Source of the DNA: Nostoc linckia FACHB-104
Lineage (GTDB): Bacteria; Cyanobacteriota; Cyanobacteriia; Cyanobacteriales; Nostocaceae
NCBI RefSeq assembly: GCF_014696615.1
Contig: NZ_JACJQJ010000001.1
Coordinates: forward strand, 186,001 to 250,000
Direction of reading: 5' to 3'
DNA: 64,000 nt
Position numbers and translations under genes: made by a program. Positions 1 through 64,000 of this stretch are shown here, piece after piece. Each line of letters opens with the position of its first letter. The stretch's first letter is position 1. Below the pieces are notes generated by a model. That model ran no database searches. It worked only from the letters and a program-made list of their open reading frames with translations, and was not told where the DNA came from.

Positions 1-149
1 CAATAGTTAACATCAATCAATCATCGGATGCAGTTCCCGAAGGTAATATGTTAGCTACTGCAATAGCTGGCTGTTTATTTCTGGGTGGAATTACTGCTAA
101 GAGAAAAATGGAAAAAATTACCTCAAAAAAACAAATGAGCAAAAACTGA
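1..149 (+). CDS. 3' end of a PEP-CTERM-tailed exported protein (partial)
   Basis: An open frame enters from the left edge (frame from base 3) and stops with TGA at 147-149. Its last residues have the layout of a PEP-CTERM sorting tail: a V-P-E-G box, a hydrophobic stretch of about 18 residues (MLATAIAGCLFLGGITA), then a basic cluster (KRK) and a lysine-rich end. Tails of this type are recognised by exosortases and usually accompany exopolysaccharide genes, which fits the glycan cluster downstream. The box has Gly where Pro is commonest, and the tail after the basic cluster is longer than usual. The body of the protein lies outside the window, so its function is unknown. Confidence 0.72.
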   Translation, partial: IVNINQSSDAVPEGNMLATAIAGCLFLGGITAKRKMEKITSKKQMSKN

Positions 150-198
150 AACTCCCAAACTCAGGAAAAATCTAATTCTTTTTAGATAACCTTAAAAT

Positions 199-238
199 AC
201 ACTCTTAACTACTTTTACTTAAAAGTAGTTAAGAGTGT
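199..238. terminator. Perfect 18-bp hairpin, probable terminator
   Basis: Bases 199-216 pair perfectly with 221-238 around a 4-base loop, with a short T-rich stretch after the right arm. It lies 50 bases after the stop of the PEP-CTERM gene and about 180 bases before the next start, so it probably ends the upstream transcript and insulates the glycan operon. It is AT-rich for a factor-independent terminator, so a palindromic repeat is an alternative. Confidence 0.65.
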
Positions 239-414
239 TTATTCTTGGGATTTATGTAGGCTGTAAAAACTTGCAATATCACAGAGTTGAAGCTTTATTC
301 AACAACATTACCTGGTAGATTTACAGCCAAAACCTATAACAACAAACGATAGCTATTAAATAATAGCTGCAATTGCTAGTTCATCTAAAATAAAATTATC
401 TTCATCTAAGAACA

Positions 415-1452
415 ATGGGAAGCAACATTAAAATTGGTGTCATCGGCTATGGTTATTGGGGCCCGAATTTAGTCAGGAATTTTTCGGAAATCCCAGGAGC
501 AGAAATCAAAACAGTTAGTGATTTTAAACCAGAGTTACTCGCAAAAGTACAGGCGAGATATCCCAAAATTAATGTGACCACAGATTGTCGCGATATCTAC
601 ACAGATCCTACGATTGATGCGGTAGTAATTGCCACACCAGTGTCCACCCACTTTGATTTGGCTTTGTCTGCATTAAAGGCTGGAAAGCATGTACTGGTAG
701 AAAAACCAATGACTGTTTCCTCTGAGCAAGCTATGCGTTTAATTGATGAGGCTGAAAAACGCAATTTGGTGCTCATGGTAGATCACACCTTTGTCTACAC
801 TGGTGCGGTACGCAAGATGAGAGACTTGGTGGTCTCAAATGCTTTAGGTGATATTTATTACTATGACTCTGTACGCGTTAACTTAGGGCTATTTCAGCAT
901 GATGTGAACGTAATTTGGGATTTGGCAGTACATGACCTATCAATCATGAACTATGTGTTGCAATCCCAACCTTATGCAGTATCGGCAACAGGGATGAGCC
1001 ATGTTCCTGGAGAACCAGAAAATATAGCTTATTTAACTTTATTTTTTGAAAGCAACTTGATGGCGCATATCCATGTTAACTGGCTAGCACCCGTAAAAGT
1101 TCGCCGGACTCTGATTGGTGGTTCCCAAAAGATGATTGTGTTTGATGATTTGGAACCCAGTGAAAAGCTGAAGGTGTACGACAAAGGAATTACCCTCAAC
1201 GGTCATACTGAAAGTGTTTACCAGATGCTAATTGGTTACCGCACAGGTGATATGTGGTCACCTCAATTAGACATGACAGAAGCATTACGAACGGAAGGAT
1301 TACATTTCATTAATTGTATCCAAAAAGGCGATCGCCCGATTACTGATGGGGAAGCAGGACTGCGGGTAGTGAGAATTCTTGAAGCTGCAAGCCAGTCTCT
1401 CAAGCAACAGGGCCGATTAGTTGAACTAAATTTAGCAGAGGTGGCAGCATGA
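415..1452 (+). CDS. Gfo/Idh/MocA-family sugar oxidoreductase
   Basis: This 345-residue protein is probably a cytoplasmic NAD(P)-dependent dehydrogenase acting on a nucleotide sugar. It has the N-terminal dinucleotide motif G-Y-G-Y-W-G (11-16), the family E-K-P motif (96-98), and a W-D-L-A-V-H-D segment with D169 and H173 where the catalytic residues of the family lie. The closest functional model I know is WlbA/WbpB, which oxidises C3 of UDP-GlcNAc uronate before amination by a DegT enzyme. A DegT gene follows with a 4-base ATGA overlap (1449-1452), supporting oxidation then amination. The substrate cannot be read from sequence. It is the first gene of the operon. Confidence 0.88.
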
Positions 1453-2558
1453 TTCCATTTGTAGATCTCAAAACTCAATATCTCAGCATCAAAGATGAAA
1501 TTGATACTGCTGTTCTGAAAGTTTTAGAAAGTACTCAATTCGTTTTAGGTAATGAAGTCAAAGCTTTAGAAGCAGAATTTGCTGACTATTGCAATGCAGA
1601 TTTTGGTATCGCTGTCAATACTGGTACTAGCGCTCTGCACTTGGCATTATTAGCAGCAGGTATCGGTGCAGGTGACGAAGTCATTACCGTACCTTTTACC
1701 TTTGTCGCCACAGCAGCCGCGATTTGTTATACCGGAGCCAAACCTGTTTTTGTTGATATCGATCCGATTACTTACACTATAGATGTCAACAAAATCGAAC
1801 AAGCGATTACCGAACGCACCAAAGCCATTCTGCCTGTACATTTGTACGGTCAACCAGCAGATATGGAACCAATTATGGAAATCGCACGCCGTCATGGTTT
1901 GACCGTAATTGAAGATGCTGCCCAAGCTCATGGTGCAGAGTATAAAGGAAAAAGAGTAGGTAGTATTGGTGACATTGGGTGCTTTAGCTTTTACCCAGGT
2001 AAGAACTTAGGAGCTTATGGTGAAGGCGGGATGATCGTCACGAGTAACCCGGAATATACTCATACCATGCAGATGTTACGTGACTGGGGTCAAGAACGTC
2101 GATATCACCATGTGCTCAAAGGCTATAACTATCGCATGGATGGCATCCAAGGCGCGATTTTACGGGTGAAGTTACGCTACATCGAAGAGTGGACAGAAGC
2201 TAGAAGAACACACGCAGACCAGTACAATCAACTTTTAGCCAATTCTGGTCTGACTACACCTACTGCTTTACCTCATAATCGCCATGTTTATCATGTCTAT
2301 GCAGTGCGGACTTCCCAAAGGGAATGGCTACAGCAACAACTGAATGCACAAGAAATTCAAACAGGTATTCACTATCCAATCCCAGTTCACTTGCAAACAG
2401 CTTACTCTGATTTAGGTTACAAACCAGGTGATTTTCCTCACTCAGAATTAGCGGCTAGAGAAGTACTTTCCCTACCGATGTATGCTGAACTCACAGCTAC
2501 ACAAGTGAGCAAAGTCGCTGATAGCCTCCAAAACATTCTGCAGGGAGTGGCTGTTTAA
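1449..2558 (+). CDS. DegT/DnrJ/EryC1/StrS-family PLP aminotransferase (first copy)
   Basis: This 369-residue enzyme should transfer an amino group from glutamate or glutamine to a keto-sugar nucleotide. PLP-binding features are in order: G-T-S-A-L (59-63), the E-D-A-A-Q-A-H-G-A segment with D156 facing the cofactor ring nitrogen, and Lys185 in S-F-Y-P-G-K-N-L-G as the Schiff-base lysine. The start overlaps the oxidoreductase stop by four bases, and the stop overlaps the next start in TAATG. WbpE/WlbC-type 3-aminotransferases are the likely functional relatives, because the 3-keto substrate would come from the preceding gene. A dTDP-sugar or 4-amino product cannot be excluded. Confidence 0.9.
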
Positions 2559-3565
2559 TGAGCGATCCCCGTCCTGGTTTAAATCCCCATCGCCTTGTTT
2601 CCTTGGTACGCCAAGCTGTTGAACGTTGTGATTTGCAATTGCAAAACGCGATCGTGCTGACAGAAGCCGCAACAGGAGCCTATGCAGTCACACCAGTTGT
2701 GGCTGCGATCGCTGGAGCCGAGAAAGTCTTGGCGATCGCCAAGACTACCCGCTATGGTACCGTAGAGCAAGTGCAAGCTTTGACAAAGCAACTAGCTGAT
2801 ATTGCCGGAGTGAGCGATCGCATTGAATTTATCGCCGAAAAAACTCCAGATATTGTTGCTCAAGCCGATATCATTACCAACAGCGGCCATGTTCGCCCGA
2901 TCAATGCAGAGATGATTGGTTGGATGAAACCGAATGCTGTCATTGGCTTAATGTACGAAGCTTGGGAATTTAGACCAGAAGACTTGGATCTAATTACCTG
3001 TCGTCTCAAAGGTATCCAGGTTGCAGGCGTGAACGAACGTCATCCAGCAGTAGATGTCTTTTCCTTTTTGGGAATTATGGCAGTCAAACAATTGCTGGAT
3101 GCAGGAATTTCCGTTTACACCAGCAATATTTTATTGTTGTGTGATAACCCTTTTCAGCGATTTATTGAGCGTGGTTTAGTCCAAGCTGGTGCCACAGTAG
3201 ATACTGTTGATAGCCTTGCTACTGCATCCATCAATAAAAACTATGATGCTATTCTCGTAGCTTTACAACCACGCCTAGAACCAATACTAGGCGCTAAAGA
3301 TGCGGCAATAATTGCTAAATATTGGCCAGGTACATTAGTTGCTCAATACTGGGGGGACATCGAGCGATCGGCTTTTGCTACTCAGAATATACCCGTATCT
3401 CCAGAAGTTGAGCCAAAACCAGGACACATGGGGATTCTCCCATCAGCCGTTGGGCCAGAACCAATAGTCCGCCTGCAAACAGGCGGACTTAAAGCTGCTG
3501 AAGTGATTTGGCGACAATCCTTCCAACCGCAAACATCTGGTTTGGAATTTGTGCAACTCCTGTGA
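2558..3565 (+). CDS. Unrecognised two-lobed Rossmann-like protein in amino-sugar operon
   Basis: I do not recognise this 335-residue family. There is no signal peptide or membrane segment. The N-terminal half contains an alternating strand/helix pattern with a Gly/Ala-rich turn (about 30-60) and a segment around 105-140 (ADIITNSGHVRPINAEMIG) reminiscent of NAD-dependent dehydrogenases that remove or test a substrate. A second alpha/beta unit starts near 185 (VYTSNILLLCDNPFQRFIE). The C-terminal part is rich in Gly and Pro. Translation is probably coupled to the aminotransferase (TAATG overlap), and a formyltransferase follows 11 bases later. Context implies a step in the same sugar pathway, perhaps an oxidoreductase or a formyl-group supply function, but this is inference only. 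Confidence 0.75.
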   Translation: MSDPRPGLNPHRLVSLVRQAVERCDLQLQNAIVLTEAATGAYAVTPVVAAIAGAEKVLAIAKTTRYGTVEQVQALTKQLADIAGVSDRIEFIAEKTPDIVAQADIITNSGHVRPINAEMIGWMKPNAVIGLMYEAWEFRPEDLDLITCRLKGIQVAGVNERHPAVDVFSFLGIMAVKQLLDAGISVYTSNILLLCDNPFQRFIERGLVQAGATVDTVDSLATASINKNYDAILVALQPRLEPILGAKDAAIIAKYWPGTLVAQYWGDIERSAFATQNIPVSPEVEPKPGHMGILPSAVGPEPIVRLQTGGLKAAEVIWRQSFQPQTSGLEFVQLL

Positions 3566-3576
3566 GGAATTAGTCA

Positions 3577-4545
3577 ATGGTCAATGTACTGCTGATTGGT
3601 ATAGGTACCACTACCTTAACTGCCTTAGAATCCTTAATTTCTAAGTGTCATGTTCAAGGAATAGTGCGTTCTACTGATACAGATGATCCTGTAGCTAATT
3701 TAGCTCAAACAGCAAATATTCCCATATTTACAGATACCTCACAAAAAGCAATTAAAGCACTTATTCTCAAACTTCAACCAGATTGCGTGGTTGTTTCTTC
3801 CTATAATCAAATTCTGCCACCTGCACTGATTGAACTGTCTACATTCATCAATGTTCATTATTCTCCTTTACCCCAATATCGAGGACGAGCTAACGTTAAT
3901 TGGGCAATTATTAATGATGAACCTTGCGCGGCAATTAGCATTCATAAAATTTCACCTGATTTAGATGAGGGAAATATTTTATTTCAACAGCTAATTCCCA
4001 TTCACCGTAATGATACGGTAGCTGATTTGTATGACAGATTAAATGAAATTCAACGGCAAAATTTAGGCGAGACAGTTGTTAAAGCCTTTAATGGTTACCC
4101 AGGAGTTCAGCAAAATAACGCTGAAGCTACTTATGGTTGTACTCGCCTACCTGAAGATGGTGAGATTAATTGGTCGGCTTCTACTAGAAGTATAGATTGT
4201 TTAATCCGATCATTAGTGGCACCTTTTCCTGGAGCTTATACATATTTTCAAGGACAGAAACTCACAGTTTGGCAAGCCATGCCTGTTGAGAATCCACCTG
4301 TTTATGTAGGACGCATACCCGGTAGAATTATCAATAGATCTAAAACAGATGGTTTTGTTGATGTGTTGACGGGTGATGGAGTGCTGAGAATTTTTGCAGT
4401 TCAATTAACTGGAGAAGAAAAAACAGCAGCAGCTAATATCATTAAGTCTGTGAAAATTACTTTAGGCTTACAAACTTCTGATTTGCTAAATCGTATTCAA
4501 CTTCTAGAAACACAAATTACCCGATTACAAGAAAATGCAAAATAA
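3577..4545 (+). CDS. Formyltransferase-family protein, probable sugar N-formyltransferase
   Basis: The 322-residue protein has the formyl_trans_N fold signature: I-N-V-H-Y-S-P-L-P-Q-Y-R-G (91-103) supplying N92 and H94, and D-L-D-E-G-N-I-L (128-135) supplying the third catalytic residue, probably D130. This Asn-His-Asp triad uses N10-formyl-tetrahydrofolate. Length and context differ from housekeeping methionyl-tRNA formyltransferase, since it lies between a DegT aminotransferase and a sugar epimerase. Sugar N-formyltransferases such as VioF, QdtF and WlaRD sit in similar operons. A C-terminal domain (about 205-322) ends in a coiled-coil-like helix, possibly for dimerisation. The acceptor amino sugar is inferred. 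Confidence 0.85.
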   Translation: MVNVLLIGIGTTTLTALESLISKCHVQGIVRSTDTDDPVANLAQTANIPIFTDTSQKAIKALILKLQPDCVVVSSYNQILPPALIELSTFINVHYSPLPQYRGRANVNWAIINDEPCAAISIHKISPDLDEGNILFQQLIPIHRNDTVADLYDRLNEIQRQNLGETVVKAFNGYPGVQQNNAEATYGCTRLPEDGEINWSASTRSIDCLIRSLVAPFPGAYTYFQGQKLTVWQAMPVENPPVYVGRIPGRIINRSKTDGFVDVLTGDGVLRIFAVQLTGEEKTAAANIIKSVKITLGLQTSDLLNRIQLLETQITRLQENAK

Positions 4546-5509
4546 GCGCGTATTAATTACAGGTGGAGCAGGTTTAGTTGGCTCCCATATTGCTGATTTA
4601 TTAGTTAAAGAAGGCGTATCGGAAATTATTATTCTCGATAACTTCACACGCGGGCAAATTAAAAATTTGGCATGGGCAAAAGAGCATGGGCCCTTAGTTG
4701 TTGTAGAAGGCGATATTAGAGACCAAAAACTGCTAGGCGAAGTTATGCAAGGCGTTGATGTCGTCTTTCATCAAGCAGCCATTCGCATTACCCAATGTGC
4801 TGAAGAACCACGTTTAGCTTTGGAAGTTTTAGCAGATGGCACTTTCAATGTGTTGGAAGCCGCTGTAAAAGCAGGTGTGAAAAAGGTAGTAGCTGCTTCT
4901 TCTGCTTCAATTTACGGTATGGCAGAGGATTTCCCCACTACAGAATCCCATCACCCATACAATAACCGCACCCTTTATGGTGCCGCCAAGGTCTTTAATG
5001 AAGGCTTATTACGCAGTTTCCATGATATGTATGGTCTAGATTATGTAGGGTTGCGCTACTTCAATGTCTATGGCCCGCGGATGGATATATACGGTGTTTA
5101 TACTGAAGTTTTGATTCGCTGGATGGAACGCATCGCTACAGGTCAACCACCATTAATTTTTGGTGATGGCAAACAAACAATGGACTTTGTGTATATCGAA
5201 GATATTGCTAGAGCCAATATTTTAGCTGCTAAAGCTGATGTTAGCGATGAGGTGTTTAACATTGCCAGTGGTGTAGAAAGCAGTTTGAATGACCTCGCTT
5301 ATAGTTTGGCAAAAGTCATGGGGTCAGATTTACAGCCAGAATATGGCCCAGAACGCAAAGTCAACCCTGTACAGCGTCGATTAGCAGATGTGAGCAAAGC
5401 TAAAGAATTATTGGGTTTCGAGGCACAAGTATCTTTAGAAGAAGGATTGCAACGGTTGGTAAGTTGGTGGCGTGAACAAAAGCTGGCAAAGGAAGCAAGC
5501 AATGTCTGA
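4535..5509 (+). CDS. NAD-dependent epimerase/dehydratase (extended SDR)
   Basis: A 324-residue extended short-chain dehydrogenase of the UDP-glucose 4-epimerase/dehydratase group. The NAD motif G-G-A-G-L-V-G is at 10-16, the catalytic Ser is near 125 in S-A-S-I-Y-G, and the Y-x-x-x-K pair is Y148/K152. The R-Y-F-N-V-Y-G-P-R segment is typical of nucleotide-sugar substrates. The dehydratase-type D-E dyad is not obvious, so epimerase is slightly favoured. The gene starts 11 bases before the formyltransferase stop and its stop overlaps the next aminotransferase start by eight bases. It may supply the sugar backbone for the second aminotransferase. Confidence 0.87.
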   Translation: MQNKRVLITGGAGLVGSHIADLLVKEGVSEIIILDNFTRGQIKNLAWAKEHGPLVVVEGDIRDQKLLGEVMQGVDVVFHQAAIRITQCAEEPRLALEVLADGTFNVLEAAVKAGVKKVVAASSASIYGMAEDFPTTESHHPYNNRTLYGAAKVFNEGLLRSFHDMYGLDYVGLRYFNVYGPRMDIYGVYTEVLIRWMERIATGQPPLIFGDGKQTMDFVYIEDIARANILAAKADVSDEVFNIASGVESSLNDLAYSLAKVMGSDLQPEYGPERKVNPVQRRLADVSKAKELLGFEAQVSLEEGLQRLVSWWREQKLAKEASNV

Positions 5510-6704
5510 AAAAATTCAAACTATCCCCATTGCTAAACCTTGCATGGGTGAAGCTGAAGCTGAAGCAGCAAAGCGCCCAATTTTAGCTGGTTGGGTAACA
5601 CAGGGGCCAGAAGTTGCTGCTTTTGAACAAGAGTTTGCTGCCTATGTAGGAGCAAAGTATGCTTGTGCTGTGTCCAACTGTACTACAGCGCTGCATTTGG
5701 CATTGTTAGCTGTAGGTGTCCAGCCAGGCGATGAAGTAATTACCGTCAGCCATTCTTACATTGCTACCGCTAACAGCATTCGTTACTGTGGTGCGATTCC
5801 AGTGTTTGTGGATATTGAACCGCAAACATACAACATCAACCCGATGTTAATTGAAGATGTAATTAGCGATCGCACCCGTGCGATGTTGGTAGTCCATCAA
5901 ATTGGAATGCCTTGTGACTTAAAACCAATTTTAGATATTGCCCGTCGTTACAATTTACCAGTAATTGAAGACGCAGCTTGTGCGATCGGTAGTGAAATTC
6001 TCTGGGATGGACAGTGGGAGAAAATTGGCAAGCCACATGGAGACATAGCTTGTTTTTCTTTCCACCCCCGCAAAATCATCTCCACTGGTGACGGTGGAAT
6101 GCTCACCACCAAAAACTCAGAGTGGGATAAACAGTTCCGCCTCTGGCGACAGCATGGAATGAGCGTACCTGACACCGTGCGTCACGGAGCCAAACAGGTG
6201 ATCTTTGAGTCCTACCCAATGTTAGGTTATAACTACCGCATGACTGATATCCAGGCAGCAGTAGGACGAGAACAACTCAAACGCCTACCAGAGATTGTGG
6301 AACGTCGGCGTTATTTGGCACAACGGTATCAAGAATTGCTAGCAGATGTCCCAGGATTAAAATTACCAACAGAACCAGCTTGGGCAAAGAGTAACTGGCA
6401 AAGCTTTTGTGTCCGGCTTCCAGAGAAATGCGATCAAGTGCAAGTGATGCAAGCAATGTTAGATGCTGGCGTATCTACCCGACGTGGTATTATGTGCGCC
6501 CATCGTGAACCAGCTTATCAAATTGAAGCTTGGTCTTGTGGAATTACCAATCAAAGCTGTAACTGTGAAGCAGGAAGTTGTCAGCGGTTAATTGAAAGCG
6601 AACAAGCTCAGGAAAGAGCAATTATTTTGCCCTTATTTCATCAAATGACTGAGCAAGAACAAAATCGGGTGGTACAGGTTTTGCAAACGTCCTGTCAGAT
6701 TTGA
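5502..6704 (+). CDS. DegT/DnrJ/EryC1/StrS-family aminotransferase (second copy)
   Basis: The chosen start is the ATG at 5502, giving 400 residues, because the product then begins with the usual family N terminus; the frame is open back to 5472. The PLP lysine is K191 in S-F-H-P-R-K-I-I-S-T, as in perosamine synthetase-like (4-amino sugar) members, with the E-D-A-A motif near 156-159. Near residues 345-365 a short loop has four cysteines in CX6CXCX4C spacing, which is unusual for the fold and could bind a metal. It is the last gene of the operon. A 4-amino sugar product is plausible from the resemblance, not proven. Confidence 0.88.
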   Translation: MSEKIQTIPIAKPCMGEAEAEAAKRPILAGWVTQGPEVAAFEQEFAAYVGAKYACAVSNCTTALHLALLAVGVQPGDEVITVSHSYIATANSIRYCGAIPVFVDIEPQTYNINPMLIEDVISDRTRAMLVVHQIGMPCDLKPILDIARRYNLPVIEDAACAIGSEILWDGQWEKIGKPHGDIACFSFHPRKIISTGDGGMLTTKNSEWDKQFRLWRQHGMSVPDTVRHGAKQVIFESYPMLGYNYRMTDIQAAVGREQLKRLPEIVERRRYLAQRYQELLADVPGLKLPTEPAWAKSNWQSFCVRLPEKCDQVQVMQAMLDAGVSTRRGIMCAHREPAYQIEAWSCGITNQSCNCEAGSCQRLIESEQAQERAIILPLFHQMTEQEQNRVVQVLQTSCQI

Positions 6705-6748
6705 GTGTATTAATTAGCAAAGCTGAACAATATTCCCAAGAGAATTTT

Positions 6749-8425
6749 ATGGAAAAAATAGCTAATGATGCACTCCATCTAGCGTCAACAGAAGGCAGGC
6801 AATTGATTCAAGCAAACTACAAAGCGTTTGCTAGCCTGGTTACCCAAGCCCAAGGCTATGCACAGCAAGGTAAATATACCGAAGCTGCCGTGTATGTGCA
6901 GATGGCTGCTTTGTATGGCTTCTGGCGGCATAGTGGTCTATTTGCTAGTCCCGAACTTGAGCAAGTCCTACGTGCGATCGCACAGCAAACTATACCCATT
7001 TATCCCCAAAAAACTCAGCCTTTAACCGGAACACCCAGAAAAGTACTGCATGTTGCTAGTGCGGTACAAGGTATTGGTGGACTAGGCAGAATGATTTGGC
7101 GCTGGATGCAGCAAGATACAAAAAGTTGCCACTCTTTGGTTTTGACACAGCAACCATCAAGCTCTGTACCTACAATTTTGAGAGATGCTGTTGACAATAG
7201 CGGTGGCAAAATCTACTCGCTCAATGAAACTACCATCGGCGGCATTTTGGCTTGGGCAAAACGGCTACGCCAAATCGCCGCAGATGCAGATGTAGTAGTG
7301 CTGCATATCTGGCCAGATGACGCAATTCCCATAATTGCCTTTGCCAATAAAGAGCAATCTCCACCAATTCTCTACTTAGATCATGCCGACCACGGCTTTT
7401 GGTTAGGAGCTAGCATTAGTGATATTTTGATTAGTCTCCGCTCATCTGGAATGCGCTTGGCACAAGAACGCAGAGGCTTTGAGGCTGAACGCATAGGCTT
7501 GCTGCCAATTATTTTGCCTCCAACCACCAGAACGCTTTCGCGGATAGAAGCAAAGCAAAAACTTGGGTTTGATGAAAACACAGTATTACTGCTCTCCATT
7601 GCTAGAGCGCCTAAATACAGCACGATTGATGAGCCGAACTTTGCTGATGCCCATGTTCCCCTATTAGAAAAGCATGACAATGCTGTTTTAGTAGTTATTG
7701 GCCCTGGTGATAGTGAGGATTGGTCAGCAGCGGTTGAACGAACACAGGGGCGGATTAAAATTTTTGCAGAACGCGAAGATACTGCAGTGTTTTACCAAGC
7801 TGCGGACATTTATGTGGACTCGTTCCCGATTATCTCTATCACTTCTTTGTTAGAAGCCGGTAGTTATGGTGTACCTTTGGTAACTCGTTATCCCTACTCT
7901 GATGCCTGTGCCATACTTGGTTCTGATGCACCAGGCTTGGACGAGCATCTACTACGGGCGCGCAATTTGCAGCAATACACAGCAATTCTCTCTCGCTTGA
8001 TTGAAGATGCAGAATTCCGCTGGAGCCAAGGTGATGCTACTAGCAAATGTATTGCTGAAAAACATACAGGTAGCAACTGGCAAAGCTCCTTGGAAGAAAT
8101 ATATGCCAAAGCAATGAATTTACCTCGTGTAACTGTGAAGTCAGATTTACGAGATGAAATGTTTCTCGGTGAGCCAGATGTTCTTTTAACAAGAATATTT
8201 TGGAATGCCTGTGGTCATGATCAAATCGAGCCAGAAAATCTCAAGAAATGGCATATGATGCCTTTTACTAAAAGATTTGCCTTTTGGATGCAGCTAATCA
8301 AGGAACGTGGTGTTGGTCGCAATGGTGCGATAGACATCTTATTACCACAATGGCTGTATTGGCAATTTAGAAAATATGTAATTAATACTGTAAAAAACAG
8401 AAAATTTTGGAGATTTTCAAAATGA
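6749..8425 (+). CDS. GT4-like glycosyltransferase with N-terminal helical extension (copy A)
   Basis: The ATG at 6749 has an AAGAGA ribosome site and aligns with the start of the paralogue at 9358, so it is preferred over the TTG at 6701. The 558-residue product has about 90 N-terminal residues of predicted helices, including a TPR-like unit (GKYTEAAVYVQMAALYGF, 41-58). A GT-B glycosyltransferase follows from about residue 98 (KVLHVASAVQGIGGLGRM). The donor-site signature S-L-L-E-A-G-S-Y-G-V-P-L-V lies at 366-378. It should transfer an activated sugar on the cytoplasmic face; donor and acceptor are unknown. It is homologous along its full length with 9358-11019, and its stop overlaps the next gene in ATGA. 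Confidence 0.85.
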   Translation: MEKIANDALHLASTEGRQLIQANYKAFASLVTQAQGYAQQGKYTEAAVYVQMAALYGFWRHSGLFASPELEQVLRAIAQQTIPIYPQKTQPLTGTPRKVLHVASAVQGIGGLGRMIWRWMQQDTKSCHSLVLTQQPSSSVPTILRDAVDNSGGKIYSLNETTIGGILAWAKRLRQIAADADVVVLHIWPDDAIPIIAFANKEQSPPILYLDHADHGFWLGASISDILISLRSSGMRLAQERRGFEAERIGLLPIILPPTTRTLSRIEAKQKLGFDENTVLLLSIARAPKYSTIDEPNFADAHVPLLEKHDNAVLVVIGPGDSEDWSAAVERTQGRIKIFAEREDTAVFYQAADIYVDSFPIISITSLLEAGSYGVPLVTRYPYSDACAILGSDAPGLDEHLLRARNLQQYTAILSRLIEDAEFRWSQGDATSKCIAEKHTGSNWQSSLEEIYAKAMNLPRVTVKSDLRDEMFLGEPDVLLTRIFWNACGHDQIEPENLKKWHMMPFTKRFAFWMQLIKERGVGRNGAIDILLPQWLYWQFRKYVINTVKNRKFWRFSK

Positions 8426-9327
8426 AATTATGGGAAAGAATTAAATATAAGCTCTTAAAAAAAAGTGAGTTTTTAATATTTTCGCCTTTTTTTATTAAGA
8501 ATTTTGATTTACCCCTCAATAATCAAAGCTCTAAACCTATATCTGTAGCTATTCCACATTATAACAGAGGTAAAAAAATCCACATAACCTTAAAAAACAT
8601 CTTAAAAGATAACAGATTTGATGAGATAGTCATTTTAGATGATGGCTCTAGCCCAGAAGAATTTGACTCCTTAAAGGAAAATTTATCACGTTTTACAGGT
8701 AAAATTAAACTTTTTAGACGAGATAAAAATATAGGATCTTTTGGCACTAAAGTTCAAGTTGTCAGTTTATGCAGTAATGAGTGGGTAATTTTACTCGACA
8801 GTGATAATAGTTTATTTAAAGAATATATTGATGCCATATTTAACATCCCTAATTGGAAAGATGATACAATTTACTGTTCCGATTTTGCCTATCCATCTTT
8901 TGATTTTCGAGCTTTAAGTGGAGAAATAATTGATTTTGAAAAATGTTCGCATATGGATTGGCGGCTTTTTGGAATATTTATTAATGATGGTAATTTCCTA
9001 TTGAATAAAAACAAGTACTTGCAAGCACTTTTACCATATAAAGCATTTATCCCATTTGGTGCATGTTCATTATTCACTAATTATATTTGGCTCTCATCTG
9101 GTAATAAGCTCAAAATTATGCCTAATTCTGCTTATTATCACCGAGTTCAATCAGATAGTATATGGATGAATACAAAGGACGAATCTCTCAAGAAGTCTGA
9201 CCTTTTTGGAGATATGTTGATTAATGGTATTAAAGCTGATCAAGATTATCTTAGTAAATTGTTAGATGTATTACCTGATGCATGGATAGAACCGACTTTT
9301 ATTCCACTAACAAATACTGAGATATAA
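8422..9327 (+). CDS. GT2-like glycosyltransferase (AT-rich insert between paralogues)
   Basis: The ATG at 8422 overlaps the preceding stop in ATGA; the open frame extends back to a TTG at 8407. The 301-residue product has the GT-A pattern: S-V-A-I-P-H-Y-N-R-G (41-50), I-L-D-D-G-S-S (71-77) and a D-S-D metal motif at 126-128. The sugar is unknown. It is clearly more AT-rich than its neighbours and contains no GCGATCGC octamer, whereas both flanking genes do. It sits exactly between two paralogous glycosyltransferases, which suggests later insertion. Confidence 0.8.
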   Translation: MKLWERIKYKLLKKSEFLIFSPFFIKNFDLPLNNQSSKPISVAIPHYNRGKKIHITLKNILKDNRFDEIVILDDGSSPEEFDSLKENLSRFTGKIKLFRRDKNIGSFGTKVQVVSLCSNEWVILLDSDNSLFKEYIDAIFNIPNWKDDTIYCSDFAYPSFDFRALSGEIIDFEKCSHMDWRLFGIFINDGNFLLNKNKYLQALLPYKAFIPFGACSLFTNYIWLSSGNKLKIMPNSAYYHRVQSDSIWMNTKDESLKKSDLFGDMLINGIKADQDYLSKLLDVLPDAWIEPTFIPLTNTEI

Positions 9328-9357
9328 ATTGAGGAAAAAACATTAAAAACATTTCCT

Positions 9358-11019
9358 ATGGAAATAATGACTCAGGATACGCTTCATTTCCAGCATGAAG
9401 AAGGTATTCGGACTATACAAGAAAATTTTGCTATATTTCGCAGCCTACTTCATCAAACTAAAGATTTTTCCCAAAGCGGTCAATATAATACAGCATCTGT
9501 GTATGCAGAAATTACAGCTTATCATGCACAGTTTAAACATTGTGGGATTTTTGCCAGCCTGGAACTAGAAGATATTTTGTTGACCATAGGTCGCCAAATT
9601 AAATACACCAGCTTGAATCGCCGCCAGACATCTTCTTTTTGCAAGACACCACAGAAGATACTTCATGTATCTACCAACATTGCTTCGCCTTTTGGAGGTA
9701 TTCCCAGATTTCTGCGACGTTGGATGCAACAGGATACAGAGCGATCGCATTCACTGGCCTTAACAAAACAAGCTCCTGATGCAGTACCGCCGATTCTGCA
9801 AGAGTTAGTCACCAATAGTCAAGGCAAAATTTACTTACTCAACGAAACTATTGGTGGTTATGTCTCCCGTGCCAAAAGATTACGGGAAATTGCAGCTCAA
9901 TTTGATGTCGTAGTGCTACATATCTGGGAACATGATGTCATTCCCGTCATTGCATTTGCCAATAAAGAGCAATCTCCACCAGTTATTTATGTAAATCACG
10001 GCGATCACTGCTTTTGGTTAGGTTCTTCCGTTAGTGACATTGTTGCGAATCTTCGTGAGTCTGGTATGCGTTTTTCACAAAAGCGCCGATATATTCAACC
10101 AGAGCGTAACATGCTCCTACCAACTATTTTAGAACCTGCTCACAGATCGCTATCCCGTAAAGAAGCAAAGCGAGAGCTTGGTATTGATGAAAATAGTGTC
10201 TTGCTACTCTCCATTGCTAGAGCGCCTAAGTACAGAAAGACTGATGGGATGAGCTTTGCTGACGCACATGTATCACTATTAAAAAAATATGAACACGCTA
10301 TTTTGATTGTTATTGGCCCTGGTGGTAGGGAAGATTGGTCAACTGCGATCCAGGAAACCCAAGGCAGGATTATTGTCCTCGGACATACCGAAGATACTGC
10401 CATTTATTATCAAGCCGCTGACATCTACGTTGACTCATATCCCTTTGTTTCGATTACTTCTTTATTAGAAGCAGGGAGCTATGGTGTACCTTTAGTAAGT
10501 CGCTACCCTTATTCATCAGATGCTTGTGAGATTTTTGGTGCTGATATGCCAGGTTTAACTGGTAATTTAATTCGGGTTCACGATTTGAAAGAATACACAA
10601 ATGTTTTGGCACTGTTAATCGAGAATGAGGAAATAAGGCTTTCTTTAGGAGAAAAAACTCAAGAGAGTATTGTAGATTTACACATGGGAGATAACTGGCA
10701 GCGTTCCTTAGAACAGATATATATCCAAGCACTTACTTTGCCTCGAATACAACTCACCTCACCCCCACAGGATCAAATGTTTCTTGGTGAACCAGATGTT
10801 TTTTGGATTCGGGATCATAGTTGGAATTATCAACTGGATGATTTGATTCAGTCCAGGCTACAAATCATGCCTTTAGCACAAAGATTATATCACTGGTTCA
10901 GGTTAGTTAAAACACGTGGCTTAAATAAGCAATTGAGCCTTTTACTACCCGAGTGGTTCCGCTTGCGCTACTATTTACCTTTACGTTCTGCATTGCGGAT
11001 GTGGAAGATTTCTACTTAA
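9358..11019 (+). CDS. GT4-like glycosyltransferase with N-terminal helical extension (copy B)
   Basis: A 553-residue paralogue of 6749-8425 that aligns along its full length: the same helical N terminus (to about residue 95), the same K-I-L-H-V-S start of the GT-B part, and the same S-L-L-E-A-G-S-Y-G-V-P-L-V donor signature. Several blocks such as AFANKEQSPP and LLLSIARAPKY are identical. Only a few one- or two-residue indels separate the copies (for example PYSSDAC against PYSDAC). It presumably adds a related sugar or uses a related acceptor. It contains a HIP1 octamer at about 9741, so it looks native. Confidence 0.84.
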   Translation: MEIMTQDTLHFQHEEGIRTIQENFAIFRSLLHQTKDFSQSGQYNTASVYAEITAYHAQFKHCGIFASLELEDILLTIGRQIKYTSLNRRQTSSFCKTPQKILHVSTNIASPFGGIPRFLRRWMQQDTERSHSLALTKQAPDAVPPILQELVTNSQGKIYLLNETIGGYVSRAKRLREIAAQFDVVVLHIWEHDVIPVIAFANKEQSPPVIYVNHGDHCFWLGSSVSDIVANLRESGMRFSQKRRYIQPERNMLLPTILEPAHRSLSRKEAKRELGIDENSVLLLSIARAPKYRKTDGMSFADAHVSLLKKYEHAILIVIGPGGREDWSTAIQETQGRIIVLGHTEDTAIYYQAADIYVDSYPFVSITSLLEAGSYGVPLVSRYPYSSDACEIFGADMPGLTGNLIRVHDLKEYTNVLALLIENEEIRLSLGEKTQESIVDLHMGDNWQRSLEQIYIQALTLPRIQLTSPPQDQMFLGEPDVFWIRDHSWNYQLDDLIQSRLQIMPLAQRLYHWFRLVKTRGLNKQLSLLLPEWFRLRYYLPLRSALRMWKIST

Positions 11020-11037
11020 ATTTTATGCAGATCATAA

Positions 11038-12264
11038 ATGAATATTTTACATTTTAATCTATCTGATCACTTCGGTAATGGAGCCGGAATTGCAGGCTAC
11101 CGACTACATCAAGGTTTACTAGCTCATGGTTTAAATTCTCAGATGTTTGTAGGAATGCTGAAAACTAACGATGAGCGAATAAAAGCAATACCTCGTAGTA
11201 AAGCATTAATAGAAAAAATTATTTTTAATTTTACTTGGCATTATGGGCTGAACGATATTAACTGGATTAGTAGTTTTGATATCCCCAAAGATGTTGCCTA
11301 TCAGCAAGCTGACATACTCAATTTTCATAACCTGCATCATGGTTATTTTAATTATTTAGCAGTTCCCTCATTAACAGTAGCAAAACCTGCAGTGTTTACA
11401 CTCCATGATATGTGGAGCTTTACTGGACATTGCTCTTACAGTTATGATTGCGATCGCTGGAAAATTGGTTGTGGGAAATGTCCTTATCCAGATACTTATC
11501 CAGGCTGTTATATAGATAATACTCACCTAGAATGGAAATTAAAAAAGTGGGTTTTTAGGCGTTCAAATATTACTATTGTGGCTCCTAGTAATTGGCTGGC
11601 AGCACAAGCTAGGCAGAGTATTCTCCAAGATATACCGATTCATCATATACCTTATGGTATTGATACAGAAGCTTATCAGCCTCTGGAACGCGAACAGTGC
11701 CGTTCAATTCTTGGTATTGCGCCCCATAAAAAAGTTTTATTGTTTACCGCGTTAAATCTTAAAGACAAACGCAAAGGAGGTGACTTACTGTTAAAGATTC
11801 TCCAAAATTTACCAACCTCACTAAAAGCGGACACGGTGCTGTTGACAATCGGTAATAGTGGTGAAGATATTTCAAAAGCAGTAGATATGGCAACTTATAA
11901 CCTTGGTTATCTAAACAGCGATCGCTTAAAAAGCATTGCCTATTCTGCTGCCGATTTATTTATTTTTCCCACTCGTGCTGATAATTTACCCTTAGTATTG
12001 CAAGAGAGCATGGCTTGTGGAACACCGATGATTTCCTTCAAAATCGGCGGTGTCCCAGATTTAGTGCGTCCTGATGTAACTGGCTATTTAGCTTCACCAG
12101 AAGATACCCAAGATTTTTGTCGTGGTATTGTTCAGCTTTTAGAAGATCATCAACAGCGCCATAATATGAGCCAAAATTGTCGAGAGATCGCACTGCAAGA
12201 GTATCCCCTAGAGTTACAAGCCCAGCGCTACATAGATTTATATCGTCAGGTATTGCAGAATTAA
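11038..12264 (+). CDS. GT4 glycosyltransferase, WcaC/AmsD-like
   Basis: A 408-residue GT-B enzyme. It begins with a Gly-rich acceptor-side loop (D-H-F-G-N-G-A-G-I-A-G, 10-20). It has the Cys-containing block H-D-M-W-S-F-T-G-H-C (123-132) with C132, C138, C145 and C148, which is characteristic of colanic-acid WcaC-type enzymes. The C-terminal donor motif is Q-E-S-M-A-C-G-T-P, followed by V-P-D-L-V. It should work in the cytoplasm or on the inner membrane, extending a lipid-linked oligosaccharide. The gene is 18 bases after copy B and 15 bases before a GT2 gene, and carries HIP1 sites near 11450 and 11918. Confidence 0.87.
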   Translation: MNILHFNLSDHFGNGAGIAGYRLHQGLLAHGLNSQMFVGMLKTNDERIKAIPRSKALIEKIIFNFTWHYGLNDINWISSFDIPKDVAYQQADILNFHNLHHGYFNYLAVPSLTVAKPAVFTLHDMWSFTGHCSYSYDCDRWKIGCGKCPYPDTYPGCYIDNTHLEWKLKKWVFRRSNITIVAPSNWLAAQARQSILQDIPIHHIPYGIDTEAYQPLEREQCRSILGIAPHKKVLLFTALNLKDKRKGGDLLLKILQNLPTSLKADTVLLTIGNSGEDISKAVDMATYNLGYLNSDRLKSIAYSAADLFIFPTRADNLPLVLQESMACGTPMISFKIGGVPDLVRPDVTGYLASPEDTQDFCRGIVQLLEDHQQRHNMSQNCREIALQEYPLELQAQRYIDLYRQVLQN

Positions 12265-12279
12265 TAGGTAGGCTGAAGA

Positions 12280-13275
12280 ATGAATGCAGTTCCATTAGTT
12301 TCAGTTATTATCCCCTGTTACAATGCTGAACAATACCTAGCTGAAACTATTACTAGCGTGTTATCTCAAACATGGCAAGACTTTGAGATAATTGCAGTTG
12401 ATGATGGCTCTACTGATAACACTGCAAATCTCTTACGCTCTTATGGGTCAAAAATCAGGGCTGAGTTTAGCCCCAATCGAGGAGCTAGCGCTGCCCGCAA
12501 TTTAGGTACTACATTAGCAAGGGGTAAATTTATTCAATATTTGGATGCGGATGATCTTTTGCGACCTAATGCTCTAGAAAAACGAATTCAAGCTTTAGTT
12601 AGCAGTGATGCTGATGTGGCTTACTCAGATTGGCAAAGGTTGACAGAGAATCAAGCAGGTAAATTTTTACCCGGTGATGTGATTTCTAGGCGGATTGAAG
12701 ATGTGCATAGCGATCCCCAAATTGCCTTGTTTACGGATTTCTGGGCACCACCCGCGGCTCTTTTATACCATCGTCGAATTGTAGAAGCTATTGGTTCATG
12801 GAATGAATCTTTGCCGATTATTCAGGATGCACGCTTTCTGTTGGATGCAGCTTTGATGGGTGGGAAATTTGTTTATGTACCCGGCGTACAAGCAGATTAT
12901 CGAGTCCACAAAGCTAACAGTTTGTCTCGGCGGAACCCAATTAAATTTGTTGTAGATTGTTTCAATAATGCTTGCCAAGTAGAAGAGTTCTGGAAAGTTA
13001 ATGGTGGGATCACCCTAGAGCGTCGAGCCACACTGGAAAAGGTTTACGGAGGAGTAGCGCGATTCTTCTTTGAGCACGATCGCCCTACATTTTACGAAGC
13101 TTTAGCCAAAATTCACGCTTTAAATCCCAATTATATTCCTGCTGGGCCTAGAAGCTTACGCCAACTTTCCAAATGGTTTGGATATGAACAGGCTGAAGCG
13201 ATCGCCCTCAACTATCGTCGCCTGAAAAACTTTACTCACAGTTTCACCAAAAAGATTCCCATTACTTCCGCTTAA
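12280..13275 (+). CDS. GT2 glycosyltransferase
   Basis: A 331-residue inverting GT-A enzyme. It shows S-V-I-I-P-C-Y-N-A-E (8-17), V-D-D-G-S-T-D (40-46), and the metal-binding D-A-D-D at 89-92. A mid-protein F-W-A-P-P-A-A-L-L-Y segment and the C-terminal domain resemble many EPS side-chain transferases. No membrane segment is visible, so it is probably soluble or peripheral. A purine-rich ribosome site (AGGCTGAAGA) precedes the ATG. The stop is one base before the GTG start of the next gene, so the two are likely co-translated. Sugar specificity cannot be told. Confidence 0.87.
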   Translation: MNAVPLVSVIIPCYNAEQYLAETITSVLSQTWQDFEIIAVDDGSTDNTANLLRSYGSKIRAEFSPNRGASAARNLGTTLARGKFIQYLDADDLLRPNALEKRIQALVSSDADVAYSDWQRLTENQAGKFLPGDVISRRIEDVHSDPQIALFTDFWAPPAALLYHRRIVEAIGSWNESLPIIQDARFLLDAALMGGKFVYVPGVQADYRVHKANSLSRRNPIKFVVDCFNNACQVEEFWKVNGGITLERRATLEKVYGGVARFFFEHDRPTFYEALAKIHALNPNYIPAGPRSLRQLSKWFGYEQAEAIALNYRRLKNFTHSFTKKIPITSA

Positions 13276-13276
13276 C

Positions 13277-14596
13277 GTGAAAGTTATTCAAGTTCCTTTC
13301 TGTTTTTATCCCGATCCTGTTGGTGGTACGGAAGTATATGTTGATGCTTTGTCTCGTAACTTGCAGCAACAGGGAATCGAGGTTTTGGTTGCCGCACCAG
13401 GGATCAACAGTCAATCTTACCTATATAATGAGCTACCTGTACGTCGCTATGCTATCTCTCAAAAAAGCCAAAATTTGCGGGAAATTTATGGAGCAGGCGA
13501 TCGCCAAGCAGCCTTCGAGTTCAGCCAAATATTAGCAGCAGAACGGCCTGATATAGTACATCTCCATGCCTTCACCAGTGGTGTTTCGCAACTTATAGTG
13601 CAAGCTGCTAAACAACGGCAAATACCTGTTGTGTTCACCTACCATACCCCCACAGTCAGTTGCCAACGGGGAACGATGATGCGATGGGGAAGTGAAATAT
13701 GTAATGGCCAAGTAGATTTGCAGACTTGTACCCAGTGTACTTTGCAAGGGTTAGGGCTACACCAAACAGCAGCAAAAGCGATCGCTAGCCTACCACCCCT
13801 ATTAGGAAGTTGCTTAGGTAGCTTTAATTTACAAGGGGGAGTCTGGACAGCACTACGCATGACAGAATTACTTAGCCTCCGCCATACTGCTTTACAGCAT
13901 CTACTATCTGAGGTTGACCAGATTATAGCAGTGTGTAACTGGGTCAAGGATGTCCTACTACTCAACCATGTTCCATCTCAAAAAATTAACGTTATTCGTC
14001 AAGGGCTATGTCATAATTTGCCAAAAACAGCAAACTCCAATGACATATCTACTCCAGCAACCTTAAAAATTGCTTTCTTGGGCCGCCTTGACCCCACTAA
14101 GGGAATTGATATTTTGCTCAAAGCGTTGCAAACAATTCCCCAATTACCCATTAGCTTAGATATCTATGGTATTTCCCAAGCAAATGATGCTTACCTAAAA
14201 CAGTTGCAAGCTATAGCAGCAACAGACCTTCGTATTACCTTTAAACTACCAGTTGCAGCAGATCAAGTTGTAGCGACTCTGCAAGCATATGACATATTGG
14301 CTGTACCTTCTCAGTGGTTAGAAACTGGGCCAATGGTAGTTTTGGAAGCTTTTGCTGCAGGGATTCCGGTGATTGGTTCTAACCTAGGTGGTATTGCCGA
14401 ATTGGTTCAAAATCAAGTCAACGGCATTCTTGTAGAAGCAACTTCCATTCAGGCCTGGAGTCAAGCTCTACAACAACTATACCAGGACAAACAACTGCTA
14501 CCTCAACTTCGTGCTGGCATCAAATGTCCACCAACAATGTCAATTGTGGCAACTCAGATGTTGTCTATTTATCAATCTATTACTAAAGCTATATAG
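13277..14596 (+). CDS. GT4 glycosyltransferase (GTG start)
   Basis: The 439-residue product starts at GTG 13277, one base after the preceding stop; the residues that follow (MKVIQVPFCFYPDPVGGTEV) are the family N terminus including the G-G-T-E loop. The donor-side motif is E-T-G-P-M-V-V-L-E-A-F-A-A-G-I-P-V-I-G. Several cysteines around residues 129-155 (C-Q-R-G, I-C-N-G, C-T-Q-C) form a cluster seen in some EPS GT4 enzymes that recognise related acceptors. HIP1 octamers lie near 13498 and 13778. It should add one hexose or hexosamine, identity unknown. Confidence 0.86.
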   Translation: MKVIQVPFCFYPDPVGGTEVYVDALSRNLQQQGIEVLVAAPGINSQSYLYNELPVRRYAISQKSQNLREIYGAGDRQAAFEFSQILAAERPDIVHLHAFTSGVSQLIVQAAKQRQIPVVFTYHTPTVSCQRGTMMRWGSEICNGQVDLQTCTQCTLQGLGLHQTAAKAIASLPPLLGSCLGSFNLQGGVWTALRMTELLSLRHTALQHLLSEVDQIIAVCNWVKDVLLLNHVPSQKINVIRQGLCHNLPKTANSNDISTPATLKIAFLGRLDPTKGIDILLKALQTIPQLPISLDIYGISQANDAYLKQLQAIAATDLRITFKLPVAADQVVATLQAYDILAVPSQWLETGPMVVLEAFAAGIPVIGSNLGGIAELVQNQVNGILVEATSIQAWSQALQQLYQDKQLLPQLRAGIKCPPTMSIVATQMLSIYQSITKAI

Positions 14597-14656
14597 TATT
14601 TCAGTTTTGAGTAATTTTTATTCATAATAACCATAAAATTGTAGGCTTACTTCCAG

Positions 14657-15424
14657 ATGATTTTAATTATATTGACATATCATGGTTATGAAAAATATTG
14701 TAACTATTTTATCGATTATCTCAAATATAGTTGGCCAAATCATCCAGAGGTTTGGTTTTTAACTGATGGTGGCGCTATCAACCATCCCAACGTCATTACA
14801 GTAAAATCAGATAAATGGTTAATTGTTTTATACGAAGGACTAAAGCAGCTAAAAAATAAATATAATGACCTTGATTATACGTATTTAGTTTTAGAAGATT
14901 TGCTCCCTCTCTCCCCAGTTTCCGATTCCCATCTTAGCAAAATAGAAAATATTATTGATCAACATCAACTCAAATGTGTGAGTTTTGTGGTGTATCCGCA
15001 CAAATATTTAGGAAATGACATTGTTACATTAGATAACATAAAACTTTACCAAGTACCCCGTAGCTTTGAGCAATATAGCCAGTTGCAACCAGCTATTTGG
15101 AATATGAACCATTTACTAAATATTTGCCAACATGCACTAGACAATAATTTTTTAGATCCTTGGTCTTTTGAAAAAATAGTCTCAGATGAACAACATTATG
15201 TTTCTGAATATTATTGGCCAAGTGTATTCAACGGGTTTCTGCATGGCAAACATCCTGTTTGGGAGGCAATATGGAAAGTTAAAACTCCAGAGGCGAAGCA
15301 ATTTAGAAATCAGCTAATTAAAGATTATTTTAGTTGGATAGCAAGTCGTATAAGAACTAAGCTACTAGACAAGATAAAAACCAACTTATTAGAAACTAAG
15401 ATTTTGAATTTTATAACCAAATAA
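14657..15424 (+). CDS. Unrecognised protein, candidate GT-A-like glycosyltransferase
   Basis: I cannot assign this 255-residue protein to a named family. It starts with a strand-like M-I-L-I-I-L-T-Y-H-G-Y and has an acidic motif Y-L-V-L-E-D-L-L-P-L (about 76-85) where GT-A enzymes often have a D-x-D. Later come Q-P-A-I-W-N and D-P-W-S-F-E-K, segments I associate with small uncharacterised transferases in capsule loci. It has no signal peptide or membrane helix. It lies between two GT4 genes, starts 60 bases after one and ends five bases before the next, and is AT-rich without HIP1 sites. A sugar transferase role is inference from motif layout and context. Confidence 0.7.
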   Translation: MILIILTYHGYEKYCNYFIDYLKYSWPNHPEVWFLTDGGAINHPNVITVKSDKWLIVLYEGLKQLKNKYNDLDYTYLVLEDLLPLSPVSDSHLSKIENIIDQHQLKCVSFVVYPHKYLGNDIVTLDNIKLYQVPRSFEQYSQLQPAIWNMNHLLNICQHALDNNFLDPWSFEKIVSDEQHYVSEYYWPSVFNGFLHGKHPVWEAIWKVKTPEAKQFRNQLIKDYFSWIASRIRTKLLDKIKTNLLETKILNFITK

Positions 15425-15429
15425 TCCTA

Positions 15430-16620
15430 ATGCTACGTTTAGCTTACTTTGTATCTCACCCCATTCAGTATCAAGCTCCTTTATTACGACTGCTTGCAGC
15501 CGAACCGGAAATTGATCTGACAGTTTTTTTCTATAGTGATTTTTCTTTAAAAGCTTATCAAGATGAGGGATTTGGTCGTTTAATTGAGTGGGATGTACCA
15601 CTCACGGATGGTTATAAGTATCAATTTTTAAACTGTTGGGGTAGTAATAACCAACAAGATGTCGCACAAAAGTCGCTAGCTAAAGATATTTTGCAACAGT
15701 TAAAAGCCGGACAATTTGATGCCATTTGGGTGCATGGATGGTCTTGGCTATGTAGTATACAGGCAATACAGGCAGCCAATAAATTAGGCATTCCTGTTTT
15801 ACTCAGGGGAGAAGCCAACGGCTTAAACAACAGCACAAATCCACTGAAAAAAATCGCCAAAACAGTTTTTCTGGAGTGGCTGTTTCAAAAAGTGAGCGGA
15901 TTTCTCAACATTGGCACTCTCAACCGTCAGTTTTACAATGAGTATGGAATTGCAGATCACCGTCTATTTTGTGTCCCCTATGCTGTTGATAATGACTATT
16001 TTCAGAAATTAGCAACTTTAGCCCGACATAAGCGTGAAGAACTGCGGCGATCGCTTAATTTAGAGCCTGATAGACCAATTATTCTGTATGCTGCGAAACT
16101 GATTGATGTCAAGCGTCCCCATGATTTATTAGCAGCTTATCGCTTGCTATCCACTGATGGGGTGCAAGAACCAGAACCTTATCTTTTGTTTGTAGGAGAT
16201 GGGGTATTGCGGCCAGATCTAGAAGCTGCAGCAAAAGAGACGGGTTGGGATTCAATTCGCTTTTTGGGTTTTCGCAATCAGTCGCAAATGCCTGCTATGT
16301 ATGACTTGTGTGATGTATTTGTCTTGCCATCTGGTTTCGAGCCGTGGGGATTAGCAATTAATGAGGTCATGAATGCAGGTAAACCAGTAGTTGTGAGCGA
16401 TCGGGTTGGCTGTGCGCCAGACTTAGTGAAAGAGCAACAAAATGGCCAAATTTACCCTGTAGGGGATATTGCAGCTTTAGCAGATTCAATTCGCTGGGCG
16501 ATCGCTAATCATGCTACTGCAGGAGATTGCAGCCTCAAAATCATTCAAAACTGGAGCTATCAAGAAGATATACAGGGACTTAAACAAGCCTTAAATTATT
16601 TGCAGGTGAAAGTAGCATAA
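15430..16620 (+). CDS. GT4 glycosyltransferase
   Basis: A 396-residue GT-B enzyme starting M-L-R-L-A-Y-F-V-S-H-P-I-Q-Y-Q, an N terminus common in cyanobacterial and proteobacterial EPS GT4 proteins. The C-terminal donor site has the pattern P-S-G-F-E-P-W-G-L-A-I-N-E-V-M-N-A-G-K-P-V-V. The two conserved glutamates are seven residues apart. The stop is immediately followed by the ATG of the CgeB-like gene at 16621, so the two are likely translated together. HIP1 octamers are present, for example near 16498. The donor is unknown. Confidence 0.88.
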   Translation: MLRLAYFVSHPIQYQAPLLRLLAAEPEIDLTVFFYSDFSLKAYQDEGFGRLIEWDVPLTDGYKYQFLNCWGSNNQQDVAQKSLAKDILQQLKAGQFDAIWVHGWSWLCSIQAIQAANKLGIPVLLRGEANGLNNSTNPLKKIAKTVFLEWLFQKVSGFLNIGTLNRQFYNEYGIADHRLFCVPYAVDNDYFQKLATLARHKREELRRSLNLEPDRPIILYAAKLIDVKRPHDLLAAYRLLSTDGVQEPEPYLLFVGDGVLRPDLEAAAKETGWDSIRFLGFRNQSQMPAMYDLCDVFVLPSGFEPWGLAINEVMNAGKPVVVSDRVGCAPDLVKEQQNGQIYPVGDIAALADSIRWAIANHATAGDCSLKIIQNWSYQEDIQGLKQALNYLQVKVA

Positions 16621-17682
16621 ATGAAAAAAGTATTAATTATCGGAGAAAACCTGGAAATAGGGCGTACCGAGGAAGTTTACGGGCGAGGATTTTCTGCCTT
16701 AGGCTGTAAAGTACAAATTTTTACCTGGAAAGAAGCAACAGCCACAGTATCTTCTAGTTCATTATGGGGTAGAGCAGCTTGGCGATTAGCATGGCAATTT
16801 CTAGGAAAGCTAGCAAATCATCAATTACTAGAGAAAGCCAATCAGTTTCAACCAGATTTGACTTTAGTCATTTCACCTCGTTTAGTTCACCCTGAAAGCA
16901 TTAAGGCTTTACAGCAATATGGTTTAGTATTTGTTTTTTATACAGATAATCCTATAGACTCCCATCATACCCATACTAATTCTTGGGTACAAGGTGGATT
17001 CCCCCTATGGGATGCTACTTTTATTTGGAGCCAAGAAATTGTTGAGCGTCTCAAGGATAATGGGGTGAAAAAAGCTTTCTTTCATCCTTTCTGTAGCGAT
17101 ATAGAATATCATTTTCCTCAACGCCAGGCTAACCCATTATATGATGTAGCATTTATTGGTAACTGGGACGCTAGTCGTAAAAGAGAACAATATTTAAAAG
17201 CGATCGCTAATTATCGTTTAGGACTTTGGGGATCGAATTACTGGAATACTCATTGTCAAGAACCATCTTTGAAAGGTCTGTGTCAAGGAATGTGCAGCTA
17301 TCAAGAAATACCAAAAATTTTAGGCTCTGCTCACATGGGACTCAATATTCTTCGCCCCCAAAATGAAGAAGGGCATAATATTAGAACATATGAGATTCCT
17401 GCTACCAAAACGTTAATGATCAGCGAACGCAGTCATGATTTATTAAATTTATTTGTAGAAGATAAAGAAGCCGTTTACTTTTCCCAACCAGAAGAATTAA
17501 GACAAAAAGTTGATTATCTGTTAAAGAATCCGGCTTTGATGGCATCTATTGCTGAGGCAGGTTATCAAAAAGCATTGGCGAACAAAATTAGCGTTCGGGT
17601 AACAGAAATGGCTACGATTTATCAAAAAATAAAATTAAATCAAGACAGTGACTTACTGCTAGCTAATATTCAAGAAGCTTAG
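16621..17682 (+). CDS. CgeB-like glycosyltransferase (DUF3880 / Glyco_trans_1_2 type)
   Basis: A 353-residue protein whose C-terminal half has the H-N-I-R-T-Y-E-I-P-A motif and surrounding G-L-N-I-L-R typical of CgeB-type glycosyltransferases. The N-terminal half has Rossmann-like strands and the V-F-V-F-Y-T-D-N-P segment. These enzymes modify surface or spore-coat polysaccharides and flagellins in other bacteria. It starts at the base after the preceding stop, and the next gene begins eight bases downstream. The fold is clear, the substrate is not. Confidence 0.83.
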   Translation: MKKVLIIGENLEIGRTEEVYGRGFSALGCKVQIFTWKEATATVSSSSLWGRAAWRLAWQFLGKLANHQLLEKANQFQPDLTLVISPRLVHPESIKALQQYGLVFVFYTDNPIDSHHTHTNSWVQGGFPLWDATFIWSQEIVERLKDNGVKKAFFHPFCSDIEYHFPQRQANPLYDVAFIGNWDASRKREQYLKAIANYRLGLWGSNYWNTHCQEPSLKGLCQGMCSYQEIPKILGSAHMGLNILRPQNEEGHNIRTYEIPATKTLMISERSHDLLNLFVEDKEAVYFSQPEELRQKVDYLLKNPALMASIAEAGYQKALANKISVRVTEMATIYQKIKLNQDSDLLLANIQEA

Positions 17683-17689
17683 AAGAAAT

Positions 17690-18835
17690 ATGAAAGTCAC
17701 TGTTTCGGTCTGTGGAAGATTTCATGCTTTTAACTTAGCCCAACAATTACAAAAGATAGGAGATTTACATCAATTAATCTCTACTTATCCAACTTTTGCC
17801 ATTACTAAATTTGGCATTGATAGGCAGTTTATTCATTCAATTTGGCATTTAGAGGTTTTATCCCGTAGTTGGTATCGATTACCAACTTGGCTCCGAGGCG
17901 ATCGCAACTTACAACTATGGTTTTTAGAGCAATTTGACCGCTCAGTTACCAAATTTTTATCACCAGGCTTTGATTTGTTTGTCGGTTGGTCAGGCTCTAA
18001 TTTCTGGTCTCTGCAACGAGCTAAAGAGTTGGGTGCGAAAATAGTAATTGAGCGTGGTAGTAGTCATATGCATTACCAAACAACCATTCTTCAAGAAGAA
18101 TATGAAAAATGGGGTTTAAATTTTGCTGAAACTCATCCAGGAATATACGACAGAGAAATCAAATCTTATGATGATGCTGACCGAATCGCTATTCCGAGCC
18201 TATTTGCCAAACGTACTTTTTTAGAACAAGGTATTCCCGAAAGTAAATTAATTCATGTTCCCTATGGAACTTCTCTATCAGAGTTTTACCCAGTTGCTAA
18301 AGAAGATAATGTTTTCCGCATTATTCACTGTGGCGCTCTCTCACTACGTAAAGGCGTACAATATTTATTGCAAGCTTTTCATGAATTAAACCTAGCAGAT
18401 GCCGAACTATGGCTTGTAGGTTCAATTAGCCCAGAAATAGAGCCTTTCTTCAAAAAATATCACAATGAGAAGATTATTTTCCAAGGGACACACCCTCAAA
18501 ACCAACTACGTTGGTTCTATTCTCAATGTTCGATATTTTGTTTAGCTTCAATTGAAGATGGTTTTGGCATGGTGATTCCGCAAGCAATGGCTTGTGGGCT
18601 ACCTGTTATTCATACTACTAATACAGGTGGTGAGGATATAGTACGAGATGGGATAGATGGTTTTTGCGTACCAATTAGAGATGTAGAAGCGCTTAAAGAA
18701 AAAATCCTTTTTCTCTACGAACATCCAGAGAAGCGAAATGAGATGGGGATCAATGCTTTAAAACAAGCACGTAGTTCTCTATCTTGGGATGACTATGGAA
18801 AAAAGATGATCAAAGCTTATTCACAAATTGTCTAG
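17690..18835 (+). CDS. GT4 glycosyltransferase
   Basis: A 381-residue GT-B enzyme. The N terminus M-K-V-T-V-S-V-C-G-R-F-H-A-F is typical of a GT4 subgroup in EPS loci. Around 120 there is the block I-V-I-E-R-G-S-S-H, and the donor site is S-I-E-D-G-F-G-M-V-I-P-Q-A-M-A-C-G-L-P-V-I. A HIP1 octamer is present near 17899. An AGAAG ribosome site precedes the ATG. A 63-base AT-rich gap separates it from the AT-rich gene group that follows. Sugar and acceptor are unknown. Confidence 0.87.
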   Translation: MKVTVSVCGRFHAFNLAQQLQKIGDLHQLISTYPTFAITKFGIDRQFIHSIWHLEVLSRSWYRLPTWLRGDRNLQLWFLEQFDRSVTKFLSPGFDLFVGWSGSNFWSLQRAKELGAKIVIERGSSHMHYQTTILQEEYEKWGLNFAETHPGIYDREIKSYDDADRIAIPSLFAKRTFLEQGIPESKLIHVPYGTSLSEFYPVAKEDNVFRIIHCGALSLRKGVQYLLQAFHELNLADAELWLVGSISPEIEPFFKKYHNEKIIFQGTHPQNQLRWFYSQCSIFCLASIEDGFGMVIPQAMACGLPVIHTTNTGGEDIVRDGIDGFCVPIRDVEALKEKILFLYEHPEKRNEMGINALKQARSSLSWDDYGKKMIKAYSQIV

Positions 18836-18898
18836 CAAGATTAATTAATTAGAAAAATTAGCTATTAAAAATAAATTACTATATAAGCTTAACTATTT

Positions 18899-19843
18899 AT
18901 GGAAAAAAAAACTATTTTTTTAGTCAATCCCAAATTACCCAAAGCAGGTTTAGGCAATATGCTTTTAGTTTGGGCTAGGGCTGTTTTATTCGCGCACATT
19001 AATAGCTTTCCTGTTGTTGCTCCAGCTTGGGGTAAGTTGGTCATAGGCCCTTATGTAAGAGGTGAAAAAGATAAAAGATATTATGGGCATTTATTTGATA
19101 ACAAAAATTATGTATCTTGGGTTAATTATCTACTCGCTAGGTTAAACAATAATATACATATTGAGGAAAATCCTGTCCTTGCTCAAGTTAAAGCATCTAA
19201 TTTAGAACTTAAAAAAGCAAATTATTACCTATTTATTTTTAATCAATTGCCTCATTGGAGTGACTTTTTTGTAGATTTAAAAGAGCATCAACCTATTATT
19301 AAAAATAAATTACTTACCAGTATTCGTTCATCTGTACTAGAAAATATCTCTCAGCGCCCAGCGCCCGAAATCGGCCTTCATATTAGAATGGGTGATTTTA
19401 AAGTTTTGAAACCAGAAGATGATTTTACTAAATTAGGTGGCGTTCGCACTCCTTTTAGCTGGTTCATTCGTGTTATTGATGCTATACGTACAATTGCTGG
19501 TTATGATGTGCCAGTAACCATATTCTCAGATGGTCATGATCATGAGCTAAGTGATTTACTCAAACTAACCCAAGTGTCGCGTGCATCTACGGACTCTGCT
19601 TTATCTGATATGCTGACTTTATCTAGAAGTAAGCTTTTGATTGCTTCTAGTGGCAGTACATTTAGTTACTGGGCTTCATATTTGGGACATTGTCCTACTA
19701 TCTGGCATCCAGCACATTTCCATGCAGGGGTTTTTTCTCCCGATATTAGCCAACGTGTATTTGAAGGTGGGTTTGATCCTGAGTATATGCAACCATCAGA
19801 TTTACTAGTTCGTAATATTAAATCAGTATTTGAGCATTGTTAG
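18899..19843 (+). CDS. GT11-like (fucosyltransferase-type) glycosyltransferase
   Basis: The 314-residue protein has the two marks of the alpha-1,2-fucosyltransferase-like fold. A G-L-G-N segment lies at 17-20 (the family usually reads G-G-L-G-N-Q), and the nucleotide-binding H-I-R-M-G-D-F lies at 161-167 (family H-x-R-x-G-D). A later I-F-S-D-G-H-D and I-A-S-S-G-S-T-F-S-Y-W match conserved GT11 positions. It would transfer fucose or a related deoxysugar from GDP-sugar, but no GDP-fucose genes are in the window. The gene is AT-rich and free of HIP1 octamers, like the next two. Confidence 0.75.
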   Translation: MEKKTIFLVNPKLPKAGLGNMLLVWARAVLFAHINSFPVVAPAWGKLVIGPYVRGEKDKRYYGHLFDNKNYVSWVNYLLARLNNNIHIEENPVLAQVKASNLELKKANYYLFIFNQLPHWSDFFVDLKEHQPIIKNKLLTSIRSSVLENISQRPAPEIGLHIRMGDFKVLKPEDDFTKLGGVRTPFSWFIRVIDAIRTIAGYDVPVTIFSDGHDHELSDLLKLTQVSRASTDSALSDMLTLSRSKLLIASSGSTFSYWASYLGHCPTIWHPAHFHAGVFSPDISQRVFEGGFDPEYMQPSDLLVRNIKSVFEHC

Positions 19844-19922
19844 TAAATCTTGCCTTTTGAAAACTTAAACAAAATTGTACGCTTCATCAAGCATTTTCAC
19901 TCGCTCTGTCTCAGAGATCGTA

Positions 19923-21110
19923 ATGGGTAAAAAAACTATCGGCATTATTATATACGCCAATCCAGACCACTATCCTCCTACCATCAATGCTATTCACTTA
20001 TTAGCAGAACATTTTGATATAGTATTGATTGGTCGTAATCAAGACCTTCCGGTTTGGGAATATCCAGCTAATGTCAAAGTGCATCGTTTAGGTAACTATA
20101 CATCAGTAAGAGAAAGAGAACAAAAATCGGCTATCACTAAAATTTACGAATACATTAATTTTGTTACCAAAGCTAGTCTACTCATCAAAAATGTATCTCT
20201 TATATATGCCTATGATGCTTTTGCTTATGTAGCAGCTTATCTTTGCCAAAAGATGCAAATCCGTTCAATTCCGCTGATTTATCATAATCACGATCTCAGT
20301 GGCCAATTGTTTCCTCTATCTTCCTTATCTGGTTGGGTTCAAAGAGGAGAAAAAAAGTGGGTGCATAAAGCTAATGTTGTTGTGTTTCCCTCACAAGAGC
20401 GAGCTTTGTTATTCCAAAAACTTACAGATTTTCAGGGTAAGATAACGATTGTACCTAATTTCCCTAGAAAATCATATTTTACAGAAAATCCTAATTTTCA
20501 AAATATCATATCGCAAAGGTTACAGAAAAATACAATTTTGCTCCAAGGCAATATATCTATAAAAAATTCTTTGCTGGAATTAATTAATTCACTCAATTAT
20601 TTAGATGATTTTATCAAACTTAAACTGATTGGGCCTATTCAACAACCAGACAAAGATTTAATGACAGATTTGGCTATTCGTAATCATTTAACTGAACGTG
20701 TAAAATATTATTTGCCAGTTCCTTACCGTGAACTAGCTTCACATACTTGGGAAGCTTCTATTGGTGTTTGTTTATACAAAAAATCAGATATTAATCATCA
20801 AACAATGGGAACAGCTTCAAATAAAATTTATGAGTATGCTGCTTGTGGATTACCTGTGATTGTCAGCGATCAGCCTGACTATCGCGCAAATCTTGGTAAC
20901 GAGATTTGGGTGCGTTTTGCCGATCCCGATCGTCCTGAATCTATTGCATATGCTGTTAAAGATATCTTCAGTAACCAGGAAAAATATGCACAACTTTGTT
21001 TAGCGGCTCGACAAGCTTTTGAAGAGAAGTATAACTATGAGTCAGCTTTTTCTTCTTTGTTCGCTAAAATACAACATCTGGTGAATTGTAGTACGCTAGC
21101 AAAGAACTAG
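19923..21110 (+). CDS. GT4-like glycosyltransferase
   Basis: The frame is open from a TTG at 19875, but the ATG at 19923 is preferred because the product then starts M-G-K-K-T-I-G-I-I-I-Y, a normal first strand of GT-B enzymes. The 395-residue protein has I-Y-H-N-H-D-L-S near 120 and the donor signature N-K-I-Y-E-Y-A-A-C-G-L-P-V-I near 300, placing it with GT4-like EPS transferases. It is AT-rich and lacks HIP1 octamers. It precedes the polymerase gene by 12 bases and may act just before polymerisation. Confidence 0.82.
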   Translation: MGKKTIGIIIYANPDHYPPTINAIHLLAEHFDIVLIGRNQDLPVWEYPANVKVHRLGNYTSVREREQKSAITKIYEYINFVTKASLLIKNVSLIYAYDAFAYVAAYLCQKMQIRSIPLIYHNHDLSGQLFPLSSLSGWVQRGEKKWVHKANVVVFPSQERALLFQKLTDFQGKITIVPNFPRKSYFTENPNFQNIISQRLQKNTILLQGNISIKNSLLELINSLNYLDDFIKLKLIGPIQQPDKDLMTDLAIRNHLTERVKYYLPVPYRELASHTWEASIGVCLYKKSDINHQTMGTASNKIYEYAACGLPVIVSDQPDYRANLGNEIWVRFADPDRPESIAYAVKDIFSNQEKYAQLCLAARQAFEEKYNYESAFSSLFAKIQHLVNCSTLAKN

Positions 21111-21122
21111 TTAACTAAACTG

Positions 21123-22595
21123 ATGCATAATTATTATAATCAAAATACACAAAATCAATATTTAATCGCTAGTATTAGAGCCAAAAGGGAGCAAGAGACT
21201 TATTTAAAGAGAATCTGCTTCTTGCTGATATTTGGTTTAGTCGTCGGTAGTTTTTATCTGTGGGAGCATCGCCCAGTATCGCTGTCAACAGATAAAGGAT
21301 TTCTGGCATTAGGTATTCTTTGGGTAGGATTTTTTCCAACTATACAATATCTATTAGATCGTAACCGTCCTCCTATGCCATTCCTCCCATTAATGGGAGT
21401 TTTTTACGTTAATAGCTTTGCCATACCTATTTTTTCCAGCGAGAAGTTAGGTATAGGTCGTTGGTCTCAGGCATCTGTAAGCATTCAGTCATTGCAATTG
21501 ACTCTGATAGGGTTAATGGGTATGGTCGGAGTTTTTTATGCCACAAAATTAACTATCTGGAAACAAATTTCTCCTATTAAGCTACCGTCTTATTCATTAA
21601 ATAAACTGATTAATCCTATTCAAACAATAGTAGTATTGCATATTGTTTTTTCTTACTTTATTACACTGCCATCTGTAGACCAGTTATCAAATGTAATGGG
21701 TAATATAGGTTATGGAATATTTTATATTATTTGGTCACGCAATAAAAACCTATCTTTAAAAAATAAATTAATTGTGGGTTCATGTTTTCTATTTGACTTA
21801 CTCATTCGGTTTGTTGGAGGTTCATTAGCTAATATTGGATTCATCGGTACATTTATGGGTATAGTTATTTTTTACGAACGTAAACGGATACCAATTGTAC
21901 TGATTAGTATTTTATTAGTATTCTTTATGACTTTTAATATAGTAAAAGGTGAGTATCGGCAATTAACTTGGTTCGGAGGCCCATATGCTAATGCAAGCCC
22001 TATAGAAAAGGCTCAATTGTTTATAGATATCGCTGTAAAATATTACTCAAATCCTAATCTTAATAGTAAAGAAGACAAAGAGTCTGCCAGCGCTTCTGCA
22101 ATGTCTAGAACATCACATATTATATTATTTTCTAATATTATTGCTGATACTCCTCAGCCAATACCTTATTGGAATGGAGGGAGTTACTTGGGTTTCTTCT
22201 CCAAGTTTATTCCTCGTGCTTTGTGGCCTGACAAACCGTCAGAAGGTATAGGTAATGAATTTGGTAGACGTTACAGATATATCGGAAAAAAAGATTACTC
22301 TACTACTTTTAATCTACCCTTGATAGCAGAAATGTATGCTAATTTTGGTGCTCAAGGTGTGCAGATAGGAATGGCTCTTTTAGGGGCATTATTTTCTTTA
22401 TTTGAGCAAAAGCTAAATTCACCCAAAATGGGTAGTATAGAAATTGTCATAGGGATTGGTATTTTATACTCTTTTACGTCCCATGAATGGAATTTCTCCC
22501 TCATGTTTGGCAATGTATTTACTGTATCATTAGTTATATACCTCATATTTAGATTTATCTTGCGCCAACAACAGGCTCAAAAACATGTAGCTTAG
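21123..22595 (+). CDS. Wzy-like polysaccharide polymerase (oligosaccharide repeat unit polymerase)
   Basis: A 490-residue integral membrane protein with roughly ten hydrophobic segments (first at about 30-48, last near 460-480). It has a long, more polar loop around 275-385 that includes G-P-Y-A-N-A-S-P and F-I-P-R-A-L-W-P-D-K-P, a layout common to O-antigen and capsule polymerases. Such proteins join flipped repeat units on the periplasmic side. Sequence conservation in the family is low, so the call rests on topology, the loop and its place among glycosyltransferases. The gene is AT-rich without HIP1 sites. An O-antigen ligase is the main alternative. Confidence 0.78.
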   Translation: MHNYYNQNTQNQYLIASIRAKREQETYLKRICFLLIFGLVVGSFYLWEHRPVSLSTDKGFLALGILWVGFFPTIQYLLDRNRPPMPFLPLMGVFYVNSFAIPIFSSEKLGIGRWSQASVSIQSLQLTLIGLMGMVGVFYATKLTIWKQISPIKLPSYSLNKLINPIQTIVVLHIVFSYFITLPSVDQLSNVMGNIGYGIFYIIWSRNKNLSLKNKLIVGSCFLFDLLIRFVGGSLANIGFIGTFMGIVIFYERKRIPIVLISILLVFFMTFNIVKGEYRQLTWFGGPYANASPIEKAQLFIDIAVKYYSNPNLNSKEDKESASASAMSRTSHIILFSNIIADTPQPIPYWNGGSYLGFFSKFIPRALWPDKPSEGIGNEFGRRYRYIGKKDYSTTFNLPLIAEMYANFGAQGVQIGMALLGALFSLFEQKLNSPKMGSIEIVIGIGILYSFTSHEWNFSLMFGNVFTVSLVIYLIFRFILRQQQAQKHVA

Positions 22596-22643
22596 CAGCA
22601 TAAATTGTTAGATATAATACAAACTAAAATCTCAGAATTTTAT

Positions 22644-23819
22644 ATGGGAAAAACCAAATATGATAAATTACAAAAAATCTCTTTATGGTTTCCTGAAATT
22701 TTTCAATTTAAGGGTGGAATTCAAGTTTATTCAGCATTTTTATTAGAAGCATTACAACAAATATATCCTAAACAGGATTATTATATTTTTTTGAAACAAG
22801 ATACTCACTGCTCTCCAAACTATTCCTTTAAAGCTCACACCCAATTACATTTTGCAGGAGTGTGGTCATTACCTTTAAGGACATTTGTGTTTGCTGCTCA
22901 AATTTTAGGATATGGAATCTGGCAACACCCTAGTCTGATTATCACCTCTCATCTTAACTTTAGCTTTCCTGCGTATTTGTTAAAGTGGCTCTTAGGTATT
23001 CCTTATGGGGTTGTTGCTCATGGAATTGAAGTTTGGAATCTGCAAAACTCAACTCGGAAGTTAGCCCTCAAGCACGCAGATATCATCCTAGCTGTTAGTC
23101 ACTATACACGCGATCGCCTACTCCAAGAACAAGACCTCGATCCGCAAAAAGTTGTGGTTCTCCCCAATACATTTGATGCTGAGAATTTTCAGATTGCACC
23201 TAAGCCTGATTACTTGCTCAAACGATATGGCTTAAATCCACAGCAACCGATTATCCTGACGGTGGCTCGGCTTTCTCAATCAGAGCAGTACAAGGGTTAC
23301 GATAAAATTTTGGCGGCCTTACCTCAAATTTGTCAGGCTATTCCTCATGTGCATTACGTTTTAGTCGGTAAGGGAGACGATGAACCTCGAATTAAACAGC
23401 TCATTTCTCAATATCAACTCCAAGATCGCGTTACCTTAACTGGGTTTGTTCCCGATGAAGAACTTAGTTCTCATTACCATATGTGCGATATATTTGCAAT
23501 GCCCAGCAAAGGTGAAGGATTTGGTATTGTTTACCTAGAGGCTCTAGCTTGTGGTAAACCCACCCTTGCAGGTAATCAAGATGGGGCGCAGGATGCTCTG
23601 TGTCAAGGAGAATTAGGCGTACTTGTTGACCCAGATGATATAGAAGCGATCGCACAAGCTCTGATTCAAATCTTACAAGGTACTCATAGCAATTCCCTTC
23701 TCTATCAACCAGAAGTATTGCGAGAAAAAGTAATTGAGAAATTTGGTTTTGAAAGCTTTAAACAAACTCTTGGCAATTATTTAGAAAAATACTTAGGTTT
23801 ATCTAAATGTGTGGTATAG
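22644..23819 (+). CDS. GT4 glycosyltransferase
   Basis: The frame opens at a TTG (22605), but the first ATG at 22644 is chosen; no clear ribosome site decides between them. The 391-residue product is a GT-B enzyme with L-W-F-P-E-I-F-Q-F-K-G-G-I-Q-V near the N terminus and the donor motif S-K-G-E-G-F-G-I-V-Y-L-E-A-L-A-C-G-K-P. V-A-H-G-I-E-V-W in the middle is conserved among GT4 members of EPS loci. HIP1 octamers occur near 23110 and 23648. Its stop lies 13 bases inside the amidotransferase gene that follows, so the two are probably co-translated. Confidence 0.86.
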   Translation: MGKTKYDKLQKISLWFPEIFQFKGGIQVYSAFLLEALQQIYPKQDYYIFLKQDTHCSPNYSFKAHTQLHFAGVWSLPLRTFVFAAQILGYGIWQHPSLIITSHLNFSFPAYLLKWLLGIPYGVVAHGIEVWNLQNSTRKLALKHADIILAVSHYTRDRLLQEQDLDPQKVVVLPNTFDAENFQIAPKPDYLLKRYGLNPQQPIILTVARLSQSEQYKGYDKILAALPQICQAIPHVHYVLVGKGDDEPRIKQLISQYQLQDRVTLTGFVPDEELSSHYHMCDIFAMPSKGEGFGIVYLEALACGKPTLAGNQDGAQDALCQGELGVLVDPDDIEAIAQALIQILQGTHSNSLLYQPEVLREKVIEKFGFESFKQTLGNYLEKYLGLSKCVV

Positions 23820-25618
23820 CAGGAATTCTCACCATAGATTCTCATCAACAGCATCTGGAGCATCCAATTCAGCAGATGCAAAAGTCTTTATACCATCGTG
23901 GCCCAGATGACCAGGGAATTTACATAGCTAACGAACGTCAAGCTGCTCTTGCCCACACTCGTTTGTCTATCTTAGATCTCAGTCCAGCGGGACATCAACC
24001 TATGTCTACACCCGATGGACGCTATTGGATCGTCTTTAATGGAGAAATTTACAACTTTCAATCTTTGCGATCGCAGCTAGAAGCTCAAGGCGAGCATTTT
24101 ATGTCCCGCACTGATACTGAAGTCATTCTCAAGCTATATCAGAAACTGGGAAAAGATTGCGTTAACCAGTTACAGGGAATGTTTGCTTTTGCTATTTGGG
24201 ATAACCAAGACAAGACTTGTTTTATCGCTCGCGATCCTTTAGGAATTAAACCACTTTATTACTGGCAAGCTGGTGGTACTTTAGCATTTGCTTCAGAACT
24301 TAGGGCAATACTTGCTTCTGGATTACCCAATCTTTGCTTGAGTTATCAAGGTTTATATGGCTATTTTACTAGCGGTACAGTGCCAGAACCTTACACTTTA
24401 ATTGATGGCATTTATTGTTTAGAAGCTGGTCATTGGTTACATTGGTATGCTGGCAGAGTTAGTCAACAACAGTACTGGCAAATTAATTTTACTAGTGATA
24501 CTAGCATATCTTTACCAGAAGCCACAGAAAAAGTGCGTCATGCTTTGATTAACTCTATCGAACATCACTTTATTAGTGATGTACCTGTTGGTATCTTTCT
24601 GAGTGGTGGAATTGACTCATCTTCTATTGTTGCCCTAGCACGTCAAACACAAAAAAGTAAATTACGCACTTACTCCATCGCTTTTGCAGAAAAGGAATGG
24701 AATGAAGGAGATATTGCCAGTGATATAGCCCAAAATTTTGAAACTGAGCATACAGAATATAAAATTACATCTACCATAGGCAAAGAATTATTTCCACAAT
24801 TCTTACAAAGAATCGATCAACCAAGTATTGATGGTTTTAATACTTTTTGTGTATCTCAAATTGCTCACCAAGACGGCACTAAAGTAGTGCTATCAGGATT
24901 AGGAGGAGATGAACTATTCGGAGGTTATAAAACCTTCCAAAAAGTTCCGCAAATGGTTCGCTGGGGAAAGCAACTCCAAAAGATTCAACCGATCGCTACT
25001 AGCCTAGGCTGGGGATTAGCATCTTGGGGAAAATCACCCCAGTTAAAGCGTATAGGAGATTTTTTTCAATACCAGCCTACAACTCAAAGAGCTTACCACA
25101 GTTTTAGGGGTATCTTTTCTCATCAAGAAGCTCGGGATTTGACTCAATATTATCTCAAAGATTTTTCTTCCGAAACTACAGCAGGTAAGATTATTCATCA
25201 GAGTAGCCTACCTACCAACTTTCCTTCTTTAGAAGATGAAGTGAGTTTCTTAGAATTGAGTTGTTATATGCGTAATCAACTATTACGCGATAGTGATGTT
25301 ATGAGTATGGCTTGGGGATTAGAATTACGAGTACCTTTAGTTGATCGGGTATTGTTAGAGTCCATATCATCTATTCCCTACAACCTACGATTAGCAGCAG
25401 GCAAACAGCTATTAATTAAATCAATACCTGAATTACCAAGTTGGCTCCTGAATCGCCCGAAAAGAGGATTCTTCTTTCCATTCCAGCAATGGCTAGAGAA
25501 AGATTGGCATGATTATTTCCCATCTCATGAATTAAACAAAAAAATCGACTTGAAATTATGGTATCGTCAGTGGAGCTTGGCAATTTTTCAATATTGGCTT
25601 AATCAAACTTTCTCTTAA
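23807..25618 (+). CDS. asnB: AsnB-type glutamine-hydrolysing amidotransferase
   Basis: This 603-residue protein is a full class-II glutamine amidotransferase plus synthetase. Cys2 (M-C-G-I-A-G) is the glutaminase nucleophile after Met removal, F-N-G-E-I-Y-N-F lies near 77-84, and the ATP-binding S-G-G-I-D-S-S lies near 265-271. Classic AsnB converts aspartate to asparagine. In glycan clusters, homologues such as WbpS amidate uronic-acid carboxyl groups, and the overlap with a glycosyltransferase makes that role attractive here. The sequence alone does not separate the two. It is followed by a terminator-like hairpin and seems to end a transcription unit. Confidence 0.88.
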   Translation: MCGIAGILTIDSHQQHLEHPIQQMQKSLYHRGPDDQGIYIANERQAALAHTRLSILDLSPAGHQPMSTPDGRYWIVFNGEIYNFQSLRSQLEAQGEHFMSRTDTEVILKLYQKLGKDCVNQLQGMFAFAIWDNQDKTCFIARDPLGIKPLYYWQAGGTLAFASELRAILASGLPNLCLSYQGLYGYFTSGTVPEPYTLIDGIYCLEAGHWLHWYAGRVSQQQYWQINFTSDTSISLPEATEKVRHALINSIEHHFISDVPVGIFLSGGIDSSSIVALARQTQKSKLRTYSIAFAEKEWNEGDIASDIAQNFETEHTEYKITSTIGKELFPQFLQRIDQPSIDGFNTFCVSQIAHQDGTKVVLSGLGGDELFGGYKTFQKVPQMVRWGKQLQKIQPIATSLGWGLASWGKSPQLKRIGDFFQYQPTTQRAYHSFRGIFSHQEARDLTQYYLKDFSSETTAGKIIHQSSLPTNFPSLEDEVSFLELSCYMRNQLLRDSDVMSMAWGLELRVPLVDRVLLESISSIPYNLRLAAGKQLLIKSIPELPSWLLNRPKRGFFFPFQQWLEKDWHDYFPSHELNKKIDLKLWYRQWSLAIFQYWLNQTFS

Positions 25619-25935
25619 AAACTAATATAGATGGCTAGTTTTAATTGACTGCAGAATAACTTTGCCACGAGATTCGGCTTGAACATTATTTTGAAAATGA
25701 AGTTGCAAAACTAAATTATTGAGGAATAATCTCTTCCAAATCTACCCAAATCAAAACTTGAAACTCAATGACCGAGTGGTAGAAAAAATCAAGACAAAGC
25801 TGAAGTAACTCTTACCGCAGAATTTTTACATATCAAGAGCATGATTGCTGCTTGATATAAATTACTGTCAGGCAAAATTAGCCTGACTTATTTTTTGCTT
25901 GGCTATCAGTACACCAATCATATACCAGTAGCGAT
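25619..25935. other. Non-coding gap with terminator near its end
   Basis: These 317 bases after the amidotransferase gene hold no convincing gene. The only clear structure is the hairpin at 25867-25887. A promoter for the next glycosyltransferase is probably in the last 50 bases, but I see no reliable -35/-10 pair. Confidence 0.6.
25867..25896 (+). terminator. Factor-independent terminator
   Basis: Bases 25867-25873 (GTCAGGC) pair with 25881-25887 (GCCTGAC) around a 7-base loop and are followed by TTATTTTTT. This is a standard terminator layout, about 250 bases after the amidotransferase stop, and would split the cluster into separate transcripts. Confidence 0.72.
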
Positions 25936-27153
25936 ATGAAAATTCTTCATGTTATTCCTTCAGTAGCTTTATTAAGAGGCGGGCCGAGCCAAGCTGTATT
26001 AGAAACAGTTAAAGCATTGAGATATCTTGGGATTGAAGCTGAGATTCTCACTACTAATGATAATGCTAATGATGTATTAGATGTACCTTTATATAAACTT
26101 ATTGAGTACAAACAAGTACCAGTTCGTTTTTTTCCCCGCTTTTCTCCTAATGTTGATGCTATCAGAGAATTTGCTTTTTCTAGTGAGCTAACTGCATGGT
26201 TGTGGAAGAATATTACTAAGTATGACTTGGTACATGTCCATGCTATTTTTTCCTATACTTCTACAGCGGCAATGGCGATCGCTCGTTTGCAAAAGGTTCC
26301 CTATGTTGTTCGTCCTCTAGGACAGCTATGCGAATGGTCACTCCAGCAAAGCACTCGCAAAAAACAGATTTATCTAAACTTAATTGAACAAGCAAACCTC
26401 AACAATTCTCAAGCACTTCACTTCACCTCCGAACAAGAAAAGCAAGAAGTTGCTCGTTTAAATTTTAAAGCTCCTAATTTTGTTTTACCCCACGGACTTT
26501 CTATTCCCCCTACTATTCCCAATGCTCGTACTTACTTGCGAAAATACCTCAACCTTCCTGCAGATGAGCCGATCATCTTATTCTTGTCGCGGCTGCATCC
26601 TAAAAAAGGTCTAGACTATTTAATCCCAGCCTTAAGTAAAGTTTCCAGTCATCGCTTCACTTTTGTCATTGCAGGTAGTGGTTCTGCAGCATACGAAGCA
26701 GAAATTAAATCTCTTCTGGTTACAGCCGGTATTAGCGATCGCACTCGCTTTGCGGGATTTGTGCAAGGAGAAACTAAAAATATGTTTATCCAAGGTTCAG
26801 ATTTATTTGCCCTGACATCTTACTCCGAAAACTTTGCTGTTGTTGTCTTAGAAGCTTTAGCTGTTGGTCTTCCTGTTTTGATTACTCCAGGCGTTGCCCT
26901 TGCTTCTATTGTTCAGCAATATCAACTTGGTTATGTCACACCCATGAATGTGCCAGCGATCGCATCTTCCCTAGAAAACTATCTTTCCCATCCTCAGCAA
27001 GTTAAACAAATGGGAGAGCGTGCTCGTCAAATCATTTTGGAACAATACACTTGGGAAAAAATAGCAGCCAGAATGATTGATAATTATAAAAGTATCATTC
27101 AAAACAATACCTCTGTTAATTCCAAAGCATTGGCAGAGAGCAAAGCAAAATAA
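25936..27153 (+). CDS. GT4 glycosyltransferase (copy 1 of a duplicated pair)
   Basis: A 405-residue GT-B enzyme starting [10 protein letters not shown], with an N-terminal R-G-G-P-S-Q acceptor loop and donor signature [33 protein letters not shown] starts the C-terminal domain. It is a full-length paralogue, with the same length, of 29750-30967. It carries three HIP1 octamers (near 26276, 26736 and 26957). The coding end is part of a perfect hairpin (27143-27171). It has its own upstream gap and terminator, so it may be a separate transcript. Confidence 0.88.
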
Positions 27154-27171
27154 TATTAAATTATTTTGCTT
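27143..27171 (+). terminator. Hairpin overlapping the stop codon
   Basis: Bases 27143-27154 pair perfectly with 27160-27171 around a 5-base loop, and the stop codon TAA (27151-27153) lies in the left arm. The stem is AT-rich and the right arm contains TTTT. It may terminate transcription or stabilise the 3' end of the glycosyltransferase message. Confidence 0.5.
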
Positions 27172-27231
27172 AGTAGCAAAGAACTACATCAATAAAATCA
27201 TTGATGGCTTTTGTGGAAATGCTTAATAATC

Positions 27232-27269
27232 TTCTGCCCTATATCAATTGGCTTTGAGGTAGGGCAGAA
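27232..27269 (+). terminator. Second hairpin, possible terminator
   Basis: Bases 27232-27241 (TTCTGCCCTA) are exactly complementary to 27260-27269 with an 18-base loop. An A-run and then CTCTTTTT follow. It lies 80 bases after the glycosyltransferase stop and 100 bases before the oxygenase gene. The large loop lowers confidence. Confidence 0.45.
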
Positions 27270-27372
27270 AAAACTCTTTTTATACTTCCCTTGGGTTATT
27301 TTCGCAAAAGCTAGACTCCCTTTTGGCCCCTCAGAATGTCAAGACTTTTTCAAAATCAACTAAAATTCCTAT

Positions 27373-28344
27373 ATGTATAATACAAGTTTTACCAAAATTA
27401 GTACTAGTCAAATAGTGAATGACCTTAAAGACAAGGGTTATTTCGTTTTTGAGCAGGCCTTAAATAAAAATTATGTTGAGGAAATGCTTCAAGAAGTTGA
27501 TTTTAACCAGATCTTAGTTAATACTAACGATGTTGGTGTAGTTACTGCCCAATCTTATAAATTCTTAACCCACTGTCTGGCTAACTCTAAAAAAGCCTAT
27601 GAAATCATTACTTCCCCAAAAATATTAGATATTTGTAAAAATTATTTCACTGATAATTATAAACTCACGAATCATCGAATTTTTCAAGTTAGTAGAAATT
27701 CTCATATGCCTTGGCATACTGATAATAATCTTCAAACCGGCAATCAACTCAGTGATAAGCATAATATGCCAGGTTTATTATTTTTATTTTACTTATCAGA
27801 TGTTACCAAGAATGCATTTCAATATGTCAAAAACTCTCATAAATGGTCTCAAAAATATAATGGAGAAATTTACTTGAGTGATAGTTTTATAGAAAAAAAT
27901 TATCAACAAGAGATACTTGCATTTCCCATGCAAAAAGGGACTATTATTATCTGTGATATCCACGGAGTTCATAGAGCAGAACCTTTCCAAGATAAAAACT
28001 ACACCAGAACTTCCTTACTTTTTCAAGTTGATCAGGTTGGTAGCCAATATATAGGGCATGGGGAAAAAAATATAGTTAATACTGAATATCTTGATAATTT
28101 AAGTCCCGAAGTAATGGATTATCTGGGATTTGGCTTTAAGCGAAATTATCCGGCATTTCCTAACTCTTCTGTTTCTACTATGCCACCTAAAGATATTTTG
28201 TTATTACAGCAGAACTTATTCATGCAAACCATTAAAGCGCTTAATAAGAGCATGGTAAAATCTATCTTACCTGCCGAAGCAGTGATTAATGCTAAACGCC
28301 TTTTATGGTATCTCAAATCTAAATATTCAAAAATAACGAATTGA
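27373..28344 (+). CDS. Phytanoyl-CoA dioxygenase (PhyH)-like Fe(II)/2-oxoglutarate oxygenase
   Basis: The 323-residue protein has the iron-binding H-T-D at 115-117 (M-P-W-H-T-D-N-N) and a distal D-I-H-G-V-H-R (195-201), with H200 the likely third ligand. A following T-R-T-S-L-L-F supplies a candidate 2-oxoglutarate-binding Arg (212). PhyH-family oxygenases hydroxylate or otherwise oxidise small molecules and sometimes sugars or lipids. Its place between two glycosyltransferases suggests a tailoring step on the glycan or its lipid carrier, which is inference. The gene is AT-rich and free of HIP1 octamers. The next gene starts 11 bases after its stop. Confidence 0.8.
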   Translation: MYNTSFTKISTSQIVNDLKDKGYFVFEQALNKNYVEEMLQEVDFNQILVNTNDVGVVTAQSYKFLTHCLANSKKAYEIITSPKILDICKNYFTDNYKLTNHRIFQVSRNSHMPWHTDNNLQTGNQLSDKHNMPGLLFLFYLSDVTKNAFQYVKNSHKWSQKYNGEIYLSDSFIEKNYQQEILAFPMQKGTIIICDIHGVHRAEPFQDKNYTRTSLLFQVDQVGSQYIGHGEKNIVNTEYLDNLSPEVMDYLGFGFKRNYPAFPNSSVSTMPPKDILLLQQNLFMQTIKALNKSMVKSILPAEAVINAKRLLWYLKSKYSKITN

Positions 28345-28355
28345 GATATGCATAA

Positions 28356-29483
28356 ATGAAAATTTTGTTAATAGGTAACTACAAAGCAGATGCCATACAA
28401 AGCATGGATAGATTTTCTGCCATGCTAGAAAACTATTTAATCCAATTTAATCACCAAGTACGCGTAGTTCGTCCCGAGCCATTTTTCGGAGGAATAATTG
28501 CTGCACCAAGAAAATCACGAAAATGGTTAGGTTACGTTGATAAATTTATTTTATTTCCATTTAGATTACGGCAAGCAATATCTTGGGCAGATATTGTTCA
28601 TATATGCGATCAAGGTAATGCAATTTACACAAAATATTTGCAAAATATACCTCATGTCGTAAGTTGTCACGATTTGTTTCCAATTCGTGCAGGTTTGGGT
28701 GAATTTCCAGAACACAAAACTGGCTGGACTGGTAAACAATTACAGCAGATGATATTAAAGGGACTAAATCAAGCCCAAAAAGTGATATGTGTTTCTGAAC
28801 AGACTAGCAGTGATTTATTACGTCTTAGCTCTCTTTCAGAAAATGCAGTATCTGTAATTCCTTCGGGTTTAAACTATCCTTATACACCAATGAAAGCTAA
28901 AACAGCCCAGGAACGTTTAGGAGATTTAGGCATTCCTGGTGATAGTGAATTTATTCTCCATGTAGGGGCAAACCATTGGTATAAAAATCGATTGGGAGTT
29001 TTATCAATATTTTATGAACTGAGACTAAAACTGCAAAAACCAAATTTTTATTTGGTAATGGTAGGTAAACCAATGACAAAGGAAATGCATCAGTTCATCA
29101 ATAAATACGATCTGTCAAACAAGGTGATAGAACTTGTAGAAATTGATAACGAAAATTTACGGGCTCTTTATTCTTCTGCAACTGCTTTATTATTTCCTTC
29201 CCTATATGAAGGCTTTGGCTGGCCTATTATTGAAGCTCAAGCTTGTGGTTGTCCTGTATTTACATCAAATCGTCCTCCAATGAATATTGTCGGAGGAGAT
29301 GCAGCTATATATATAGAGCCAAATAATCCTCAAGCATCTGCAGAGAAAATTATTGATAACCTTTGTAACTTAGGAAAAATGAAGTCCCAAGGATTTATTA
29401 ATTCCCAGAAATATTCAACAGAAATAATGATCAGTAAATATATTTCAATATACGAAAAATTGATAGGTGATAAAAAATATTAA
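28356..29483 (+). CDS. GT4 glycosyltransferase
   Basis: A 375-residue GT-B enzyme with M-K-I-L-L-I-G-N-Y at the N terminus, V-V-S-C-H-D-L-F-P-I-R-A in the acceptor domain, L-H-V-G-A-N-H-W-Y-K-N-R opening the donor domain, and F-P-S-L-Y-E-G-F-G-W-P-I-I-E-A-Q-A-C-G near residue 290. The start lies 11 bases after the oxygenase stop, so the two are likely co-expressed. Both are AT-rich and HIP1-free and sit between two paralogous GT4 genes. Specificity is unknown. Confidence 0.86.
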   Translation: MKILLIGNYKADAIQSMDRFSAMLENYLIQFNHQVRVVRPEPFFGGIIAAPRKSRKWLGYVDKFILFPFRLRQAISWADIVHICDQGNAIYTKYLQNIPHVVSCHDLFPIRAGLGEFPEHKTGWTGKQLQQMILKGLNQAQKVICVSEQTSSDLLRLSSLSENAVSVIPSGLNYPYTPMKAKTAQERLGDLGIPGDSEFILHVGANHWYKNRLGVLSIFYELRLKLQKPNFYLVMVGKPMTKEMHQFINKYDLSNKVIELVEIDNENLRALYSSATALLFPSLYEGFGWPIIEAQACGCPVFTSNRPPMNIVGGDAAIYIEPNNPQASAEKIIDNLCNLGKMKSQGFINSQKYSTEIMISKYISIYEKLIGDKKY

Positions 29484-29749
29484 TGTAAAGTGATGATTAT
29501 TTGAAACAATAAAAAATAGCATTGCTAATTCATAGGATGAATTTTAATGTATTGAAATCTTAAGATTCTTACTTATATCCATCTGGGTATAACAGTTTTT
29601 ACAAGTATGCATCTTCAGGCGAAGTTCCTACTCTTTAGGTCAGATAAGTCATTCCGCAATATGCAACTTCAAAAATATATTTTGATGAAATAAATTCTAA
29701 AATTTTACAAAAGCTATTATCAATAACCAATTTATTGGCTCTGCACTAT

Positions 29750-30967
29750 ATGAAGATTCTTCACGTGATCCCTTCTGTGAGTAAGGTACGTGGTGGTACT
29801 AGTCAAGTTGCTCTCAGCATGGTCAAGGCATTAATAGAAAACAATGTTAATGCGGAAATTATAACCACTAATGACAACCATGATAGCTTATTAAATGTTA
29901 GTTTAAATAAACTTATTGAATATGAACAAGTCCCTATCAGATTTTTTCAACGGTTTTCACCAAAATTCAAAATTATTAGAGAATTTGCTTTTTCTTGGCA
30001 GTTAACAGTTTGGCTGTGGCAGAATATTAGTAAGTATGATATTTTGCACGTTCATGCTATTTTCTCTTATGCATCTACAATGGCGATGCTGATCGCGAGA
30101 AAAAAAAATATTCCTTATATTGTGATACCACATGGTTTATTATGTGAGTGGTCTTTGCAACAAAAAAAATGCAAAAAGCAAATTTATTTTAAATTAATAG
30201 AGCAAGCCAACTTAGAAAGTAGCCAAGCAGTCCACTTTACATCTCAAAAAGAACAGCAAGAAGCTGAAAAATTAAGGCTGAATATTCGTAGTTTTGTCTT
30301 AAGATTAGGCATTTCATTACCCAATTTGGTTCCTAATGCCCATTGTCGACTGCGCGAATACCTAGAGGTTCCTGCTGATGAACCTGTAATTTTATTTATG
30401 TCCCGTCTACATCCCAAAAAAGGGTTAGATTATTTAATCCCTGCTTTGGGTAAGCTGGCTGGCTATCGCTTTACTTTTGTTATCGCTGGTAGCGGTTCTA
30501 AAGAATATCAAGCAGAAATAAACTCTCTTTTAAGTTCATATGGGATTGACGATCGCACCCATTTTATCGGCTTTGTTGAAGGAGAAACCAAAAATATACT
30601 CATTCAAGGTTCAGATTTATTTGTCCTCACATCTCACTCCGAAAACTTTGCCGTTGTCGTTTTGGAAGCTTTAGCTGTAGGTACTCCAGTTCTGATCACC
30701 CTTGGTGTTGCTTTAGCTTCTCTGGTTCAACAATTCCAACTTGGTTATGTTTCAGAACTGAATGTATCTGCGATCGCCTCTGCACTTAATCGCTATTTTA
30801 GCGATCCGCAGACAGCACAAAATATGGTTAATCATCATCAAAAATTTATACTCGAACACTACACCTGGGAAACAATAGCAATCAAAATGAGCGAAATTTA
30901 CCAAGATATTCTGTCAGAGCGAGATTACAAATATCAATACGTTCGTCAATTTACGAGAGTGGGTTAA
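29750..30967 (+). CDS. GT4 glycosyltransferase (copy 2 of a duplicated pair)
   Basis: The ATG at 29750 is chosen over the TTG at 29735 because the protein then starts [10 protein letters not shown] exactly like its paralogue at 25936, and both are 405 residues. Key segments are the same: [18 protein letters not shown], and [18 protein letters not shown]. The acceptor-side half has diverged more than the donor half. A 266-base gap precedes it, in which I see no clear structure. One HIP1 octamer lies near 30771. Confidence 0.88.
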   Translation: MKILHVIPSVSKVRGGTSQVALSMVKALIENNVNAEIITTNDNHDSLLNVSLNKLIEYEQVPIRFFQRFSPKFKIIREFAFSWQLTVWLWQNISKYDILHVHAIFSYASTMAMLIARKKNIPYIVIPHGLLCEWSLQQKKCKKQIYFKLIEQANLESSQAVHFTSQKEQQEAEKLRLNIRSFVLRLGISLPNLVPNAHCRLREYLEVPADEPVILFMSRLHPKKGLDYLIPALGKLAGYRFTFVIAGSGSKEYQAEINSLLSSYGIDDRTHFIGFVEGETKNILIQGSDLFVLTSHSENFAVVVLEALAVGTPVLITLGVALASLVQQFQLGYVSELNVSAIASALNRYFSDPQTAQNMVNHHQKFILEHYTWETIAIKMSEIYQDILSERDYKYQYVRQFTRVG

Positions 30968-31183
30968 TTTCTGAACTCTCTATTACCAAGGTTTATCTCA
31001 GGTTTTTATGCCTTGCCTGCCGTATACAAGTTTCATCAATTCAAGAAATCTTGTCAATTAAATACTCACGAATGAGATATTTAGCCAGGGTTGTCAAAAT
31101 TTTTTATGCTTCTGATTTTGGCGACAAAGTAGTAAAACATATTTCACTCAACTTTTATTTACTATATTTGAAATTAATAGCTT

Positions 31184-32455
31184 ATGAATTTTGACAAGAA
31201 CATACATAAAAAATCTGATGTAGATTTGAACAACTTAGACAATTACCTTGTTGAAGTACCTTCAGGTAGATTTAGGGTTTCTTCTTTTCCCATAGAAGGA
31301 GGACAACTTGTAGAGTTATCACTGATAATACCTACCTACAATGAAAGTAAAAATATTCCCCATCTCATTGAGAAATTGAGCTATATCCTGGATCAGGTGC
31401 TACCAAATGACTATGAATTGATAGTAGTGGATGACAACAGCCCCGATCGCTGTTGGGAAATAGCTCAATCTCTCATTAGCCAATATCCTCAGCTGCGAGT
31501 CATGCGCCGTGTGTCTGAAAAAGGATTATCCACAGCCGTGATTCGTGGTTGGCAAGTTGCTAGAGGAAAAATTTTAGGCGTAATTGATGCAGATTTACAG
31601 CATCCACCTGAGATTTTACTGCAACTTTTGACTGCTATGAGAAATAATGCAGATATTGCACTAGCAAGTCGTTATGTTGGTAAAGGTGGCGTTAGCGACT
31701 GGAGTTTTATTAGACGTTTCTTGTCTAGGGGTGCACAACTTCTAGGACTAGTTATATTACCAGAGGTATTAGGGCGAGTATCAGATCCCATGAGTGGCTA
31801 CTTTTTAGTTCATCGAAGTGCGATCGCTGAATGTACTCTAAACCCCTCAGGTTACAAAATTCTGCTCGAAGTGTTGGGACGAGGAAAAATTCATCACATT
31901 GCAGAAGTTGCTTATGTATTTCAAGAGCGTCTTCAAGGAGAGAGTAAAGTTACTTGGAAGCAATATGTAGAGTATATACAACACTTGTTACGATTACGCT
32001 TTTCTCGAGGAAAAATCAATCGCATCAAGCAACGAATCAACTTTCCTAATAAGCGATTTTTGCAGTTCTGTTTAGTAGGACTAACAGGTGTATTCGTAGA
32101 TATGTTATTACTTTACATACTACACGATCCGTCATTTTTAGGTTTAGGATTAACTCGCAGCAAGATTTTCGCAGCCGAAGTTGCTATTATTAATAATTTT
32201 GTCTGGAATGATGCCTGGACATTTAACGACTTATCTCGTCAACAAAAAGGCTGGTTGAAAAGATTGGAGCGGTTTTTAAAATTTAACTTTGTTTGCCTCA
32301 TGGGGTTGATTTTAAATGTACTGGTTTTAAATTTACTATTCAACCTGCTAGGTGTACATTATTTAGTTGCTAATGTGATGGCGATCGCAATTGTTACATT
32401 TTGGAACTTCTGGATAAATTTAAAGCTCAGTTGGCGGAGCACAGATACAAAATAG
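31184..32455 (+). CDS. Polyprenyl-phosphate sugar synthase: GT2 domain fused to GtrA-like membrane domain
   Basis: A 423-residue fusion. Residues about 45-275 are a dolichol-phosphate-mannose-synthase-type GT2 (S-L-I-I-P-T-Y-N-E-S, V-V-D-D-N-S-P-D, and the hallmark D-A-D-L-Q-H-P-P-E). Residues about 290-415 form a four-helix GtrA-like domain (F-C-L-V-G-L-T-G-V-F-V-D, later N-F-V-W-N-D-A-W-T-F). Such proteins charge undecaprenyl phosphate with a sugar and may help flip it. The next gene encodes a GT39-like membrane transferase that would use this donor outside the membrane. The first 40 residues are an unassigned polar extension. Confidence 0.88.
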   Translation: MNFDKNIHKKSDVDLNNLDNYLVEVPSGRFRVSSFPIEGGQLVELSLIIPTYNESKNIPHLIEKLSYILDQVLPNDYELIVVDDNSPDRCWEIAQSLISQYPQLRVMRRVSEKGLSTAVIRGWQVARGKILGVIDADLQHPPEILLQLLTAMRNNADIALASRYVGKGGVSDWSFIRRFLSRGAQLLGLVILPEVLGRVSDPMSGYFLVHRSAIAECTLNPSGYKILLEVLGRGKIHHIAEVAYVFQERLQGESKVTWKQYVEYIQHLLRLRFSRGKINRIKQRINFPNKRFLQFCLVGLTGVFVDMLLLYILHDPSFLGLGLTRSKIFAAEVAIINNFVWNDAWTFNDLSRQQKGWLKRLERFLKFNFVCLMGLILNVLVLNLLFNLLGVHYLVANVMAIAIVTFWNFWINLKLSWRSTDTK

Positions 32456-32597
32456 TATCAGAAATAATCATAGATCATCTAGCCAATAAAGCATATACAC
32501 TCTAGTTTTAGAACATATTTTTAGCTTAAAAATATAGCTATTTTTTTCAACAAGGACAAAATAGCAAATTTACATACAATTTTTTAACAGTAAAATA

Positions 32598-34109
32598 ATG
32601 ATTAAAAAGTTGCCGAGTATTCTCATATCACCTTATACAGCTTTAAGTATATGCTTACTATTCTCATCTCCTCTTTTCTTTCTAAGAGGGATTGGCATAT
32701 TTGATGACTCTGTATTTTTAAAAATAGGAGAATTAATAGTTGATGGCTTAGTTCCTTATCGAGATGTATTTGACAATAAACCTCCTGGTATATACTATCT
32801 AGCAGCAGTAATTGCTGCTATTAGTAATAATCATTGGTTAGCACCACGGCTTTTCTTATTTGTATTTGCTGCTTTATTCGGCATTTGGGTCATTAAATAC
32901 ACCCGTAACTATTGGGGAGATTTAGCAGCTTATCTTGTAGCTTGGATATTTGGTTTATCTTATACGATTACCCAGGGCTATAGCTTTCATACAGACCAAT
33001 TCTGCGCTTTTTTCGGATTTGCTGCTGTTGTTGCTATATCTAGCAAACATTCTCAAGCTAGATATTCATGGTTTCTCGCTGGTTTATCTATAGGAGTAGC
33101 ATTCCTTTTCAAACAAGTAGCTGTTATTTATCTAGTCGCTATTCTTTGTTTCTTCATAACAAAATTTATTGGCGGAAAAATATATTTTAATAAAATAATA
33201 AACAATTATATTCTACTGGTTACTGGGTTTGCAATACCACAGTTAGTTACATTTTATATTATTCTTTTATATGAAATATTCCCAGATTTTTATGATGCAG
33301 TTTTTATAAGTACCTTACCCTTTGCAGAACAATCAATTAATATTGCTGATGTAATTAAGCTATGGGTTAAAATCCCAGCAGTTTGGTTAAATATACTTTG
33401 TTTTTTGATATTAATGATTAATAAAAAAATACTGCACAGGACAAAAAATCTTGCTAACGTTTCTGACCTATTATTGATTGTAGTAGTTGGATGTTTATCT
33501 CTTATTCCTAGCTTGAAGCAGTCTAGTAACACACATTATATAGGTTCATCTCTCGTTTTTCTATCTATTAGTGCAGCAGTTATATTAAGTAGTTTATTAT
33601 TGTACCTTAAAAAGCAGCTATCTCTATTGAAAATAAGGATTATATTTATTTTAATATTTTCTATTTTTCTTGCCTATCTTTTAGCTATTATTTGGGGAGG
33701 TAACTTGATGATTTCCCAACAACGCTTGGGATACGATTTAGCCCAAATGTACGAGATTCAAAGCAAATTAAATCTTTATCTAACACCTGAAGAACCAATA
33801 TTAGCTTTATCTGATAATGCACCAAGAATATACTATATGAGTGGGCGTAAACCACAGATTAAATATATTTACTACTATGGTGCAGGTTGGCTAAATAGTA
33901 AAATTCCTAGCTTAGATAATGCTGCCAATTTACTGGTAAAAGGTGAAACTCCAGGCGCAATTTTAGAAACAACAAAAGATGCTTTACCAAAGCATATTCA
34001 TGATTTCCCTAAATATCAGTTAATTGAACTATCTACAAGTGAGCATCCAGTCAATAACACTCACACTGTAATTATGGTTCGTAAAGATATTGTAGATAAA
34101 AAATCTTAG
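32598..34109 (+). CDS. GT39/ArnT-like membrane glycosyltransferase
   Basis: A 503-residue protein with about ten or eleven membrane helices. The first periplasmic loop contains F-D-D-S-V-F-L-K (about 34-41) followed by P-Y-R-D-V-F-D-N-K-P-P-G (about 56-67), the acidic/proline pattern of PMT and ArnT enzymes. The C-terminal soluble part (about 380-503) resembles the periplasmic domain of this group. It should use a polyprenyl-phosphate sugar, plausibly made by the preceding gene, to decorate a glycan, lipid or protein on the periplasmic side. The gene is AT-rich without HIP1 octamers. The acceptor is unknown. Confidence 0.78.
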   Translation: MIKKLPSILISPYTALSICLLFSSPLFFLRGIGIFDDSVFLKIGELIVDGLVPYRDVFDNKPPGIYYLAAVIAAISNNHWLAPRLFLFVFAALFGIWVIKYTRNYWGDLAAYLVAWIFGLSYTITQGYSFHTDQFCAFFGFAAVVAISSKHSQARYSWFLAGLSIGVAFLFKQVAVIYLVAILCFFITKFIGGKIYFNKIINNYILLVTGFAIPQLVTFYIILLYEIFPDFYDAVFISTLPFAEQSINIADVIKLWVKIPAVWLNILCFLILMINKKILHRTKNLANVSDLLLIVVVGCLSLIPSLKQSSNTHYIGSSLVFLSISAAVILSSLLLYLKKQLSLLKIRIIFILIFSIFLAYLLAIIWGGNLMISQQRLGYDLAQMYEIQSKLNLYLTPEEPILALSDNAPRIYYMSGRKPQIKYIYYYGAGWLNSKIPSLDNAANLLVKGETPGAILETTKDALPKHIHDFPKYQLIELSTSEHPVNNTHTVIMVRKDIVDKKS

Positions 34110-34134
34110 TTTTACCCTCTATTGCCATCCAATT

Positions 34135-34947
34135 ATGTTGTTAAAAGACATTACCCCTCTGATACTCACATATAATGAGGCATCTAACATTGATCGCACC
34201 CTTCAAAAGTTAACTTGGGCAACTAGAATAGTTGTAATTGATAGTTACAGTACAGATGAAACCTTAGAGATTTTGTCTGCTTATCCTCAAGTGGAGGTTT
34301 TCCAAAGAAAGTTTGATTCCTTCGCTGCTCAGTGTAACTATGGGATAGACAAAATTACATCTAAGTGGGTACTTTCATTAGATGCTGACTATGTTTGTAC
34401 TGACAAGTTTATTAATGAAATTAGTACACTTGTGGAAGAGCCAAATGTAAACAGCTATAGTGTTAGGTTCAAATACTGTGTACACGGTAAACCTCTACGC
34501 GGTACTTTACTTCCACCTCGGAAAGTACTCTACAGAACAGACAAAGCAAATTACCAAGATGATGGCCATGCCCATCGAGTTATGGTAGAAGGAAATTCAC
34601 AGATGCTTTCTAGCTACATTTATCATGATGATCGCAAGTCCCTCAGCCGCTGGTTGTGGGCGCAAGATCGTTATATGGTGATTGAAGCAAAAAAATTACA
34701 TGAAACTCCCATCAGTGAATTGAGTTGGAGCGATCGCATCCGTCAACAAAAAGTACTTGCTCCATTTATTATCTTAATCTATTGCCTCATTGTTAAAGGT
34801 TGTATCCTTGACGGTTGGAATGGCTGGTATTATTCTTTTCAGCGTCTGCTTGCAGAGATTTTATTGTCAATTCACCTGATTGAATATCAAAAGCGCAAAG
34901 GAAAACTTGTGTTCAAAAACCTTGTAGACTCAAGTGCAAAAGTATAG
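34135..34947 (+). CDS. GT2 glycosyltransferase, WaaE/KdtX-like
   Basis: A 270-residue GT-A enzyme with L-I-L-T-Y-N-E-A (11-18), V-V-I-D-S-Y-S-T-D-E-T (about 32-42) and the metal site L-D-A-D-Y (about 81-85). This compact form, with a C-terminal hydrophobic helix pair, is typical of WaaE-like lipopolysaccharide or EPS transferases. The gene at 59699-60574 belongs to the same group. It is separated from the preceding membrane transferase by only 25 bases and has a HIP1 octamer near 34729. Confidence 0.85.
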   Translation: MLLKDITPLILTYNEASNIDRTLQKLTWATRIVVIDSYSTDETLEILSAYPQVEVFQRKFDSFAAQCNYGIDKITSKWVLSLDADYVCTDKFINEISTLVEEPNVNSYSVRFKYCVHGKPLRGTLLPPRKVLYRTDKANYQDDGHAHRVMVEGNSQMLSSYIYHDDRKSLSRWLWAQDRYMVIEAKKLHETPISELSWSDRIRQQKVLAPFIILIYCLIVKGCILDGWNGWYYSFQRLLAEILLSIHLIEYQKRKGKLVFKNLVDSSAKV

Positions 34948-35077
34948 ACTAGCGAAATTGCGGCGTTTTACGGGTCACCGCCGGATGTACATCCAAACTT
35001 TTTAAGCTGTCGGTATTCCTAAGACCCATCTTCACCTTGAGTACCAAGCTACTGACACTTTTTTGCATCGATAAATT

Positions 35078-35620
35078 ATGCGTCTAGATCAATACACCGT
35101 CGGTACTTATACCCCTGGTGCACCATACTGGAAACAACTTCTCTGGTATTTTATTGGGTCGCCTTTGGTTGAAAGTTATTGGCTTCCCATATCAACGCTA
35201 AAAGTCTGGATACTGCGAAGATTTGGTGCTACTATTGGTCAAAAAGTTCGCATTAAACCAGGAGTAAAGGTAAAGTTTCCTTGGCGATTAACCATTGGTG
35301 ATTTTGCTTGGATTGGAGAAAATACTTGGATTGATAATTTAGCACCTGTGATCATCGAAAGTCATGTTTGTTTATCTCAAGGAGTCTATCTCTGCACTGG
35401 CAATCATGACTGGAATCATCCTGATTTTAAACTGATGCCTGCTCCCATTTATATTCAAGAGAGTAGTTGGATTGCAGCTAAGTCAGTAATTGGCCCAGGA
35501 GTTACAGTTGGTAAAGGTGCTGTTTTGACCTTGGGTGGTGTAACTGGGTCTTCTTTAGAACCCATGATTATTTATGCTGGTAATCCAGCTCAACCTATCA
35601 AGAAAAGATGTAATTATTAA
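35078..35620 (+). CDS. WcaF-like left-handed beta-helix O-acetyltransferase
   Basis: The 180-residue protein matches colanic-acid WcaF-type acetyltransferases: an N-terminal segment with Y-F-I-G-S-P-L-V, imperfect hexapeptide turns from about residue 60 (I-G-Q-K-V, I-G-D-F-A, I-G-E-N-T), the conserved T-G-N-H-D-W block with its catalytic His near residue 110, and an ending A-G-N-P-A-Q-P-I-K. It would transfer acetyl from acetyl-CoA to a sugar in the polymer. It is the last plus-strand gene of the glycan cluster and is followed by a long gap. Confidence 0.86.
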   Translation: MRLDQYTVGTYTPGAPYWKQLLWYFIGSPLVESYWLPISTLKVWILRRFGATIGQKVRIKPGVKVKFPWRLTIGDFAWIGENTWIDNLAPVIIESHVCLSQGVYLCTGNHDWNHPDFKLMPAPIYIQESSWIAAKSVIGPGVTVGKGAVLTLGGVTGSSLEPMIIYAGNPAQPIKKRCNY

Positions 35621-35787
35621 TATCGAACCCACGTTCAGATTTATGCCTGTTTTGCAAGCTCAAAAAAGAATCATCTCAGGCAAACTTTGCAGAAATTTCG
35701 GAGATTTTGCGGCAAGCTGCTTCTCATCTATACCTGAAAAAAATCGCTGTCAATCCAACATCTGAAAGCGTTTAAACCTCGCTTATT

Positions 35788-35837
35788 TTGAAACTTTGAG
35801 TTTTATGTAATAATACTCTGAAAACTCAAAGTTTCAA
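35788..35837. terminator. Perfect 17-bp hairpin, probable end of the glycan cluster transcript
   Basis: Bases 35788-35804 pair perfectly with 35821-35837 around a 16-base loop. It lies about 170 bases after the acetyltransferase stop. No T-run follows on the plus strand, so a processing or stability element, or a repeat-type palindrome, are alternatives. Confidence 0.5.
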
Positions 35838-36195
35838 TATGGACTGAGCTAAATGCATAATTACAGTTAAATTAATTTTGTATTTTTATTTGCTAATTTT
35901 TCTCTGACAATAGAATTTTGACAGGCTGATTAATACCAAAATTGCCTGATAAAAATAGCTCATTTGAGCATTTTCAGGAAGATTATAGCAGTGGAATTAA
36001 GTCTTATCCGTGCAAGGCTAGAAGTAATCCATTCTATATAGTGAAACTAGCAGATAACTAGCCAAGCGTTGAGGAGGTTTTCTTACTCTCGCAAATGCAT
36101 CAAATATACTGTTATATAAAGTTTTGAACAGCGAAATTTAAATATTTATTAGTAAAAGTGACTGATTAAGACCTAAAATACATAAACTAATACTA

Positions 36196-36217
36196 TTAAC
36201 ACTGTTTACAGTGTTAA
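36196..36217. promoter_or_regulatory. Perfect dyad upstream of the VirB10-like gene, possible operator
   Basis: TTAACACTG (36196-36204) and CAGTGTTAA (36209-36217) form a perfect 9-bp inverted repeat with a 4-base spacer, 223 bases before the start at 36440. The 22-base length and spacing suit a dimeric regulator's operator, but a small RNA hairpin is equally possible. Confidence 0.4.
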
Positions 36218-36439
36218 CATTGAGATTAGATTTGTTAAATTTACTAGTATCGATGTTCTACTGGTCTATTTTGTAGTAGTTTAGATAGGCAAACTCCAAC
36301 TGCAAACTTTTATATTACTTACTAATGTAAGGACTGTAATATGAGACACAGGAGAAAAACTTAGAAATATATCCAGCAACGATTCGGTGCTTTACCAGTA
36401 CAACTAAAACAAAATTATATATAGCTAAGTATAACAAAA

Positions 36440-38038
36440 ATGTTAATTTCTTCAGAAAGCCCTCCACAAGATTTAGTGCTACTCAAATCTGATAATTCTC
36501 CGTTAGAGGTACACTCTGATGAATGGGAATCACGAATAGCACAATTAGTTGGTTTTGACGAGGAATCTGCATCTGTTGATGTAGAAGCAGTATCAGAAGC
36601 TACTGAATCGCAACCATCATTACCTGAACCATCCGAAGTAAAAACTGAGCAGTCACTGTCATCTAATCCCTTTGCCAAGTTAGGTGTGGTCAGTACTGCG
36701 ACTTTAGCTATAGTGTTAGTTGCTGGCGCATTTTTATCGCAGTTGATGGGTAGTAATCAAAAGCCCAAAAAGAATATTATTGTTTCGCCAGAAATGCAGC
36801 CACCTAAAACACAAGACTCCATTGCTGAAGATTTAGCAGCAGAAGTAGAAACTCTCAAAACTAAATTAGCCCTTACAGAACAAGCAGACGCTATCAAATT
36901 AGCACAACAAAAGTTGAGAAGCGGAAAACTCATATCTGCTTCTCAGGTAGCCAATCAACGTAATTCGCAACCAGATACTTTTCCAGATAGACGAACTGTG
37001 TTACCTATAATACCAACACCCGCATTACCACCATCAGCAGTTAATGCACCCCGTGTAGTCACCGTTGAGCGCATTGTCAGATCACCCTATCCTCAACAAA
37101 CGCCTTTTCCTCTACCTTCGCTGTTACCACAGCCAATAGCTACTAACCCAACTCCTCAACCAATAATCAATGTAACTCCATCACCCACACCGAATCCACT
37201 CCAAGAATGGGCAAAGTTAGCAAAGTTAGGTAGCTATGGACAGGTTGCTGTTAATAGTACGCCTAATGTGAATACACCAACTGCGATCAACCAAAGAAAT
37301 GAGCAGGTACCGCCACAGACTAATAATCCTCAGTCTGAACAAACACCTAGACAGCAAACTTCTGTGGTTAGCCAAGTAGCGCCACAGAATCCAAAATCTA
37401 TAGCAATTGGTAGTAGTGCTAAAGCTGTTTTAGCGACCGCAGTATTTGGAGAAACCAGTAAGTCTTCAAATAGCGATAACAAAAATGTATTTGTAGTGCG
37501 TTTGAAAGAGCCATTAAAAGCTGTGGATGGTGCGATCGCTATTCCTGCAAATACCGAATTGTTGGCTGAAATCGGTTCTCTGTCTGAACAAGGCTTACTA
37601 CAGATGAAAGTAGTAAAAATTATTGCAAAAGAGAATGGTAATCTTACGGAAAGAAGCTTACCTGAAAATGCGATGATGGTTCGTGCGTCCCAAGGTAGAC
37701 CTTTAATCGCCAACCAATTCCCTAATAGGGGTTCATCTATTTTAGGTATGGATATAGGGCTATTTGTCTTAGGTGGCCTTGGCAAAGCAGCAGAGTTAAC
37801 TAACCGTACTGAATCTCAAGTTGTGACTACAAATGCTGGTGGCACTATCATTAGTAATACCAACCCACAACGTAACATTTGGGCGGGAGTTTTAGAAGGT
37901 GGGATGAATACTGTGGTTCCCCAAATTACCCAACGCAATCAACAAGCGATCGCCCAAATGAGCCAAAGATCTAATGTTTGGTTTTTACCTGCGGGTACAG
38001 CAGTTGAAATCTATGTTAATCAATTAATGCAATTATAA
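36440..38038 (+). CDS. VirB10/TrbI-like membrane-anchored protein
   Basis: A 532-residue bitopic protein with a cytoplasmic acidic N terminus (1-80) and one membrane helix (about 82-103). Then come a short coiled coil (about 130-165), a Pro/Asn/Thr-rich linker (about 175-330), and a C-terminal domain with an alternating beta pattern ending F-L-P-A-G-T-A-V-E-I-Y-V-N-Q-L-M-Q. This order is that of VirB10/TrbI, which span the envelope in type IV secretion. No other secretion genes are nearby, so it probably acts as a stand-alone envelope protein, perhaps linked to pili or polysaccharide export. HIP1 octamers lie near 37531 and 37947. The start ATG has no strong ribosome site. Confidence 0.75.
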   Translation: MLISSESPPQDLVLLKSDNSPLEVHSDEWESRIAQLVGFDEESASVDVEAVSEATESQPSLPEPSEVKTEQSLSSNPFAKLGVVSTATLAIVLVAGAFLSQLMGSNQKPKKNIIVSPEMQPPKTQDSIAEDLAAEVETLKTKLALTEQADAIKLAQQKLRSGKLISASQVANQRNSQPDTFPDRRTVLPIIPTPALPPSAVNAPRVVTVERIVRSPYPQQTPFPLPSLLPQPIATNPTPQPIINVTPSPTPNPLQEWAKLAKLGSYGQVAVNSTPNVNTPTAINQRNEQVPPQTNNPQSEQTPRQQTSVVSQVAPQNPKSIAIGSSAKAVLATAVFGETSKSSNSDNKNVFVVRLKEPLKAVDGAIAIPANTELLAEIGSLSEQGLLQMKVVKIIAKENGNLTERSLPENAMMVRASQGRPLIANQFPNRGSSILGMDIGLFVLGGLGKAAELTNRTESQVVTTNAGGTIISNTNPQRNIWAGVLEGGMNTVVPQITQRNQQAIAQMSQRSNVWFLPAGTAVEIYVNQLMQL

Positions 38039-38195
38039 GTAGCCATCATGAACTGACGTAAACCAGAACACATGAAAACGGGATAATTGAGGATGCACAG
38101 TGTTCCACAGAGGTCGATCTGACCTGGTGCATCATAGCCTATAGCCTGGTAAGGTTTCAAGGCTTAATCCACATTAAACGTGAATTATCAATTCC

Positions 38196-38939
38196 TTAGT
38201 TTTCTAACCAAGTGCGGTAGGAATTAGCGACGATCGCAGCCTGGGTGCGATCGCGCAGGTTCATTCTCGTTAAAATATGGGTGATGTGATTTCTGACTGT
38301 TCCTTCAGATAAATGCAGATTTTGGGCAATTTCACGGTTATTTTCCCCTTTTGCTAGCAATAACAAGACTTCTCGTTCTCTTTCTGTTAATTCCTCTAAG
38401 CCTGGTGGTAATGGCTGGGATGATTTTGCCTTTGTCAATGGCGCTTCTGCAATTACTTTTTCCACAATTCCTGGGCCAAATTGGGTATAGCCTTGGTGAA
38501 CTGATTGAATTGCTTTGGCAAGTTCATCGGTGGGGGTGTCTTTTAACAAATATCCCTTCGCCCCAAAACGCAGCGCTTCGGCAACATAATCTGTATCGTT
38601 AAATGTAGTCAAAATCAAAACTTTGATATTAGGAAATTGCTGACAAATTATCTGTGTTGCTTGTACGCCATTCATTTCAGGCATTCGGATATCCATCAGC
38701 ACCACATCAGGAAATTGGTTACTTTCCTGCAAAGCTGCGAGTTGTGCGATCGCACTTTGTCCATTATTAGCCTCACCCACCACTTGCAAGCCCGGTTTTG
38801 ATTCTAACAGCGTCTTCAAACCCTGTCGCACAATTTCTTGATCCTCAACAAGCAATACTTTAATCAAATTTGGTATCGGGTAATTGGTAATGGGTAATTG
38901 GTAATGGGTAATTGGTAATGGGTAATTGGAATTTTGCAT
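38196..38939 (-). CDS. NarL/LuxR-family response regulator
   Basis: A receiver domain with D33 and phosphoacceptor D83 (V-L-M-D-I-R-M-P) is followed by a LuxR-type helix-turn-helix (L-T-E-R-E-R-E-V-L-L-L-L to about the C terminus, G-T-V-R-N-H-I). The ATG at 38939 is chosen because a GGGAG ribosome site precedes it; it gives 247 residues. Codons 3-24 then come from a tandem repeat, so the native N terminus may be the TTG just before I-K-V-L-L-V-E-D. The kinase at 38993-40099 lies immediately upstream on the same strand and is the likely partner. It should control transcription of unknown targets. Confidence 0.88.
   Translation of the reverse strand: MQNSNYPLPITHYQLPITNYPIPNLIKVLLVEDQEIVRQGLKTLLESKPGLQVVGEANNGQSAIAQLAALQESNQFPDVVLMDIRMPEMNGVQATQIICQQFPNIKVLILTTFNDTDYVAEALRFGAKGYLLKDTPTDELAKAIQSVHQGYTQFGPGIVEKVIAEAPLTKAKSSQPLPPGLEELTEREREVLLLLAKGENNREIAQNLHLSEGTVRNHITHILTRMNLRDRTQAAIVANSYRTWLEN
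38881..38930. repeat. Tandem 14-base repeat (TAATTGGTAATGGG), about 3.5 copies
   Basis: Exact copies lie at 38881-38894, 38895-38908 and 38909-38922, with a partial copy to 38930. On the minus strand it encodes an in-frame Asn/Tyr/Pro/Ile-rich peptide at the start of the response regulator. It is the kind of short tandem repeat found in heterocystous cyanobacterial genomes. Confidence 0.9.
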
Positions 38940-38948
38940 TTTTTCTTT

Positions 38949-38980
38949 CTCCCTCATCTCCCTCATCTCCCTCATCTCCC
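38949..38980. repeat. Tandem 9-base repeat (CTCCCTCAT), three copies plus part
   Basis: Copies lie at 38949-38957, 38958-38966 and 38967-38975, followed by CTCCC. It sits between the kinase stop and the regulator start. The same unit recurs inside the mannosidase gene at 49169-49197 in the opposite orientation. Confidence 0.9.
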
Positions 38981-38992
38981 AATCCCCAATCC

Positions 38993-40099
38993 CTACTCTT
39001 CCCCCCTGGGAAAATGTGCCATAATTCGACACCCAGCACCAGGGTTACTAAAAAATTCTATCTGTCCCCCCATTGCGGCGGTTCGTTCCCGCATTCCTTG
39101 TAGTCCGAAGCCTGTCACCGGTTGATCAGCATCAAAGCCTTTGCCGTTATCTTGCAGTATGAGCAATAATCCATCATCTCTGGTTTGGATTTTGATTTGC
39201 ACATTTGTGGCGTTGGCATACTTATAAATGTTGGTTAGCCCTTCTTGAATAATGCGAAATACTACATGATTCACAGTATTAGATAAGGGTTGTGATAAAT
39301 CAATTTCGCACTCTGGCTGGATATCGGTGAGGTGATAGAATTCCTCGGCAAGGTTGGCGATCGCAGTTTCGAGTAATTGTCCTTGGAGTGGATCGGAACG
39401 AATGGATGAAACTGATTCCCTTACTTCTCTTAGGGCTGCGGAACCTAGTTTTTTTGCTTCGATTAAAAACTGCCGCGCCCGTTCGCGATCGCTGTACCAC
39501 AGTGTTAATACTGTTTCCATTTGCACATTTAGTGCTACTAAAGAATGTCCTAGAGAATCATGGATATCGCGGGCGATGCGATTGCGTTCTTCTAGGGCTA
39601 CCATTTCCTCAATGCGTTGATTTAATGCCCGTTCTTGTTCTAGCGATCGCCTCAGTTCTGCTTCTTTTGCTTGTAAACGTTGATTTTGTTCTTGGAGTTG
39701 CAGCTGTAAGCGGCAAAGTTTTAGTTGCACTTCAATTCGCGCTAGAACTTCCTCAATTTGAAAAGGTTTAGTAATAAAATCTATACCCCCAACGGAGAAG
39801 GCTTTTACCTTATCAAAGACTTCATTTAAAGCACTAATAAAAATGACGGGAATCTCTTGCGTTTGCGGATCGGACTTGATGTGTTCGCATACTTCGTAGC
39901 CACTCATTCCCGGCATACTAATGTCTAGCAAAATTAAATCTGGTGGTTGAGCTTTGATGCCAATTAATGCCATTGATCCATTTGTAACACTACGTACTTC
40001 ATAACCTTGCTCTGTCAGCATTGCTGATAGTAAACGCAGGTTATCTAGGGTGTCGTCAATGATGAGAATATCTCCTTTGGTTAACTGGTTAAATTGCAT
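38993..40099 (-). CDS. Sensor kinase with N-terminal receiver domain (REC-HisKA_3-HATPase)
   Basis: The ATG at 40099 is preferred to the TTG at 40135 and gives 368 residues. A receiver domain (D-D-T near 14, phosphoacceptor D59 in L-L-D-I-S-M-P) is joined by a coiled coil (about 120-165) to a NarX-type kinase core. H180 lies in R-D-I-H-D-S-L-G-H-S, and the ATPase contains D-N-G-K-G-F-D and G-F-G-L-Q-G-M-R-E-R. It has no membrane segment, so it is cytoplasmic and probably takes phosphate from another kinase or senses through REC. The LuxR-type regulator follows on the same strand. Confidence 0.88.
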   Translation of the reverse strand: MQFNQLTKGDILIIDDTLDNLRLLSAMLTEQGYEVRSVTNGSMALIGIKAQPPDLILLDISMPGMSGYEVCEHIKSDPQTQEIPVIFISALNEVFDKVKAFSVGGIDFITKPFQIEEVLARIEVQLKLCRLQLQLQEQNQRLQAKEAELRRSLEQERALNQRIEEMVALEERNRIARDIHDSLGHSLVALNVQMETVLTLWYSDRERARQFLIEAKKLGSAALREVRESVSSIRSDPLQGQLLETAIANLAEEFYHLTDIQPECEIDLSQPLSNTVNHVVFRIIQEGLTNIYKYANATNVQIKIQTRDDGLLLILQDNGKGFDADQPVTGFGLQGMRERTAAMGGQIEFFSNPGAGCRIMAHFPRGEE

Positions 40100-40658
40100 A
40101 CTTCTCAACGAGCTAAGAGAATCATTAATTATCAATTTCAGATATTTTATATTTTGGATTTATTAAAATGATTTTTTTGAGTGTTGACTGCGAATAAGTT
40201 ACTTCTCTAGTTGTGTACCTTATTTGGTTGCAAACTGCTGCATATTCATGAATCAAATTGAATTGCTATACTGAAATTAATTTTATTAGCAGCGATCAAG
40301 AACTTATCGCCAATGCCTTCTACAATTTACATTTATTAATATTATCGATGGTTCTGTGTAATGTTTTTAGATTGACCAAAAAATAATGCGAATGACTGCA
40401 TAATTTTTAGGAAACTTGCTGTTAAATAAATTTGGCTTGGGACTGACACTAAATTGTAGATTTATGGTGTTGCCATTAAGGGGGTTTTAGTCCCCCAGAT
40501 TATTACATAGTGCATTCTTATTGCATACTACCCTATGGTGTAGTTTTATCTCAGACAGCCAATCCTCTATATTATACTTAAGCAATTTATTGCCATTGGG
40601 AAGCTTCTGAGCCAGCATTCGCATCTACGGATTGCTGTTTCATTAAAGGAGTTTAAAG
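40100..40658. other. 559-base divergent intergenic region between two kinase genes
   Basis: This lies between the minus-strand kinase and the plus-strand hybrid kinase and must hold both promoters. Apart from the AAAGGAG ribosome site at 40645-40651, I see only AT-rich sequence and no RNA gene or clear operator. Confidence 0.6.
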
Positions 40659-43600
40659 ATGCGTCCTTTCAACCATCAATTTGCAAAAGTTGTTAAAAGT
40701 TTACACCTGCGCCACGTTCTCGTGGTGCCTTTTATAGTGCAAATTTCTTTAGCTGTTGGGTTGACTGGATGGTTATCAATTCATAATGGTCAACGCGCAG
40801 TTAATGAGGTAGCCGTTGAACTCCGCAATGAAATCATGGCGCGCATTCAGCAATATCTAAAAACTTATGTGGAAACACCTCATAAAATCAACCAGATTAA
40901 TGCTAATGCTATCCGCTTGGGTGAAGTTAATCTACAAGATTTAGCTGCATTAGAAAGACACCTTTGGTATCAAATTGAAACATTTAATACGGTAACTGCG
41001 GTTTATATTGGCTCGAACTATGGCGAACATGTTGCTGTAGAAAAGGGTGATCATGGTGGCTTTCAGGTAAAAATTTCTGGGAACTCTACCAATCACGAAA
41101 TCCGCATTTATGCTGCGGATAAACCAGGAAATCACACAAAACTTTTAAGATTTAAACCTAATTACGATCCGCGAACTCGTCCTTGGTATACATCAGCAGT
41201 TAAGTCTAAAACAGCAAACTGGGGCGGAATTTATCGGCTATTTGCAACACCTAAATTTGTTTTAAACGCTAGTTTGCCAATCTATGACAATCGCCAAAAT
41301 CTTTTAGGTGTAGCGGCTGTAGATTTTTCCTTGACTGAGATTAGCCAATTTCTCCGCAGTTTAAAAATTGGGCGATCAGGTAAGACTTTTATTGTAGAAC
41401 GTCAAACAGGATTGCTAGTTGGGAGTTCTACCACCCAACAACCTTACGAGATTGAAAATCCCGAAGCACCAATTACCAAGCAAAATCCAGTTCGTATCAA
41501 GGCGATAGAGAGCAAAGATCCATTGACGCAAAACACCGCTAAATATTTGTTGCAACACTTTGGTAACTTCAGCAAAATTGCAGAAAAGCAACAATTAGAT
41601 TTTGACATTAAAGGTCAACGGCAATTTTTGCAAATTCTGCCGATGAAAACTGAGCAGGGTTTGGACTGGCTAATTGTTGTAGTTGTCCCAGAAGCGGATT
41701 TCATGGATCAAATTCATGCCAATACTCGGACAACGATTATACTTTGTATAGCCGCTTTTGTACTGGCAACGGGATTGGGGGTGTTAACGGCGCGTTGGAT
41801 TACTCAGCCGATTTTGAAACTGGGAAGTGCAGCCAAAGCGATCGCATCTGGTAATTTAAACCAAAGGGTTGCTGTGCAAAGTACCACAGAGTTAAATGAG
41901 TTAGCTAAGTCGTTTAACCAAATGGCTTTGCAATTGCGCGCCTCCTTTGACGCTTTAGCTCAAACCAACGAAGAATTAGAAAGCCGTGTAGCCGAAAGAA
42001 CCACAGAACTGGGTGAGAAAAATGCCCAACTTCAGCAAGAAATTCGCGATCGCCAAAAAGCAGAAGCGGCGTTATCCAAATCTGAGGCGGAACTGCGGTT
42101 AATGTTTGCGGCGATGACGGATATGGTTGTGGTTTTTGATCATGAGGGACGTTACCTCAAGTATGTGCAAACCCAATCCTATAGTTATAAACCTGATGTA
42201 GACCGCGTTGGCAAAACAGTTCACGAAGTTTTACCCAAAGAAGTCGCTCATCTCATCTATGATGCTATTCAACAAGCATTGCATCTGCGAGAACAGCCAG
42301 ACAACCCTGATAAAACTCGCAAAAGTGTTTACCTGGAATATCACTTAGCTGTGAAGAATCGGGAAACTTGGTTTTTAGCTAGCGTTTCCCCATTGTCTGA
42401 GAATACAGTGCTGTGGGTAGCTCGTGATATTAGCAAGCTGAAAAAGACTGAAATTGCCCTCAAGCAAGCCAAAGAGGCGGCGGATGCTGCTAACCTGGCG
42501 AAAAGTCAGTTTCTCTCTAACATGAGTCATGAACTGAGAACTCCCCTCAATATTATCCTGGGCTTTACTCAACTGCTGCTGCGGAATCACTCGCTGAATC
42601 CCCAGCAACAAGACTATATAGATACGATTAACCGCAGTGGCGAAGACTTGCTGACATTAATTAATGATGTCTTGGAAATGTCCAAAATTGAAGCTGGTCG
42701 CGTCACCCTTAACGAAACGAATTTTGATTTGTGGAACCTGATTGAGCGATTGCAACAGATGTTTGCGCTGAAAGCCCAATCTAAAGGCTTACAGTTAATT
42801 GTCCTGCGATCGCCCACAGTTCCCCAATATATCCAGGCTGATGAAAGTAAAATTCGTCAGGTGCTGGTGAATCTCATCGGCAATGCAATTAAATTTACAC
42901 AGTTAGGTACAGTAACTTTACGAGTAGATGGGGGGAACCAACTCATTACCCCCAACCAACAACTTACCTTGCACTTCAGCGTTGAAGATACAGGCTGCGG
43001 TATTGCCTCGACTGACTTTGAGAAGTTATTTGAGCCATTTGTGCAAACCGAGACAGGTTACAAATCTCAGGAAGGAACAGGACTAGGATTACCTATCAGT
43101 CAGCGATTTGTGCGGTTAATGGGCGGAGATTTAAGGGTGAATAGTGAAGTGTGCAAAGGCTCAACTTTTACCTTTGATATCCCCACCCGTGCGGTAATTT
43201 TAGATACTTTGCCTACTCCCCAAGAAACTCGCCAAGTCATCGGTTTAGAGCCAGGGCAACCCAGTTATCGGATTTTGATTGTGGAAGATAAACTAGAAAA
43301 TCGGCGGTTATTGGTGGAATTGTTAACCCCCATCGGCTTTGAAATTAAACAAGCAGTCAACGGCGAAGCTGCGATCGCACTTTGGGAAAGTTGGGCACCT
43401 CATTTCATTTGGATGGATATTAGAATGCCAGTGATGAACGGCTTTGAAGCCACTCAACATATTAAAGCCGCAGGTAATCCTCCGCCAGTAATTGTGGCTT
43501 TAACTGGTAGCGCCTTTGAAGAAGACAGATTAACAGCCTTATCCTTAGGCTTTGATGACTTTGTGAGGAAACCATTCCGAGCAAATATTATTTTTGACAA

Positions 43601-43931
43601 AATGGCAGAATATTTGGGTGTGCGTTATGTGTATGCTGACGAGGCTAGTAAACAGCACAACATCGAAATTGGCTCTGCGGTAGCTAATGGTGCATCCGCC
43701 CCAGGTAATTCATTAACAGTTGCAGACTTAGAAGTAATGCCTAGTGAATGGATTGAACAACTGCATCAAGCAGCGCTAAGAGTTAATAGTAAAGAAGTTC
43801 TAAGATTAATTCAGCAAATTCCGCAAAAGAGCGATCGCCTTGCCAAAGCCTTGACTGAATTGGTTGATCGCTTTGGTTTTGAAGAGATGATCGAATTAAC
43901 CAAACAGCAGCAGAAAGCATTTAAATTATAG
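40659..43931 (+). CDS. Membrane hybrid sensor histidine kinase (Cache-HAMP-PAS-HisKA-HATPase-REC)
   Basis: A 1090-residue protein with a strong ribosome site (AAAGGAG, 7-base spacing). Domain order: first membrane helix near 20-42, a periplasmic dCache-type sensor (about 45-355, with F-N-T-V-T-A-V-Y-I-G and R-P-W-Y), a second helix (about 360-382) and HAMP. A coiled coil, a PAS unit (about 480-600) and HisKA follow, with H624 in S-H-E-L-R-T-P. The HATPase has N-L-I-G-N-A-I-K-F-T, and the C-terminal receiver has its acceptor near D920 (W-M-D-I-R-M-P). A tail of about 110 residues follows. It should sense a small extracytoplasmic ligand and phosphorylate its own receiver. Confidence 0.92.
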   Translation: MRPFNHQFAKVVKSLHLRHVLVVPFIVQISLAVGLTGWLSIHNGQRAVNEVAVELRNEIMARIQQYLKTYVETPHKINQINANAIRLGEVNLQDLAALERHLWYQIETFNTVTAVYIGSNYGEHVAVEKGDHGGFQVKISGNSTNHEIRIYAADKPGNHTKLLRFKPNYDPRTRPWYTSAVKSKTANWGGIYRLFATPKFVLNASLPIYDNRQNLLGVAAVDFSLTEISQFLRSLKIGRSGKTFIVERQTGLLVGSSTTQQPYEIENPEAPITKQNPVRIKAIESKDPLTQNTAKYLLQHFGNFSKIAEKQQLDFDIKGQRQFLQILPMKTEQGLDWLIVVVVPEADFMDQIHANTRTTIILCIAAFVLATGLGVLTARWITQPILKLGSAAKAIASGNLNQRVAVQSTTELNELAKSFNQMALQLRASFDALAQTNEELESRVAERTTELGEKNAQLQQEIRDRQKAEAALSKSEAELRLMFAAMTDMVVVFDHEGRYLKYVQTQSYSYKPDVDRVGKTVHEVLPKEVAHLIYDAIQQALHLREQPDNPDKTRKSVYLEYHLAVKNRETWFLASVSPLSENTVLWVARDISKLKKTEIALKQAKEAADAANLAKSQFLSNMSHELRTPLNIILGFTQLLLRNHSLNPQQQDYIDTINRSGEDLLTLINDVLEMSKIEAGRVTLNETNFDLWNLIERLQQMFALKAQSKGLQLIVLRSPTVPQYIQADESKIRQVLVNLIGNAIKFTQLGTVTLRVDGGNQLITPNQQLTLHFSVEDTGCGIASTDFEKLFEPFVQTETGYKSQEGTGLGLPISQRFVRLMGGDLRVNSEVCKGSTFTFDIPTRAVILDTLPTPQETRQVIGLEPGQPSYRILIVEDKLENRRLLVELLTPIGFEIKQAVNGEAAIALWESWAPHFIWMDIRMPVMNGFEATQHIKAAGNPPPVIVALTGSAFEEDRLTALSLGFDDFVRKPFRANIIFDKMAEYLGVRYVYADEASKQHNIEIGSAVANGASAPGNSLTVADLEVMPSEWIEQLHQAALRVNSKEVLRLIQQIPQKSDRLAKALTELVDRFGFEEMIELTKQQQKAFKL

Positions 43932-44338
43932 TTCATGGGCATTATGCTGCATAACTACGGAAACAAACGTAATTGAATCCATAATTGCCTTGCTGCTACC
44001 GGAGCAGGACTATTCATCACTAAATACTCTTTTGGCGAATTTATATAACCCACATTCCGCAGTTGGCATAGACACTGAGAAACAACCTCTCAAGGAGACT
44101 TGACTAGCCGAATCGGGCTTTTACAACCCCGAATTTTCTGTTCGTTCCTGAAGGCTGATTAACGTTTGTATAGTCGCAAAACTATATATACCAAGGCCAA
44201 AACCCAAAAGTTTCATGCTAATAGTGATTACATGAATTCTGAAAATTATGTTTTTTACCGATTCTTAGCTTGGGGAGTTTTGCTAAGTTCGGGGCTGCTA
44301 TTACAATGGAAACTGATCGATATGAGGATACATCAAGA
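43932..44338. other. 407-base intergenic region upstream of rpsU
   Basis: No gene is visible. The stretch should carry the kinase transcript end and the rpsU promoter and leader. A GAGGA ribosome site lies at 44324-44328. I see no clear terminator or riboswitch. Confidence 0.55.
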
Positions 44339-44518
44339 ATGACCCAAGTGGTTTTAGGAGAGAACGAAGGAATAGATTCAGCACTGCGTCGGTTTAAACG
44401 CCAGGTTTCCAAAGCTGGAATATTAGCTGACGTTAAGTATCATCGGCACTTTGAAACACCGTTAGAAAAGCGTAAACGTAAGGCAGTAGCAGCTAGACGT
44501 AAACGCCGTTTTAAATAA
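44339..44518 (+). CDS. rpsU: 30S ribosomal protein S21
   Basis: The 59-residue product ([21 protein letters not shown] onward) is a standard bS21: an early acidic segment, R-R-F-K-R, and a strongly basic end ([13 protein letters not shown]). It joins the small subunit near the mRNA 3' anti-Shine-Dalgarno region and helps initiation. The ATG at 44339 gives the family length; the longer frame from 44270 adds 23 unrelated residues and is rejected. GAGGA precedes the start. Confidence 0.93.
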
Positions 44519-44985
44519 ACTTATTACTGGTAGTGCTAAAGGCTGGCTTGTTCTAGATATCGGCTTCCGTACTCACTATAATTGATGGTACTCACGGTGT
44601 GGGCAAGGTATCGAGGACAAAATAACCTGATAAGGAACAGAGATGGCTGCTAAAGTCTAGCCTGGAATCTCTTAAAGGTTGCAAGGCCTCCAGACGCTGT
44701 ATAAGACTCATGGGATTTTGAGCCAAACATTTAGCAATGAATGTACCCATAGAGCAACGGTGAGCGAGTTTTGCAGCTCCGACTTAGGCCTGTGGGCAAG
44801 TCGGAGTAGTACACGCAAGCAAAAACACTTCCATGATTGTCAAAAAAAATCACAAAGACTTACCGCACCCCTGATTGGGGTGTGAGTTAGTCTATTTGTA
44901 TAAATATACTGGGTCTCAAGTGTCTGAGTATGGTTGGATGGAGTAGGCGACAATCGCTGCCCATCAACCAAATTCAAACAATCAA
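44519..44985. other. 467-base gap with hairpins, possible small RNA region
   Basis: No open frame resembles a gene. Two good hairpins are present: 44777-44785 with 44798-44806 (9 bp, GC-rich), and 44866-44871 with 44877-44882 (6 bp). These could be an rpsU terminator or a small structured RNA. No tRNA is recognisable. Confidence 0.5.
44777..44806. other. GC-rich 9-bp hairpin in the rpsU-pth gap
   Basis: CTCCGACTT (44777-44785) pairs with AAGTCGGAG (44798-44806) around a 12-base loop. It is the most GC-rich structure in the gap and could belong to a small RNA. No T-run follows on either side. Confidence 0.4.
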
Positions 44986-45627
44986 CTAAGATTCTGAAAT
45001 CTCAATAGTGCGGCTGTTACAACGATTCATTGCTTTTTCTACTCCTTGTTTGAGGCTAAGTTCTATACACTCAACTACAAACTGAAGTACAAGTGACATG
45101 GTTTGATTTTCGGTGGCTGTAAAACGTCCTAGTACATGGGAAACAGCTCCCGAATCATCGTTATTAGCTGCACCTTTTGGTTTCCCAATACCAATGCGTA
45201 ACCGTGGAAAATTTTGGGAACTTAAATGAGCGATCGCACTTTTCATACCATTATGACCCCCAGCAGAACCAGACAAACGGAGGCGGGTCTTTCCTAACGG
45301 TAAATCCATCTCATCGTAAACTATCAACACCGACTCTGGCGGCAATTTATACCAACTAGTTACTGCTTGTATTGCTTGTCCTGAGCGATTCATGTAAGTT
45401 AATGGCTTCAGCAAGCGGATTTTACCCCCCACAGGCGCAACCCCTTCACCATACTCGCCTTGAAACTTTTTATTTTCTGCTAAAGGAATTTGCCAAGCAC
45501 GTGAGAGTGCATCAACGGCTGCAAAGCCAATATTGTGGCGCGTTTGGTCATACTTAGGCTCTGGATTTCCCAACCCGACAATTAGCTGGGGAATCACCAA
45601 AGCTGGTTTTGTAACAGCCTCTGTCAT
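44986..45627 (-). CDS. pth: Peptidyl-tRNA hydrolase
   Basis: The 213-residue product from the ATG at 45627 has the Pth signature V-G-L-G-N-P-E-P-K-Y (17-26) with N21, the catalytic H31 in T-R-H-N-I-G-F, the M-N-R-S-G loop and the Y-D-E-M-D-L-P-L-G segment carrying the catalytic Asp. It releases tRNA from prematurely dropped peptidyl-tRNAs in the cytoplasm. The ATG at 45627 has GAGAG upstream; ATG 45639 and TTG 45642 are alternatives. It is followed on the same strand only by non-coding sequence. tatA lies upstream by about 330 bases. Confidence 0.93.
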   Translation of the reverse strand: MTEAVTKPALVIPQLIVGLGNPEPKYDQTRHNIGFAAVDALSRAWQIPLAENKKFQGEYGEGVAPVGGKIRLLKPLTYMNRSGQAIQAVTSWYKLPPESVLIVYDEMDLPLGKTRLRLSGSAGGHNGMKSAIAHLSSQNFPRLRIGIGKPKGAANNDDSGAVSHVLGRFTATENQTMSLVLQFVVECIELSLKQGVEKAMNRCNSRTIEISES

Positions 45628-45958
45628 TTTGACTCTCATCAATCAATTTTGGATTTTGGTCGCATCGGTGCGATTCCCGCACAACTTAGATTTTAGATTT
45701 TAATTAGGATTCCATCCTCAATGGATGTAGCTTGAGAATTTGAGATTTGTTTTACCTACAACAGCTAAATATAAATACTCAAATTACATCTGTCTAAAAT
45801 CGGCAATCTAAAATTGCCAAAGCGCGGTTAAACCAAACTATGTCAGGTTATGTACGAGAAAACGGACAAGGGGGAAGGAATACAGGTTTTTCGCTTTTAC
45901 CCTTTCCTTTCCCCTTATCAAAATTGTTATGTTGATGTCCGCCAACCTACCAACCTCT
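45628..45958. other. 331-base gap between tatA and pth
   Basis: No gene seen. It contains AT-rich near-repeats of the type ATTTTAGATTTT (about 45688-45700) and GATTTTGGATTTTGG-like units beside pth. These look like degenerate short repeats rather than a regulatory element. Confidence 0.5.
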
Positions 45959-46219
45959 CTAGCTTTTAGCAGTGTCATGCTGCGCTGGCGCTGGTTCGAT
46001 TTGTTTGGGTTCAAGTTCCGCAGTAGTTTTTACAGCTTGTTCTATTTGTTCAGCTTCCCGCTTAAACTCACTTTGAAATTCATTTGAGGCTTCTTGAAAG
46101 CCTCGAATTGCTTTACCTAAGCTACGCCCAACCTCTGGAAGCTTTTTCGGCCCAAAGATTAACAGTGCTACTACAAAAATTACAGCCATTTCCGGTAAAC
46201 CAATACCAAAGATATTCAT
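45959..46219 (-). CDS. tatA: Twin-arginine translocase subunit TatA/E
   Basis: This 86-residue protein starts M-N-I-F-G-I-G-L-P-E, followed by one membrane helix (about 8-22), the F-G-P-K-K-L-P-E-V-G-R-S-L-G-K motif, an amphipathic helix and a polar tail rich in Glu, Gln and Pro. It forms the pore-side component of the Tat system that exports folded proteins across the plasma or thylakoid membrane. The layout tatA next to psbH and pth is familiar from cyanobacterial genomes. It could equally be labelled TatE; the two are not separable here. Confidence 0.93.
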   Translation of the reverse strand: MNIFGIGLPEMAVIFVVALLIFGPKKLPEVGRSLGKAIRGFQEASNEFQSEFKREAEQIEQAVKTTAELEPKQIEPAPAQHDTAKS

Positions 46220-46526
46220 GGATTTTTCCGATAAATTTACACGTCAAGCAAAACCACAAGAAGAATATTATCTTCCTATTTATATATGTTGGCAGAAGAA
46301 AGGCTCAAGGATAAAGTATCAAGGATGAAGTGAGAATTGGTACGCACTCGTAAGCAAACAATCAAGTCTTTCTTAATGCTTGACCCATCCTCCAATCACT
46401 AGCATAATTTCATACTTCAGCCTTCAGTTAGCTAATTTTTTCACTATTTAAATAATAAAAAAACCCGGATGAGCCGGGTGTCGCTGCGCTTATTCTATAA
46501 GCTCAAGAGCTTTAGCTTTGTCAAGA
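46220..46526. other. 307-base psbH-tatA intergenic region
   Basis: No gene seen. It holds the psbH terminator (46452-46479) and, nearer tatA, presumably the tatA promoter, for which I cannot point to a clear motif. Confidence 0.6.
46452..46479 (-). terminator. Factor-independent terminator of psbH
   Basis: Reading the minus strand, ACCCGG (46479-46474) pairs with CCGGGT (46468-46463) around a 5-base loop and is followed by a T-run (46462-46456). It lies about 50 bases past the psbH stop in the correct direction. Confidence 0.85.
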
Positions 46527-46730
46527 TTAACGGCCTACTGTGCGCCAATCTACAAATACATCCTGGATCAGGATGGTCTTGTTATAGACTTGTAGAATAA
46601 TCAGCAGAAAAACGAAGAATAATAGCATAAAAACAGCCATTACAGGTGTCGTTCCCCAACCCGGAGCAACTTTACCATACTCTGAGTTCAGGGGTCTCAA
46701 TATATCTCCCAACCTTGTCCTTTGTGCCAT
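46527..46730 (-). CDS. psbH: Photosystem II reaction centre protein H
   Basis: The 67-residue product ([18 protein letters not shown]) is a full-length cyanobacterial PsbH. It has a cytoplasmic N terminus, one membrane helix (about 28-50, [12 protein letters not shown]) and a short lumenal tail. It binds in photosystem II near CP47 and helps the QB site and assembly. An AGGTGA ribosome site stands just upstream. The gene is divergent from psbN and has its own terminator. Confidence 0.96.
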
Positions 46731-47178
46731 AGTTCACCTAAGATTACTTGCCAAAGCTTTTTTTTATGTTCTGTAATATTTTTTGACACTCACTTGATAA
46801 AAATCAAGTAATTCTTGGTTTTTCAAGGTTGCTTACTTTAATAGAACTTATCCAATTAAAGTTTAGTCACCTTATTTACGCCAGTCGCTTTAACTTTGGA
46901 AACCAAAGCAAGCATACTGACTACCAAGCATAAATTCCGACGTGCCCCGCCGTACTCGTACTAATGAGTTTTTGTGTTTGTTTGATTTCGTAAGCTACTC
47001 AATCGTAAGATTGATTGACGCAGTATTTCGACTGTGAAACACTTTTTGCGTTGCTTACTTATTCTTGATTACATTACAATAACATAATAGAGACTCTTTA
47101 AAACCTGCTTACATTTTTGAGCAGAACACTTAATTTACAGTCTTTTCAGGCAATTTTCTTATAACATATCCCGCAATT
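46731..47178. other. 448-base psbH-psbN divergent promoter region
   Basis: No gene seen. A small inverted repeat (CTTGAT / ATCAAG) lies near 46790-46806. A TATAAC element near 47160 may serve psbN as a -10 box. Neither is certain. Confidence 0.5.
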
Positions 47179-47310
47179 ATGGAACCAGCAATAGTTCTTA
47201 CCATTTCTGTCGCCGCCGCTGTTATTGCCATCACTGGCTGGGGAATCTATATATCATTTGGGCCTCCTAGTAAAGAATTAGCAGACCCTTATGAAGACCA
47301 TGAAGATTAA
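47179..47310 (+). CDS. psbN: PsbN, photosystem II assembly protein
   Basis: This 43-residue protein starts M-E-P-A-I-V-L-T-I-S, followed by one membrane helix (V-A-A-A-V-I-A-I-T-G-W-G-I-Y), the F-G-P-P-S-K-E-L segment and D-P-Y-E-D-H-E-D at the end. It is not a PSII subunit but assists assembly and repair from the stroma-side thylakoid membrane. It lies opposite psbH, as in cyanobacteria and chloroplasts. Its length and sequence are typical. Confidence 0.95.
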   Translation: MEPAIVLTISVAAAVIAITGWGIYISFGPPSKELADPYEDHED

Positions 47311-47420
47311 CTAAAGGCTAAAGGCTCAAGTCTAAAATTATCCTACAAATAAAGGAATGAAGCATGAAGATTGAAAAAACTCTTCATACTTAATCCTTGA
47401 TAGACTAGAGATTTGGAAAA

Positions 47421-50400
47421 TCAGGGATCATTCCCTGGTTTCATCCTAAAACTAGCAATTTTCCAAGGCTGTATATTTAAAATTTCTTGCTCAGATGAGA
47501 ATTTCGTAGTTATAGAACGCTCCAATAAATCTACAGCATCTCCTAAAATTAAACCGAGATCACTTTGCAAAGATAACTTGGCTGCGTCTCCGTGACATTC
47601 ATAACAACGCATAATGAATTGCTGGGAATCGTCTTCAGCTTGCTTGAGTGTCATCAAGATTATATTATCAGCTGATAAATTCAGGAAACTCCTGGTGTGA
47701 GGAGTGCTGAGGAGCCACTGCGTTGCGGGGGTTCCCCCCGTTGTAGCAAGTGGCGTTGCTGAGTGCTGAGTTGTGAGTGGGTGAATAATTACTTGGAGTG
47801 GGATGTTCAACTCATAGCCACGTTTGACAGTTTGGGCGGACTCCCAAGTACCAGCATGAGGGTATAAAGCATAGGTAAATTCGTGAAAACCTCTGTCTGC
47901 TTCAGGATTTGGCCAGTTAGGGCTGCGTAATAGCGTCAGGCGTAATTGATTCGGTTGGCTGTCGTAACCGTATTTACAATCATTCAGCAAACTGACACCG
48001 TAAGAATTTGGGTTTGGGGAATTTTCTGGTGTCGCTTCCTCAGTTAAATCAGCCCACCGTAAAGCCGGAACTTCCCACTTAGCTTTTTCTGCAGGGGTTT
48101 GTGGTTTAGTTGTGCGGCGAATTGCACCACAGGGAATTTCATAGGTAGCAAAATCTGCTTCGAGGTTGAGAGGGAAAGCTGCTTTTACCAACACATGATT
48201 TTCTTGCCAATTTACAGTTGTGGCAATTTTGAGTATAGGTTCTCCCACCGACAATATATAGTCTTGGCAAAATTCTGAGTTACCCAACTGGCGCAACACT
48301 CGCAAGCGACTTTGTACTGCACCTTTTTCTAGCCACTCAATTGATTTGAGAGTAGTTGGCGGTAGGGGATGTTGGGCATAATTGGGGTCGATATTCCAAG
48401 CATCCCAATATTGTCCGCTATCTTGAAAAGCTTGCAGTTGATTACCTGCACCACTTAAGACTTCCCGTTGTTGAGTCTTGTCAAACACACTAGATAAATC
48501 TCCTGTGTTGGAGTTCACAGTAACTCGCAGGAATTCATTTTCCAAAACCCAGTCAGATGTAAGTTGCGGTGAAGATGGAAGGGAGGAAGTAGGGACAAGC
48601 CAAAATAGACGATAGCCGACGGATGGAATATCGCTGGCGAAAAATAGCAGAGTCGATGATTCACTAATTTGTGATGGTACTTCCTTTCCAGCAACATCGT
48701 ACACTTGCCATTGTTGGTTAGCTGTTTCTGTTTTGGGTAAGCTGACAGAAACTACCTCAGAACGTTGCCAATTTAAGGAATTGAACACCACAACAGGCAA
48801 ACTATTTGGTTGTGGTGGTTGTGGTAGGTTAATGTGAGATGCGATCGCTAATAATGATTCTTGTAATATCTTTGTTCCTACTTCTTCCACTTGTTGCCAT
48901 TGCGGTAGAGCATCCAGATAAACTTGAGTAATGGAAGAACCAGGCAAAATATCGTGAAACTGCTGAAATAATACCTGTTTCCATGCTGTCTCTATTTCTG
49001 CTTTGGGATATTCCACGCCACAGCTAATATTTGCCAAACTCGCAAATAATTCAGCTTGGTACAATAAGCCTTCACAACGCCGATTCCAACGTTTTTGATC
49101 CCCGTGGGTAGTGTAACAACCGCGATGGAATTCTAAGTAAAGTTCATCTTCCCAGATGGGGTGGGGGGATGAGGGAGATGAGGGGGATGAGGGAGGGTTT
49201 TGATGTAGAGTTTCTCGGATTTGCTGGAGATATTTTTCTGCGGTAGTAAATTCTAAATCGGGGAAGAAGGGTGAAGTTTGCCAGCGTTGGGCAGTTTCTA
49301 ACATATCACGGGTAGGGCCGCCGCCATGATCGCCTACACCGGGAAGCCAAAGGGCATCTTTTAGCCCAGTTTTAGTTTCCCATTCATAGACATAATTTGC
49401 CATCTTCACCGGGTCGATACCTTCGCCAATAGCTGCAGACATCAGACTAAATACTTCACTACCGTCAGGCGATCGCCACCAAAAAGCCCCATAATCAAAT
49501 TTAGTAGTATCGTTCCACTGCAACTTTTGAGTAACAAAATATTCCACCCCAGCGTTAACGAAAAACTGTGGTAAAGTTGCACAGAAACCAAAACTGTCAG
49601 GAACCCAAACGATAGGCGACAGCTTACCAAACTTCTCTTCTATATAGCGTTGACCATACAATAGCTGACGCACAATGGATTCACCAGCAATTAAATTTAA
49701 GTCTGGTTCCACCCATGTAGCACCGATAACTTCCCAACGTCCAGCTGCTACAGCTTGTTGAATTGCTTTAAATAAATCGGGGCGATGTTCTTCAATCCAA
49801 GCATACAGCGCTGGTGTGGAATGGCAGTAAATTAACTCCGGAAAATCTGCTTGTAACTTTAGCGCCGATTCAAAAGTGTGCTGTGCTGCATTCCAAGTTT
49901 CACTGACAGGCCATAGCCATGCTAAATCTAAGTGAGCATGACCCAATAAATAAATTTTAGATTTTGAACCGCCGATGAACGCTGATGAACGCAGATAATC
50001 TTGGAGATGATGACGCAGTTTAGCGAGGATATTTTCCCACTCTTGTTTCTCTACCTCTGTGTTCTCTGCGCCTCTGCGGTTCGTTATCTCCCCTAATAAC
50101 CCCGCTAAAACCTCTAACTGTTCTGGCGCAAAGCGTTCCAAATAAAGCTGTACCACAGCCAACTCATTAGCGACAAAACCCGCATCCGGACGATTATAAT
50201 CAGGAGATTCGTAAACAAGGAGCGATCGCACTAACGCACCATTATCATGTCCCGGACTCACCAGCCGCAAAGCCACAATAAATTCTTCACCTGGCGTTAC
50301 CCCCTGACTCAACAACACTCTCGGGGAACAATCAAATAAATCTCCCTCCAGTACTAACTTCCCATTTACATAAATCTCAGCAGCATCTGCCCACCAAAGC

Positions 50401-50693
50401 AATGCTAACCGCAAAGATAACCCAGCTAAGGGATAACCCTGTAAATCTTGGGGAACTACTAACTTTTGCGCCAACCACAAAACTTGCTTTCCGGTTGTCC
50501 AAGCAATATGGTCTTTAGCGTTTAGCTGCACGGGGTTCCATCTAGACAAGTTCGATGCAGTAACCTCAGTAATATCACAGTCAGACTCCTGGTATAGCCA
50601 GGTAGACTGAAGATTTACTTGACAACAAGAGCGTAATTGCTCAATTGCCTCAGAGATTAATTTAGTATGAGATTCAGTTACTGGTGGGGTCAT
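47421..50693 (-). CDS. GH38 alpha-mannosidase with in-frame repeat insertions
   Basis: From the ATG at 50693 the product has 1090 residues (a TTG at 50771 would add 26). Order: N-terminal beta domain; catalytic GH38 domain with zinc-binding H252, H254 and D256 (H-A-H-L-D-L-A-W-L-W) and nucleophile D366 (W-V-P-D-S-F-G); three-helix middle domain; C-terminal beta domains. It should hydrolyse alpha-mannosides in the cytoplasm. Four stretches of repeat DNA lie in frame: 50050-50087, 49967-50000, 49169-49197 and 47702-47770. They encode low-complexity linkers such as N-R-R-G-A-E-N-T-E and P-S-S-P-S-S-P, all outside recognisable catalytic motifs. Confidence 0.9.
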   Translation of the reverse strand: MTPPVTESHTKLISEAIEQLRSCCQVNLQSTWLYQESDCDITEVTASNLSRWNPVQLNAKDHIAWTTGKQVLWLAQKLVVPQDLQGYPLAGLSLRLALLWWADAAEIYVNGKLVLEGDLFDCSPRVLLSQGVTPGEEFIVALRLVSPGHDNGALVRSLLVYESPDYNRPDAGFVANELAVVQLYLERFAPEQLEVLAGLLGEITNRRGAENTEVEKQEWENILAKLRHHLQDYLRSSAFIGGSKSKIYLLGHAHLDLAWLWPVSETWNAAQHTFESALKLQADFPELIYCHSTPALYAWIEEHRPDLFKAIQQAVAAGRWEVIGATWVEPDLNLIAGESIVRQLLYGQRYIEEKFGKLSPIVWVPDSFGFCATLPQFFVNAGVEYFVTQKLQWNDTTKFDYGAFWWRSPDGSEVFSLMSAAIGEGIDPVKMANYVYEWETKTGLKDALWLPGVGDHGGGPTRDMLETAQRWQTSPFFPDLEFTTAEKYLQQIRETLHQNPPSSPSSPSSPHPIWEDELYLEFHRGCYTTHGDQKRWNRRCEGLLYQAELFASLANISCGVEYPKAEIETAWKQVLFQQFHDILPGSSITQVYLDALPQWQQVEEVGTKILQESLLAIASHINLPQPPQPNSLPVVVFNSLNWQRSEVVSVSLPKTETANQQWQVYDVAGKEVPSQISESSTLLFFASDIPSVGYRLFWLVPTSSLPSSPQLTSDWVLENEFLRVTVNSNTGDLSSVFDKTQQREVLSGAGNQLQAFQDSGQYWDAWNIDPNYAQHPLPPTTLKSIEWLEKGAVQSRLRVLRQLGNSEFCQDYILSVGEPILKIATTVNWQENHVLVKAAFPLNLEADFATYEIPCGAIRRTTKPQTPAEKAKWEVPALRWADLTEEATPENSPNPNSYGVSLLNDCKYGYDSQPNQLRLTLLRSPNWPNPEADRGFHEFTYALYPHAGTWESAQTVKRGYELNIPLQVIIHPLTTQHSATPLATTGGTPATQWLLSTPHTRSFLNLSADNIILMTLKQAEDDSQQFIMRCYECHGDAAKLSLQSDLGLILGDAVDLLERSITTKFSSEQEILNIQPWKIASFRMKPGNDP
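47702..47770. repeat. Palindromic repeat nested in a GAGTGCTGAG repeat, inside GH38
   Basis: GAGTGCTGAG occurs at 47702-47711 and 47761-47770. Between them a palindrome has arms 47714-47719 (GCCACT) and 47749-47754 (AGTGGC) and an inner GC-rich stem 47726-47731 with 47735-47740. It encodes an in-frame Thr/Ala/Gly/Pro-rich linker. Confidence 0.82.
49169..49197. repeat. GATGAGGGA-type repeat inside GH38
   Basis: Three imperfect 9-base units. Read on the minus strand it is the CTCCCTCAT unit also found at 38949-38980. It encodes P-S-S-P-S-S-P-S-S-P in frame. Confidence 0.85.
49967..50000. repeat. GATGAACGC direct repeat inside GH38
   Basis: Two GATGAACGC units (from 49974 and 49984) followed by AGATAAT, a pattern I know as a dispersed cyanobacterial repeat. 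It encodes R-S-S-A-F-I-G-G-S-K just before the catalytic domain. Confidence 0.75.
50050..50087. repeat. CTCTGCG-type dispersed repeat inside GH38
   Basis: The stretch with CTCTGTG, CTCTGCG and CTCTGCGG units matches a dispersed repeat common in Nostocales genomes. On the minus strand it encodes N-R-R-G-A-E-N-T-E-V-E-K in frame. Confidence 0.78.
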
Positions 50694-50798
50694 ATTTTGG
50701 CTAAAATCAGGGCACTGACTATAATTAACAGTTTCTCTTTTTGGCTGTGCTGTGGGAGTCTCGTAACTCAATCAAGCTCTAACTAACAAATCACTACC

Positions 50799-52454
50799 AT
50801 GTCTTCCGGTTCCTCTGGTCGTTATCAAAGCAGAATTTTTAACTTCGTCCACCAGCAATCTCGGCGGTTGACAGAACAGTTGGAACACACCATTCGGTAT
50901 GTACAAGTTGCTACAAAATGGGGTGTTGAGCTAATACTTTACCCGATATACCTGCTGTTGCAGCCAGATCAATCATCAGAGAGAACTCTGTCTAGTAAAG
51001 AACCGCCAACAAGGTTACAGTTAGAAGCCGAAACTCCTCCACCTGCTGACACCCCCATTCAGAATGTACTAGAGACTGTCAAAAATTTGCCATTTACAGA
51101 AACTACAACCACACCCTCAAATAGTATATCTACAGTTAAAAAACCCTTAGTTTTTTTAGAATCTTTGTGGTTGCAATTTTTACCCGAGTTACCAAGCAAT
51201 AACTCGACTCTTTCGCAATCATTGACTATTTTAGATAATCCGGCAGGCAGTCTCAACCCCTCACCGCAATATCAAATGGTGCAGGGAATTGCGACAAATT
51301 TAGAAAATCGCAATTTATTACTTATTACTACCGATAATGAAACTTTAGATATTTTAACCTCGCAACAGCAAGCAAAATTAGAAAATTTAATCATTAATGA
51401 AATTGCTAACTATTGGCGTGCTTGGCGCTTATTAGAAGCGAAAAAAGAAGCTAATTTTTTACCAGAAATTGAACGATTATTAACAAAGCTAACTGGTGGT
51501 AAACCAGAAGAAACACCAGTTTTGGCTCCTGGCGATGTAATTGAAGAGGTAATAGAACCAGAAGCTTTACCAAGTGCCCCAACAGCGTTAGCATTTTTAG
51601 ATAAAGTTATTGCCAATTGGGAATCAAATATTGTAGTACCAATGCAACAACGTAGCCAAGGAATTATTCGAGTTGCTCAGACTCAATTTAATATCTTTCT
51701 TTATGGTAAAGAACAACTAGCAGCTAGAGGACAATTAATAGTCTCGGCTGATAGTCTAGAAACTCAAACGCCAAATATTCCCGCTTTGATAGCGGCGGCG
51801 GTAAATTACTTTTTTGGTATTGGTAGCGATCAAAAACTGGGTAATAAAGAAACGAGAAATCAACTTCCCGGCAAAAAATTCCCCCATCTTCCTACTAAAT
51901 CGCTTAAAAATAATCCAGTAGTAAATAAGGTTTCTACCCCAGACCCTTGGTTGACGTGGGATGATTTATTTGGTGAGTCTGAAACTGCTGTAGTTAATCC
52001 AGATAAAGCATCTGCGGAACTAAATCCTGCTTTACCAGCCAATCCATCAGCAATACCTGCTATACCAAAAAATTTAGTTAAGAGTTATCAAAACTTTTTA
52101 CAACAACCACAAAAAGATGCTGGTTTAGTACAACAGAAAAAAACTCCTCGTAATCTTACTTCTACTAACAAAAAATCCAGCAAAGTTACTGCTAGTAAGC
52201 GAACTCCTGCTTCTATTTCTCAACCTAAAACTCAAACTACCAGTGTTAGTCAAAAAGGTGTAATTTCTCAGCATCAAAAAACTACTCAAGTTGAGGCGCA
52301 GCCAGATTGGATAGAAACTAAAGCCACCCTAGTTGAATATGAAAAGCACATTTTAGAGAAGATTCTAGAATGGCTTGATACTATTATGCTGTGGTTAGAA
52401 GAAATAGCTTTAAACCTGATTAGTTTTTTAAAAGGTTTATTGCGAATTAAATAA
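50799..52454 (+). CDS. Conserved cyanobacterial hypothetical protein
   Basis: I do not recognise a named domain in this 551-residue protein. The N-terminal part (about 10-60) is amphipathic with a hydrophobic stretch (G-V-E-L-I-L-Y-P-I-Y-L-L-L) that may touch the membrane. The middle (about 110-340) is a mixed alpha/beta region, 350-500 is Lys/Pro/Ser/Thr-rich and probably disordered, and the C terminus has an amphipathic helix (I-L-E-W-L-D-T-I-M-L-W-L-E-E) followed by hydrophobic residues. It starts 105 bases from the divergent mannosidase. A membrane-associated role is only inferred. Confidence 0.75.
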   Translation: MSSGSSGRYQSRIFNFVHQQSRRLTEQLEHTIRYVQVATKWGVELILYPIYLLLQPDQSSERTLSSKEPPTRLQLEAETPPPADTPIQNVLETVKNLPFTETTTTPSNSISTVKKPLVFLESLWLQFLPELPSNNSTLSQSLTILDNPAGSLNPSPQYQMVQGIATNLENRNLLLITTDNETLDILTSQQQAKLENLIINEIANYWRAWRLLEAKKEANFLPEIERLLTKLTGGKPEETPVLAPGDVIEEVIEPEALPSAPTALAFLDKVIANWESNIVVPMQQRSQGIIRVAQTQFNIFLYGKEQLAARGQLIVSADSLETQTPNIPALIAAAVNYFFGIGSDQKLGNKETRNQLPGKKFPHLPTKSLKNNPVVNKVSTPDPWLTWDDLFGESETAVVNPDKASAELNPALPANPSAIPAIPKNLVKSYQNFLQQPQKDAGLVQQKKTPRNLTSTNKKSSKVTASKRTPASISQPKTQTTSVSQKGVISQHQKTTQVEAQPDWIETKATLVEYEKHILEKILEWLDTIMLWLEEIALNLISFLKGLLRIK

Positions 52455-52665
52455 TTTTCCCTCAAGAACTGCTTTAATCACTTCTTACAGTGCAGGACGT
52501 AAGCGATCATAGCCAAACCGACCTACTTAACTGCGATTTTATCCCCCCAGATTTTCAGGCGTTTCTGTCTATGGATGGGGGTATGAAATAGCTAGGAGGA
52601 AATATGGTTAGTATTTGGGGGAATAGAATCACCCAACAAAGCCCAATCCTTAGTCCTTAGCTCAA

Positions 52666-53247
52666 ATGGCAAGTAATATGCAAACCGAAACAGAAGCGCG
52701 ATCGCTCGCACCAGCAGTTCAAGGAATCGCTAATACTCTTCGCCTCACAGGCTGGCTTACCTTCTGGGTACAGTTGGGATTAGCTGTGGTTTCTGGCTTA
52801 TCTTTGTTGTTTGCGGCGACTGGCCGCGGCTTTAGCGATCAACCAAATGCAGGTCTTGGGGTGGGCATATTTTGGGCCGCATCTGCAATTATTGTGTTGT
52901 TATTCAGCGTTTATTGGAATTTTCGTTACACTCGCATAGGTAAACGTTTAGGAAATCCTAATCCATCTCTACATCCCAGCAAAGCAGATACAGTCAGTGC
53001 AATTCGCCTAGGAATTATCGCCGCTTTAATCGGTATACTTTTAAGCCTCTTGGGTGCAGGTGCAACTTTAGGAGTATTAGTAGCAAAATCTATCTCCCAA
53101 CCTCCAGGGGTTGCATTCACCGACCCTGATAAAATTATTCGCGCGCTTGATGTATTTGTAGCAGTAGCAAACATCAACGGAATAGCGGCTCACTTTGTCG
53201 GTGCTGTCGCTTCGCTATGGCTATTAGAGCGAGTGCATCAACACTAG
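52666..53247 (+). CDS. DUF3611 / Tic21-like membrane protein
   Basis: The 193-residue protein has four hydrophobic segments (about 30-52, 65-87, 110-138 and 160-185) and the L-R-L-T-G-W-L-T-F-W-V-Q-L pattern at its start. This matches DUF3611, the cyanobacterial counterpart of chloroplast Tic21/PIC1. The plant protein has been linked to protein import and to iron transport; the bacterial role is unclear. The start may be the ATG at 52666 or at 52678. It sits alone between a hypothetical gene and a minus-strand phosphatase. Confidence 0.87.
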   Translation: MASNMQTETEARSLAPAVQGIANTLRLTGWLTFWVQLGLAVVSGLSLLFAATGRGFSDQPNAGLGVGIFWAASAIIVLLFSVYWNFRYTRIGKRLGNPNPSLHPSKADTVSAIRLGIIAALIGILLSLLGAGATLGVLVAKSISQPPGVAFTDPDKIIRALDVFVAVANINGIAAHFVGAVASLWLLERVHQH

Positions 53248-53279
53248 TAACGCTGAGCGGAATTCGCCAGAAGGGTTGA

Positions 53280-54671
53280 CTATTCTATTTGTAAAACAAC
53301 CAAAGTCATGTCATCGGTATTTTGTTTTTCATCACCGATGAATTGTTGAACTTGGTCGAACAAGTAATCAACTATTTCTTCTGGCCCATCGCAATACCGA
53401 CAAGCAGCGCTGAAGGAAGCAACGAAGTTTTCTTCATCGAAGCGATCGCCTCCGGCTGCAGCGGCATCTGTTAAGCCATCTGTATAGTAAATAATTGTAT
53501 CCCCAGGTTCTAGTTGTGCCTGGGCATCTTCATATTGGCTATTGGCATCTAAACCAATCAGCATCCCCAAGGTATCTAACCGAGTTACAGTTTTTGTAGC
53601 TGCGTGCCACCATAAAGGTGGATTATGTGCCGCATTACTGTAAGACAAAATTCTGGTGTGGGGATTATATTCTGAATAAAATAGTGTCACGAATCGGTGC
53701 GAATTTTCTAAATCCGCATACATAACTCTATTTAAGTTTTGCAAGATCCGTGATGGAGAATTACCGTGTAATACTTCTCCCCTCAGCATTCCTCGCATCA
53801 TCGTCATAATTAGGCCTGCGGGGACTCCTTTACCCATCACATCCCCAATTACTAAACCCCAAGAACCAGTTTCTAAACCATTTTTATTATTTAAATTAAT
53901 TTGATTTTGATTGGTAGGAATAAAGTCGTAGTAATCTCCGCCTACACGATTAGCTGGTTTACAACGTGCAGCTAAGGCTGCACCAGGAATTGAGGGACAT
54001 TGGCGTGGTAGCAGTCGGCGTTGAATTTCTGCACCAATTTCTAATTCTTGATCTAAACGTTCTTTCTTTCTCAGTTCCACTGCTAGTTCATCGTTTTCAA
54101 TGGCTACAGCAGTTTGATCAGCTACTAGCCGGACTAACTTTTGTCTAGTTTCTGTCCAACTATATTCAGGATCGCGGCTTAAAACATAAAGCCATCCCCG
54201 TTCTGTATGTTTTACTAAAATTGCTGTGCCAAATATTTGCACATCTGGCCCCAAATAACGGTGCATTTGATCGTCTAAAATTCCCGTGGCGGTTGTTAGT
54301 GGGGCGCTATTTTGTAAAAGTGTGATTTGACTAGTAGCTGTTTCTAAGGCTTTACGAATATTGCGACGTTGTCCGCTGTCTTGCCAGTGTAGTTGTTCTA
54401 ATCTGACTTGACCATTTGGTTTATAAAGAAATAGGGCGCTGCCATCCCCATCTGTAACTCTGGTTGCCATCAGCGGTATCAATTCCAAAAATTGATTCAA
54501 ATTATTAAAGCTTCTGAGGGCAAATCCTAAAGAACTTAACAAATCCTGAATTTTGTTCTGTTCACGGTGCAGCCTTGCCACGAGTTCTTTCAATGCGACA
54601 ACTGGAGTGACATCCGTCGTAGCACCATTATTACTATCAGTGGGTTGAGAGGGCAGTTGAGACACAATCAC
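53280..54671 (-). CDS. GAF-SpoIIE-type PP2C phosphatase
   Basis: A 463-residue protein starting at GTG (54671; GTG 54665 is an alternative). A GAF-like sensor region (about 60-200) is joined by a helix (E-L-R-K-K-E-R-L-D-Q-E-L-E) to a PP2C/SpoIIE domain. That domain has R-L-L-P, G-G-D-Y-Y-D-F, G-D-V-M-G-K-G-V-P-A and T-D-G-L-T-D-A, containing the metal-binding aspartates. Relatives such as RsbU dephosphorylate anti-anti-sigma proteins, so it probably regulates a partner-switching pathway. No anti-sigma gene is adjacent. The stop lies 32 bases from the convergent DUF3611 gene. Confidence 0.9.
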   Translation of the reverse strand: MIVSQLPSQPTDSNNGATTDVTPVVALKELVARLHREQNKIQDLLSSLGFALRSFNNLNQFLELIPLMATRVTDGDGSALFLYKPNGQVRLEQLHWQDSGQRRNIRKALETATSQITLLQNSAPLTTATGILDDQMHRYLGPDVQIFGTAILVKHTERGWLYVLSRDPEYSWTETRQKLVRLVADQTAVAIENDELAVELRKKERLDQELEIGAEIQRRLLPRQCPSIPGAALAARCKPANRVGGDYYDFIPTNQNQINLNNKNGLETGSWGLVIGDVMGKGVPAGLIMTMMRGMLRGEVLHGNSPSRILQNLNRVMYADLENSHRFVTLFYSEYNPHTRILSYSNAAHNPPLWWHAATKTVTRLDTLGMLIGLDANSQYEDAQAQLEPGDTIIYYTDGLTDAAAAGGDRFDEENFVASFSAACRYCDGPEEIVDYLFDQVQQFIGDEKQNTDDMTLVVLQIE

Positions 54672-55044
54672 AGGTATTATTACATTTTAATAAAGGCAAA
54701 CTTTTAGATTACTGATAAATCCTTTGGCTTTAGCATTGCTAAACCATATTGGGGCAAGATTTGTCATTTTAGCAAGAGTAGAAAGACGTAAGCTGTTAAT
54801 TATATAAGTATTGCATTTGCTGATTATATTTCTTCTGAAAGATAGTAATTATAACTAATGTAATTTTCTTCATAAACTACAACGTCAAACTCCGCAGTTT
54901 CCGGCAGACACTAGCAAAATTGTAATTTTTTCATAAGCTAATTACTTAGTTGTATATCTGGCAACAGAAAAATTCCTTTTAACAGAAATAATATATTACG
55001 TTACCAGTTGGATTTTGTGGGGGTGAGGGGTATCAGTCATGAGG

Positions 55045-55074
55045 GGTCTCGGGGTCTATCGATAGGTTGAGACC
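55045..55074. other. Nested hairpin in the 1.24-kb gap
   Basis: GGTCTC (55045-55050) pairs with GAGACC (55069-55074) and encloses a perfect 10-base palindrome CTATCGATAG (55056-55065). It may be part of a structured RNA or a protein-binding site. Confidence 0.4.
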
Positions 55075-55816
55075 ATGTAAATGATAGCTATCCCAAAGGT
55101 TAAAAATATGTAAATAAAATGTGCTGGATCTTGCCGGCAAATGCAAGATAGCTAAGCGATTCGCACACCTTTGAGAATATCAGCCCTTAAATTTTAAGCC
55201 TCAAGCCTGAGACAGAATTTTGTATTTTTATAACCATATTTTACACCTTTAAATTTTGTACAGAGAATAATCGTAGACTTCATAAAAAGTAGAGACTGAT
55301 AATACACTTAAGAGTTTCTACTGATTGCTGACAACAATGTACTGTTGACTGAGCAATTATGCAAAGGTTTCTGGGTACTTACTTTTCATAGAAACGAGCC
55401 TAAATTTGCACAGGAATGCCTGAAACTTTCTGCTGGTGAGGGTTTAAGGATATCCCAATAATTAAAATCTGAAAACCTCTACACCCTTATACCCTGAAAT
55501 TTTTTTTCACGTACCTGTAAATTTAGGAAAACTAGTAAGGCTATCACTAGGTTGGTAGCTATCCTAAGCGATGAATAGCCTTTCGCCTGTGGAAAAGGTT
55601 ACAGAGTTTTCTCGGCAGCAAGTAACTATTGCCATGCTACTAGTAACTTCATCATTAGGAAGTTAAAAACGCAGCATTAGAGTAGAATTCTAGCAAAGGT
55701 TGTACGAATGTGCGAAAAAACAATTTTTTTTTAGAATTTAACCTGTTTATGAGAAGTTGGTAGTACTGAGAATCGAGTACTCAAACCAAAGCGGTAAGGT
55801 GAGGTAAAGATAATCA

Positions 55817-55842
55817 TAGGGGCACAACATATTGTGCCCCTA
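55817..55842. repeat. Perfect 11-bp GC-rich inverted repeat past the ftsY stop
   Basis: TAGGGGCACAA (55817-55827) pairs with TTGTGCCCCTA (55832-55842) around a 4-base loop. It is about 75 bases past the ftsY stop but has no T-run in that direction, so it looks more like a dispersed palindromic repeat than a standard terminator. Confidence 0.55.
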
Positions 55843-55914
55843 GCCTTGTACTTCATTTACCAGAAATACGCTGTATGAGTTTTTCAAGAGAAATCCTAAC
55901 TGACAAATTATCAA

Positions 55915-57624
55915 TCAGCCATTCAGGAGTGCTTCGACAAACTCGTAGCTAGAAAAGGGACGCAAGTCTTCAATACCTTCACCCGCACCGATAAAGCGAA
56001 TGGGTAAACCTAGCTGCTGCACCACAGCCAGCGCCACGCCTCCCTTAGCAGTACCATCCAACTTAGTTAACACTACACCACTGAGTTGAGCTGCTTGGGA
56101 GAAAACCTCTGCTTGCCGCAATCCATTTTGACCTAAAGTAGAGTCGAGAACTAGCAGGGATTCGACTTTGGCATTAGGAGCTTTTTTGTCGATAATCCGG
56201 CGAATTTTACTAAGTTCATCCATTAAATTTTTCTTGTTTTGCAATCGCCCTGCGGTATCAACCAGCAGTAACTCAGTGTCCCTAGCTTGGGCTGCGGCGA
56301 TCGCATCAAACACCACTGCGGCTGGATCTGTATTTTTTCCCGGATTAGAAATTACTTCCACACCGCTTCTGCTACCCCACACTTTCACCTGTTCCACAGC
56401 CGCAGCCCGGAAGGTATCAGCAGCGCCAATTAAGCATTTATAACCAGATTTTTGGGCGAGGTGGGCGATTTTGCCAATAGTCGTAGTTTTCCCAGCACCA
56501 TTTACACCAGTAATTAACCAAATATTTAAGGTTTCCTTTTCTGGGGCAAAGTTGGGCTTGTGGGTTGTTTTTACGGGATTATCCAACATATCCCGAAGAA
56601 TTGTTTTCAGATAGGCGATCGCTTCTTCTGGACGGGTAACTTCTTCGCGTAATTTTTGCTGTAGCGAACTAATAATTAAATCTGTCGCCTCCACACCCAC
56701 ATCTGCTTGTAGGAGTAATGCCTCAATTTCTGCTACAGCAGCTTGGTTTAGCGGCCCTTGACCAACAATCGCCTTTAGTTGGTTTAAAATATTGCGCCGG
56801 GTTTTATCTAATCCTTGGCGTAATTTTTTCAACCAAGTAATTTCTTCCAGAGAAATATCTTCTGCTCGCCTACCTTGAGCTGCTAAGATTTCTGCTGACC
56901 AGACAAAACCTTCATCAAAGTCCAGTCCGAGAATTTCTGCAGTTGTCTGTGGTGTTGGGGTTGATGTGGCCGCAACTGGCTGTACTATCTCCGGTTCTGG
57001 TACTTCAATGGCGCTGGCGATTAATCTTTCCTGTTTTGCTTGTCGTTCCGCCGCCGCCCGTTCTAAGAAGGACAAGTTTGCTGCTGTTGGCTGTGTTGTT
57101 TCTGGGGTAGAAATAGATTCTTCTGTAGCTGCTGTTTCTACCGCACTCACCGTTAATTCTTCTGGGCTAGCAACATCTGGTGTTGCAGGAATTTCTTCTA
57201 TAGAAGAAACCGCTACAGTTTCTGGTTCGTTACCAGATAATTCCTCAACAGTTGTTGACTCACCAATTGCATCTAATTCTAAGGGTTGCGTAGTTTCTGC
57301 AACTGCCGCAGGTTCCTCAGTAATTGTTTCACTCACAGTGGCATCTATTTCTTCTGGTGATGCTGTTTCTGTTAATGCTGCTGGTGTAGTTTCAATTTCA
57401 GCCTCAGCAGGAGAAGTTTCAGCCTCTTGGGATTGCTGTTTTTGCTGAATATTTTTATAAGCGGCTTTCGCAAAAGCTAACAAATCTGCTGCTGTGTCTG
57501 ATGTAGTTGACGTTTCTGCTGGTTCTGGTTGGGGTTCGGAAACAGCAGGGGTTTCTTCCTGCTGTTGTTGCGAGGGAACATCAGAGGAATCGTTATATTG
57601 ACGGCGGAACCAATTAAAAACCAT
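55915..57624 (-). CDS. ftsY: Signal recognition particle receptor FtsY
   Basis: A 569-residue SRP receptor. Residues 1-240 are a long acidic, Glu/Thr/Ala/Pro-rich A domain for membrane contact. The NG GTPase follows: helical N domain (about 255-345), then G1 G-V-N-G-A-G-K-T-T-T, D-T-A-G-R-L-Q-N-K and T-K-L-D-G-T-A-K-G-G. It receives SRP-bound ribosomes at the membrane and hydrolyses GTP. The acidic region is longer than in many bacteria, but such tracts vary in cyanobacteria. It is the last gene of a DUF502-nusB-ftsY series on the minus strand. Confidence 0.95.
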   Translation of the reverse strand: MVFNWFRRQYNDSSDVPSQQQQEETPAVSEPQPEPAETSTTSDTAADLLAFAKAAYKNIQQKQQSQEAETSPAEAEIETTPAALTETASPEEIDATVSETITEEPAAVAETTQPLELDAIGESTTVEELSGNEPETVAVSSIEEIPATPDVASPEELTVSAVETAATEESISTPETTQPTAANLSFLERAAAERQAKQERLIASAIEVPEPEIVQPVAATSTPTPQTTAEILGLDFDEGFVWSAEILAAQGRRAEDISLEEITWLKKLRQGLDKTRRNILNQLKAIVGQGPLNQAAVAEIEALLLQADVGVEATDLIISSLQQKLREEVTRPEEAIAYLKTILRDMLDNPVKTTHKPNFAPEKETLNIWLITGVNGAGKTTTIGKIAHLAQKSGYKCLIGAADTFRAAAVEQVKVWGSRSGVEVISNPGKNTDPAAVVFDAIAAAQARDTELLLVDTAGRLQNKKNLMDELSKIRRIIDKKAPNAKVESLLVLDSTLGQNGLRQAEVFSQAAQLSGVVLTKLDGTAKGGVALAVVQQLGLPIRFIGAGEGIEDLRPFSSYEFVEALLNG

Positions 57625-57773
57625 TGCAGCTAGTGAGATTAGTTGTAATTTAAGTAAGAGTTATAAGTTATGAGTGTAATTGAATTCCTGACTTTTTCTT
57701 GGTGTGAAAACCGCCAGGAGATCATCACTACTCATATCTCACTCTTAACTCAAAACTTAGCACTAATAAAACG

Positions 57774-58403
57774 CTATGCAGTCTTTTTCTGCTCCGTGAA
57801 TCGGCGCAGTACGCCATTAATAAACCGATGACCTTCGTCTCCGCTGTAGCGTTTGGCTAATTCCACTGCTTCATTGATGGCTACACTATCGGGTAAGCCT
57901 AAAAACAGCATTTCTGCGACCGCAATTCTTAGAATATCCCGATCAATTTGAGCCAAGCGAGTTACTTGCCAATCTACTAATGCAGTAGAAATATGTTCAT
58001 CGATAATATTTCGTTCTTCGTTAACTGTCTTAACAATTTCGATAGCGTATCTGCTAACTGTTTTATCTTGATTGGCGAGTTGAATCAATTCCGGAAACTC
58101 TACGGCTGCACCCAATTGATTGATGGCAGTTTGGGTAGCGGCGATCGCTTCTTGTAGCATTGTCCGCGCACTATTTAAGTCAGAGGCACGCGTTTGACTA
58201 GTTAAAATGCGATCGTGACTGCGTTGTAGTTCACCAGCTGCATTATCCAAATTATCTTGGACTTCCGACCTCAGAGTACGTACTGCCGCTAATACTAACT
58301 TGGGGAGTTGTTCTTCTGTGAGTTTCTTGGGGTTAACTGGCAACTGACTGAGGCTTAACAGCGCTAGTTCTCGCGCCAGTTGCTGTGGTTTACGGTCTTG
58401 CAT
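57774..58403 (-). CDS. nusB: Transcription antitermination factor NusB
   Basis: The 209-residue protein has the NusB all-helical signature in its C-terminal half ([18 protein letters not shown], then [14 protein letters not shown] and F-I-N-G-V-L-R-R). About 60 more residues than the E. coli protein lie in the first half, as in other cyanobacteria. It works with NusE/S10 on rRNA transcripts. It starts 93 bases after the DUF502 gene and ends 150 bases before the ftsY start. Confidence 0.94.
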
Positions 58404-58495
58404 AAAAGTAAGTTGGAGTTAGTTAAGACTGATAAAAGTAGGGAGAACGAATTTAGGAGTCTATAGATTTTGCTATAGTCAGACAACCATATTAT

Positions 58496-59311
58496 CTATT
58501 TGTTGGTAACTTTCTCCGAGTGATTTGAATTTTCTACTAGGGGGATGATTTTTGACTTTGTTTCTAGTGCTGTTACGTCCTCTTGAGAGATGGCTATAAC
58601 TGTATTAGGGGCGACAATACCACCAGAAACTACTATTTTAAAAGCATCTTCTATGGACATCGAAAGGGATATCACCTCATCTTCAGGAACGATCGCATAC
58701 CATCCTGTAGTGGGGTTGGGAGTTGTAGGGATAAAAACACTCAACATCGGACGAGACATTTGAGCTTGAATCTCATTGCTGATGATACCCGTCACAAAAG
58801 CGATCGCCCATACTCCTCGCCTGGGATACTCTAACAAAATTACACGGCGAAATTTGCCAGGAGAATCTTTGAGCAGCGTTTCCAAAAGCTGTTTCAGAGT
58901 TTTATATACCTGTCCCGCTAAAGGAATTGCCTGTAAAAGCTGTTCGCCAAAATCTAGTAACCACCGCCCCGCAATATTTCGCGCCATCAAGCCAATTACA
59001 AGAATACTCAGCAGTGGTACAGCTAACCCAACTCCTAAATTCAGTATATTTACTAGTATAGGATGCAATCCCTCAAACGGGTTGAGTTGTTTGGGAATTT
59101 GGGTAAGAAAGTTAATGACCCAACTTGCAATGGTAATAGTTAGCCAGATTGTAGTTGCTAGGGGAATTACTACCAACAACCCAGCAATCAGGTCATTTTT
59201 TAAGTCCTGTTTTAGGCGATTCATTACCAAGTCCCGATTCTCCTTACTTAGGCTAGTGGAACTTTTTTTATCAGTCTTGATACCAACCGATTCATGCCAG
59301 CGTATTGACAT
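58496..59311 (-). CDS. DUF502 family membrane protein
   Basis: A 271-residue protein with two membrane segments (about 40-64 and 85-110) followed by a soluble beta-rich region with V-F-I-P-T-T-P-N-P-T-T-G-W-Y, the hallmark of DUF502. Its function is unknown; relatives lie next to nusB in cyanobacteria, and plant homologues (COV family) affect vascular patterning. The long start (59311) adds 29 polar residues before M-N-R-L-K-Q-D-L-K (59224), which is where I expect most homologues to begin, so the true start is uncertain. Confidence 0.85.
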   Translation of the reverse strand: MSIRWHESVGIKTDKKSSTSLSKENRDLVMNRLKQDLKNDLIAGLLVVIPLATTIWLTITIASWVINFLTQIPKQLNPFEGLHPILVNILNLGVGLAVPLLSILVIGLMARNIAGRWLLDFGEQLLQAIPLAGQVYKTLKQLLETLLKDSPGKFRRVILLEYPRRGVWAIAFVTGIISNEIQAQMSRPMLSVFIPTTPNPTTGWYAIVPEDEVISLSMSIEDAFKIVVSGGIVAPNTVIAISQEDVTALETKSKIIPLVENSNHSEKVTNK

Positions 59312-59698
59312 AATTTGAGGTACAAGCTACCACAAGCAAATTTTGCCAACGCTATTTAATTGCATAGTAGATCGCTACGAAGTGCGGCTGCGCTAGTTAG
59401 CTGAGAAAATGTTACTTTTCTTCACTAAATTTGTAAAATATTATTACAAATTTTTTCAGCCTTATTAAAACTACCGCACCTAATTAAAAGCTGCTAATAC
59501 TTCTGAAAGTACAAGCAGATAGTCGTAAAGCCGTTTTTGATGTTAAATCTGTTTTAGAGAGACAAGAATAACTTTTCTAAAAAAATTATATAAAAAAATA
59601 TTAATTTATCATAACGGAGATTGGGAAAAGCAGAGGGGCAGGGAGCAGGGGAGAAATTAGTAATAAACAACACCAAACCCCAAACCCCAAACCCCAAA
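59312..59698. other. 387-base gap ending in short tandem repeats
   Basis: AT-rich, with no gene seen. The end carries G/A-rich units and the AAACCCC repeats (59675-59698) that run up to the stop of the minus-strand glycosyltransferase. Confidence 0.6.
59675..59698. repeat. AAACCCC heptamer, three copies plus AAA, abutting a stop codon
   Basis: Copies lie at 59675-59681, 59682-59688 and 59689-59695, then AAA. The stop codon of the glycosyltransferase gene is at 59699-59701. Heptamer repeats of this kind (STRR) are known in heterocystous cyanobacteria. Confidence 0.88.
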
Positions 59699-60574
59699 TT
59701 AAACCACATCAACCTGTGTACTTGTTTGTGAAATCGGTACTTTTGTCTCTAAGCTAGGAACGGGCATATGCTTCATTTCCCATGCTTTCAGCAAAATTAA
59801 GTATTCGTAGAATGCCTGTAATGTACACCAAGCCATGCCAGCGCGTCCATCTAAACAGCCGCCTAATAAAAAATACATATAAAAGAAGCGTACCAGTGGC
59901 CTAGCAGGTAATCGCAAAGATAAGTCTTTTAAGGCGCGGCGTTTTTCTACCTCTGATTTACCAAAAAATAAATTTTGCCATTTCACATTGCCTTGTTCTA
60001 TTTGATGCAATGTCTCTATAGCCTCATCAGTAGAATAACGGTTATGCTTGTCAATCCAACGGCTCAAACCCTTGCTACAAGTGTAGTGAGGATAAGTTTC
60101 TTTTAAAAAGCTGGTTGCACCATTACAAACCTCACGTTCAGTATGTCCGTAATCTGTAAACCACACTTTACCATGACGGAAAAGACGTAGTTGGTAACGC
60201 GGATATTGGGTACTGTGGCGAATCCAACGATTCATAAACATGACACGTTCTGCAACGTAGTAACCAATGTAGTCTGGATTTTGTGTTGCTTGTTCGCATT
60301 CTGCAAACAGTTCTGGTGTCATACGTTCATCAGCTTCTAGAATGTAGACCCATTCATGCTTGGGCATAATAGACTCTAGCATCCAAGTACGCTGTCGCCC
60401 GTGGCTTTCAAAAGGGTGTTCAAAGACGCGAACTGGATAGCGATTGGCAATTTCTACAGTGCGATCGCTGCTGCATGAATCCACAACAATAATGTCATCC
60501 GATAACATTGCTGACTCTATACAAGCAGCAATGTCTAATTCTTCGTTATAAGTCAGTATAAAAACAGAAAACAT
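59699..60574 (-). CDS. GT2 glycosyltransferase, WaaE/KdtX-like
   Basis: The ATG at 60574 (preceded by GAGTTGAGA) gives 291 residues; TTG 60580 would add two. The GT-A motifs are F-I-L-T-Y-N-E-E (about 5-12), V-V-D-S-C-S-S-D-R-T and L-E-A-D-E (about 78-82) as the metal site, which replaces the commoner D-A-D. A hydrophobic helix pair near 230-265 (F-F-Y-M-Y-F-L-L-G-G-C-L-D-G) matches membrane-associated WaaE-type enzymes. It is in the same group as 34135-34947. An HpsJ-like gene lies upstream, suggesting extracellular polysaccharide synthesis. Confidence 0.87.
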   Translation of the reverse strand: MFSVFILTYNEELDIAACIESAMLSDDIIVVDSCSSDRTVEIANRYPVRVFEHPFESHGRQRTWMLESIMPKHEWVYILEADERMTPELFAECEQATQNPDYIGYYVAERVMFMNRWIRHSTQYPRYQLRLFRHGKVWFTDYGHTEREVCNGATSFLKETYPHYTCSKGLSRWIDKHNRYSTDEAIETLHQIEQGNVKWQNLFFGKSEVEKRRALKDLSLRLPARPLVRFFYMYFLLGGCLDGRAGMAWCTLQAFYEYLILLKAWEMKHMPVPSLETKVPISQTSTQVDVV

Positions 60575-60915
60575 TCTCAACTCTTAGTAAAAATATTTAT
60601 ACTCAATCAAGCTACATATTAGTTAATTTCCTCTCAGTCACCCACGGTAAAAACCCACAATTAAAGAATAAAATATCTCTTTTCTAGCCTCTAGCCCCTA
60701 TTTTTTAGGTTGACATATATGTGATAAATCACACAACGAATCCATAAAAATCTTTCCTAGCCCCCAGTCTCTAGTCCCTATTTTTAAGTTTTTATGGGAA
60801 AAGGGTAAAGGCTTTTCCCTTTACCCCTTTACCCTTTACCCTTTTGTCTTCTTCAGGTTGCTTATTAATAGTGGGTTTTTCATTTTGAATTTTGAATCAG
60901 CGAATTTTGCCTTAC
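60575..60915. other. 341-base gap rich in short repeats
   Basis: No gene. It contains imperfect direct repeats of the TTTTCTAGCCTCTAGCCCCTA type near 60675-60705 and again near 60750-60782, and a TTTACCC-rich hairpin (60803-60826). Confidence 0.55.
60803..60826. repeat. TTTACCC-type hairpin and heptamer repeats
   Basis: GGGTAAAG (60803-60810) pairs with CTTTACCC (60819-60826) around an 8-base loop. Further TTTACCC units follow to about 60841. The structure lies past the HpsJ-like stop in its reading direction and may serve as a terminator. Confidence 0.55.
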
Positions 60916-61758
60916 TTAACGAGGTGCAGGAGTTTTGCGTCCACTATTTTGGAAAGTTCCCATACCTTTTAATCCTGTCCAACCGATGATGATGTAACCA
61001 ATAGATAACAGCAAACTGCTAATACCAGTTCGGATTCCAGATTTCCAAGCATTGTCTTTAGCTTGTTTCTCGGCTTCTTCCTTACGCTGACGAACTAGGC
61101 TGAGTTGTTGGTTACGTTGCGCTTGAATATCTGTTTGTTCTTGAATAGCTTTGTCGAGTACTTTCGGATCTGCCTTAGCTTTCTTCAACAAATCTTTAAC
61201 AGCTGCGGGAACTTGAGGGCTTTCCAGTGCTTGCTTATATTTTTGCTCGTCTTTAAGTATTTCAGTCAACTGAGCTTTGGTTTGATTTCGCAGTTGTTCT
61301 AGCTGTGCTTTTCCTTGCTCAGTATTCAGTTGTGCTTGCAATTGCGACAAGCGATTGTTGAGTTGATTTTCTGCCTGATCTGCATCTTGGTTAATTTGAT
61401 TTACGGCTTGAGTCTTCGCTTGATTCACATTATTGAGATGCAGGGGGAAAATTAACAAAAACATTAAGCCTAAGATACTTGATAGTACGAAAGCAGGAAA
61501 TCTCAAATCGAGACTTGGTGCGCGATCGCTATCACCATCTGTCTCAATCCAATAAGCTGCAAACAATATCCCAAAACCTACCAATGGCACAATCCCCCGA
61601 TCTACAAGGGCTGTAGCCAACGCGATTTGCCATGCGCGATCGGTTGGTTGGAAGGGTAACAACAGAATCGCAAAATCTAGCAAAAAGGACAAAATTAGGA
61701 TAATGCCCACCACCTTTAATGTCAGGGCAGTGTTCACGGTAGTAAAACGTTTCACCAT
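60916..61758 (-). CDS. HpsJ-like membrane protein
   Basis: A 280-residue protein with three hydrophobic segments in the N-terminal half (about 15-38, 50-68 and 90-108), a long Gln/Lys-rich coiled coil (about 112-240), and a final membrane helix (about 245-265). This layout matches the HpsJ family associated with hormogonium polysaccharide secretion in filamentous cyanobacteria. The coiled coil probably lies outside the membrane and may contact the secretion or pilus machinery. The family call rests on architecture and memory of the family. Confidence 0.65.
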   Translation of the reverse strand: MVKRFTTVNTALTLKVVGIILILSFLLDFAILLLPFQPTDRAWQIALATALVDRGIVPLVGFGILFAAYWIETDGDSDRAPSLDLRFPAFVLSSILGLMFLLIFPLHLNNVNQAKTQAVNQINQDADQAENQLNNRLSQLQAQLNTEQGKAQLEQLRNQTKAQLTEILKDEQKYKQALESPQVPAAVKDLLKKAKADPKVLDKAIQEQTDIQAQRNQQLSLVRQRKEEAEKQAKDNAWKSGIRTGISSLLLSIGYIIIGWTGLKGMGTFQNSGRKTPAPR

Positions 61759-62110
61759 AGTTTTTTAGTCTTTGAGTAAATCAGAGTGATTGTCCTATAT
61801 AAAGTTACTGGAATATTGTTCCCATAACCGTACTTGTTATAAGCCAATAAAAAGTAGATGTAACACAATTACATAATGTCGGTACTCAATGGCTGAAAAG
61901 CCTCGCGCCGCCATTAATTATCAATACTTACTAGTTTTGACCATTAACTAATTAACGCAAAATCTTACCCCTTATCAGGGATAAGCACAGAGATTCTCAG
62001 CCTCTTGCAATACAACTACACCAAAGTAGCACTTGTCATCATAAGTGTCCTCAGAAGTTACTTAGTGTTTTGCAACACTTTTAGTAAATTTCTCCATATT
62101 TCTTCACTCA
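61759..62110. other. 352-base intergenic region
   Basis: No gene or clear structure is visible between the HpsJ-like gene and the next minus-strand gene. Confidence 0.55.
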
Positions 62111-62788
62111 TCACTGAGTTTTGTCAGCAGCTTTTTTCGCAATAGTTTGTTCCCAAATTGGTAGATCCTCAGGACGGTCAACATCAGCCAAAGTAGGTAA
62201 GTAAGTGTGTGATAAATTAAGCTGCTGAGCAATGTCTACAGTTTGCTGGAATACTTGAGAAGTTCCCCAGTCTATATTGGCGAATAATTGCGGAATTGCT
62301 TGATGCAACCCAATTAAGTAATATCCACCATCGATTGCGGGGCCTAGCACCAAGTCAAAATTATTTAGTTGCTCAAACGCCATTGCTAGCAATTGAGAAT
62401 TTACCCCAGGACAATCTATACCGATGATTATTACTTCTTGTTTACCAGATGCAACCGCATCCGCAAGCGATCGCATGATGCGATCGCCTAAATCTCCTTC
62501 ACCTTGAGGCTGGTAAACTAAATCAGACCCCAACCAATTTTGCATTAGTTGTAAATTTCCGCCTGCAAACCGCACTTCAAAAGAAATAGCAAGTATCTTT
62601 TGCAATGCTTGGACTTGCAATATTGTGTATTCAGTCATCTGCTTTTGCAGATTAGCAGCACCCAATTCACCTAAAGCAGGTATCAACCGGGTTTTAGTCT
62701 TCCCTGGTTCTGGATAACGAGTAAAAATAACTAGGTGCTGTTTCAGGTTGTTTAATAATTTCAGAACGGAATACCTTATGCGAATCAA
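62111..62788 (-). CDS. DUF2064/TIGR04282-type glycosyltransferase
   Basis: The 225-residue protein has the GT-A-like nucleotide-binding start L-V-I-F-T-R-Y-P-E-P-G-K-T-K-T-R-L (19-35), I-I-G-I-D-C-P-G in the middle and L-G-P-A-I-D-G-G-Y-Y-L-I-G as the acidic site. Members sit in arsenosugar and related glycosylation loci and are annotated as TIGR04282 transferases. The substrate here is unknown, and no arsenic genes are near. There is no ATG; TTG at 62788 is the likeliest start. A 137-base gap separates it from the pseudopilin gene upstream. Confidence 0.85.
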   Translation of the reverse strand: MIRIRYSVLKLLNNLKQHLVIFTRYPEPGKTKTRLIPALGELGAANLQKQMTEYTILQVQALQKILAISFEVRFAGGNLQLMQNWLGSDLVYQPQGEGDLGDRIMRSLADAVASGKQEVIIIGIDCPGVNSQLLAMAFEQLNNFDLVLGPAIDGGYYLIGLHQAIPQLFANIDWGTSQVFQQTVDIAQQLNLSHTYLPTLADVDRPEDLPIWEQTIAKKAADKTQ

Positions 62789-62925
62789 CTAAAACGAGAT
62801 TTACCCAACTAGCATATCTATAATTTACTCAGTGATGGTTGCCAAAAGTCAATTTTCTTAGCCTTTAAACCCTGGGCAATGACAAATGACAGCCCTGACC
62901 AGTTATCTTCAATTGCATCTCCTAC

Positions 62926-63474
62926 TTAATAACAATACTTGTTACTTTGCGGTGTAGGCTGCTCTTTACTAGTGCGGATTGCGCCCAAAATTGTAGAAAC
63001 AATTACGCAACGTTTAGCTTTACCACCATATTTACTAGATAAAGTTATTCTTCCTAAAGGTGGTTGCTGGACGCTACCTGTGTGATCGAATTGAATTTGT
63101 CTAATTCCGTTTGACAAAGTTAAGGTTGTTTCTGTATCTAATACAACATTCGCATCCAAGTCATTCCAATTTGCACTAGCTGCACTAACAGTAGCAGGAT
63201 GAACCGCCCATTGCACAATACCGTTGTATTCTCGAAAGCTAGCATTCCAGGTCAACTTTTCCTTTTTGGCTTGGCTTTGCGCTTGGCGGAAGGCTTGGTA
63301 AACTTGATTTTGGGAAGTATTAAGACGTTGAGTTTTGACGAAAGACACCCAAGTAGGAGCTGCGATCGCACTTAAAATACCTATTACTACAACGATTACC
63401 AACGTCTCCATCAGCGTAAAGCCGCTATTAGAGCTATTTTTTACTGCATTTTTAATATTTGGTTTACAATCCAC
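62926..63474 (-). CDS. GspH/FimT-type pseudopilin
   Basis: With GTG at 63474 as start (TTG 63480 is an alternative), the 182-residue protein has an 18-residue leader ending in Gly, then F-T-L-M-E-T-L-V-I-V-V-V-I-G-I-L-S: prepilin peptidase cleavage follows Gly18, and Glu+5 is present. The rest is a beta-rich GspH-like head. Such minor pilins prime type IV pili or type II secretion, and in cyanobacteria related pseudopilins occur in the hps polysaccharide locus. Cysteines near the C terminus (K-R-C and K-Y-C) could form a disulfide. Confidence 0.87.
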   Translation of the reverse strand: MDCKPNIKNAVKNSSNSGFTLMETLVIVVVIGILSAIAAPTWVSFVKTQRLNTSQNQVYQAFRQAQSQAKKEKLTWNASFREYNGIVQWAVHPATVSAASANWNDLDANVVLDTETTLTLSNGIRQIQFDHTGSVQQPPLGRITLSSKYGGKAKRCVIVSTILGAIRTSKEQPTPQSNKYCY

Positions 63475-63532
63475 GAGCAATGCACCTAAAGTATTTATCT
63501 TTATGTGTTATTAATGGTTTTATTTTTTTGTT

Positions 63533-64000
63533 TTATAAATTAACGCTGATTGTTCTATTCTTTAATAAAGCTGTTAGCCACTGGCTAGGTAAAACTATAA
63601 CCATCAATATTTTAATTAATAGCGTTAATGTAAAACGAAGATATTGTAATCGCTTAGGATTGTAGATAAAAAACTTCCACAAAAATTTAGCTCCGAGGAA
63701 ACTTTTATCTCGATTTAGAGGTGCTTGCAGAGATTTGCAGGTTAGATATTTATATAAGTTAAATATACTGTGCGATTTTAGGTCTCTGAGTGATTCAGGA
63801 GCCCGAGTAAATGCCCGTTCAATTACTTGTAAGCACGCATCTTCCATTTTCAAAAGATTAGCGGACATAGAAGTTCCAGAAACTCTATACAAAATTTGTG
63901 GAGATGATACCGCTACAAAAAGATAACGAGCTGCTAATCTCAACCATAAATCCCAATCTTCAGCAGATTTTAGTGAAGGATCAAAACCTCCTACTTCTAC
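63533..64000 (-). CDS. GT2 glycosyltransferase, 3' part (truncated by the window edge)
   Basis: The minus-strand frame runs open to the window end at 64000 without a start. Its first visible residues, V-G-G-F-D-P-S-L-K-S-A-E-D-W-D-L-W-L-R-L, are the acceptor-side block of GT2 glycosyltransferases (G-G-F-D, then E-D-x-D), and the C terminus has a hydrophobic, basic tail (about 105-155 of the visible part). The 155 residues seen are the C-terminal half. It precedes a pseudopilin gene on the same strand, a pairing seen in hormogonium polysaccharide loci. Confidence 0.82.
   Translation of the reverse strand, partial: VEVGGFDPSLKSAEDWDLWLRLAARYLFVAVSSPQILYRVSGTSMSANLLKMEDACLQVIERAFTRAPESLRDLKSHSIFNLYKYLTCKSLQAPLNRDKSFLGAKFLWKFFIYNPKRLQYLRFTLTLLIKILMVIVLPSQWLTALLKNRTISVNL

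Follow-up and report, generated by a model that had tools for sequence, protein, structure and literature searches.

The Wbp/Wlb pathway, which leads to UDP-2,3-diacetamido uronates in Pseudomonas and Bordetella, places a Gfo/Idh dehydrogenase, a DegT 3-aminotransferase and a hexapeptide 3-N-acetyltransferase in one locus, and GnnA and GnnB convert UDP-GlcNAc to its 3-amino form. ArnA and ArnB, which give UDP-L-Ara4N and its N-formyl form, combine an SDR, a DegT 4-aminotransferase and a formyltransferase for one amine. A sugar with nitrogens at C2, C3 and C4 also has a precedent, the 2,3,4-triacetamido-2,3,4-trideoxy-L-arabinose of Psychrobacter cryohalolentis, which is a real O-antigen sugar according to sections of PMC8040287; by the same sections, no enzymes for the amino sugars of that strain had been published up to then, and later work may exist.

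The locus described here encodes proteins of the three enzyme families of the Wbp/Wlb pathway and adds an SDR, a second DegT enzyme, a formyltransferase and a protein without recognised family, g3. Neither the C6 dehydrogenase nor the 2-epimerase of the uronate pathway was found by Pfam in the operon or in the 30 scanned of 32 further cluster ORFs. It resembles GnnA/GnnB in the best model of its dehydrogenase, UDP-GlcNAc 3-dehydrogenase, but the score is far below the cut-off and the locus has more steps. When compared to ArnA/ArnB, the genes are separate, the SDR g5 has no decarboxylase motif, and a 3-amino branch and g3 are additional. The Psychrobacter sugar is a pentose and all acetyl, whereas the present locus is predicted to add one formyl group and gives no sign of C6 being lost. 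Among the literature titles and abstracts searched, which covered few subscription journals, there was no cyanobacterial N-formyl sugar operon.

In the list of ORFs of the window (the whole 64,000-nucleotide stretch of Nostoc linckia DNA that was analysed), six plus-strand ORFs at 415-6704 form a compact operon (Table 1).

Table 1. Coordinates of the features in the window
Feature	Position	Strand	Length	Description
inverted repeat	199..238	+		18 pairs, 4-base loop; terminator-like, upstream of operon
g1	415..1452	+	345 aa	Gfo/Idh/MocA dehydrogenase with EKP motif; proposed UDP-GlcNAc 3-dehydrogenase
g2	1449..2558	+	369 aa	DegT aminotransferase, PLP lysine in FSFYPGK; proposed 3-aminotransferase
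g3	2558..3565	+	335 aa	conserved protein without recognised family
g4	3577..4545	+	322 aa	N- and C-terminal formyltransferase domains, N-x-H...D catalytic residues; proposed sugar N-formyltransferase
g5	4535..5509	+	324 aa	extended SDR, S-A-S-I-Y-G (GalE-like) motif; proposed action at C4
g6	5502..6704	+	400 aa	DegT aminotransferase, PLP lysine in FSFHPRK; proposed 4-aminotransferase

The junctions are -4 (g1/g2), -1 (g2/g3), +11 (g3/g4), -11 (g4/g5) and -8 bases (g5/g6), where minus denotes an overlap and g6 is taken from its ATG (the mechanical ORF list begins it at GTG 5472). The tight coupling noted in the first-pass annotation is borne out by these coordinates, as are its two different DegT enzymes with F-Y-P-G-K and F-H-P-R-K lysine contexts. 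Its six-gene operon is a real gene set, but it is part of a wider locus whose first gene, encoding a WlbB-like acetyltransferase, precedes the window and ends 763 bases upstream of it in the same genome. The region holds 8 terminator-like sites against a shuffle mean of 7.0, which is no excess; the stem of the inverted repeat is the longest of the 8.

For the first branch, g1 matches GFO_IDH_MocA of Pfam (3.3e-27), and its top NCBIfam model is NF040723 (3.9e-53, 180.9 bits, far under the cut-off of 450). The Pfam match of g2 is DegT (3.7e-130) and its matches to PDB sequences include 7b0d (9.8e-133), QdtB (3frk, 3.5e-110) and WbpE (3nyu, 3.2e-94); the top NCBIfam model is PseC at 305 bits, under the cut-off of 423.5, and the lysine motif is present in all 33 rows having a g2. 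The WlbB-like protein has an LPS-biosynthesis acetyltransferase as its top PDB sequence match (1.7e-28), and 32 of 34 relative loci carry its gene, which is retained in 20 of the 21 g3 loci, the exception being L022. These are the right families for a UDP-2,3-diamino sugar module of the GnnA/B or WbpB/E/D type, with none of the three reaching an equivalog cut-off.

The co-occurrence of the genes, which the first-pass annotation had left to be checked, extends to other genomes. A scan of genome contigs queried with g3 alone, which reaches close relatives only, gave 14 loci in named genomes, and all 14 have g1-g2-g3-g4-SDR-g6 in the same order and strand, more than chance would give. L008, L010, L011 and L015 carry insertions that separate g4 from the SDR, L009 has one between g2 and g3, and another SDR replaces g5 in L010 and L014. 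L002 hardly differs from the window, its six proteins matching at 98.8-100%. Over 386 genomes of the phylum, each of the 17 g6 places with at least 66% identity has a g1 place of at least 60% no more than 7 kb away, which favours a joint pathway; conversely, 17 of the 18 close g1 places (at least 60%) are near a close g6, the remaining one being in G072.

The common form of the locus is [WlbB-like acetyltransferase]-g1-g2-[233-aa LbH acyltransferase]-SDR-g6. Of these 17 loci, 10 have LbH in the slot that separates g2 from the SDR, 6 have g3, one has neither (L055, disrupted) and none has both, which again supports our reading. Such exclusion in the 16 intact loci would arise once in 8008 if the loci were independent, which they are not. 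The slot label changes five times on the g2 tree and six times on the g6 tree, and at least two changes are forced by well-supported branches; these trees exclude L022 (no orthologs), L055 (broken g2), L060 (a contig that agrees with L009 in length and gene set) and L061 (g2 missing). The g3-g4 pair is a replaceable pair which occupies the LbH slot of other loci; Calothrix membranacea FACHB-236 and Nostoc carneum NIES-2107 are among the strains with g3-g4, and L051 is among the loci with LbH. LbH may act on either N or O, which counts against our explanation.

On planctomycete plasmid CP151668, all six orthologs, with 47-60% identity, and a WlbB-like gene are neighbours, in favour of one pathway, but g3-g4 lie downstream of g6 and outside the slot, which counts against our explanation. 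In L022, a g3-like gene adjoins a formyltransferase gene, and an SDR and an HPRK DegT are present with no g1, g2 or WlbB in the 20 kb covered; this arrangement points to the amine of the SDR and g6 as the target of formylation. Its weight is reduced by the distant relationship of the SDR (45%) and DegT (36%; 35% to g2), by the roughly 6 kb that separate both from the g3-like gene, and by an Ala in place of the catalytic Asn of the formyltransferase. Relatives of the g3-like protein occur in 1 of 121 genomes of its family, which is G225 itself.

The formyltransferase g4 matches Formyl_trans_N (4.4e-22) and Formyl_trans_C (1.9e-18) of Pfam; NVHYxPLPxYRG is found in 19 of 19 g4 orthologs and the Asp of LDxGN in 15 aligned g4 rows. 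Its similarity scores count against our explanation, since among PDB sequences ArnA (7.6e-31) comes first and Fmt (1fmt, 2.1e-30) second, equally good, and the top NCBIfam model is fmt (TIGR00460), although at 164.5 it is below the cut-off of 201.5; WlaRD and the TDP-3-aminoquinovose enzyme are also among the PDB matches. A housekeeping role was nevertheless rejected, because the genome of the window has a separate Fmt above the TIGR00460 cut-off (G000:C108) and because a tree of 42 rows separates 23 Fmt rows from g4 by a branch with 100/98 support (unrooted, with the bootstrap not fully settled and several long branches). The tree leaves aside 6 of 30 Fmt loci, reported to contain internal stops, as well as g4 from L002, L010, L059 and L060. 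Clustering with the tRNA formyltransferases, named in the first-pass annotation as evidence to the contrary, was thus not observed, and g4 is predicted from sequence to be a sugar-type N-formyltransferase, not the tRNA enzyme. Over the sequence examined, DMFA2_C proteins are encoded in 8 of the 21 g3 loci and in 7 of the 10 LbH loci; a special tie of these proteins to formylation was rejected on these counts.

For the C4 step, g5 matches Epimerase of Pfam (5.9e-56). The top NCBIfam model is LegB, a 4,6-dehydratase, at 162.4 bits against a cut-off of 475, followed by GalE at 158.7, and the first PDB sequence match is UDP-glucose 4-epimerase. A GalE-like enzyme normally retains its own 4-keto intermediate, and the keto substrate of g6 is not accounted for by the g5 motif. 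The acid/base residues are Asp-Glu, Asp-Lys or Ser-Glu in 4,6-dehydratases and Glu in decarboxylases according to parts of PMC8987622 and PMC7984243. Where a 4,6-dehydratase/aminotransferase N-formyl operon calls for DE, DK or SE following the Ser/Thr, g5 has SAS; a dehydratase role was therefore rejected despite LegB, and by its motif g5 is epimerase-type, not dehydratase-type. S-A-S is present in 27 of 29 g5 rows, with the pattern not found in L056 and L057, while the substitute SDRs of other loci have S-S-E in 6 of 6, and different loci may thus carry out the C4 step in different ways; both observations weigh against our explanation. The second DegT enzyme, g6 (Pfam DegT 2.2e-108), matches perosamine synthetase (3bn1, 3.6e-63) and ArnB (1mdo, 2.3e-58) among PDB sequences, with PseC again the top NCBIfam model (301.6 bits, cut-off 423.5).

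We propose, at about even chances, that the six genes and the WlbB-like gene jointly produce a single UDP-activated amino sugar destined for a surface polysaccharide, with g4 formylating the g6 amine. Gene order, family identity, co-inheritance, the exclusion between LbH and g3 and the split of g4 from Fmt are observed; the substrate, carbons and order of steps that we infer from them are as follows. g1 would oxidise UDP-GlcNAc at C3, g2 would aminate C3 and the WlbB-like enzyme would acetylate this amine; g5 or a substitute SDR would then act at C4, g6 would aminate C4, and g4 would formylate the second amine, where many relatives would use the LbH acyltransferase. With g3-g4 in the LbH slot and a WlbB-like gene in the locus, the g6 amine is the most likely target of g4. 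The product is most likely a UDP-sugar bearing nitrogen at C2 and C3 and probably also at C4; with a formyl group on one nitrogen in place of the commoner acetyl, it would be a rare surface sugar. The N-formyl sugar operon of the first-pass annotation is hence kept as a nucleotide-sugar operon with a sugar-type formyltransferase, its chemistry being putative and its extent revised; the amino groups at two carbons that it thought possible give way to a likely count of three nitrogens, that at C2 coming from UDP-GlcNAc.

On the other hand, the locus might serve two sugars: g1, g2 and the WlbB-like enzyme would give UDP-2,3-diacetamido-glucose, perhaps in the galacto form through g5, and g6 would act on a 4-keto sugar from elsewhere, with g4 completing a 4-formamido sugar. 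The epimerase-like character of g5 and the L022 locus, with SDR, DegT and formyltransferase but no g1 or g2, agree with this, but all 17 close g6 places adjoin a close g1 and gene overlaps span both halves of the operon, and we regard it as unlikely while giving it serious weight. Less probable again is a pentose, for which the SDR would oxidise a UDP-2,3-diacetamido uronate at C4 and decarboxylate it, before amination at C4 and formylation, in the manner of UDP-L-Ara4N and the Psychrobacter sugar; the S-S-E of the substitute SDRs, with Glu where decarboxylases carry it, and the ArnA and ArnB matches of g4 and g6 fit, but g5 has Ser at that position, g1 is best modelled as a UDP-GlcNAc 3-dehydrogenase, and no C6 dehydrogenase was found in the operon or in the 30 scanned of 32 further cluster ORFs. 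It is very doubtful that g4 competes with the WlbB-like enzyme for the C3 amine from g2 and formylates it, leaving g5 and g6 to serve something else: sugar 3-N-formyltransferases such as WlaRD and the TDP-3-aminoquinovose enzyme are known, but with the WlbB-like gene in all g3 loci except L022, an acetyltransferase for the C3 amine is probably at hand, and the cyanobacterial g4 sits in the LbH slot, not in the WlbB place.

There remains g3, which matched nothing in Pfam at a threshold of 0.1, in NCBIfam at one of 0.01 or among PDB sequences at one of 1. When PDB sequences were searched with a profile built from 21 homologs (alignment A2, 21 rows), the one match was not significant, part of a chain named histidine kinase (E 0.042), and four homologs searched against Pfam to E 10 gave only 2-Hacid_dh (0.22, L027) and PTS_IIB (0.22, L023). 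From the shallow alignments, hhalign returned nothing significant, with a maximum of 31% to g5 over 24 columns, followed by AlaDH/PNT (7.6%), 2-hydroxyacid dehydrogenases (2.8%) and methyltransferases (0.2%). Membership in a described family was rejected accordingly. By eye, residues 104-160 look like an NAD(P)-binding domain, without statistical support. The gene is rare, being found in cyanobacteria, one planctomycete plasmid and one Paracoccus plasmid, and none was seen in phage records or, by contig scans that need exact peptide patterns, in viral contigs. Each g3 locus examined also encodes an SDR and an HPRK aminotransferase, and L023 is the single one without a formyltransferase. We take g3 for a partner of the non-acetyl branch; as a guess without statistical support, it could be a two-domain NAD(P)-binding enzyme acting on a keto or amino intermediate before acylation. 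Against our explanation, g4 orthologs are missing beside g3 in L023 (no formyltransferase in the 19 kb covered) and in L024 and L027 (different formyltransferases), and an acetyl-to-formyl exchange alone would have no need for g3.

Tentatively, and somewhat short of what we would call probable, g3 founds a new enzyme family with an undescribed step toward N-formylated sugars (in variants, otherwise N-modified ones) with nitrogens at C2, C3 and C4, and at the same time the g2-SDR slot is a swap site for the acyl group of cyanobacterial surface sugars. The genes that accompany g3 give an unannotated protein family a pathway context, which opens its reaction to assay. Acyl-transfer genes have also been exchanged more than once at this locus, a testable way in which the acyl group of a surface sugar could change.

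Adjacent genes of the operon are separated by -4, -1, +11, -11 and -8 bases, and the first-pass annotation had described the sequence correctly. Table entries cover the operon and other features with coordinates. No Rfam family was matched in window positions 1-8500.

Features of the operon, its surroundings and related loci (L, relative loci, L062 being the stretch before the window; G000, the window's genome)
Feature	Location	Remarks
Six-gene operon	window 415-6704, + strand	Pfam: Gfo/Idh (g1); DegT (g2, g6); nothing (g3); formyltransferase, both domains (g4); extended SDR (g5)
Inverted repeat, 18 pairs	window 199-238	upstream of g1; terminator-like, such sites overall occurring at the shuffled rate
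Two related glycosyltransferase-like proteins	window 6701-8425, 9358-11019	after operon
Phytanoyl-CoA dioxygenase-family gene	window 27373-28344	PF05721, 5.4e-9; amid glycosyltransferases
ABC permease; ABC ATPase; 1192-aa protein	upstream of window	
Hexapeptide acyltransferase, 170 aa	G000:C1:184725-185237	upstream; ends 763 bases before window start
PF20254-type large proteins	L062:13979-17557 (= G000:C1:180979-184557); L008:11532-14567; L048, L049, L051	L062, before window; last three after g6
CMAH-like protein	L024:6746-8287	between g2 and g3; truncated in L009 and L060
464-466-aa protein, two flavin-reductase-like stretches	L023:6651-8045; L050:11061-12461	between g2 and SDR; with g3 in L023, with LbH in L050

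A scan for g3 in one genome per species (84,980 species), whose reach is close relatives only, returned 14 loci, all 14 with the order g1-g2-g3-g4-SDR-g6. In 12 of them the SDR position is taken by an ortholog of g5; L010 and L014 have a different SDR there, with 38-40% identity to g5. In an even phylum sample of 386 genomes, g1 was found in 22 (17 at >=60% identity), g6 in 19 (16 at >=66%), g3 in 7, including one remote relative at 31% identity, and g4 in 4; from these counts the pathway is uncommon and its g3 form rarer. Every g6 place at the higher identity (17/17, one genome holding two) lies within 7 kb of such a g1 place. Only 2 of 72,556 plasmid records carry g3. The planctomycete record has all six orthologs and an adjoining WlbB-like acetyltransferase gene in the order g1, WlbB, g2, g5, g6, g3, g4. 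In the Paracoccus record a WlbB-like gene is followed consecutively by g1 (in two frames), g2, the substitute SDR, g6 and g3; upstream, on the opposite strand, lies a formyltransferase other than g4, to which it is 26% identical. A reduced locus, L061 in genome G072, consists of WlbB-like, g1, LbH (a 233-aa acyltransferase) and g5 genes with no adjoining g2. After them comes a polysaccharide deacetylase resembling WbmS (PF22537, 2.6e-54), and on the opposite side lies a DegT gene at 43-45%.

For the individual enzymes, g1 is nearest to UDP-GlcNAc 3-dehydrogenases, with a score far under the model cut-off. Among PDB sequences, g2 matches the 3-aminotransferases QdtB and WbpE, and g6 matches perosamine synthetase with ArnB close behind. 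Since the top NCBIfam model of both is PseC, under cut-off, the division, in which g2 resembles a 3-aminotransferase and g6 a 4-aminotransferase, rests on the PDB matches and motifs. The two top PDB matches of g4 are nearly equal (ArnA 7.6e-31, methionyl-tRNA formyltransferase Fmt 2.1e-30) and its top NCBIfam model is fmt, under cut-off, so it is the tree, together with the motif and the presence of an Fmt gene elsewhere in the genome, that makes the case for a sugar enzyme. It has the catalytic residues and is separated from 23 Fmt rows with support 100/98, which speaks for g4 as a candidate sugar formyltransferase.

The place between g2 and the SDR is variable. Of 17 sampled loci, 9 have only LbH there and one (L050) has LbH plus a flavin-reductase-like protein; 4 have g3-g4 (the window, L025, L059 and L060, the last with a truncated CMAH-like gene), 2 have g3 accompanied by other genes (L023, L024), and in L055 the place is disrupted; LbH and g3 never occur together. 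On trees of 31 rows each (21 with g3, 10 with LbH), 5 changes of content are needed for g2 and 6 for g6 (bootstrap 4-6), at least 2 being forced by well-supported branches. Both kinds retain the WlbB-like gene, which 32 of the 34 relative loci carry (L009 and L060 probably represent the same genome); it is absent from the stretches examined of L007 and L022. Because LbH and g3-g4 are exchanged while the WlbB-like gene stays, we place formylation on the amine that g6 would add rather than that of g2. The variant loci bring further possible N-modifiers, a GNAT protein that we label FemAB-like and a protein combining a beta-lactamase fold with SCP2-like and Rieske domains, which we take to be like CMAH, the CMP-sialic acid hydroxylase, and which may hydroxylate an N-acyl group.

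Around the operon, the ABC ATPase matches Wzt_C slightly under cut-off, and the 170-aa acyltransferase has as top PDB sequence match 3mqg (1.7e-28), an LPS-biosynthesis acetyltransferase, presumably WlbB. Glycosyltransferase families are matched by 18 of 23 ORFs at 6.7-35.6 kb, one being a PMT_2 match. Scanning 30 of the 32 other ORFs of the cluster (24/24 in the window after g6 to 38 kb, 6/8 before the window) revealed no UDP-sugar C6 dehydrogenase. The L002 counterparts of the two post-operon glycosyltransferase-like proteins share 54% identity with each other; in many other loci g6 is followed by a relative of the first protein. Beside or within the locus there are also large proteins that combine DUF4082 and Ig-like domains with one resembling the N,N-dimethylformamidase beta subunit (PF20254; 1.2e-109 in L062). 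In the stretches examined they occur at 8 of the 21 loci with g3 and at 7 of the 10 with LbH.

The first half of the operon resembles the module that makes 2,3-diamino sugars in Wbp/Wlb (PMC10622841), and the second half resembles in its working ArnB joined by the formyltransferase portion of ArnA. A Psychrobacter sugar that bears nitrogen on C2, C3 and C4, all acetylated and a pentose, is known (PMC8040287); no formylated sugar of this kind was found among the titles and abstracts searched, where subscription journals are thinly covered. According to the review PMC8987622, 4,6-dehydratases carry Asp-Glu, Asp-Lys or Ser-Glu, and it lists none of these for GalE; PMC7984243 gives Glu in decarboxylases where UDP-GlcA epimerase carries Ser. 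Against these residues g5 (S-A-S-I-Y-G) is by motif epimerase-like, whereas the substitute SDR (S-S-E, 6/6) is not; it is at this difference that the proposed pathway is weakest.

The remaining gene, g3, was recognised by nothing in Pfam, NCBIfam or PDB sequences, and hhalign against the families at hand gave nothing significant. Its 21 homologs align across almost their entire length, with conserved blocks including TEAxxGxY, TN(S/T)GHxRP and LMxExWExR. We examined 23 g3 loci (the window, L002-L015, L022-L027, L059 and L060); a formyltransferase is present in 22 of these stretches, the exception being L023. It is of another type in L024 and L027, and in L022 Ala replaces the catalytic Asn. 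A GNAT gene follows g3 in L023 and L024. Because of these neighbours, our reading is that g3 serves the non-acetyl branch as a partner. We guess at an NAD(P)-dependent enzyme of two domains, with the chances somewhat against it. The six genes are a real, conserved nucleotide-sugar operon, and it contains one uncharacterised protein family.
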